From positions 1-35,132 of the forward strand of contig CAIVZM010000046.1 in the NCBI GenBank assembly GCA_903910385.1: DNA of 35,132 bases. Direction: 5' to 3'. The notes under the pieces were generated by a model. That model did not search any database. It was not told the DNA's origin and was given only the letters and a program-made list of their open reading frames with translations. This DNA comes from an uncultured Armatimonadota bacterium. GTDB taxonomy: Bacteria; Armatimonadota; Armatimonadia; Armatimonadales; Armatimonadaceae. Shown in pieces: positions 1-35,132 of this stretch; the first letter of the stretch is position 1, and each line of letters starts with the position of its first letter. The translations under genes and the position numbers were made by a program.

Positions 1-112
1 CGGCGTTGCGCCAGAATTTGTTGAATTCTCCGTGGCTCTGCGGTTCCTGCGGTGGCGCGGAGGACGGGTTTTTCGTACGTCGGCGTGATAACGATGTATC
101 AAATAGACTCAT
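1..112 (-). CDS. Hypothetical protein, N-terminal fragment (runs off window)
   Basis: An ATG at 112 on the minus strand opens a frame with no stop through base 1, giving 37 residues beginning MSLFDTSLSRRRTKNPSS. A purine-rich GAGGA lies about 12 bases upstream. The visible part is polar and proline/serine-rich, with no signal peptide or membrane segment, so it looks like a disordered N-terminus. The gene follows the small minus-strand gene at 198-470 in the same direction. I recognise no family and the rest lies outside the window. The frame is short, so it may be chance. Confidence 0.4.
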   Translation of the reverse strand, partial: MSLFDTSLSRRRTKNPSSAPPQEPQSHGEFNKFWRNA

Positions 113-197
113 GGTTTCGGCGCTTCCTCTTCGAAGATTTCCACGCAATAGATTATATGTTTACGCGGTTGGCGGTAAAGAACGGGGCGCCCCAGCG

Positions 198-470
198 TTA
201 TTTCTTGTTGTAGGGGACGCCGGGCAGTCTGTCGTCCTTGATGGAGCGTTCGATAGTCGCGCCATCATCGCCGTAGCGCATTCGCATTAATTCACGCTGG
301 AAGATGCGGTCCGCAGGATTAATTCCTCTGCGAGCCATACTCTCCTTGAGTTCTTCAAGCGTCATTGTGGGCGGCCCGACAATACCTGCCGCTTTGTCTA
401 CTTCGCGGGCGATCTGGCGGAGTATTTCCATCTTCTCCGGCGGAATGACGAATCGGCTTTTCGGGAGCAT
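198..470 (-). CDS. Small conserved-looking hypothetical protein (90 aa)
   Basis: I chose the ATG at 470 (MLPKSRFVIPPEKM...) because AAAGGA lies 9-10 bases upstream; the frame stays open upstream to 581 but without a better site. The protein is soluble and charged, with a likely helical centre (EKMEILRQIAREVDKAAG) and a second segment TLEELKESMARRGINP, and it ends in a basic tail. Length and composition would fit a small DNA-binding protein or antitoxin, but no recognisable motif supports that. Upstream, TTCCAA and TATGAT (505-510) at 17-base spacing could be its promoter, just after the terminator of the preceding gene. Function unknown. Confidence 0.65.
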   Translation of the reverse strand: MLPKSRFVIPPEKMEILRQIAREVDKAAGIVGPPTMTLEELKESMARRGINPADRIFQRELMRMRYGDDGATIERSIKDDRLPGVPYNKK

Positions 471-532
471 GGTCTTCGTTCCTTTAACGTTCGTTACTAT
501 CGTTATCATATCGCTTGGGCGAGCGGATTGGA

Positions 533-575
533 AAGACAAAAGTCCCTGCCAAAGGCGGCAGCCGGGCAGGGGCTT
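533..575 (-). terminator. Rho-independent terminator after the 600-1202 lipoprotein gene
   Basis: On the minus strand an 11-bp stem (bases 565-575 with 540-550, one G-U pair) closes a loop of about 14 bases and is followed by TTTTGTCTTT. It lies just downstream of the stop of the lipoprotein gene. Confidence 0.6.
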
Positions 576-599
576 CTTCACGTTCTAATGGATACCAAT

Positions 600-1202
600 T
601 CAGTTGCCCGGGGTGAGTTTCAATTCGATGATGGGCAGTTTCCGCTCGTTTTTTTCCACTGGATAGCCCTCTTTATCGAAGGTAAATTTCAAATAGGAAT
701 AATACAGACGTGATCCATCTCGGGAAACGCCCCGCAAAGCCAGATACTCCGCATCACTATCTTCCTGGTTGGTCGAGCGCCCTCGGAACAGCAACTGAGG
801 GGACGCGCCACCGTCCCACAAGAGAAGCGAAGAGGCGCCTGTTGAGGGTTTCACCACGAGAGCAAGCGGATGTGCATGATGCGGAATCCAGACGAAAGCG
901 TTGACATTCTTGTCCTCGTTGGGGCCGAAATGAAAGCCTTGTTTCACGGCCTTCGTCTTGCCTCTGGAAATCAGGTTAGTGCGGGGGGCTAACTGAAAAA
1001 CGACCTGCTGATCGTGGGAATCTCTTTGGACAAACACCTCAAATCGTCCGTCCGGTGAGGGATAAGAACCCCGTCCCAGCGTGACAGGTTCCACAAAGAA
1101 TAACCTTTGACCTGGCGCAGGCGATTGCGCTTGAGCCGAGCCAGGACAAGCGGACAGGCTAACACAGACGACCATGATTGAACCCATCACTAACTTCTTC
1201 AT
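600..1202 (-). CDS. Predicted lipoprotein with WD40/beta-propeller-like fragment
   Basis: The start at 1202 gives MKKLVMGSIMVVCVSLSAC, a typical signal peptide with lipobox LSAC, so the mature protein probably begins at the cysteine and is lipid-anchored. The alternative ATG at 1220 only adds six residues before the signal. The remaining ~180 residues are beta-rich, with repeated short motifs (SYPSPDGRFEVFVQRD, GVSRDGSRLYYSYLKF) of the kind found in TolB/WD40-like blades. At 200 residues it holds only a few blades rather than a full propeller. It probably works at the cell surface or in the periplasm. Substrate and partners are unknown. A terminator follows at 533-575. Confidence 0.7.
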   Translation of the reverse strand: MKKLVMGSIMVVCVSLSACPGSAQAQSPAPGQRLFFVEPVTLGRGSYPSPDGRFEVFVQRDSHDQQVVFQLAPRTNLISRGKTKAVKQGFHFGPNEDKNVNAFVWIPHHAHPLALVVKPSTGASSLLLWDGGASPQLLFRGRSTNQEDSDAEYLALRGVSRDGSRLYYSYLKFTFDKEGYPVEKNERKLPIIELKLTPGN

Positions 1203-1296
1203 TCCCGTTTCCCCGACCATCCTTAGCTTCTTATCTAAATTTCATCCAGCAAGAAATTTCCGATATTTTCCGATTATCCTGTTGCTCTGAAGCGCT

Positions 1297-1497
1297 TTAC
1301 CGATCTCTAACGCTCTCGATTGTCCCGTCTCTCCTGCGGTTGATTATCCCGTCCCGGTTTTCCTGAAGGGTTCCGCCCGGCCCGTGCGTTCTATTCACAT
1401 CATTGACCATAGCCTGAAGGTAGACGACGCAAAGCGCCACAATACCTAACACGATCAGGAGCGTTCTGATATAAAAAGTTTTCCTGTTTGATTGCAT
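1297..1497 (-). CDS. Small single-pass membrane protein (66 aa)
   Basis: The ATG at 1497 is preceded by GGGAG with 6-base spacing, a good ribosome site. The protein has a short basic N-terminus (MQSNRKTFYIR), one hydrophobic helix (TLLIVLGIVALCVVYLQAMV, about residues 12-31) and a polar, arginine-rich tail with the near-repeat NRDGIINRRRDGTIESVRD. Positive-inside reasoning would place the short N-terminus in the cytoplasm. It is read in the same direction as the lipoprotein gene 95 bases downstream, so the two may be co-transcribed. No family recognised. Confidence 0.65.
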   Translation of the reverse strand: MQSNRKTFYIRTLLIVLGIVALCVVYLQAMVNDVNRTHGPGGTLQENRDGIINRRRDGTIESVRDR

Positions 1498-1743
1498 TCT
1501 TTGCTCCCGCCATCCTTATGCAAAGTGCATGAAATCTCCTATCCCGCTAACTCTCCGCTCCAGAGGCGCGGTTCCCTTTCTCTTCTGACATCTTCCCTGT
1601 TGGGAATCTGGCTCTCCTGCAAACTCACACGGGATACGGTGACGAACAAAATTTATTGACAGTCCAATGAGAGCAAGGTAATTTCGCCACATGGCGCTTG
1701 CTCTCCTCTGCGAGTCACTCCTCGCGATAATTCCTCAGACGGG
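1498..1743. other. Non-coding spacer with hairpin and possible promoter
   Basis: No credible gene. A plus-strand sigma70-like promoter is possible: TTGACA at 1656-1661, 17 bases, TAATTT at 1679-1684. Overlapping it is an inverted repeat GAGAGCAAG (1669-1677) / CTTGCTCTC (1697-1705) with an inner CGCC-acat-GGCG hairpin. Transcription from this site would run into the repeat cluster that begins at 1744. Confidence 0.35.
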
Positions 1744-2018
1744 CAACATACCCCCGCTTGCGGGGGTTAGGGCGCTGTTCGCGCAAGACATCGCCTATAC
1801 CGTTCAATATTCCCCCGCTTGCGGGGGTTAGGGTTTGGGCGTGTACCCTTGTGGACGCTTTCCCGCAATATTCCCCCGCTTGCGGGGGTTAGGGGGCATG
1901 ATTGCGGCTCTTCCTACCAACAGAACGCAACATTCCCCCGCTACGGCGGCAACATTCCCCCGCTTGCGGGGGTTAGGGGGCATCTACCACCACATTCCCC
2001 CGCTTGCGGGGGTTAGGG
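1744..2018 (+). repeat. Cluster of palindromic GC-rich repeats in CRISPR-like register
   Basis: Five copies of a palindromic core CCCCCGC-TT-GCGGGGG followed by TTAGGG start at 1751, 1812, 1873, 1957 and 1997. A damaged copy (CCCCCGCTACGGCGG) starts at 1935. Including the common upstream CAAYATT the unit is about 29 bases. Intact and damaged copies at 1751, 1812, 1873, 1935 and 1997 are 61, 61, 62 and 62 bases apart, leaving gaps of 32-33 bases that differ in sequence; the 1957 copy sits out of register. Several copies share extra 3' bases (GGCAT, GGCATGATTG), which argues for a dispersed REP-like element rather than a clean CRISPR. No cas gene lies in the window. Read as protein, the units give artefactual NIPPLAGVRGH repeats. 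Confidence 0.85.
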
Positions 2019-2025
2019 GGCATGA

Positions 2026-2055
2026 TTGACAACGCGGAAAGTCTTGTGCTACAAT
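2026..2055 (+). promoter_or_regulatory. Sigma70-type promoter for the 2107 gene
   Basis: TTGACA (2026-2031), an 18-base spacer and TACAAT (2050-2055) lie just after the last repeat copy and about 50 bases before the small membrane-protein gene. The predicted start is near 2062. Confidence 0.65.
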
Positions 2056-2106
2056 TGTAGAGGTGACGACCCCTATAGTCGGTAATGTGTGTTTCGAGAG
2101 GACGCT

Positions 2107-2319
2107 TTGAAAAAAGAAATCAATCCCGGTATCCTGATCGCTGCGGTAGTCGCGCTTGCGCTTATTATCGGCTTCTTCGCTTACCGAACTTTCTTCACCG
2201 ACTCCAATTACACTCCTTTACAAGGAGCTGCGGGGGATCGCATTTATTCGGAGAATCGCAAGAAACAGTCAGAACACATGAAGGCGGGAAGGGATGTTCC
2301 CTTCAACGGCGGAAAATAA
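2107..2319 (+). CDS. Small membrane-anchored hypothetical protein (70 aa, TTG start)
   Basis: The frame extends up to a GTG at 2089, but a TTG at 2107 has GAGAGGA four bases upstream, the best ribosome site here, giving a protein beginning [20 protein letters not shown]. It has one membrane helix (about residues 7-25) and then a polar tail ([22 protein letters not shown]) that probably lies outside the membrane. It sits 64 bases before a DUF1559 pseudopilin-like gene on the same strand and shares its promoter at 2026-2055, so a link to that surface protein is possible but not shown. No family recognised. Confidence 0.7.
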
Positions 2320-2383
2320 ACCGCTCGTACACGCCCTCCGTTTCTTGCATACTCCACGTTTTCGTCAAGTCAAGGAAATTTAT

Positions 2384-3274
2384 ATGTCTCGTTCCCATGC
2401 ATCTCAGCGAGCATTCACACTGATCGAACTGTTAGTCGTGATTGCCATTATCGCTATTCTTGCCGCCATCCTGTTCCCGGTGTTCGCTCAGGCGCGGGAG
2501 AAGGCTCGCCAGACTTCCTGCCTGTCCAACACCAAGCAGATTTCGCTGTCCTTCTTCATGTACGCGCAGGATTACGATGAAACCTGCGTTCCGGCGGGCG
2601 CCAAGTATTTCTTCACGTATCAGGGCCCGCGTGGCTATGATAACGGCGCCAGCTACACATCCGATATTCCGTACAAGGGTTGTAAAGGTTGGCCCTGTAC
2701 CGGCCCCAACGGCGAACAGACCTTCGCGGCAGCGTTGATGCCCTACATTAAAAACTACGGTATCTGGGTCTGCCCGAGCGGCAACAACTCTGGCAGCAAC
2801 GGCCCCGCGCCGTGGGGCGTGCCCAGCGACAAGTTCAATGTCACCGACCCGGGTCAGCGTGGCATCTCCTACTGGTACAACGTCGATGTCAGCATGGCTT
2901 CCTTCGCGGCATTGGAATTCCCATCTAACAGTGGCGTCTTCGGCGAAACGGGCCGTGTCCGCGCCGCCTATGACATCAACTGCGGTCGCCTCGGCTATGC
3001 GCGAACGGCTCGATGGAACGACTTCTATCGTCCGCACAATTCCGGAACCAACATCGCTTTCGCTGATGGTCATGCGAAGTTCTTCAACGACAAGGGCATG
3101 GGCCCGGGTCGCGATGACACCGATAACGCGCCGGGCAACGACCTGAACACCCGTGGCGGCGTCTACGGCGATGTCTGCTCCAATCCGCCCAAGCCCGGTG
3201 TGTGGGAATTCCGCCTGCCGACCGACCCGGATGCGCTTGCGGTGGACTTCGGCGACTGCAAGTGCCCGAACTAA
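2384..3274 (+). CDS. DUF1559 / H-x9-DG pseudopilin-like protein, copy 1
   Basis: The start at 2384 ([17 protein letters not shown]) has AAGGA at about 8-base spacing; the open frame upstream of it lacks the family N-terminus. Residues 10-35 are a class III (type IV pilin-like) signal and hydrophobic helix, with the prepilin-peptidase site before FTLIE, then [22 protein letters not shown]. The long C-terminal domain is rich in glycine, asparagine and cysteine and contains [16 protein letters not shown], the H-x9-DG motif of prepilin-processing-associated proteins. Family members are thought to be exported pseudopilins or surface proteins; individual roles are mostly unknown. Two paralogues occur in the window (20678 and 21934). 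A strong terminator follows at 3337. Confidence 0.92.
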
Positions 3275-3336
3275 GTTCTCTGCGCTACCGGTAACGCTAC
3301 AGGTAACGCTACAGTTAAACGGTTCAGATAAGGGGA

Positions 3337-3382
3337 CGCCCCGGATTCTCTCAGAGGAGGGAATCCGGGGCGTTTGTTTTTT
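3337..3382 (+). terminator. Rho-independent terminator after DUF1559 copy 1
   Basis: A perfect 12-bp stem CGCCCCGGATTC / GAATCCGGGGCG (3337-3348, 3361-3372) with a 12-base loop is followed by TTTGTTTTTT. Confidence 0.9.
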
Positions 3383-3404
3383 GCTTTAAGAGCGAATACG
3401 TTGA

Positions 3405-3449
3405 GGTAATCCGCTCGATGGTAATCCGCTCGATGGTAATACGCTCGAT
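3405..3449. repeat. Three tandem 15-bp repeats
   Basis: GGTAATCCGCTCGAT occurs at 3405-3419 and 3420-3434, and with one change at 3435-3449. The array lies just beyond the stop of nusG and ends near the DUF1559 terminator, between two convergent genes. Confidence 0.8.
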
Positions 3450-3467
3450 AGTGGACGAGCGTTCGGG

Positions 3468-3995
3468 TCAGACGATCTTTTCGACCTGATTGAAGTCGAG
3501 TTCGACCGGCGTATCGCGCCCGAAGAGAGGTATGACGACGCGCAGTTTTTCGCGTTGCTCGTTGACTTCCTCGATCTTGCCGGTGAAGTCCGTGAAGGGG
3601 CCGTCGGAGACGCGCACAATCTGACCTTTTTCCCAGATCGCCTTGGGTCGGTTGTTGCCCGGTTCGAGCGCCGCCTTGATTTCCCGGATTTCGTGTTCCT
3701 GCAACGGCACCGGCTTGTTACCGGACGAGACAAAGCCCGTCACCCCTGCCGTATTTTTGACCAGATGCCAGGTCATGTCATCCAGCACCATATCGATCAG
3801 CACGTAACCGGGGAATACCTTACGCTTGTATTCCGTTTTCTTGCCATTGCGGTTACGTATCTCCAGGTCGGTGGGCACCAGAATCTCAAAAACCTTGTTC
3901 TTGAGGTTCATGGTCTCCGCTCGCCGTTCGATATTGGTCTTTACCTTATTCTCATGTCCGGAATAGGTGTGAACCGCGTACCAATGTCGCTGCAT
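3468..3995 (-). CDS. nusG: Transcription termination/antitermination factor NusG
   Basis: The 175-residue protein has the complete NusG layout. The NGN domain (residues 1 to about 105) begins WYAVHTYSGHENKVKTNIE and contains KRKVFPGYVLIDMVLDDMTW and the VTGFVSS segment. A KOW domain follows (about 122-175: KGQIVRVSDGPFTDFTGKIEEV). NusG binds RNA polymerase at the clamp helices, raises processivity and links transcription to Rho or to the ribosome. It lies 72 bases after secE on the same strand, the usual pairing. In most bacteria rplK follows nusG, but here the strand runs into small repeats and a convergent DUF1559 gene. The length is normal and the assignment secure. Confidence 0.97.
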   Translation of the reverse strand: MQRHWYAVHTYSGHENKVKTNIERRAETMNLKNKVFEILVPTDLEIRNRNGKKTEYKRKVFPGYVLIDMVLDDMTWHLVKNTAGVTGFVSSGNKPVPLQEHEIREIKAALEPGNNRPKAIWEKGQIVRVSDGPFTDFTGKIEEVNEQREKLRVVIPLFGRDTPVELDFNQVEKIV

Positions 3996-4067
3996 CCTTA
4001 TTGCCCCTTATTCGTTGACGCCACAGTCCGCGCCTTAACAGATAACATTCCCGCACGGACAAAAGCT

Positions 4068-4304
4068 CTATTTACGCGTGAACAGGTTGTGCGTGATCAC
4101 GCTCAGAATCCCGTCCAGAGAGCCGCAAAATAGCGCCGTCACAAAAAGCAGAAACAGAACGACCTGTGTCAACCGGATCAGTTCTTCTCGGCTGGGCCAC
4201 TCCGCTTTTTTGAGTTCCGCCCGCACGCCTTGCAAATATTCGACAATCCCGGTACCCGATTTGGACACGGGGACGTTGTTCGTCGTCGGCTCGATTGCCG
4301 CCAT
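4068..4304 (-). CDS. secE: Preprotein translocase subunit SecE
   Basis: I chose the ATG at 4304 (MAAIEPTTNNVPVSK) because AAGGAG lies about 10 bases upstream; the frame continues further up without homology. The 78-residue protein has the short bacterial SecE form: an amphipathic segment with the family signature VEYLQGVRAELKKAEWPSREELIRLT, then one membrane helix (VVLFLLFVTALFCGSLDGIL). SecE clamps SecY in the SecYEG channel. It is followed by nusG, as in most bacteria. The leader carries a sigma70 promoter at 4438-4466 and a terminator-like hairpin at 4396-4428. Confidence 0.95.
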   Translation of the reverse strand: MAAIEPTTNNVPVSKSGTGIVEYLQGVRAELKKAEWPSREELIRLTQVVLFLLFVTALFCGSLDGILSVITHNLFTRK

Positions 4305-4395
4305 AATGAAACGCTCCTTGCTTCGCCGGAATCCGCCTGAATCCGTCGATTTCGCCCGATTTCCGGCGTTTTCGCCCGAAGGGACAAAAAAATCG

Positions 4396-4428
4396 ACAAA
4401 CAAAAAACAGGGGTCTTTAGCCCCTGTT
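4396..4428 (-). terminator. Terminator-like hairpin in the secE-nusG leader
   Basis: On the minus strand AACAGGGG (4421-4428) pairs with CCCCTGTT (4406-4413) around a 7-base loop, followed by a run of T (TTTTTTGTTTG). It begins within a few bases of the transcript start predicted from the promoter at 4438-4466, with no gene upstream that needs termination. It may be a 5' protective stem-loop or an attenuator. Confidence 0.7.
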
Positions 4429-4437
4429 ACGAATGAG

Positions 4438-4466
4438 ATGCTATCATACGTTCCTTCCCGTGTCAA
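4438..4466 (-). promoter_or_regulatory. Sigma70-type promoter for secE-nusG
   Basis: On the minus strand TTGACA (4461-4466), 17 bases, TAGCAT (4438-4443). The predicted start is near 4431, about 127 bases before the secE ATG. Confidence 0.65.
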
Positions 4467-4562
4467 TTCCATGCCAATTCCGCTTCATTTCGGCGCCTGA
4501 GTTTGGGTTATGCGGAGGCTTTTTTGCAACGTCTATCAATTTTTCATTGTCTCAGTGATTAG

Positions 4563-6128
4563 ATGACCGAAAACCAGACGACGAACCAAACCGCTCATGC
4601 GCCTGTCAACAGCCACGGCGACAGATATAACACGGTGCGGAAGTGGGCGTTGCTGGGCGCTCTTCTGGTTTCTATCGTGTGGCATCTGGCGATAGGAGTC
4701 AGCGTCTCCACGTTGCTGGGCGGTCGCAGTCCGCGCCGTCCGGCATCGGACGATAAGATCAGTGTCCGTATGATACCGTCCCTGACGAAGACGCCGTCCC
4801 TGACGAAGACGCCGTCCCTGACGAAAGCGCCGGAACCGTCCCCGCCGTTGGAGAAACCGAAAGAGAAACGCGCGACGCCGACCCCGCCGCCGCGTCTGGC
4901 GGAAAGAGTTCCCCCGACGCCGCTTCCCGTCGTCGCGCCACCACCTCCGAAAGAGCGACCGAGAGTGGTTTCTTCGATCCCGCCGCCGGTGACGATGCCC
5001 GCTCCGGTGCGGGTGGCAGAGGCGACGCCGATTCCGCTCGTTCGTCCGGTACGCAAGCCGGTGATCGTCCCGGTGGTTCCTTCGAGAGCGCCGGAAGAAG
5101 TCGTCTCCGCCGGGCAGGGAAACCTCATTCCCGACCGCAAACCGGTTCCGGCGCTGAAGGGTAGCGCGGAAGGCGACCGTCGATTGACGGTCGCGACGGA
5201 AAAAGCGACGGAAAAAGCGGCAGTAAAAGCCGCGATGCAACCGCGCACCTCCTCGGTGGCGACGATTTCCGCAGAACCGATCCGGACGATCAAGCCGGAC
5301 GCCGCGCCCGTCGCGCCAGCGAACCCGACTCCCCTCTCCCCGACCATCGCCGCCGCGCCGCCGATCCCGAAAACGCCTCCGGTTGCGAAAACGCCTCCGG
5401 CGGAGATGACCGGCAACACGGAAAAATCCGATTCCCTCGGTATCAATCGCGGCGTTCCCTTCGGGGATGAACTGGGAATCACCAGAGGAATCGCCGGTGG
5501 CGGCGCCGGGATCAATCGCGGGGCGGGCGGGAACGGCGGACTGGGTCGCGGATTAGGCGCGAACAGTTACCAGCCGGGAACGCCCCGATTCACGCTGGCG
5601 CGTCCCGCCCGTAGCGATGACGGCCCCCCGATCCATATCGTCTATGTGATCGATATCTCCGGGAGCATGGAAGAAGGCGGCAAGATTCTGCGCGTCCGGG
5701 ATGCGATGGAAAAAGCCCTCAGCGAGTTGCGAAACGAGGATTATTTCAATATCGTCTTCTTTTCGGATCGCGCCACCCTGTTCGCCCCGACCATGCGCCC
5801 GGCAACCGCTTCCAATGTCAGCGCCGGCGTTTTATCGGTGGGAGTGAACGAGCCCAACGGCGCGACCAACCTTTCCGCCGCGCTCGACCTGGCGCTGGAA
5901 CAGCCGGAAATCACGCATATCTTTGTCATGTCCGATGGCGAACCCACCGAAGGGGTCACCGACTTCAGCGCGATTCTCGCCCTCGCCCGACAGCGAAACC
6001 GGCACAATGCGCGGATTCTGACTCTGGCATTGGGTCAGGGCGAAAGGTTCAAGGGCATGGCGCTACTGCGCGATCTGGCGGAGGAAAATCGGGGCATCTT
6101 CCACTACATCGATCTGCGGAAACGCTGA
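4563..6128 (+). CDS. Membrane-anchored proline-rich protein with C-terminal VWA domain
   Basis: Residues 1-25 are polar; residues 28-52 form one membrane helix. A long linker (about 60-290) is rich in Pro, Ala, Thr and Lys, like TonB or other periplasm-spanning linkers, and holds three copies of PSLTKT encoded by an 18-bp tandem repeat (4776-4829). A glycine-rich stretch follows (INRGAGGNGGLGRGLG). From residue 357 there is a von Willebrand A domain with a full metal-binding MIDAS: DISGS at 364-368, the threonine of GATN at about 435 and the aspartate of SDGE at about 458. VWA domains mediate metal-dependent protein contacts, here probably outside the inner membrane. The ribosome site is weak. 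The gene ends one base before the convergent clpX stop, with no terminator between. The partner is unknown. Confidence 0.85.
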   Translation: MTENQTTNQTAHAPVNSHGDRYNTVRKWALLGALLVSIVWHLAIGVSVSTLLGGRSPRRPASDDKISVRMIPSLTKTPSLTKTPSLTKAPEPSPPLEKPKEKRATPTPPPRLAERVPPTPLPVVAPPPPKERPRVVSSIPPPVTMPAPVRVAEATPIPLVRPVRKPVIVPVVPSRAPEEVVSAGQGNLIPDRKPVPALKGSAEGDRRLTVATEKATEKAAVKAAMQPRTSSVATISAEPIRTIKPDAAPVAPANPTPLSPTIAAAPPIPKTPPVAKTPPAEMTGNTEKSDSLGINRGVPFGDELGITRGIAGGGAGINRGAGGNGGLGRGLGANSYQPGTPRFTLARPARSDDGPPIHIVYVIDISGSMEEGGKILRVRDAMEKALSELRNEDYFNIVFFSDRATLFAPTMRPATASNVSAGVLSVGVNEPNGATNLSAALDLALEQPEITHIFVMSDGEPTEGVTDFSAILALARQRNRHNARILTLALGQGERFKGMALLRDLAEENRGIFHYIDLRKR

Positions 6129-6129
6129 A

Positions 6130-7434
6130 TCATGCCGCTTTCTTGATGTCGATGTCTACGTCTTCTTTGTCGTCCGGCTTCGTGTCCGGTTTCCCGCTGA
6201 TTGTCAGGTGTCGTTCCACGATCTCCGCCGTGATCGCGTACCGGGTGATATCCGGTTGGGACGGTGAATCGTACATCAAATCCAGCATGATCTCCTCCAG
6301 CACGGCGCGAAGCGCACGAGCGCCGGTTCCCCGCGCCAGCGCTTCCTGCGCGATCCGCTGGAGCGCATCGGGGGTGAACTCCAGACGGATGCCATCGAGT
6401 TCCAGCAACCGCTGATACTGACGCGCCAGGGCGTTTCGGGGTTCGGTGAGAATACGGATCAGGGCTTCCTGATCCAGTTTCTCCAGTGTGGCGATGGCAG
6501 GGAGACGACCGACGAACTCCGGTATCAACCCGTGCTGAATCAAATCTTCCGGCAATAAATCCGAGACGTTCTCACTCTTCGCTTGCCGGGGAACGGCGGT
6601 GGATGTAGGGAAACCGATAGTTCTCTCGCCGCGCCGACGGGAGATAATTTCCGGCAACTGCGCGAACGACCCCCCGCAGATAAAGAGAATATGGGATGTG
6701 TTCAGGGAGACATACTCGCTCTGCGGATGCTTGCGCCCTCCCTGCACCGGAACCTGCGCCATTGTCCCTTCGAGGATTTTCAGGAGCGCCTGCTGGACTC
6801 CTTCCCCGGAAACATCGCGGGTGATACTCGAATTCGCCCCGGATTTGCGTCCTATTTTGTCGATCTCATCGATATAGATGATTCCCCGTTCGGCGCGTTT
6901 GAGAACCGTGGCGGTTCCTTCGCCGTTGTCCGCCGCCTGAATCAGCCGCAGGAGGATATTTTCCACATCATCGCCGACATAGCCCGCTTCGGTCAGTGCG
7001 GTGGCGTCCGCAATAGCGAACGGAACATCCAGAATCTTCGCCAGCGTCTGCGCCAGCAATGTCTTCCCGCTGCCGGTGGGCCCGATCAGCAGAACATTGG
7101 ACTTTTCCAGTTCGATATCCGACGGTGGCGCGGAGATGCGCTTGTAGTGGTTGTACACCGCGACCGCCAGCACCCGCTTGGCGCGATCCTGCCCGATCAC
7201 ATACTGACTGAGAATCCGGTGGATTTCACGCGGGCGGGGAATGCTTCCGAGTCGGGGCGTTTCTTGCCGTCCCTGCGCTTCCTCCTGCATAATGGAGTTG
7301 CACAGTTCCAGACAACTCAGGCAGATGCCGCCGTGGACACCGACAATGAGTTTTTGACCCCGTACCTGTTCCCGGCGCTTACCGCAGAGGGTGCAGTAGC
7401 TGTCTGTCGGTTCCGATTTATTGATTCGTGCCAT
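6130..7434 (-). CDS. clpX: ATP-dependent Clp protease ATP-binding subunit ClpX
   Basis: The chosen start (7434) gives [19 protein letters not shown]; a TTG at 7482 would add 16 unrelated residues, and neither has a clear ribosome site. The N-terminal zinc-binding domain has Cys14, Cys17, Cys38 and Cys41. The AAA+ module has Walker A GPTGSGKT (118-125), the GYVG pore loop (151-154), Walker B IIYIDEID (185-192) and a GARALR sensor 2. ClpX hexamers unfold tagged proteins and thread them into ClpP. The 434-residue length is normal. It follows clpP in the same direction after a 132-base gap holding a long hairpin (7494-7541), so the two are probably one operon with a processing or stability element between. 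Confidence 0.97.
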
Positions 7435-7493
7435 AAAGTGATGCGCGGAGTAGGGGAAGTGAGTAATGGCGCCCGTCAGCAACGTGAACCAGA

Positions 7494-7541
7494 GATTCCG
7501 GGGAGGGTTCGCCCTTCGGTGAGCGTCCCCCTCCCGGAATC
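7494..7541 (-). promoter_or_regulatory. Long hairpin between clpP and clpX
   Basis: GATTCCGGG-AGGG pairs with CCCTC-CCCGGAATC across about 20 bases, with a single bulged base. On the minus (coding) strand no T-run follows, so it is not a standard terminator for clpP. It may set the clpP/clpX ratio through RNA processing or partial readthrough. Confidence 0.5.
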
Positions 7542-7566
7542 GGCGTTCTCTTGTTTTTTATCTCGT

Positions 7567-8154
7567 CTATTTTTTATCTCGTCGCAGAACATGGTCTACC
7601 AGACCGTACTCTTTGGCTTCTTCGGCATCCATGAAGTAGTCCCGCTGGATATCCTGCTTGATGCGCTCGATAGACTGACCGGAATGCTCCTGCATGATCC
7701 GTGCGAGCGATTCGTTGGTCTTGAGGATTTCCCGCGCCTGAATGTCGATATCCAGCGCGGTTCCCTGAAAGCCGGACGATACCTGATGGATCATGATGCG
7801 GGAGTTGGGCAGGGCGTACCGCTTCCCCTCCGCGCCGGAGGTGAGCAACAACGCGCCCATGCTCATCGCCATGCCGACACAGTACGTCGAAACATCCGGC
7901 TTGATGGTCATCATGGTGTCATAGATAGCGAGTCCGGCGTACACCGACCCGCCCGGCGAGTTGATGTACATGTGGATATCCAGGTCGGGATCCGCCTTTT
8001 CGAGGAAAAGCAACTGGGCGACGACACGATTGGCGGTATTTTCGTCAATCGCTTCTCCGACGAGAAGCACCCGGTCCTTGAGCAACCGGGAGTAAATATC
8101 GTAACTGGTGGAGCCGCCCCGTGGGTCTTGCTCCAGTACATAGATGTTTTGCAT
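7567..8154 (-). CDS. clpP: ATP-dependent Clp protease proteolytic subunit ClpP
   Basis: The 195-residue protein matches ClpP throughout. The catalytic triad is Ser98 (in GMAMSMGA), His123 (in MIHQ) and Asp172. The family elements [18 protein letters not shown] and [10 protein letters not shown] are present. Two heptameric rings form the chamber that degrades substrates fed by ClpX. The N-terminus ([25 protein letters not shown]) is short and needs little processing. The nucleophile elbow reads GMAMSMGA rather than the common GQAASMGA, a change seen in some ClpP paralogues. An extended -10 promoter lies at 8209-8214, so clpP need not depend on the hsd genes upstream. A GAGG sits about 10 bases before the ATG. 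Confidence 0.97.
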
Positions 8155-8208
8155 ATCGGGCGAACCTCTTCAAAAGTGGGCGAACCGCACGGCGTCTCTC
8201 CCTGATCC

Positions 8209-8217
8209 ATCATAACA
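8209..8217 (-). promoter_or_regulatory. Extended -10 promoter for clpP-clpX
   Basis: On the minus strand TGTTATGAT (TGn plus TATGAT, -10 at 8209-8214) lies 54 bases before the clpP start. No good -35 is visible at 17 bases. Confidence 0.45.
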
Positions 8218-8274
8218 CATCGCACCCCCACCTGACCTTTCCCTCCCCGAAAGACCAGTCTATCGTCCGTGCGC

Positions 8275-9882
8275 TCAGGGTAAGGGGGATAGATTGAGTT
8301 CCGCCAGGAAGGCATTGTGCCGGACGGTGGATTCCGCTATTTTGGCTTCGATTTCGAGCAGGGTGGCGTTTACCTGAGTCAGGTCGATTTCTTCTTCGGA
8401 TTCCGCTGTGCTGATATAGCGGGAGATATTCAGGTTGTAGTCGTTTTTGACAATCTCGTCCATCGAAACGCGCCGCGAATACCGATCTATCTCCCTGCGG
8501 AACTGGTACGCATCGACGATCTTTTCGATGTGTTCCGGCAACAGGCGGTTCTGGTTTTTACTTTTCTCAAAGCCCTGCGCGGCATTGATAAAGAGGACAT
8601 CGTTGAATTTCTTGCACTTCTTCAGCACGAGGATACAGACCGGGATACCCGTCGAAAAGAACAGGTTGGACGGCAGACCGATAACGGTATCGATATGGTT
8701 GTCCCTGAGCAGTTTGGCGCGAATCCGCTCTTCGACGCCACCCCGGAAAAGGACGCCATGCGGCAAAATGATCGCCATAGTCCCTTCCTGTTTTAGATAG
8801 TGGAAGCCGTGCAGGAGAAAGGCGAAGTCGGCGGCGGATTTGGGCGCAATACCGAAGTTGGCAAAGCGCGGATCATTCCCCAGCGCTTCGGTGGGTTCCC
8901 AGCGGTAACTGAAGGGGGGGTTGGCGACAACGGCATCGAACTGCGGTTTCTTCGCCGGGTTCGTCTCGCGGAGCATATCCCAATCGTTGGCGAGGCTGTC
9001 GCCGTGGAAAATCTCGAATTCGGTGTCCTTGACGCCGTGCAGTAGCATATTCATACGGGCAAGGTTGTAGGTAGTGATGTTCTTTTCCTGACCGTAGATT
9101 TTGCCGATACTTTGCGCTTCTATACGGTTCCGAACATTGAGCAAAAGCGAACCGGAACCGCAGGCGAAATCAAGGACGCTTTCGAGGTGTTTCTTCTTTC
9201 CGGTTGTCGGGTCCTGACTGTCCAGCGTGACGATAGCGGAGAGAATAGTAGAAATCTGCTGCGGCGTATAGAACTCGCCCGCCTTTTGCCCACCATTGGC
9301 GGCGAACTTACCGATAAGGTACTCGTAAGCGTCGCCGAGGATATCCCTGTCCATAGTGAACTGCGCGAGTTCCTCGGCGATTCGGGTGATGACGCGGGTT
9401 ATCAAGGCGTTCCGTTCGGCGTAGGTTCTTCCGAGTTTGTCCGAGTTCAGATTGATTTCGGAGAACAATCCGCTGAACGCGCTGTCGAAGGATTCGTCCT
9501 CGATATACTTGAAGGATGCTTGCAGGGTGAGCAGGGCTTCCCCGCTCTGCGTTCGCGCCATTTCCGCGATATTGCTCCACAGATGCTCGGGGCGAATGAC
9601 ATAATGCACCTTTCGGCGCATCTGCGCTTCGAATTCGGAGGTATCTTCCGGGTTTTCGTCATACCACAGGGACAGGGGAATGCGGCTGTCGTCTTTTTCC
9701 GGCGCGGGGTACTCGTTTCCCAGTTCGATCCGTGCGGCGTTTTCGTAATTGTCAGACAGGTAGCGCAGGAAGATCAGGGACAGCATATAGTCGCGGAAGT
9801 CGTCGGCGTTCATGGCTCCGCGTAATTGATTCGCCATGCTCCAGAGAACATCGCCGAGTTTCTTGTTCGTTTGTTCGCTCAT
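8275..9882 (-). CDS. hsdM: Type I restriction-modification DNA methyltransferase subunit HsdM
   Basis: The 535-residue protein has an N-terminal helical HsdM domain (MANQLRGAMNADDFRDYMLSLIFLRYLSD). The adenine methyltransferase core follows: GEFYTPQQI (about 202-210), the AdoMet-binding motif DFACGSGSLL (about 238-247) and the catalytic NPPF (321-324). It methylates adenine on both strands of the site chosen by HsdS and is needed for both modification and restriction. The start lies 4 bases after the hsdS stop, so translation is probably coupled. The C-terminal helical part (EEEIDLTQVNATLLEIEAKIAES) fits the HsdS-contact region. It is the last gene of the R-S-M series; clpP follows with its own promoter. 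Confidence 0.96.
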   Translation of the reverse strand: MSEQTNKKLGDVLWSMANQLRGAMNADDFRDYMLSLIFLRYLSDNYENAARIELGNEYPAPEKDDSRIPLSLWYDENPEDTSEFEAQMRRKVHYVIRPEHLWSNIAEMARTQSGEALLTLQASFKYIEDESFDSAFSGLFSEINLNSDKLGRTYAERNALITRVITRIAEELAQFTMDRDILGDAYEYLIGKFAANGGQKAGEFYTPQQISTILSAIVTLDSQDPTTGKKKHLESVLDFACGSGSLLLNVRNRIEAQSIGKIYGQEKNITTYNLARMNMLLHGVKDTEFEIFHGDSLANDWDMLRETNPAKKPQFDAVVANPPFSYRWEPTEALGNDPRFANFGIAPKSAADFAFLLHGFHYLKQEGTMAIILPHGVLFRGGVEERIRAKLLRDNHIDTVIGLPSNLFFSTGIPVCILVLKKCKKFNDVLFINAAQGFEKSKNQNRLLPEHIEKIVDAYQFRREIDRYSRRVSMDEIVKNDYNLNISRYISTAESEEEIDLTQVNATLLEIEAKIAESTVRHNAFLAELNLSPLP

Positions 9883-9886
9883 TTGT

Positions 9887-11245
9887 CTATGCGCCTTTCT
9901 GTTCTTCCATCGCCGGGAAAAGTTGTTGCATCAAGCCTTTTTTGTGGGTTTTGAGGGCGTCGAGTTTCTCGGTTTGCGCTGTGATCAGTTCATCGAGGGA
10001 AGAAAGGCAGTCGGCGATTTTCTGTTGTTCTTCAGCTTGAGATATACAAACAGGTAACAACTTTATTATGTCGGCGTTGAGGTTCTGTACTCCGCTCCCT
10101 GCTGCATTTTTAAGAAAATATTCTTGACTCGCTTGACTGGAAATGAGGTAGTATAAAAAATCGACAATGACTGATTGATCCACCTTAGAAATCGCAATCC
10201 ATCCATCGTGAATACAGGTTTTTATTTTAAGTATATATGGCCGCCCAAAACTCATTGAATTCGATAGAATTAGGTCGCCAGGATTGACTTCTCTGGTTTT
10301 TGATAATGCATTTACACTTACTTTGTCTCTTGTATGAGTGACATACTTAGCCTCTTGACTAATATCTCCTATTTTTAACCAACTCAATCCATTGTCTGCG
10401 GTAGTGATAAAATTTTCTATTGGTCGTGGAGAGCCACCGCGAACTATTTGTGATAATTCGGCCAATTTTTTCACTTCCCAAGCTCCCATATCCCGAAATT
10501 TGGGGAAGCGCAGGGTTGGAACGGTTTCGCCTTCCGCCGGGAAAAGTTGTTGCATCAAGCCTTTTTTGTGGGTTTTGAGGGCGTCGAGTTTTTGGGTTTG
10601 CGCGGTGATTAGTTCGTCAAGCGAAGAAAGGCAGTCGGCGATTTTTCGCTGTTCGTCCTTATCGGCAGGATAAGGAACACTTATATTAGATATTCTTCTC
10701 GCAGAAAGACCAAGCACCTTAGTGCCTTGTGATTCCCTTTGTATTTGAGATCGAACAATTTTCGATTTAAAAAGATGTCCGCCAAAACCTGTTATTAAAT
10801 CCTTCTTCTTTTGTCTCGCTAATATGGTGTGTAATCCGCATAAAATCGGTTCATTGTTCGTGTTGATAACTTCGATACTTTTTCCGATATCGTTTTCATC
10901 TTCGGAAGCATCAGCAAGAACAATATCTCCCTCTAGACAGAAACTCTCTGGATCAAATCTTTCCGGCATACTTGCCGTATTTATATATGGCACTCGTTCT
11001 TTATTAATATCAAATAATGTTGAAAATTTCGTGTGTATATCCCCATAGTGTATATTCTTGACCGAACCTTCATGATAATTCAACTGATCACGTGAAAAGA
11101 CATTGGTTGACTTGAAAGAATATAATCCTTGTAGCGGACAGATTACCCACCCTCCCATATCCCGAAATTCGGGGAAGCGTAGTTTGGGGGTTAATTGTGG
11201 TTTGCTTGCGTCGTTCAAATTGCTCAACTCCGTTCTATTGCTCAT
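9887..11245 (-). CDS. hsdS: Type I restriction-modification specificity subunit HsdS
   Basis: The start at 11245 (MSNRTELSNLNDASKP) overlaps the end of hsdR by 11 bases. The protein has two target-recognition domains, each opened by a near-identical LRFPxFRDMGxW segment and closed by a conserved helical region (EQxKIADCLSSLDELITAQT followed by KLDALKTHKKGLMQQLFP). The two recognition domains read the two halves of a split DNA target, and the helices set the spacing and bind HsdM. The helical regions are encoded by 110-bp direct repeats (9911-10020 and 10535-10644) with a 57-bp identical core. The recognition-domain DNA is clearly AT-richer than the flanks, which suggests they were acquired by exchange. 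The target sequence cannot be read from sequence alone. Confidence 0.95.
   Translation of the reverse strand: MSNRTELSNLNDASKPQLTPKLRFPEFRDMGGWVICPLQGLYSFKSTNVFSRDQLNYHEGSVKNIHYGDIHTKFSTLFDINKERVPYINTASMPERFDPESFCLEGDIVLADASEDENDIGKSIEVINTNNEPILCGLHTILARQKKKDLITGFGGHLFKSKIVRSQIQRESQGTKVLGLSARRISNISVPYPADKDEQRKIADCLSSLDELITAQTQKLDALKTHKKGLMQQLFPAEGETVPTLRFPKFRDMGAWEVKKLAELSQIVRGGSPRPIENFITTADNGLSWLKIGDISQEAKYVTHTRDKVSVNALSKTREVNPGDLILSNSMSFGRPYILKIKTCIHDGWIAISKVDQSVIVDFLYYLISSQASQEYFLKNAAGSGVQNLNADIIKLLPVCISQAEEQQKIADCLSSLDELITAQTEKLDALKTHKKGLMQQLFPAMEEQKGA
9911..10644 (-). repeat. 110-bp direct repeats inside hsdS
   Basis: Bases 9911-10020 and 10535-10644 are near-identical, including 57 identical bases at their starts (9911-9967). 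They encode the two conserved helical regions of HsdS. A shorter pair (the LRFPxFRD segments near 10482-10515 and 11150-11180) accompanies them. Recombination between them would swap or delete a recognition domain. Confidence 0.85.
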
Positions 11246-14189
11246 ATGCCGATAGTCCCGATATCTCACGACCCTGCGCCCGCTTGTGGAACAGCGGTAT
11301 CAGGTCCTGCATCAATTCGCTCTGTTTTTTCGTGCGGTCTTTCCAGCCCAGATTCAACGGGGCGAGCAGAGCGCTGAGACGGTCGCCGTCGAAAATCCGG
11401 CGGCGCAGGGTTTCGTCCACAAAACCGAGCAGAGCGACGGCGTCCAGCCCCTGCCGTTCCGCAATCGCGGTCAACGCCCGCTCGTTCATCGTCTCCCGGA
11501 AACGGACGTAGCCCTGCAAGATAGCGTCCTTGTCCAGCGGTACGCCTTGTTGCAGTGTCCCGATATACTCCGCGATATCGTCTCTTTCGTCGAGGAATTT
11601 GGCGTCCGAGCGTATTAGCCCGATCAGTTCGGCGTGGGACATGCTGATTTTGCCGGGGGCTTGCTGGGTGTACTTCGCAATCAGCCCCATGATGTAGTCG
11701 TAATCGATCACCGCCGAAGCGAACAGCACGAACTCGAAGTCCAGTTGTCCGGCATCATCGTCGCTGTTACCGTCCGGCTTGCCCTGATCGTCCCGGAGGC
11801 GTTTCGCCACCTCCAGATACACGCCCTTGAATCCCAGTAATGTCTCTTTGGGCAGGGTGTTTTCAATCCGCGAGGTATCTTCCGGGGTCAGGTCGGTGTA
11901 CTGGTCGAGTTGCGTCCGGAACCGTTGCACTTCCTTGAACAGGTTGATAAACTGCCCCCGTGCGGCGTCCCCCTTCAGGTTCTGCACTTCCTCCGGGGCG
12001 CATTTCAGCCCCTGCGATTGCAAGAACTCGTCCAGTTTCTGCACCGCGACTTCCAGCTTTTCAATGACGACAGGCGCTTTGTCCACCAGCCAGATTTCCG
12101 GCGCCGAAATCTGGTTCGACCCGGAGAACATCTTGATAGCGTCGTCAACGGCGTCCTGTTGCTGTCGGAAATCGAGGATATTGCCGTAGGGCTTGGAATC
12201 GTTGAGGACGCGATTGGTGCGCGAAAACGCCTGTATCAGTCCGTGGTGCTTCAGGTTTTTATCGACATATAGCGTATTCAGGTATTTGGAATCGAAGCCC
12301 GTCAGCAGCATATCGACGACAATCGTCACATCGATCTTTTGCGCGTGCGGCAAGTCCGTATTGGGGTACTGCTGGTTTTTGATTCGCGTCTGCACATCCT
12401 GATAGTACTGATCGAACTCGTTGATACTGTGATTCGTTCCGAAGCGGGCGTTATAATCCGCGAGGATCGTTTTAAGCGCGGCTTTCTTCTTTTCCGGCTC
12501 GACAGCATTATCTTTCTTTTCCTGCGGCAGGTCTTCCTGAATCTGCTGGACATCCTTGTCGCCTTCCGCAGGCGGCGAGAATACGCAAGCGATATTCAAC
12601 GGCTGAAATTCGGGGTCCTCCGCCTGTTTCTTCTCTTGCATCGTCTGGAACAGATGGAAGTACGCGATGGCGTCATTGATGGAAGCGGTTGCCAGCAGGG
12701 CATTGAACTTGCGGTCAGCGGTGGCGGCAGGATGCTTGGCAAGGATCGTCTCGACCACTTTTTCCTTCTGTATGCCTTCGCCCGCCCGCACTGCGCTATC
12801 GGGCTTGTAGTAGTCGATATGGAACCGCAGGACATTTCTATCTTCGATAGCGTGGGTGATCGTGTAGGCGTGAAGTTCTTGCTGAAAGATATCCTTCGTC
12901 GTCAGGTAGGTAGCCTGATCGCCTTCGCGTTGCTGATACCGGGCATTTTCCGTAAAGATCGGCGTCCCGGTGAACCCGAACAGTTGCGCGTTCGGGAAAA
13001 AATCGACAATCGCTTTGTGGTTCTCCCCGAATTGCGAGCGGTGGCACTCATCGAAAATGAAGACGATGCGCTTTTTGCGGAGCGGTTCCAGCCGTTTCTT
13101 ATACTTGCCGGAATCATCCAGCGCCAGACCCAGCTTCTGGATCGTGGTGACAATCACCTTGTCGGAGTAGTCGGTGGAAAGCAGTCGATGAACCAGCTTT
13201 TCGGTGTTGGTGTTTTCCTCGACGCATTTTTCCTGAAATTTGTTGAATTCTTCCCGCGTCTGCCGGTCGAGGTCTTTGCGATCCACCACGAACAGGCATT
13301 TTTCAATGTCGGGGTTGTCCTTGAGCAGTGTGGACGCCTTGAAGGAAGTCAGGGTCTTTCCGCTTCCGGTGGTGTGCCAGATAAAGCCGTTCCCGCTGTT
13401 CTGGCGGATACAGTCCACAATAGCGCGTACCGCGTAAATCTGGTAGGGACGCATGATCATCAGCTTTTGCTCGCTGGCGACCAGTACCATGTACCGGCTG
13501 ATCATCTCTCCCAGAGCGCACTTGGCAAGGAACTTGTCGGAGAAATCGTCCAGATGCGTGATCTTCTTGTTATCCTCCCCGGCGAACTGGTACAGCGGCA
13601 GAAAGCGCTCCTCCGCATTGAAGATAAAGTGTCGCGTATTGTTGTTGGCGAAGTACCAGGTATCGTTGCGATTGCTGACAATGAAAAGTTGCAGGAAGCA
13701 CAAGAGAGTCAGACCGTATCCGTTGCCGGGATCGTTTTTGTAATCGACGATCTGTTGCATCGCCTTGCGCGGACTGATCTGTAATGTCTTCAGCTCGATC
13801 TGCGCCACGGGAATGCCATTGATCAGCAAAATCACATCATAACGATGGTGACTGCTTTTGGTATTGATACGGAGTTGGTGGATCACTTCGAACGTGTTTT
13901 TGCACCAGTCTTTGATATTGACCAGCATATAAACCAGTTCTGTCCCGTCTTCCCGTTCGAAACTGTTCCGGTCGTGCAGCTTCTTTGCGGCGGCGAAGAC
14001 ATCCGGCGTAACGATCTCTTCCAGCAATCGAGCGAATTCGGAGTCTGTCAGATTGACGTTGTTCAAGTCCTCGAAATGCTGGCGGAAGTTTTTCTCCAGA
14101 GCGGCCCGGTCATGGATATCGTTACGGTAGATATATTTGAGTTCGACCAGTTTCTGGATGAAATCCAATTCAATTTTCAACTCTGACAT
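11235..14189 (-). CDS. hsdR: Type I restriction enzyme endonuclease/translocase subunit HsdR
   Basis: Start at ATG 14189 (MSELKIELDF); a GTG three codons earlier is equally possible. The 984-residue protein has an N-terminal PD-(D/E)xK nuclease with Asp118 (YDVILL) and Glu132-Leu-Lys134 (QIELKT). A superfamily 2 helicase motor follows: Walker A TTGSGKT (273-279), DECH box (380-383), FGFTGTP, and the late motifs DMLLTGFDSKYLNTLYVDK and IQAFSRTNRV. A C-terminal helical region would contact the methylase. HsdR translocates DNA with ATP and cuts far from the recognition site. It precedes hsdS with an 11-base overlap. This R-S-M order differs from the common R-M-S or M-S-R. A TATATAAA stretch near 14264-14271 could be its -10. 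Confidence 0.96.
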   Translation of the reverse strand: MSELKIELDFIQKLVELKYIYRNDIHDRAALEKNFRQHFEDLNNVNLTDSEFARLLEEIVTPDVFAAAKKLHDRNSFEREDGTELVYMLVNIKDWCKNTFEVIHQLRINTKSSHHRYDVILLINGIPVAQIELKTLQISPRKAMQQIVDYKNDPGNGYGLTLLCFLQLFIVSNRNDTWYFANNNTRHFIFNAEERFLPLYQFAGEDNKKITHLDDFSDKFLAKCALGEMISRYMVLVASEQKLMIMRPYQIYAVRAIVDCIRQNSGNGFIWHTTGSGKTLTSFKASTLLKDNPDIEKCLFVVDRKDLDRQTREEFNKFQEKCVEENTNTEKLVHRLLSTDYSDKVIVTTIQKLGLALDDSGKYKKRLEPLRKKRIVFIFDECHRSQFGENHKAIVDFFPNAQLFGFTGTPIFTENARYQQREGDQATYLTTKDIFQQELHAYTITHAIEDRNVLRFHIDYYKPDSAVRAGEGIQKEKVVETILAKHPAATADRKFNALLATASINDAIAYFHLFQTMQEKKQAEDPEFQPLNIACVFSPPAEGDKDVQQIQEDLPQEKKDNAVEPEKKKAALKTILADYNARFGTNHSINEFDQYYQDVQTRIKNQQYPNTDLPHAQKIDVTIVVDMLLTGFDSKYLNTLYVDKNLKHHGLIQAFSRTNRVLNDSKPYGNILDFRQQQDAVDDAIKMFSGSNQISAPEIWLVDKAPVVIEKLEVAVQKLDEFLQSQGLKCAPEEVQNLKGDAARGQFINLFKEVQRFRTQLDQYTDLTPEDTSRIENTLPKETLLGFKGVYLEVAKRLRDDQGKPDGNSDDDAGQLDFEFVLFASAVIDYDYIMGLIAKYTQQAPGKISMSHAELIGLIRSDAKFLDERDDIAEYIGTLQQGVPLDKDAILQGYVRFRETMNERALTAIAERQGLDAVALLGFVDETLRRRIFDGDRLSALLAPLNLGWKDRTKKQSELMQDLIPLFHKRAQGREISGLSAYEQ

Positions 14190-14382
14190 AGAACTCACTT
14201 AAAAGGAGGGGTTGATGAAGCGAAGGAGTCGTCTCCCTTTCCGCTGTCCGCTTGTCCACTCTATTTATATAGACGCCGCACCCCCTGATTTCCTGCCTGC
14301 CGGGTTCAGAATCGGGAAAAAGGAGGCCATAGAGTCTCGGAATTCGTTCGCCTTCAACCTGCCGTGTCGTAGGTTGGTTTTC

Positions 14383-14586
14383 TCATTCCGCTTTCGATTC
14401 TTCCGTTTCGCTCCTCTGGCGAAGTTCTTTCGCGGTAATCCGGGTGAGTCGTCCCTCCTTGACGATGATCAGGTCGGTGTCGGTCTGAATCGCTGTTTTG
14501 CGCGCCAGCAAGGCCGCCCGTTTCAGAGCGGCGAGACCGGCGCGAATATCGGGGTCTTTAGCCTGAGAAATATCTTCTGGCTTCAT
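14383..14586 (-). CDS. Small partner (putative antitoxin) of the zeta-like kinase
   Basis: The ATG at 14586 overlaps the stop of the zeta-like gene as ATGA, so the two are translationally coupled; an earlier ATG at 14601 is possible but would lie inside that gene. The 67-residue protein is charged, with helices KDPDIRAGLAALKRAALLARKTA and a short beta unit TDLIIVKEGRLTRITAKEL, resembling small partners that often sit beside zeta/AAA ATPase genes. By position and size I infer an antitoxin or regulator, but no family name can be given. In classical epsilon-zeta systems the antitoxin gene comes first; here it comes second. hsdR begins 194 bases further on. Confidence 0.7.
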   Translation of the reverse strand: MKPEDISQAKDPDIRAGLAALKRAALLARKTAIQTDTDLIIVKEGRLTRITAKELRQRSETEESKAE

Positions 14587-15101
14587 CGATTTTCTCCCCA
14601 TTCGAGTAGTATCGGTTGCTCACCGTCGTTATTATACTTCGCCCATGTATCCACCTCGGTTTTGTAGGCGCATTCAAAATTCCGCAAACCGGAGGTATAG
14701 CGACGCCGAATTGTTTCGTCCGGGATATCGTGTCCCCCCTGACGAACGCGCTCCGCTACGCGGGCGATAGCCATCTCATCGCTAGAAAGGGCAAGGAAAA
14801 ACAGGCTGACCTTGTACCTTTTTGAGCGCCATTGCTTGATTAGTGGCAGGTAACTTCGTCCCGAAAGCGTTGTCTCGAAAGCGAAGCTTTCTCCACGCTG
14901 CACACACTCCGCGATTTCTTCCCGCATCAAGCGCGCCGATTTCATCGCAACTTTCTCTGGCGCAAAGGGCGACAGACCGGCGGCAATCAGGTCGGCATTG
15001 ATGAAGCGCTGTGTCTGCGCTTCTTCCGGAAGGAACGAGCGGGCAAAAGTCGTTTTCCCTGCGCCATTGGGGCCAGCGATAATGATAATTTTTTTGCTCA
15101 T
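14583..15101 (-). CDS. Zeta-toxin-like P-loop kinase
   Basis: I chose the ATG at 15101 (MSKKIIIIAGPNGAGKTTF) because it places the P-loop at the N-terminus as in this family; the upstream open frame lacks homology. Walker A is GPNGAGKT (10-17). Further zeta-type features are FINADLIA (33-40, substrate-binding Asp), FETTLSG (75-81) and the arginine-rich lid RVAERVRQGGHDIPDETIRRRY (about 114-135). Zeta/PezT toxins phosphorylate UDP-amino sugars and block wall synthesis; the short stand-alone group to which this belongs is less well studied, so toxicity is inferred. It is coupled to the small gene downstream and lies 34 bases after a DUF433-like gene on the same strand. 172 residues, complete. 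Confidence 0.85.
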   Translation of the reverse strand: MSKKIIIIAGPNGAGKTTFARSFLPEEAQTQRFINADLIAAGLSPFAPEKVAMKSARLMREEIAECVQRGESFAFETTLSGRSYLPLIKQWRSKRYKVSLFFLALSSDEMAIARVAERVRQGGHDIPDETIRRRYTSGLRNFECAYKTEVDTWAKYNNDGEQPILLEWGENR

Positions 15102-15135
15102 CCTACGAAATTTATCAGGAGGCGCAGGGCCATTC

Positions 15136-15891
15136 TCAAACGGCCTCGGGCAGGGAAACCTCCGCCAGTTCAATGCCGGGCAGCATTTCCCGAAGCCTTT
15201 CATAGCCCTTGTCATTGTCTGCCAGCGCCCGGTCGATCTCCTCGGGATAGGCGGAGTAATAGTTCAGGGCGGAACGCACCTGCTCAGGTCGTAGGGAAAG
15301 ATGCTCGGCGGTCTTGACCGCGTCCATCCCGTAGCTTTTGGCGACCATAATCACCTGCCAAACTTGAAGTCTTTCCTTAATGCAGGCTTCGCGGTCGCCA
15401 TTGAAGGTTCGGAACTCGATATGGGGAAATCGGCTCTGTCGAAGCCATTCGTCCACGATACGGGTTCCGCCATTCGTAGGGCCTTCTTTGCCGATGCCGA
15501 TTAGTTTCAGTAGCGGGTCACTGTCTTGCTCGCCTGTCTCCCACACCCTACTCCCTGCTCCCTGCTCTTCGGGTATCGGGGAGGACACAGGCAGCGTCAA
15601 AATCTCAGTAATCGAATGAATGAACAATCCGGCGCGACTGTCGCCATCCCCATAGGAACGATCAATCAGACGCAACGCCTCTTTCGCCGACACTGGCTTC
15701 GGGTCGGCATAATAGGGCATTCCTCCACGCACAATCGGGTCGTAGAGTTGGGCATCATGCAGGAATTTGCTCCAGATATCCGGGTTATCCACGATTGCCT
15801 GCGCGACCGCCAGCCGTGAAGCCGCCTGCACCACCCGAAAACTCGTCGCCGCGATACCCTCGTTGTACACACACGCTACCAGAAATAACAT
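15136..15891 (-). CDS. Unknown protein with DUF433-like C-terminal part
   Basis: The ATG at 15891 has a very strong ribosome site, GGAGGGGGACA, just upstream. The first 100 residues match no family I know (LYDPIVRGGMPYYADPKPVSAKEALRLIDRSYG, with HSITEIL near 92-98). The later part has DUF433 features: GGTRIVDEWL (141-150) and the helix pair GMDAVKTAEHLSLRPEQVRSALNYYSAYPEEID (188-220). DUF433 proteins are often antitoxins of the VapB type. Between the two halves a low-complexity segment (EEQGAGSR, about 109-115) is encoded by three heptamers at 15546-15566. It is the first gene of a same-strand series with the zeta-like kinase, so it may regulate that module. Start and frame are well supported; function is not. 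Confidence 0.75.
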   Translation of the reverse strand: MLFLVACVYNEGIAATSFRVVQAASRLAVAQAIVDNPDIWSKFLHDAQLYDPIVRGGMPYYADPKPVSAKEALRLIDRSYGDGDSRAGLFIHSITEILTLPVSSPIPEEQGAGSRVWETGEQDSDPLLKLIGIGKEGPTNGGTRIVDEWLRQSRFPHIEFRTFNGDREACIKERLQVWQVIMVAKSYGMDAVKTAEHLSLRPEQVRSALNYYSAYPEEIDRALADNDKGYERLREMLPGIELAEVSLPEAV

Positions 15892-16081
15892 TGTCCCCCT
15901 CCTCCACCTGACTTTCCCCGAAATCTGACACCATTTTCACATCGTCACATGCAGAAGAATGCCCAATATCTTGTCCAGATGCTCAATATAGTAGTCGTGC
16001 GAATCGATCCGCACTGACCGTCATCCGAAATGGAAAATCCTCGCCAACATAAATGTCATACCCAGAACCACACTAAATCAA

Positions 16082-16114
16082 TCTCCCGCGTTGGGTTTTT
16101 CGCAACGCGGGAGA
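16082..16114 (-). terminator. Hairpin terminator downstream of metH
   Basis: A perfect 12-bp stem TCTCCCGCGTTG / CAACGCGGGAGA with a 9-base loop lies 16 bases beyond the metH stop. The T content after it on the minus strand is only moderate (TTGATTTAG). Confidence 0.6.
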
Positions 16115-16129
16115 AGGACTGACAGCGAA

Positions 16130-19100
16130 CTACTTCACCAGAACCGGGGGCAACTCCGGGGCGGTGGGGTCGTAGTTGAGGACGGGGGCGCACCAGCGTT
16201 CGACTTCTTCGATGGGCCACTTTTTACGGGCGGCGTAGTCGATGACCTGGTCGCGGTCGATCTTGCCGACGGCGAAATACTGCGCCTGCGGATGCGCCAG
16301 ATAGATGCCGCTGACGGACGCGCCGGGATACATGGCGAGACTCGAAGTGAGAGTGATACCGATGGTTTCCTCCACATCCAGCAAACTCCACAGAGTGAGG
16401 CGCTCGGTGTGGTCGGGGCAGGCGGGATAGCCCCAGGCGGGACGGATGCCCCGGTACTTTTCGCGGATCAGGTCGTCGGGGGTGAGATTTTCGCTCTTGC
16501 CGTAGCCCCACTCGTCGCGGACTTCCTTGTGGAGGGCTTCGGCGAAGGCTTCGGCGAGACGGTCGGCGAGAGCGGATGCCATAATGGCATTGTAGTCGTC
16601 GTTCTGCGCCTTGAACTCGGCGACCAGCGCTTCCAGCCCGATTCCCGTTGTCACCGCGAACGCGCCGATGGTATCCGGCAGTTTCGTCTGCTTCGGGGCG
16701 ACATAGTCGGCGAGGGACTTGTTGGGTTCGCCGCTGGTCTTTTCGGACTGCTGACGCAGCAGGTGGAAGCGCCAATCCTCCACAGAGTAATCGTCGTCGC
16801 CGTAAATGACGATATCGTCACCGTCCGAGTGCGCCGGGAAGATGCCGTAGATCCCTTTCGCCGTCAGTTTTTTCTCACGGACGATATAGGCGAGCAGTTC
16901 CTGCGCGTCTTCGTAGAGCTTTTTGGCTTCGATTCCCACATACTCATCGTCGAAGATGTCCGGGAATTTGCCGCGCAACTCCCAGGTCAGGAAGAACGGC
17001 GTCCAGTCGATATACGGGACGAGCGCTTCGAGCGGGTAATCGTTGAAGTGGCGAATGCCGGTGAACGACGGCGTCGCGATATCCTCCGCGTCCCATTCGA
17101 TCTTCGCTTTGTTCGCCAGCGCATCCGCGTAGGACAGCATGGCTTTGTCGCGGCGTTTACCGGTATGGGCGGCGCGGGCGGCTTCCTGTTCGGAGTTGTT
17201 TTCTGCGAGGAAGACGGACGATGTTTCCGGGTCGATCACATTGCTGACCACGCCGACGGCGCGAGATGCATCCAGAACATGGATGACGCCGTTCGGATAG
17301 AAAGGCGCGATTTTGACCGCCGTATGCACCCGGCTGGTGGTCGCGCCGCCGATCAGCAACGGGATGGTGAACCCTTCCCGCTTCATTTCGCGGGCGACAT
17401 GGATCATTTCATCCAGCGACGGCGTAATCAACCCGGAGAGGCCGATCACATCCACCTTTTCCCGCCGCGCCGTCTCCAGAATCTTGTCGGCGGGAACCAT
17501 GACACCCATATCGATGACTTCGTAGTTGTTGCACCCGAGGACGACGCCGACGATGTTCTTGCCGATATCGTGGACATCGCCCTTGACGGTCGCCATCAAA
17601 ACTTTGCCCTGCGCCTTGGCTTCGCCGCCGTTCTGGGTCAGCAACGCCTTTTCCGCTTCCAGATAGGGTGTCAGCACCGCGACCGATTTCTTCATGACGC
17701 GAGCGGACTTGACTACCTGCGGCAGGAACATCTTCCCGGCGCCGAACAGGTCGCCGACCACGTTCATGCCTTCCATCAGCGGGCCTTCGATGACCAGCAG
17801 GGGGCGACCCAGTTTTTCGAGGGCTTCCAGCGTGTCGGTTTCGATATGGTCGGTGACTCCTCGCAAAAGCGCGTACCCCAGACGTTCCTCCACCGAACGA
17901 TTGCGCCATTCTTCCGCCGCAACATCCGCTTTTTTGCCCGTCCCCTTCACCGATTCGGCGAAGGTGATCAGGCGTTCGGTGGCGTCCGGGCGACGGTTGA
18001 GTAGCACATCCTCGACATGCTCCAGAAGGTCTTTCGGGATATCATCGTAGACCGTCAGTTGTCCGGCATTGACAATTCCCATGTCCATTCCCGCCTGAAT
18101 CGCATGGTACAGGAACGCCGAATGCATGGCTTCGCGCACCACATTATTGCCCCGGAACGAGAACGAGATGTTGGAGACGCCGCCGCTGACCTTGGCGTAG
18201 GGCAGATTCTCCTTGATCCATTTCGTGGCGCGGAGGAAATCGACGGCGTAGTTGGAATGCTCTTCCATGCCGGTGCCGACCACCAGAATATTGGGGTCGA
18301 AGATGATGTCCTGCGGCGGGAACCCGACTTCTTCGGTCAGGATGCGGTAGGCGCGGGAGCAAACCTCGACGCGACGGTCGAAATCGTCCGCCTGCCCCTT
18401 CTCATCGAACGCCATGACGACCACGGCGGCGCCGTACTCATGCACCTTCTTCGCCCGCTGTTTGAAGATTTCTTCGCCGTCCTTCAGGCTGATCGAGTTG
18501 ACAATCCCCTTGCCGACACAGCACTTCAGACCTGCCTCGATCACCTCGAAGCGGGACGAGTCGATCATCAGCGGTACGCGGTTGATACCCGGTTCGCCCT
18601 GGATCAGGTTCAGGAACGTCGTCATACACGCTTCCCGGTCGAGCATTCCCTGATCATCGAAGCAGATGTCCAGAACCTGCGCTCCGGAATCCACCTGCTG
18701 TTGCGCGACAGTCAGCGCCTCCTCGAACTTTTCTTCCTGGATCAGCTTGAGGAATTTGGACGATCCCGCGACATTGCACCGCTCGCCGATATTGATGAAG
18801 TTGGTTTCCGGGCGCACGACAAACGGCAATGTCCCCGACAGGCGCAAATACGGTTCGATTGTCGGGGGGGTGCGCGGAGTCACTCCGGCTATCGCCTGCC
18901 CGATCCGCCGGATATGCTCCGGTGTCGAGCCGCAACAGCCGCCGATAACATTCGCCCAGCCATTGGCGGCCCACTCGCCCAGATAATTCGCCATATCATC
19001 GGCGCTCAAATCGAAGCCGGTTTCCGCCATCGGGTTGGGCAATCCGGCGTTCGGGTAAGCGATAATGGACAAGCCGGTCAAGCCGGAAAGCTCTTCGATA

Positions 19101-19858
19101 AACGGGCGCATCTGGATCGGGCCCAGACCGCAGTTCAGTCCGACCGCATCCAGCGGCGCATGGGAGATAGAGTCCCACATGGCGGCGACGCTCTGCCCGG
19201 AAAGGTTGCCGCCCGCCAGGTCGGTAATCGACAGCGATGCGAACAACGGGACACGACGCGCCCCTTCATCGAACAATTGCTGAATGGCGAACAATGCCGC
19301 TTTCAGGTTCAGCGTGTCGAAAGTGGTTTCGCAAAGCAGAATATCGACGCCGCCTTCGAGCAGGGCTTGCGCCTGATCGTAGTACGCCGCCGCCAGTTCA
19401 TCGAATGTCACATTGCGGTACGCGGGACGCTCGGAATCCACAATGACGGACGCGCTCCGGTTCATCGGGCCGATAGACCCCGCCACCCAGCGAGGCTTGT
19501 CCGGGTTGGTCGCCGTCGCTTCATCCGCCGCCTGTCGCGCCAGCTTCGCGCCTTCCAGATTCATCTCGCGCACATACGATTCCAGTCCGTAGTCCGACTG
19601 AGAGATGGAGGTAGCGGTGAACGTGTTCGTCTCGATAATATCCGCGCCTGCCTCCAGATACGCCCGGTGTACTCCCAGAACGATTTCCGGCGCGGTCAAA
19701 TTCAGCAGATCGGGATTATTCTTGACATCGGAAGGATGATCGGCGAATCGTTTCCCGCGATAATCGGCTTCCGTGAGCTTTTTGCTATGCAAAAGCACGC
19801 CCATAGAGCCATCCAGCAGGAGAATTCGTTTAGAAAGGTGTTCGCGCAGATTATTCAT
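16130..19858 (-). CDS. metH: Cobalamin-dependent methionine synthase MetH
   Basis: The 1242-residue protein has all four MetH modules. The homocysteine domain (1 to about 325) has zinc ligands Cys243 (LNCGLGP) and Cys308-Cys309 (GGCCGS). The pterin-binding domain (about 350-620) contains [14 protein letters not shown] and [10 protein letters not shown]. The cap and B12 domain (about 640-880) has DVHDIG with cobalt-ligand His763. The C-terminal activation domain (about 900-1242) includes [17 protein letters not shown], the AdoMet-binding signature. It transfers the methyl group of methyltetrahydrofolate to homocysteine, so the organism needs or imports B12. No cobalamin or SAM riboswitch is visible upstream; instead TATAAT lies 9 bases before the ATG with no ribosome site, which suggests a leaderless message. 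Confidence 0.98.
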
Positions 19859-19867
19859 GACAGACTA

Positions 19868-19873
19868 ATTATA
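19868..19873 (-). promoter_or_regulatory. -10 element of metH (near-leaderless)
   Basis: TATAAT on the minus strand ends 9 bases before the metH ATG at 19858, so transcription should start within about 3 bases of the start codon. No convincing -35 at the right distance; TTGCGG at 19895-19900 is too far. Confidence 0.5.
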
Positions 19874-19997
19874 CCCCGTTCCGCTAAAGACGTTCCGCAA
19901 GCGACCATACCCGGAATTCTGAGAAGCCGGGCATGATAAAGGGACTGTAAACCTGCGGGCGTGGTAACCGGGCTTAGGGGAGTTTTTCCAAATCAAG

Positions 19998-20049
19998 TTG
20001 TTTGAATACGTTCTGTCAAATTATGATTTGACAGAACGTATTCAAACAA
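19998..20049. repeat. 52-bp perfect palindrome (24-bp arms, 4-base loop)
   Basis: The left arm (19998-20021, starting TTGTTTGAATACG and ending CTGTCAAAT) is exactly complementary to the right arm (20026-20049) around TATG. It lies about 140 bases upstream of metH and 266 bases upstream of the lipoprotein gene. No T-run follows on either strand, so it is not a standard terminator. It is AT-richer than the surrounding sequence. A large operator, a cruciform or a tiny mobile palindrome are possible. Confidence 0.9.
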
Positions 20050-20242
20050 AATACCGTCAGGTGATGCATCGTCCGATTCTCAGCGATACTGCGCCCATCT
20101 TTAATCGCTCCACCGAACGCGACCCAATAGGAGTTTCGGCGTAAACGCTCGTCGATCAAGCCTTCTGCCTATCATGCGATCTCTGGCTATTGGGTTTTGG
20201 TAGGTGGGAGGCTTTTTCAACGCTTGATTTTCCAGAGCTTGC
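20050..20242. other. Non-coding spacer
   Basis: No convincing gene. A 26-codon frame (20064-20144, MHRPILSDTAPIFNRS...) has only a poor ribosome site and no recognisable features. ACCCAATAG (near 20122) and CTATTGGGT (near 20187) form a distant inverted repeat of 9 bp. The end of the spacer carries GGAGGCTTTTT-CAACG, also found at 4515-4535. Confidence 0.4.
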
Positions 20243-20274
20243 TTGACAAAATTTAACTGTTCAGTATATACTGA
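20243..20274 (+). promoter_or_regulatory. Promoter with palindromic operator over the -10
   Basis: TTGACA (20243-20248), 18 bases, TATACT (20267-20272). The perfect 14-base palindrome TCAGTATATACTGA (20261-20274) covers the -10 region. It lies 40 bases before the lipoprotein gene and could be a repressor site. Confidence 0.55.
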
Positions 20275-20315
20275 TTTTATCCTAACAAGTCTGGTTTAAT
20301 CCCGCTGAGACAATC

Positions 20316-20540
20316 ATGAATTCCAGAGCCTTTCTGACTTCAAGCGCGTTTTGCGCCGCTCTTCTTCTGGGGAGTATCGTGTTATCAGCTTGTGATTCCG
20401 CCAAACCGGCGGAAACGGCGTCCCCTGCCGCGCCTGTGGGCGGAACTTCGGCGACTACTGCGCCCGCGAATACGGGCGTCGTCAATAAATCCTCCGCCGC
20501 GAAGGTGCGTGAGGAAGACCGTAAGATAGACGGTCCCTGA
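20316..20540 (+). CDS. Small predicted lipoprotein (74 aa)
   Basis: The protein opens MNSRAFLTSSAFCAALLLGSIVLSAC, a signal peptide ending in lipobox LSAC at residues 23-26, so the mature protein is a lipid-anchored peptide of about 49 residues. That peptide is low complexity (Ala, Pro, Thr, Ser) and ends in a charged KVREEDRKIDGP tail. A good promoter with a palindromic operator precedes it. It sits 137 bases before the second DUF1559 gene on the same strand and may be co-transcribed with it, parallel to the small membrane protein before DUF1559 copy 1. Function unknown. Confidence 0.7.
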   Translation: MNSRAFLTSSAFCAALLLGSIVLSACDSAKPAETASPAAPVGGTSATTAPANTGVVNKSSAAKVREEDRKIDGP

Positions 20541-20677
20541 TATTTTTGCGGGATTTCGAATCGGCGAGGATGCCGATACGAAAGCCCGGTCATAGACTCA
20601 TTATCCCTTTCCACTGTTTGCAATTTTCATCGTTCATCGTCCTGTCGTTCTATCGTTAGCTTCATAAGGAGCGTTTC

Positions 20678-21625
20678 ATGAAAAAGGCTTACTCGCCTCG
20701 CGTGCATTCCGGGTTTACCTCACGTAAATCCCTCGGATTTACGTTGATCGAACTTCTCGTCGTTATAGCCATCATCGCTATTCTTGCCGCTATCCTCTTC
20801 CCGGTCTTTGCACAGGCCCGTGAAAAGGCGCGTTCTATCTCCTGCCTATCCAATGAAAAGCAGATGGGGACCGCCCTGCTCATGTACTCGCAGGACTACG
20901 ATGAGACATTCCCCCTGTGGAATCAGGCGGCATGGATCAGTGACACAGACTGCAACCCGAACGCTGACACTTCCTATATGGAAACATCCGCAGACCTGTG
21001 GGATGCGAAACTGGTCCCGTATGTCAAAAACGGACACCCGGAAATTATCTCGCCCGACAAGCACGACTATAGCGGTGTCTGGCACTGCCCTGACGGCGAA
21101 CTGGGGACAAAATATCGCACGTATGGCGTCTCCTACGGATATGCGTTCAACATGGATAATCCCGCCTTTTGCCGTCGCGAAGGCGGCGGCTTGAAGATTG
21201 CGGAAGTGGATGCCCCCGTGAAGTTCATCATGGTCGGCGAGACCGGCGGCGATCCGAACACCTCCTTCCCCGATGGCGTCAACTCCAACGACGGCAACGG
21301 CGGTCTGATGAACCGCCCCATCAACTTCCAGGGGTATGCCGTCTTCTACAACCTTCCGTATGCCTTCTCCAAGGACCGGGAGCGTCCGTTCCGCCACACC
21401 GGCGGCGCGAATTATGTGTTCAACGACGGTCACGCGAAGTTCCAGAAGGCGGAAATCGTCTACCCGCACCCGACCCTACCGACTCCGCCGTCCGCCGCCA
21501 CCGACACCGACAAGGGCAATGCCTACTGCGCCACCGCCAACTACCATCTGCCATCCTCGGCGGAGCGCACCCTGTATGTCCAGAAAGCGCTGGACAAAGG
21601 CGTCACCTGCGCCCTGGGCAACTAA
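20678..21625 (+). CDS. DUF1559 / H-x9-DG pseudopilin-like protein, copy 2
   Basis: The start at 20678 has AAGGAG at 7-base spacing. After a basic leader ([20 protein letters not shown]) comes the type IV pilin-like segment [20 protein letters not shown] and [22 protein letters not shown]. The 315-residue protein then carries the family domain ([34 protein letters not shown]) and [16 protein letters not shown], the H-x9-DG motif. It is probably exported through the type II/IV pilus machinery after prepilin-peptidase cleavage. The leader shares RKSxGF with copy 3 at 21934-22818, which is convergent, suggesting these two are the closer pair. No pilus-assembly gene is in the window. Confidence 0.92.
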
Positions 21626-21702
21626 AGAGCGCCTGGCCATAAATCCTTCATCCCGTCCCACCTAAGGATGTAGGTAACCGACAGTCAGCGAAGCCTGAGA
21701 GC

Positions 21703-21738
21703 GAGGCGCTCTCTTACCCTCACGTAAGAGAGCGCCTC
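21703..21738 (+). terminator. 15-bp hairpin after DUF1559 copy 2
   Basis: GAGGCGCTCTCTTAC / GTAAGAGAGCGCCTC with a 6-base loop, 78 bases after the stop. No T-run on the plus strand (AATAAAAAC follows), so it may act with factors or stabilise the 3' end. Confidence 0.5.
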
Positions 21739-21794
21739 AATAAAAACGCCTCAATCAAATTGAAAATCCATAATCCCGTTCAAAATTGAAATTC

Positions 21795-21824
21795 CTTGAT
21801 TCCGTCCTCCGGACGGAATTCAAG
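21795..21824. repeat. Inverted repeat between convergent DUF1559 genes
   Basis: CTTGA-TTCCGTCC / GGACGGAATTCAAG with a 3-base loop and one bulge. It stands in AT-rich sequence that can extend the stem imperfectly with flanking AAATTGAAATTCC and GGAATTTTAATT. No gene lies between 21626 and 21933. Confidence 0.55.
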
Positions 21825-21876
21825 ATGGTTTTACTTGGGAATTTTAATTCATCCCGGTCGGAAACGTAAATAATTT

Positions 21877-21909
21877 AAAGCCCTGAGACATCGAATGTCT
21901 CAGGGCTTT
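21877..21909 (-). terminator. Terminator of DUF1559 copy 3
   Basis: A perfect 15-bp stem AAAGCCCTGAGACAT / ATGTCTCAGGGCTTT with a 3-base loop, 24 bases beyond the stop. It can work in both directions: CTTTTCC follows on plus and CTTTAAATTATTT on minus. Confidence 0.8.
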
Positions 21910-21933
21910 TCCGCATGTTTGTTCTCCTCCGGT

Positions 21934-22818
21934 TTACGGGCAGGGGGAGTCTTCGGAGTCGCCGATGGCGGTTTCGGGGACGCCGTGCAGATCGTTGTAC
22001 GGATTCGCCGGGGTGCTGACCGAACTTTGCAGTTCGCTATCGGACTTCCGCAACGGTTCGTTGGTGCGCCACGAATAGTAGGGAATGCCGGGACGCTTCG
22101 CGCCTTCCGGGGTTATACCGCCGGGAAAGGTCGCGCCGTACTTGAACCATTTGCTGTGACCGTCCGAGAAGTTGACTGTCACGCCGTCCGTGTGCTGCGC
22201 CCGTCCCAGAAAGTTGTAGTAATCCAGATACGGACTGGCTTTCATGTAGCCATCGAAGAACATGATGGTATCGACCGGCAGTGGCGTTCCGGCAAGGGCG
22301 GTGGGCGGCGTCTTTTTGTTGAACGGTGTCCCGCACAGGTTTTCGCCGAACAATCCCAGATTCGGCACGTACCCGACATACTGGAAGGTTCCGTTCTTGA
22401 GACCGACATTCGCCAGCCGCGATTTCCAGTCGATACCGGGCTTGTAGCTGGGGCACTGGAGGATTTCGACGTTCTTGAGGTACGGCGCGATGGCATCGTA
22501 CACCGAGAAGCCGGTATTGGGCGCCTGCACATAGATACTCATCGGGAACGTTTCATCGTAGTCCTGCACATACATCAGGGTCGCCAGCGCGAGTTGCTTG
22601 CTGTTGGAGAGGCAGGAAGTTTGCCGCGCCTTCTCGCGTGCCTGCGCGAAGACGGGAAAAAGGATCGCGGCGAGTATCGCGATGATGGCGATGACGACGA
22701 GCAGTTCGATGAGCGTAAATCCGAAGGATTTCCGAGACGTAAAACCCTGAACGCGACGGGTTACGCCGGCTTCGATGTCGGTATTGTCGATAAAGTGACG
22801 AGAAGTGCTTGCTTTCAT
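21934..22818 (-). CDS. DUF1559 / H-x9-DG pseudopilin-like protein, copy 3
   Basis: The start at 22818 has CAGGA about 6 bases upstream. A 33-residue leader ([18 protein letters not shown]...) precedes [20 protein letters not shown] and [22 protein letters not shown], so its prepilin leader is longer than in copies 1 and 2. The 294-residue protein has [23 protein letters not shown] and [16 protein letters not shown], the H-x9-DG motif. It is probably an exported pseudopilin-like or surface protein. It converges on copy 2, and its upstream region carries four 11-bp tandem repeats (22885-22928). No other pilus gene is near. Confidence 0.92.
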
Positions 22819-22884
22819 GAGATTCCTGTGTTCGATTGTTGTTTTCGCTTGTTGTGTTCGTTTGTTGTGTTCGGTACGTGCAAC

Positions 22885-22928
22885 GCTATCGAAACGCTAT
22901 CGAAACGCTATCGAAACGCTATCGAAGC
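22885..22928 (-). repeat. Four tandem 11-bp iteron-like repeats
   Basis: GCTATCGAAAC is repeated four times (22885-22895, 22896-22906, 22907-22917, and with one change 22918-22928), 67 bases upstream of DUF1559 copy 3. A second local repeat, TTGTTGTGTTCG twice, lies between it and the gene. The 11-bp period keeps each unit on the same face of the helix. Confidence 0.85.
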
Positions 22929-23250
22929 GCCCCCTTATCGCCTGAAGTCCCGAAGGACAACCAGATAAAACCGGGGAAGTTTCAGCGCTACCTCCGTAGA
23001 GGATGCGTTGCAACTTTGCATCGCATGGGTGATGTCGTTTTCGCTAAATTGTTGGATTTGATCCGCCGACAGAAAACATTTCTAAGACTTTCCATCGATG
23101 GACGAAGTTCCAGCCTCGCGAACCCGTATCAGTATATCATCACTCAACATATCATCACTCAACAAGCAAGGGGGATATCCTACCGGGGTTGAACCTGCGC
23201 TATCTTGTTGGAAACCTGTTGTCGATTGGATGCACGAAGCATTGCCCTGA
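22929..23250. other. Non-coding spacer with possible promoter
   Basis: No gene recognised. On the minus strand TGATATACT (-10 at 23131-23136) is an extended -10 that could serve DUF1559 copy 3 about 310 bases away. A 15-base unit ATATCATCACTCAAC is duplicated at 23134-23148 and 23149-23163. Confidence 0.3.
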
Positions 23251-23296
23251 ACACAGAAACTGCCCCGTATGAACCATTGCGGTTCGCACGGGGCAG
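23250..23296 (-). terminator. Terminator of the 23328-23849 gene
   Basis: CTGCCCCGT (23260-23268) pairs with ACGGGGCAG (23288-23296) on the minus strand, with a further GAACC/GGTTC pairing inside, followed by TTTCTGTG. It lies 32 bases after the stop. Confidence 0.75.
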
Positions 23297-23327
23297 ATAA
23301 AGATGATTGTTTAAGCCAAAATTCCGC

Positions 23328-23849
23328 TTACATTGTCTTGGGATCAGCGCCCATTCGAGCCTTCAGGCGTTCCGTTTCATTTACCGGTTGCGTCAGGATG
23401 GAGACAAGCCGCCAGATGATGGTATCCCCTTCTGCAAGTTGCAAAGTCGTGTTCGGATTACTGAACGCTACAAAATTATCATTCTCGTTCTTCGGTTGTT
23501 TGTTTTCATCGAGAACGTAGTATTGCCAGGTGAGGATCGGGTTACTGCACAGAGAATCGCAAAGCATGTACAAGCCTGCTGGCCGTTCGCCTTTAGGCGG
23601 ATTCGCGTAGCGTACCTGAACGTTCTCAAGGGTACCGTCTTTAACAGATTTACTGAAATCGAAATCAGAGATGCCGGGTTGGCTGGGGGAAGCGGTACGA
23701 TACTGGTAAAAATCGTCCAGGGGCAGGGTCTTTAACTGGGTCATGACACCCTCGATGGTGAGGGTGACGCCTTCTTCGGTTTGGATCGGGACATTCCGAA
23801 GATCCAGATAGATGCCGAGAACGCGGAAGTTGAGGTGAATCGTTGCCAT
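23328..23849 (-). CDS. Orphan soluble protein of unknown function (173 aa)
   Basis: The start at 23849 (MATIHLNFRVLG) has AAAGG about 8 bases upstream; an ATG five codons earlier is weaker. There is no signal peptide or membrane helix. The sequence is beta-rich (TIHLNFRVLGIYLDLRNVPIQ, GVTLTIEGVMTQL, ENVQVRYANPPKGERP, LTWQYYVLDENKQ, DTIIWRLVSIL), suggesting a jelly-roll or Ig-like sandwich. It stands alone between its own strong promoter (23902-23931) and terminator (23250-23296), so it is a single-gene unit that should be well expressed. I recognise no family; a cytoplasmic binding or structural protein is only a guess. Confidence 0.8.
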   Translation of the reverse strand: MATIHLNFRVLGIYLDLRNVPIQTEEGVTLTIEGVMTQLKTLPLDDFYQYRTASPSQPGISDFDFSKSVKDGTLENVQVRYANPPKGERPAGLYMLCDSLCSNPILTWQYYVLDENKQPKNENDNFVAFSNPNTTLQLAEGDTIIWRLVSILTQPVNETERLKARMGADPKTM

Positions 23850-23901
23850 CGTGATACCTTTCATCGCGGTTCATATAAATATGTTACGCCGCTTGATAAC
23901 A

Positions 23902-23931
23902 ATTGTACCTTCGACATTGCTTCCCTGTCAA
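23902..23931 (-). promoter_or_regulatory. Sigma70-type promoter of the 23328-23849 gene
   Basis: On the minus strand TTGACA (23926-23931), 18 bases, TACAAT (23902-23907), about 52 bases before the ATG at 23849. Same architecture as the promoter at 2026-2055. Confidence 0.7.
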
Positions 23932-24023
23932 GTGATTGTATACATATATTTTGATGAAAACATACTGTTTGCCGAATGGGTTGTTAGAGAGAACAGCGCT
24001 GATGTTAAGGTAGCCTGTTATAG

Positions 24024-24110
24024 CGATTTATCGGCGAATGACGGGGCATTGGCGAATGACGGGGCATTCGCCCTACATATAACCGCACGGTAACGCGGAA
24101 CGGTGCAGGT
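24024..24110. repeat. Dispersed repeat, copy near VKOR gene
   Basis: Contains GGCGAATGACGGGGCATT twice, then CGCCCTAC and CCGCACGGTAACGCGGAAC followed by GGTGCAGG. The same elements recur in the larger block at 28141-28427. The two halves (GGCGAATGxCGGGGCATTCGCC) are self-complementary in part. Confidence 0.85.
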
Positions 24111-24148
24111 GAACGGTAAAAGCGGGGGCTTTGCCTCAAGGCTTCGCG

Positions 24149-24157
24149 TGGTATAAT
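24149..24157 (+). promoter_or_regulatory. Extended -10 promoter of the VKOR gene (near-leaderless)
   Basis: TGGTATAAT (-10 at 24152-24157) ends 9 bases before the ATG at 24167, the same spacing as at metH. There is no room for a ribosome site after the expected start point. Confidence 0.55.
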
Positions 24158-24166
24158 GCGAACGCT

Positions 24167-24631
24167 ATGATAAGCAATCCGTTGTTCAATCGGGTGATGT
24201 TTGTCGTCTCGTTTATCGGGATTTTTCTGGCGGGGTACCTCTGGTATATGCACGCTTACCCGGAAGATATCCCCTGCGGCGGTGATGGCGGATGCGCCGC
24301 TGTTGCGATGAGCAAATGGTCGCAGTTCCCGCCGGGAATCGGGCCGCCGGTCGCGGCATTCGGGACGATGGGCTACCTGATTATCTGCGGATTAGCGTTT
24401 TACCGGACGTTGAACGAGAACGCCGCGCTGGATCGCAAAATGTTGCTGTTGATTGTCGCTACCGCCGGATTGGGGACGCTGTTTTCGCTGTACCTGACCG
24501 GAATGGAAGCGTTCGTCATCAAGCACTGGTGCAAGTGGTGTCTGGGTTCACAGGGGTTGATTGCGCTCCTGCTGGCGGTCAGCCTTCTCGAATGGCGCCG
24601 TTCGCCGGTTCCGGTGCAACAGGTGCAATAG
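24167..24631 (+). CDS. Vitamin K epoxide reductase (VKOR) family protein
   Basis: The start at 24167 (MISNPLFNRVMFVV) is favoured by the promoter position and by the membrane helix that follows at once. The 154-residue protein has four to five membrane helices and the VKOR cysteines: a loop pair Cys37 and Cys43 (CGGDGGC), and the active CxxC Cys122-Lys-Trp-Cys125 near the end of a helix. The serine/tryptophan segment SKWSQFPPGIGPP follows the loop cysteines. Bacterial VKOR passes electrons from a DsbA-like partner to quinone, replacing DsbB. The next gene is such a DsbA-like protein, 84 bases downstream, so the pair forms a disulfide-forming relay. The active site sits toward the periplasm. 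Confidence 0.92.
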   Translation: MISNPLFNRVMFVVSFIGIFLAGYLWYMHAYPEDIPCGGDGGCAAVAMSKWSQFPPGIGPPVAAFGTMGYLIICGLAFYRTLNENAALDRKMLLLIVATAGLGTLFSLYLTGMEAFVIKHWCKWCLGSQGLIALLLAVSLLEWRRSPVPVQQVQ

Positions 24632-24715
24632 GTGCAATCGCGGTTTTTTGTCCGATGAACGCCACATCTTCCACCCTCGAGTGATTTTTCGAAACGCAGT
24701 GAAAACTTTTCCACC

Positions 24716-25402
24716 ATGAAGAAATCCGGCGAAGCCAAACTCCTTGTTATCCTTGCCCTCGTCCTCTTACTGGGCGGCGGTTCCATGTACGGCCTGAAGT
24801 ACCTGCAAGATAAGTCCGACCCGGCGAACCCCGCCAACCGCCCGACTCCGACCGCAGTGACCTGGGATGCCGCCAAGTTCGAGGAAGCGATCAAGAAATC
24901 GCGCCATGTCAAAGGCCCGGCGGATGCCACCGTCTCCCTGATCGAGTTCGCCGACTTCCAGTGCCCGTCCTGCCGACGCGCCTACAACGAGGTTCTGGAA
25001 CCGCTGTTCAAGTCGAAGAAGTCCGTCCGATTAGCGTTCTTCCATTACCCGCTGACCGAGATGCACCAGTTCGCCCGAGCCGCCGCCGCCGCCACCGAAG
25101 CCGCCGGGAAGCAAGGGAAGTTCTGGGAGCTCTACAGTATCCTCTTCGAGGGCGAAAAGACCGAACTGAGCGAACAATATATCGAAGACTGCGCCAAAAA
25201 AGCCGGTCTGGATATGACCCGCTTCAAAACGGATCGCGTCGAGAGCGCCCTGCTCCAGAATATCGATACGGATTTGCAGTACGCCCTCGGCCTGAAAGTC
25301 AATTCGACCCCGACCTTTATCCTGAAGGACGATAATGGCAGGATCAGTGTCTATGTTGGCGGCAAAGATTTGAAAACGGCGCTGGCGAAAATCACTTTCT
25401 GA
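24716..25402 (+). CDS. DsbA-like thioredoxin-fold thiol oxidase, membrane-anchored
   Basis: The 228-residue protein has an N-terminal helix (LLVILALVLLLGGGSMYGL, about 9-27) without a clear cleavage site, so it is probably anchored with the catalytic part outside. The thioredoxin fold has the active site Cys83-Pro-Ser-Cys86 (FADFQCPSC), a helical insert with the repeated Ala-rich segment typical of DsbA, and the cis-proline loop STPTF (Pro199). It would oxidise exported proteins and be re-oxidised by the VKOR protein encoded just upstream. The phosphatase gene follows after 4 bases, so all three may be one transcript. The CPSC site differs from E. coli DsbA's CPHC but is common in this group. 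Confidence 0.93.
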   Translation: MKKSGEAKLLVILALVLLLGGGSMYGLKYLQDKSDPANPANRPTPTAVTWDAAKFEEAIKKSRHVKGPADATVSLIEFADFQCPSCRRAYNEVLEPLFKSKKSVRLAFFHYPLTEMHQFARAAAAATEAAGKQGKFWELYSILFEGEKTELSEQYIEDCAKKAGLDMTRFKTDRVESALLQNIDTDLQYALGLKVNSTPTFILKDDNGRISVYVGGKDLKTALAKITF

Positions 25403-25406
25403 CCCG

Positions 25407-26051
25407 ATGTCTCACGAACCCGCCGAACTGACCCTCCTGCTTGTCCGACACGGCGAAACCGACTGGAACGCCCAGCGACGGTGGCAAGGGCAACGCGATG
25501 TCGCTCTGAACGAGACGGGGCGACAACAAGCGCACCTCCTGCGCGACCGCTTACGGACAAATTACCTGACCGGGACTCCTTATCTGCCCGGCCCACCGAC
25601 TCATTTCTTTTCGTCCCCGCTGTCTCGCGCCCGTGAGACGGCGGATATCCTGTCCGGCGCGTTTTCCCACCCGGTTCCCCTGACAGAAATCCCCGATCTG
25701 CGCGAACGCTCGTTCGGCAAGTGGGAAGGGATGACGATGGAGGAAGTCCACGCGGTACATGGCAAAGACGCCGAAAACGATACCCGCGAATCGTGGGATT
25801 CGGTGGGCGAACGGATGCTCAACGCCCTGGCACAGATTCGGGAGACAGTTCCGCACGGGGTAGCGATGGTGGTCGGGCATGGCGGCTCGTTGCGCTTCTT
25901 ACTCATTCATGCGCTGGGGGCCTCGCAGGATTCCGCCCCGAATTTCCGCCTCGACAACACCGGGCTCTCCATCGCCGTCTACTTCGACCATCCCCACAAA
26001 GGCGCCATCGGCCGCCTGCAACTGGTCAACGACACCTCCCACCTCTGGTAG
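25407..26051 (+). CDS. Histidine phosphatase superfamily protein (phosphoglycerate mutase-like)
   Basis: The start at 25407 is 4 bases after the DsbA-like stop. The catalytic RHGE motif is Arg14-His15-Gly16-Glu17 (LLVRHGETDWN). Further family residues are SSPLSRARETAD (69-80), the acid/base region DLRERSFGKWEG (97-108) and the second histidine His158 in VVGHGGSLR. Members hydrolyse phosphoesters through a phosphohistidine. This sequence fits the broad GpmB/CobC branch (phosphatases of phosphoglycerate, alpha-ribazole phosphate and others), and the substrate cannot be set from sequence. The B12-dependent metH in the window makes a cobalamin-related role possible but nothing near supports it. 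Length (214) is normal. Confidence 0.9.
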   Translation: MSHEPAELTLLLVRHGETDWNAQRRWQGQRDVALNETGRQQAHLLRDRLRTNYLTGTPYLPGPPTHFFSSPLSRARETADILSGAFSHPVPLTEIPDLRERSFGKWEGMTMEEVHAVHGKDAENDTRESWDSVGERMLNALAQIRETVPHGVAMVVGHGGSLRFLLIHALGASQDSAPNFRLDNTGLSIAVYFDHPHKGAIGRLQLVNDTSHLW

Positions 26052-26067
26052 CCGCCGATTGGGTTCA

Positions 26068-26117
26068 TGCGGTACAATTCCATTCAAGTTCTTTCTTGAT
26101 AACAATCTATGTATAAT
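26068..26117 (+). promoter_or_regulatory. Possible promoters of the type II R-M pair
   Basis: TGCGGTACAAT occurs at 26068-26078, and TATAAT at 26112-26117 lies 44 bases before the methyltransferase ATG, with a poor -35 (TTCTTT at 26089-26094). Either could drive the methyltransferase gene; the first is the 11-mer also found before sucA. Confidence 0.35.
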
Positions 26118-26160
26118 GTTCCGCTTTCTGCACATTTGGTAAAGTATTTACGATAATATC

Positions 26161-27216
26161 ATGACTAAAAGAGGCCAATCTTTGTTATTATCCGAACCGA
26201 TTGTAGTCGCACCGTCGTTTACTCCGGAGTCTGAAGCTGTTCTGTTTCATGGCGATTGTTTGGAGGGACTGCGCTCTGTCCCCGATGGTGCAATGAAACT
26301 CATTATCACCTCGCCACCTTACAACATTGGCAAGGTTTACGAGAGCGCAACCGATTTGGACGCCTACTTCACTATGCTGACACCCATTGTGGACGAATTA
26401 GTTCGTGTTCTGGCTCCCGATGGCTCACTCTGTTGGCAGGTGGGAAACTATGTTGACAAAGGCGAGGTTTTCCCTTTGGACATCTTGTACTATCCGTTCT
26501 TCAAGCGTCACGGACTAAAATTAAGGAACCGTATTGTTTGGACGTTTGATCATGGGTTACACGCCTCAAAGCGGTTCAGCGGGCGTTACGAGACGATACT
26601 CTGGTTCACAAAGAGTGATTCGTATACATTTAATCTTGACCCGGTGCGTGTGCCATCGAAATATCCTGGCAAGCGACATTTCAAGGGCGATAAATATGGT
26701 CAGCCTTCGGGTAATCCTCTTGGTAAAAATCCCTCGGATATCTGGCGCATAGTAGCACAGGATTGGGAATCCGAAATTTGGAATATTCCCAATGTCAAAG
26801 CGAACCATCCTGAAAAGACGATTCATCCGTGCCAGTTCCCGATTGAACTGGTGGAACGTTGCGTTTTAGCGCTGACCAATGAAGGGGACTGGATACTTGA
26901 TCCGTTCGCAGGAGTTTCATCCACTCTCATCGCTGCTCTCAAAAATCAGCGACGGGCAATGGGTTGTGATAAGGAATCCGAATATATTGAGATTGGACAG
27001 GAGCGCATTTCAGATTTACGGGCAGGAACATTGCGCTATCGTCCTCTTGGTAAACCAGTTCATCAACCAACCGGACGTGAGAAAGTCTCACAAACACCAA
27101 AGGAGTGGCTGGTTAACAAACAAACGCAAGCTGGAACAGCAAACGGCGAGAACATTGAACATGGGGCGGATCAATCTACTCAGACGCTAACTCTTAATTT
27201 GGAGGGTAACGCCTGA
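26161..27216 (+). CDS. Type II DNA methyltransferase (N4-cytosine/N6-adenine class)
   Basis: The 351-residue protein has the catalytic motif SPPYN at 51-55 (IITSPPYNIGKVY) before the AdoMet motif DPFAGVSSTL (247-256). This order (IV before I) marks the beta class. A TRD-like middle region (about 140-200) contains the common NPLGKNPSDIW. The S-P-P-Y form favours N4-cytosine methylation, though N6-adenine is possible. Its stop overlaps the start of the restriction gene by one base (TGATG), so the two are coupled and methylase is made first. Since the partner is BglII-like, the enzyme probably protects a GATC-centred site, but specificity is an inference. The gene is richer in AT than its neighbours, suggesting transfer. 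Confidence 0.92.
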   Translation: MTKRGQSLLLSEPIVVAPSFTPESEAVLFHGDCLEGLRSVPDGAMKLIITSPPYNIGKVYESATDLDAYFTMLTPIVDELVRVLAPDGSLCWQVGNYVDKGEVFPLDILYYPFFKRHGLKLRNRIVWTFDHGLHASKRFSGRYETILWFTKSDSYTFNLDPVRVPSKYPGKRHFKGDKYGQPSGNPLGKNPSDIWRIVAQDWESEIWNIPNVKANHPEKTIHPCQFPIELVERCVLALTNEGDWILDPFAGVSSTLIAALKNQRRAMGCDKESEYIEIGQERISDLRAGTLRYRPLGKPVHQPTGREKVSQTPKEWLVNKQTQAGTANGENIEHGADQSTQTLTLNLEGNA

Positions 27217-27875
27217 TGCGTATTGCTGCTAAATATTCCTTTAACGGCGGCGAGGAAGCCGTCACGGCAACATATCCACACCTATTGACGGAGATAGAAA
27301 ATGCTATTGACGCAATCGATGCTGAGAAACACCGAACAAAAGAGAGCAAAGAGGTGACGATGGCAGGGCAACTACTTTACAGTCCTGTCGAACTCAACAA
27401 AACATTCAAGGAACTGCTGTCGCCTCTTGGATGGATCAACAAAAGAGTAGAGTGTGTTTACTCCTCTCAATACTATGCAAATGGTTACCAACCTGAAGCC
27501 GAAAACGTTGGATTCCGTGACATGGATTTTTTAAAGGAAAAACTCGGCGTTGAAGTGCAGTTCGGAAAATATTCCTTCATGGTATACAATGTCGCCGCGA
27601 AGATGACAATCTTTCGTAACCTGGGCTTTATTGATACGGGAATCGAAATCGTTCCTGTGAAGCGGTTCGCTTTGCAAATGTCCAGCGGGGTTAGCTATTT
27701 TGAGCAGTTTGTCTGGGATTTGGAACAGCGTGGAGTAGCGGACATTGACGTTCCCGTACTGATTATTGGCATCGATAGTGATACCAATATAACCCATAAG
27801 AGACCAAGGACGAGAGCGGTAAGATCGCTTATCCCTGCCACCCAAGCCATTGATCTTAACCGGAAACCAGAATGA
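27216..27875 (+). CDS. BglII-family type II restriction endonuclease
   Basis: The 219-residue protein has the BglII/BstYI signature. RDMDFLKEKLGVEVQFGKY gives the active residues Asp104-x8-Glu113-x-Gln115, the same spacing as Asp84, Glu93 and Gln95 of BglII, where glutamine replaces the usual lysine. The following GFIDTGIEIVPVK and SGVSYFEQFVWDLEQRG are also family elements. Such enzymes cut AGATCT or RGATCY-type sites as dimers. It starts on the last base of the methyltransferase stop. The N-terminal 50 residues are less conserved. Together with the methylase it makes a complete two-gene system in AT-richer DNA, with dispersed repeats on both sides. The exact target cannot be deduced here. 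Confidence 0.9.
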   Translation: MRIAAKYSFNGGEEAVTATYPHLLTEIENAIDAIDAEKHRTKESKEVTMAGQLLYSPVELNKTFKELLSPLGWINKRVECVYSSQYYANGYQPEAENVGFRDMDFLKEKLGVEVQFGKYSFMVYNVAAKMTIFRNLGFIDTGIEIVPVKRFALQMSSGVSYFEQFVWDLEQRGVADIDVPVLIIGIDSDTNITHKRPRTRAVRSLIPATQAIDLNRKPE

Positions 27876-27984
27876 AGGCGTATCTGGTCAGGAAAAGTAA
27901 TTTGCTCCGTTTATGTCTAAAATGCCGTTTCTCGACCCGGCGTGAGTGATAGAAACGTTGCCATGACGGACAAAAGATACAGCG

Positions 27985-28012
27985 GTGACATGGTCAGACC
28001 GGAAGGTATAAT
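27985..28012 (+). promoter_or_regulatory. Promoter of a possible leaderless small gene
   Basis: GTGACA (27985-27990), 16 bases, TATAAT (28007-28012). The expected start falls on the ATG at 28019. Confidence 0.4.
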
Positions 28013-28018
28013 TGCCTC

Positions 28019-28114
28019 ATGATAACGTTGCCGAAAAATCTGCCGCCGATTCAGCCAGTCGACAAAACGGAGATAGTTCGCGCCTTTACCCGCTTGCGGG
28101 CGGAGCAGGATTGA
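28019..28114 (+). CDS. Possible leaderless small protein (31 aa) or gene remnant
   Basis: The frame begins ATG six bases after a good TATAAT and reads MITLPKNLPPIQPVDKTEI, then VRAFTRLRAEQD and stop. The peptide has a polar, proline-containing start and a basic helix, like the N-terminus of a small regulatory protein or antitoxin cut short. No ribosome site is present, consistent with a leaderless message. It lies between the R-M pair and the dispersed repeats, where a truncated gene is plausible. Support is only the promoter and the uninterrupted frame, so this is tentative. Confidence 0.3.
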   Translation: MITLPKNLPPIQPVDKTEIVRAFTRLRAEQD

Positions 28115-28140
28115 GGATATCGTTAAGTCTATATGCATGT

Positions 28141-28427
28141 TCGTAGGGCGAATGCCCCGTCATTCGCCGATTCCCCGTCATTCGCCGATTCCCCGTCATT
28201 CGCCAATTCCCCGTCGTCCGCCGATTCCCTGCCTACCCGCACGGTAACGCGGAACTGTGCAGGTCGCGATTGATCGGCGAATGACGGGGCATTCGCCCTA
28301 CGAATACCCGCACGGTAACGCGGAACCGTGCAGGTCGCGATTGATTGGCGGACGACGGGGCATTCGCCCTACAAATTCCCGATGGGGCATTGGCGAATGA
28401 CGGGGCATTCGCCCTACGGTGGGTCTG
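28141..28427. repeat. Dispersed repeat block with 18-bp tandem array
   Basis: Bases 28155-28226 are four copies of an 18-base unit CCCCGTCATTCGCCGATT. After them two copies of a roughly 75-base module (CCGCACGGTAACGCGGAAC, GTGCAGGTCGCGATTGAT, then GGCGAATGACGGGGCATTCG and CCCTAC) follow, and a partial third. The same module occurs at 24024-24110. No gene is present; translation only gives artefactual APSFANAPS repeats. Confidence 0.9.
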
Positions 28428-28492
28428 GTCGGGTTGTGGGTGCCGTTGTCGGGGATGGATTTTCTGGGTCTTTCTCCTCTTGTGTCCGCTCA

Positions 28493-28503
28493 TGCGATAC
28501 AAT
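28493..28503 (+). promoter_or_regulatory. Promoter-like TGCGATACAAT before the small basic gene
   Basis: TGCGATACAAT (-10 TACAAT at 28498-28503) lies 66 bases before the ATG at 28569 and differs by one base from the 11-mer at 26068 and 29541. No strong -35. Confidence 0.4.
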
Positions 28504-28568
28504 ACACTTAACCATTATTGAATCTTGCCTTTATATAGGGAAGAGTAACGGAAAGAAAGACTGAACTT

Positions 28569-28769
28569 ATGCGTATCCGCGCCAAAGAAATCCGCCGCAC
28601 CCGTCATCGAAAGGAAGTCCGCGCTCATGCTGCACGACAGCTTGCCGGAACCGCGACTCCTACCCCTGCCCGTGTCGCAACCCCCGCACCTCGTCCCGCC
28701 GCCGCACGACCGCCCCGCGAACGAAAGCCCAAAGCGGAAGAAACGAAGCCCAAAGCGGAAGAAGCATAG
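28569..28769 (+). CDS. Small highly basic protein (66 aa)
   Basis: The protein opens MRIRAKEIRRTRHRKEVRAH, a strongly basic helix, followed by an Ala/Pro/Thr-rich linker and a lysine/glutamate tail with the near-repeat KPKAEETKPKAEEA. The composition resembles nucleic-acid-binding or ribosome-associated small proteins. It is 41 bases before the Hfq-like gene on the same strand and is probably co-transcribed with it, which would suit an RNA-related role. There is no clear ribosome site beyond GGAAAGAAAG about 10 bases upstream. Family unknown. Confidence 0.65.
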   Translation: MRIRAKEIRRTRHRKEVRAHAARQLAGTATPTPARVATPAPRPAAARPPRERKPKAEETKPKAEEA

Positions 28770-28810
28770 GCGACCATTCACCGGGACGCCCACTCCGACA
28801 GAGGAATTCC

Positions 28811-29041
28811 ATGGAAATGGCTGTAGGGACGACGCGAGAGCGCCTGTCCCCCATACCGCAACATATCGCGGAACTGACCAAGTTCCGCGATGAGCGCAAG
28901 CAATTGACCTTTACGCTGATGAACGGACAAACGATAGAAGGCGCCATTCGCTGGTTCGATGAGGAAACGATTCACCTCGTCACCGCAGACCGCCAGGAAA
29001 TCACCCTCTTTCTTCATGCGATTGTTTCCTACCGAACATGA
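28811..29041 (+). CDS. Hfq-like Sm-fold RNA-binding protein
   Basis: The start at 28811 has GAGGA 6-7 bases upstream. The 76-residue protein fits Hfq: an N-terminal helix (QHIAELTKFRDERK), the Sm1 strands LTFTLMNGQTIEGAIRWFDEETIHLVT with the conserved NG and G-x-I-x-x-FD pattern, and the Sm2 strand ITLFLHAIVSYR, where FLHAIVSY corresponds to YKHAISTV of Hfq. Hfq forms hexamer rings that pair small RNAs with messages. The lysine of the YKHA motif is replaced by leucine, so RNA binding at the proximal face may differ. A 17-bp hairpin follows at 29050-29102. It is probably a true but divergent Hfq. Confidence 0.75.
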   Translation: MEMAVGTTRERLSPIPQHIAELTKFRDERKQLTFTLMNGQTIEGAIRWFDEETIHLVTADRQEITLFLHAIVSYRT

Positions 29042-29049
29042 ATACCAAA

Positions 29050-29102
29050 ACGGCGGGGTTCCGTTCGAGGGAGAAGTACTCTCCGGAACGGAACCCCGCC
29101 GT
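29050..29102 (+). terminator. 17-bp hairpin after the Hfq-like gene
   Basis: ACGGCGGGGTTCCGTTC (29050-29066) and its exact complement (29086-29102) enclose a 19-base loop, 8 bases past the stop. No T-run follows. It probably ends or protects the transcript of the small basic and Hfq-like genes. Confidence 0.6.
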
Positions 29103-29221
29103 CTGTCGCAGGTAACGCGACGGGTTTAAGGTACTTGTTTTAGGAATTGGTTGTAAGAACTGATTTAAGGGATCGGTAGAATCGCGAAAAGATGCGGCAA
29201 TGCATCGAATGAAACCGAAAA

Positions 29222-29293
29222 AGGCGCCGAGCGGAATCGAACCGCTGCATAAAGGCTTTGCAGGCCCCTCCCTTACCACTTGGGCACGGCGCC
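29222..29293 (-). tRNA. tRNA-Cys (anticodon GCA)
   Basis: On the minus strand the 72-base sequence folds as a cloverleaf. The acceptor stem is GGCGCCG / CGGCGCC, the D arm CCC-AAGTGGTAA-GGG, the anticodon loop CTGCAAA with anticodon GCA, the variable loop has 5 bases and the T arm is AGCGG-TTCGATT-CCGCT. The discriminator base is U, as usual for cysteine tRNA. CCA is not encoded. The anticodon stem has two G-U pairs (GGGGC / GCCTT). Confidence 0.95.
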
Positions 29294-29311
29294 GGAATAC
29301 CGGGATACGAG

Positions 29312-29320
29312 ATTGTACCA
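29312..29320 (-). promoter_or_regulatory. Extended -10 promoter of tRNA-Cys
   Basis: TGGTACAAT on the minus strand (-10 at 29312-29317) lies 18 bases before the mature tRNA 5' end. It resembles the TGGTATAAT of the VKOR gene. Confidence 0.5.
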
Positions 29321-29330
29321 TGCCTTTGCC

Positions 29331-29450
29331 CGGAGTATCAAGGGGATGCAGGATCAAACGCCACGGAGTATCGAAGGCGCTTAGCATGAACGCCCCGGAG
29401 TATCGAGGGGATGCAGGATCAAATGCCCCGGAGTATCAAGGGCGGCAAGG
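29331..29450. repeat. Tandem repeats of about 33 bp upstream of tRNA-Cys
   Basis: CGGAGTATC starts units at 29331, 29364, 29396 and 29429, spaced 33, 32 and 33 bases. Units 1 and 3 also share GGGGATGCAGGATCAAA; units 2 and 4 are diverged. Another pair, GCGGAAGGAATAGA, is repeated just after it (about 29459-29487). No gene lies between the tRNA and sucA. Confidence 0.8.
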
Positions 29451-29540
29451 CTAACCGGGCGGAAGGAATAGAGGCGGAAGGAATAGATTAGAGGAAGCGT
29501 CGCCGCGCACGACGAATGCCAGACGGTGACAATTTCAAAC

Positions 29541-29551
29541 TGCGGTACAAT
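29541..29551 (+). promoter_or_regulatory. Promoter-like TGCGGTACAAT before sucA
   Basis: TGCGGTACAAT (-10 TACAAT at 29546-29551) lies 37 bases before the sucA ATG. The upstream GTGACA (29526-29531) is only 14 bases away, so the -35 is weak. The 11-mer is identical to 26068-26078. Confidence 0.4.
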
Positions 29552-29588
29552 CAGTATCAGCAGGAAACCTAACAGGTCGCTCTCGATT

Positions 29589-32500
29589 ATGAGTTTACAG
29601 GACGAATTATCCGGCCCCAATGCGGGCTATATCGCCGAACAATACGAACGATACCAGACGGATCCCTCCACCGTCGATGCCGAATTGCAGGCGTTCTTCG
29701 CCAATGGGTACCAATGGGACGGAAGCGCTCTGGCGTCTCCTCCCCCGGCGGAAATACCGGCGACAGCGGCGGCGGGAGTCGCTACCTCCGAATTTTTTAT
29801 CAGTCAGATTGTCGCGGCGGCGCGATTGGGGCGCATCGTGCGCGAACTGGGACACCTCGATGCCCGCATCGACCCGCTCGGTTCGACTCCGCCCAGTGAC
29901 CCGGCGCTCACCCTCGAACGGCACAAACTGACGACAGAAATGCTGTCCGCCCTCTCCCCCGCTGTCATCGGCGGTGCGCTGGCGAAGGGAACCGCGAACG
30001 CGCTTTCCGCGCTTTCCAATTTGCGCCGCGCTTATTCGGGTTCCATCGGCTACGAAGATGACCATGTCCAGATCGCGGAAGAACGCGAATGGCTGCGCGA
30101 ATCGGCGGAAACCGGACGGTTCTTCGAGGGAATGGGCGCGGAAGAGAAGAAAGATTTGCTGCGGCAACTGACCGAAGTCGATACATTCGAGCAGTTTCTG
30201 GATCGCACCCCGCCGTATGCCAAGCAGAAGCGGTTCTCTATCGAAGGCGCCGATTTGATGGTGCCGATGATCGATGCCATTATCCACTGCGCCGCCAAAA
30301 CCGGGACGCGGGAAGTGGTCATGGGCATGGCGCACCGGGGACGGTTGAACGTCCTGGCGCACATTCTGGGCAAGCCTTATGCCGATATCCTCTCCGAGTT
30401 CGCGCACCCCACCCCGACCACCGCAACCAAAGAAGACGGCGAGACACCGGAAAATGCGTCCGTCTCCGATGTCAGCGCACTGGGCTACACCGGCGATGTG
30501 AAGTACCACAAGGGTTACCGACGCGCCTTTGTCGAGGGCGAATCCAATGTTATGCCCATCACGCTGGCGCCCAATCCGAGCCACCTCGAATTCGTCTCCC
30601 CGGCGGTGGTCGGTCGCGCCCGCGCCGCGCAGGAAGACCGCACCTCCGCAGGGACGCCCCTGAGCGATAGCAAAGCGTCCCTGGCGATATTGATCCACGG
30701 CGATGCGGCGTTCCCCGGTCAGGGAGTGGTGCCGGAAACGTTGAACATGAGCCGGATTCCCGGCTACCGGATCGGCGGCAGTATCCATATCATCGTCAAT
30801 AATCAACTCGGCTTCACTACGACACCGTCCGAGGGGCGCTCGACCCTGTATGCCTCCGATCTCGCCAAAGGGTTCGAGATTCCGATTGTCCATGTGAACG
30901 CCGATGAACCGGAAGCCTGTATCGCGGTTGCGAAGATGGCGTGCGCCTACCGCGAGAAGTTCGGCAAGGACTTCCTGATCGATCTGGTGGGATACCGGCG
31001 GTACGGACACAACGAAGGCGAGGAACCTTCTTTCACGCAGCCGTTGATGTACGAAAAGATTCGGAATCATCCGCGCGTTCGGGAAATCTTCGCCAACCGA
31101 TTGATTCAGCAGGGCATTATCACGCAGGCTGATGCCGAGGCGATGGTGGCGGAGGTTCAGGCGAAACTGACCGAAGCGCGCGCGGCGGAACTGGCGCACA
31201 AAATCACCAACCACCATATCGCCGATGAACCGGGCGACTGGAACTGGGTGAATGCCGGACAGACCGGCGTCCCGGCGGAAACCCTGAACGCCATCAATAT
31301 CGCACTGAACACGGTTCCGAGTGATTTCCAGATCAACGAGAAAATCGTCAAAGGCGTTTTGAAACCCCGTCTGGAAGCGCTGGAATCGGGAAAGCCGGCG
31401 ATCAACTGGGCTCATGCCGAGGAACTCGCCCTCGCTACCATTCTCACGGACGGCGTCCCCGTCCGTCTGACCGGGCAGGACACCGAGCGGGGAACGTTCA
31501 CGCAGCGGCATCTGGTCTGGCACGATGTCACGTCCGGCAAGCGATTCTGCCCGATGTACGAACTTCCGGGCGCGAAAGCGGCGTTCGGACTGCACAACAG
31601 CCCGCTGTCGGAAACCGCCGCACTGGGCTTCGAGTACGGCTACAGCGTCCACGCTACCGAAACTCTGGTACTCTGGGAAGCGCAATTCGGCGATTTCGCG
31701 AACGGCGCACAGGTTATTCTCGACCAGTTCATTGTCAGCGGGAACGCCAAATGGGGGCAGTCACCGTCCGTCGTGCTGCTGTTGCCGCACGGTTATGAGG
31801 GACAGGGGCCGGAGCACTCGTCGGCGCGTCTGGAACGATTTCTGCAACTGTGCGCCAATGACAATCTCCATGTGGTCAACTGCTCCACCCCGGCGCAATA
31901 CTTCCATCTGCTACGCCGTCAGGCATCGCTTCTCAGCGGCGAACCGCGCCCGTTGATCGTGATGACGCCTAAAAGTCTGTTGCGCCACCCGAAAGTGACC
32001 TCGTCGCTGGACGAATTGACCACCGGTCGGTTCCGTCCCCTGCTGGATGATGTGCGCGATCCGGCGCGAAAAGCCGCCGTGACCCGATTGATCCTCTGTT
32101 CCGGCAAAATCTACACGGATTTGACTGTCCTTGCGCCCGAACAGCGGTTTGCGCCACGACCGGAGTACGCCGAAAGCGATCATATCGCGGTTGCGCGTAT
32201 CGAGGAGATTTACCCGTTCCCGGCGGAGGAATTGCAGGAACTCCTGCTCTCGTACCCGTCGTTGCAGGAAGTTTTCTGGGTGCAGGAAGAGCCGAAGAAC
32301 ATGGGCGCCTGGTCGTTCGTTTCGCCGTTGTTGCAGGAACTGTTGCAGGAACGATTACAGGAACAATTCGCCGGGAAAGTCACTTTGCGCTATGTCGGAC
32401 GACCCGCTTCCGCGTCTCCGTCCGAAGGATCGATTTCGGCGCATAATCTCGCGCAGTCGCGATTGATAACAGAAGCGTTCCATTCCGTCCGGAGCGGCGA

Positions 32501-32645
32501 AAGCGCCGCCAGCAATTCGGAATCACGAAACGGATCGTCCCACGGAATAAATGGAGACGGAACCAACGGTGTCAGCAAGAGGGATGCCGTCAGTAAAAAG
32601 ATCAAGACAACTAAAACGAGGACAGAAGAAACTCATGCCGGTTGA
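29589..32645 (+). CDS. sucA: 2-oxoglutarate dehydrogenase E1 component SucA
   Basis: I chose ATG 29589 ([22 protein letters not shown]) as it matches the family N-terminus, in which a short SucB-binding segment precedes the catalytic parts. The 1018-residue thiamine-diphosphate enzyme has [17 protein letters not shown] (His249 region), [31 protein letters not shown], the thiamine-diphosphate/Mg segment [19 protein letters not shown] and [11 protein letters not shown], and the transketolase-like C-terminal domain. It decarboxylates 2-oxoglutarate and passes the succinyl group to the lipoyl arm of SucB in the TCA cycle. Its C-terminal ~45 residues are a low-complexity serine/asparagine/lysine tail. 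It overlaps sucB by 11 bases. No lpd (E3) gene is in the window. Confidence 0.97.
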
Positions 32646-33960
32646 TATTCGGGTACCGCAGTTAGGCGAGTCGGTGGTCGAGGCGACTATCGCTCAGTGG
32701 CTCAAGAATCCGGGCGACATCATCAAAGCGGGCGACGCTCTGGTGGAACTGGAGACGGAAAAGGTCAATCAGACGCTGGAAGCGGAAACATCCGGCGTCC
32801 TGAGCGCCATTCTCCATGCCGTCGGCGACACGGTCGGGGTCGGCGAAGCGCTGGGAACCATCTCCGAATCGGGCATTGCCGCTACACCGAGCGCCCCGGT
32901 AGCCGAGACACTCTCCGCTCCCGCCCCTGCATCGCCCACCGAATCCAATGGCGAGACTGCCGCCGCCGCAACTCCGGTCGCGGCACGGATGGCGGCGGAA
33001 AACAATGTCGATCTGAGCGCGATCAAGCCCACCGGCCCCGGCGGGAAGATCGGCAAGGAAGATGTCGCCACCCAGATCGCGCAGGCGACTGTCCAGCCAG
33101 AAACCGCGATCCTCAAGCAGCAGGAATCCGCCAAAGCCCGCGAAGATGCCAAAAACGCCCCGCCCGCTTTTGTCACCGCGCCCACCGTTTCCGCCGCTCC
33201 CGCGACTCCCGCCGCCACTGCCGCCGCCACTCCCGCCGCTCCGACGACATCCGCCAACGGGCGACCCGAAGAGCGTGTGCGAATGACCCGTCGCCGCGCC
33301 ACGATTGCGCGACGGTTGGTAGAAGCGCAGCACAATGCCGCCATGTTGACCACATTCAACGAGGTAGACCTGACCGCTGTCATGGAAATCCGCACCAAGC
33401 GCAAGGATTCGTTCAAGGAGCGATTCGGCGTCAACCTGGGATTTATGTCGTTCTTCACCAAGGCGAGTATCGCCGCTCTGAAGCAGTTTCCGACTGTCAA
33501 CTCGGAGATTCAGGGCGAGGAAATCGTCCTCAAGAAGTACTACGATATCGGTATTGCGGTTGGAGTCGAGGAAGGTCTGGTCGTCCCGGTGCTTCGGGAT
33601 GCCGACAAGCTCTCCTTCGCCGGAATCGAAAAGAAGATCGGCGAACTGGCGGGCAAGGCGAAAGCCAACACCCTGACCCTTTCCGAACTGACCGGCGGCA
33701 CTTTCACCATTACCAATGGCGGGGTCTACGGTTCGCTGATGTCCACGCCCATTCTGAATGCGCCGCAGGTCGGAATCCTCGGAATGCACACCATCAAGAA
33801 GCGTCCGGTGGTGGTCAATGACGAAATCGCCATTCGCCCGATGATGTATATCGCCCTGTCGTATGACCACCGTGTCATCGATGGCGGAACCGCCGTGCAG
33901 TTCCTCGTCAAAGTCCGCGATCTGCTGGAAGACCCCGAATCGCTTCTGCTGGAGGGATGA
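32635..33960 (+). CDS. sucB: Dihydrolipoyl succinyltransferase (2-oxoglutarate dehydrogenase E2) SucB
   Basis: The start at 32635 ([19 protein letters not shown]) lies inside the end of sucA. Domains in order: a lipoyl domain with the modified lysine Lys43 in [12 protein letters not shown]; an Ala/Pro linker; a peripheral subunit-binding domain (about 113-148, [15 protein letters not shown] and [11 protein letters not shown]); a second long Ala/Pro-rich linker; and the catalytic acyltransferase domain with [17 protein letters not shown] and the active site DHRVIDGG (411-418). It transfers succinyl from the lipoyl arm to CoA. The 441-residue length is normal, with one lipoyl domain. It is translationally coupled to sucA, and a terminator follows. 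Confidence 0.97.
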
Positions 33961-33981
33961 TTCCCCGATAGCGACTCGGCG

Positions 33982-34023
33982 AAGATTTTTCCCGGCGATT
34001 CTCCCTCGCCGGGGAATCTTTTT
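33982..34023 (+). terminator. Terminator of sucA-sucB
   Basis: CCCGGCGA / TCGCCGGG (33991-33998, 34006-34013) extended by AAGAT / AATCTT pairing with a small bulge, followed by TTTTT. It lies 21 bases after the sucB stop. Confidence 0.8.
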
Positions 34024-34064
34024 CGCGGGAGAATCCGCGCTTTTTCTCGACACCACACTACTGA

Positions 34065-35132
<1,068 letters not shown>

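Follow-up and report, generated by a model that had tools for sequence, protein, structure and literature searches.

Architecture of the locus

The window, i.e. the whole stretch of 35,132 nucleotides of DNA analysed here, carries a perfect palindrome in the intergenic region ahead of metH (Table 1). It had been predicted to be an exact inverted repeat of 52 bases with 24-bp arms and a TATG loop. This was confirmed: the arms at 19998-20021 (TTGTTTGAATACGTTCTGTCAAAT) and 20026-20049 are 100% complementary and enclose a loop of 4 nt, forming the longest perfect inverted repeat of the window. By eye, each arm is itself a weak dyad. As RNA, the 52-mer is predicted to fold at -32.9 kcal/mol and would thus provide the stable hairpin of an intrinsic terminator, while the stem is not G+C-rich as in such terminators (29% G+C) and has an A-rich foot, CAAACAA. 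We shuffled mononucleotides once in 300-nt blocks, using 1,079,067 bases from the same genome plus 400,000 from a relative; not one hairpin reached an arm length of 13 bp. Arms of 24 bp are therefore not due to chance.

Table 1. Features around the palindrome (positions in the window).
Feature	Position	Strand	Description
metH, B12-dependent methionine synthase	16130..19858	-	TIGR02082, 1620.6 bits vs cut-off 1010.85
TATAAT box before metH	19868..19873	-	ends 9 nt ahead of the metH ATG
Minus-strand tail after the stem, CTTGATTTGGAA	19986..19997	-	weak, interrupted T-tract
Perfect inverted repeat	19998..20049		24-bp arms, TATG loop
Possible plus-strand terminator	20158..20217	+	17-bp stem including G-U pairs, 23-nt loop, then T run
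Sigma-70-type promoter of the lipoprotein-like gene	20243..20272	+	TTGACA-18-TATACT, 11/12 matches
Perfect 14-bp palindrome over the -10 box	20261..20274		TCAGTATATACTGA
Small orphan lipoprotein-like reading frame	20316..20540	+	74 aa, lipobox-like LSAC by eye

The predicted divergent arrangement of the neighbours was borne out. The palindrome lies 139 bp from the start codon of metH on the minus strand and 266 bp from the 74-aa lipoprotein-like frame on the plus strand. While metH is present in 12 of 12 genomes of the family, the lipoprotein-like frame gave weak matches only (best E values of 0.011 to 0.092) in 5 of the 11 other family genomes.

Given the position of the TATAAT box 9 nt before the ATG, the start of the metH RNA is probably located downstream of the palindrome. 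This disfavours a role of the palindrome as an attenuator. By eye, a TAnnnT box is found 6-9 nt ahead of the metH ATG in 6 of 8 relatives. A metH leader or riboswitch was disfavoured on the same grounds, and also by the lack of an Rfam match and of any perfect hairpin of at least 11 bp at the metH loci of 7 relatives. On the other side, the scan for sigma-70-type promoters found the one promoter of the lipoprotein-like gene, against 1.0 expected in shuffled sequence. Since its -10 box lies inside the perfect 14-bp palindrome, it reads TATACT on both strands. No -35 box was found for a leftward promoter at this symmetric -10. Symmetric promoters that fire in both directions are described for enterobacteria in one report (PMC10268837).

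Between the palindrome and this promoter, the region 20060-20250 folds no better than shuffled sequence on either strand (z values of 0.00 and -0.13). It contains an imperfect 21-nt inverted repeat (20110-20130 and 20187-20207, 76%) with the motif TAGGTGG in common with the possible terminator at 20158-20217. Because this motif is shared, the two stems would be mutually exclusive.

Further repeats are present elsewhere in the window. At 28155-28381 and 24033-24068 repeats are built from GGCGAATGACGGGGCATTCGCCC and its complement: one unit of 18 nt is present 4.2 times and another of 71 nt 2.1 times, and inverted copies are seen as well. GGCGAATGACGGGG was counted 9 times, distributed over 2 of the 100 sampled stretches. 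This looks like a local palindromic repeat of the REP type. A second long hairpin with 24-nt arms (88% complementary) lies at 29050-29102 near a tRNA-Cys gene (29222-29293), and two adjacent tandem arrays with 13-nt and 11-nt units were seen at 22827-22930.

Perfect hairpins in the same genome

We carried out a census of perfect hairpins with arms of at least 13 bp and loops of 3-12 nt in 100 stretches of the same genome, comprising 1,879,067 bases (42%). Genes were called with a greedy longest-frame heuristic, which is not an annotation; for the window the calls were corrected by hand (20282-20623 and 21895-22968 dropped, 20316-20540 and 21934-22818 put in). The sample contained 94 such hairpins. 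Between convergent genes 33 were found (0.86/kb), between tandem genes 36 (0.30/kb) and between divergent genes six (0.10/kb), among them the palindrome at 19998-20049. Another 15 lay inside frames (0.009/kb), several of them in doubtful short frames, and four at stretch ends. A second set with arms of at least 12 bp, from which hairpins less than 40 nt from a stretch end were excluded, comprised 109 hairpins; 85 of these lie at most 80 nt from a gene 3' end. The palindrome is one of the other 24, since neither strand shows a called gene end at a distance of 80 nt or less.

Being dense between convergent genes and located mostly at gene ends, the long perfect stems look like ordinary terminators of this genome. 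For E. coli, one report assigns most inverted repeats of at least 8 bp near stop codons or gene ends to intrinsic terminators (PMC6060812). The palindrome had originally been considered far longer than needed for a terminator. Its length is indeed unusual, as only one hairpin of the sample is longer, but is compatible with a terminator, since perfect arms of 25 bp (L087), 23 bp (L037) and 22 bp (L107, L145 and L169) occur at gene ends here. The palindrome rather stands out by its divergent setting.

Terminator-like features on the minus strand

A lack of a T-run had also been claimed for the palindrome. This holds for the plus strand, where the tail score was 1.02 and nothing T-rich follows the stem, but is less clear for the minus strand, where CTTGATTT, a weak and interrupted T-tract, comes after the stem. 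The formula for the tail score reportedly follows d'Aubenton Carafa and colleagues. For the minus-strand tail a score of 2.42 was obtained, compared to medians of 2.31 in 59 gene-end hairpins and 1.37 in the background. It equals or exceeds the score of 54% of these gene-end hairpins, while 14% of 5,000 background positions scored as high or higher. With this score, the sense side of gene-end hairpins is not told apart from their antisense side (medians of 2.31 and 2.40), such that it is weak evidence: the minus-strand tail may belong to a terminator, with which its score is compatible and no more than that. A terminator scan lists the palindrome as terminator-like on the minus strand.

Like intrinsic (Rho-independent) terminators, including the long bidirectional ones between convergent genes, the palindrome has a 4-nt loop, a long perfect stem and, on one strand only, T-rich sequence behind the stem, and its arm length is similar to that of the gene-end hairpins of this genome. 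It differs from them by its A+T-rich stem, the A-rich 3' foot, the interrupted T-tract, the divergent setting and the missing adjoining gene end. Such a foot is rare, with A exceeding T by at least 4 in 3 of the 59 gene-end hairpins. A gene-end hairpin 9 nt after ahcY (L178:16286-16325) has the A-rich foot AACGAAA and offset T's in the tail AACTTGATTT; another one, 32 nt after its gene (L094:16988-17029), has the foot CAGACAA and offset T's in the tail CGACTTTT. The 10-mer AACTTGATTT is common to the tails of the palindrome and the ahcY hairpin. This is not significant, as 235 of 300 random sets (hairpins less than 30 nt from a stretch end excluded) also share a 10-mer pair.

As best explanation we propose, tentatively and with slightly less than even confidence, an intrinsic-terminator-like hairpin that halts leftward transcription ahead of the metH promoter. 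In minus-strand RNA originating from 20050-20260 the 24-bp stem would form, and RNA polymerase moving leftwards would release at the CTTGATTT tail. Leftward transcription would thereby be kept out of the metH promoter, which lies about 125 bp beyond. As for where this RNA comes from, the likeliest candidate would be the lipoprotein promoter, which could fire both ways from its symmetric -10 (TCAGTATATACTGA); a leftward RNA from there would reach the hairpin after about 210 nt. Alternatively, the RNA could come from a decayed minus-strand gene. The perfect arms may stem from template switching, whatever the present function. From the sequence we infer termination at this site, its target transcript and the insulating role. 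The terminator reading would be in line with the high density of such hairpins between convergent genes, the normality of long arms at gene ends, the minus-strand tail score and the symmetric -10. Against it stand the missing gene end, the low G+C content of the stem, the foot, the interruption of the T-tract and the missing leftward -35.

Copy number and occurrence in other genomes

We searched the own genome (4,465,079 bases in 84 contigs) with a 20-mer of the arm, allowing for up to 3 mismatches. Just the two arms of the palindrome were found and no further copy. With up to 2 mismatches, the only match among 201 genomes of the phylum was the own genome, the 200 others being without one. No match of the palindrome was obtained in collections of plasmids (72,556 records) and phages (50,697 records), and an exact scan of the IMG/VR viral contigs for the arm found none. 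The corresponding scan of GTDB genome contigs gave two one-arm matches, one on an alphaproteobacterial and one on a lachnospiraceal contig, with the second arm absent. By eye, both can be translated in one frame as Leu-Thr-Glu-Arg-Ile-Gln. For a 20-mer in 257 Gb about 0.5 chance matches are estimated.

When the 1,141 bases around the site were compared with 61 genomes, 18 matched including the own one. The 17 others match entirely inside metH (query positions 2-442, with metH beginning at 459), and none among the 60 relatives reaches the palindrome. No perfect hairpin of at least 11 bp was seen at the 7 metH loci of the family that were scanned. At the depth of the genomes compared, all from outside the genus, the palindrome is thus confined to this lineage.

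Pattern searches gave no convincing family of similar hairpins, for which the arms resembling the palindrome at L045:15064 (CGTTTTGTCA) and L094:16988 (TTGTCTGTTTGA) had been considered. With 2 mismatches, TTGTTTGAATACG occurs at 27 sites vs 5 for the reversed control; beyond the two of the palindrome itself these are scattered singles, most in coding-looking contexts.

Alternative explanations

The main rival explanation, which we regard as unlikely though worth serious consideration, is a functionless by-product of template switching during replication. In this scenario, a short inverted repeat near the loop (AAAT..ATTT) would have allowed the nascent strand to fold back and serve as its own template for about 20 nt, before synthesis resumed on the original one. 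The resulting perfect inverted copy would so far have escaped decay. One report describes that template switching can yield perfect hairpins in a single event (PMC8794818). Like such quasipalindrome products, the palindrome has perfect arms and a single copy, was not found in the relatives searched and carries no sign of mobility or conservation. Two other hairpins of the same genome look like copying events. The first is a perfect hairpin with 17-bp arms within a 298-aa frame (L045:15064-15103), by eye just downstream of an apparent gene for RNA polymerase beta'; within the family, weak relatives of this protein are the only ones. In the second (L094:16959-17029), a hairpin arm is also tandemly duplicated: a 19-nt unit (TGTAAAGTCGTTGTCTGTT) occurs twice in a row, its second copy continues into a perfect hairpin whose arms measure 19 bp, and TTGTCTGTTTGA is found in three copies, two direct and one inverted. 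Both cases make a mutational origin of the palindrome plausible, with or without later use. However, selection could also act on the palindrome as a terminator. The L045 frame is one locus and its relatives are just 23-30% identical, such that the case cannot be polarised, and several of the 15 hairpins inside frames belong to the doubtful frames mentioned above. A broader proposal combines both readings: the lineage would keep making long perfect hairpins by template switching, of which a few would be recruited as insulators between divergent promoters that would otherwise fire at each other. Some of the hairpins made in this way would have no clean U-tract and some would lie inside genes (L045, L094 and the palindrome being the examples). 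We consider this proposal improbable.

For a double operator, as suggested in the original prediction, no positive evidence was obtained. Here two inverted regulator sites (TTTGACAGAACGTATTCAAA) between the divergent promoters would control metH and the lipoprotein-like gene jointly. The position between two divergent promoters fits such a role, but the arm has no second copy in the genome, a regulon of the same site at other or orthologous promoters did not emerge from our searches, and the metH loci of the family lack a comparable hairpin. The weak dyad of the arm likewise speaks against it, as does a candidate double site at L032:18513-18555, which by eye looks different in that each half is itself palindromic. 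When 1 mismatch was allowed, the loose pattern TGACARAACGNNTTNAA was matched at 8 sites vs 1 in the reversed control; two are the palindrome, two belong to the hairpin inside the L045 frame and four lie elsewhere. An operator therefore appears to be a doubtful candidate.

We give a similarly low probability to a stable small RNA or to a small plus-strand transcript that would include the palindrome and end at the possible terminator 20158-20217. Such a transcript might carry the 58-codon frame (19968-20144) across the palindrome. In support there are this open frame, the plus-strand stem with its T tail and, by eye, a perfect TTGACA at 20029-20034 in the right arm, followed by TACCGT at a spacing of 18 nt. 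The 58-codon peptide, however, matched no Pfam family, scored 17 bits in its one NCBIfam match, for which the cut-off is 350, and matched only itself in 151 genomes; a hidden small gene through the palindrome is thus unsupported. Nothing at the site reached the gathering score of an Rfam model, the whole window giving only a tRNA. Of 11 sub-threshold Rfam matches, 10 were to microRNA models, an outcome that perfect hairpins in general may produce, and the shuffle-like folding of 20060-20250 on both strands likewise speaks against a structured RNA.

The palindrome may also be a cruciform-forming site. A minimal transposable palindrome (MITE, REP or IS end) is very improbable: the perfect inverted repeat, the AT-rich ends and the intergenic position are in its favour, but within the reach of the collections searched it is disfavoured by the single copy, where MITE and REP elements have several, by the absence elsewhere, including plasmids, phages and viral contigs, and by flanks (CCAAATCAAG / AATACCGTCA) that form no target-site duplication. 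The terminator and the template-switch reading are both more likely than a double operator, a small RNA or a mobile element.

Implications

The palindrome is real, single-copy and lineage-specific, ordinary in kind and unusual in location. It most resembles the transcription-stop hairpins used elsewhere in this genome, its setting being the main peculiarity. Neither insulation nor a mutational scar would alter a general picture. If the palindrome insulates metH from divergent transcription, it would illustrate a natural way in which symmetric promoters are dealt with in bacteria. As the scar of a template switch, it would add a further case of a perfect stem formed in one step.
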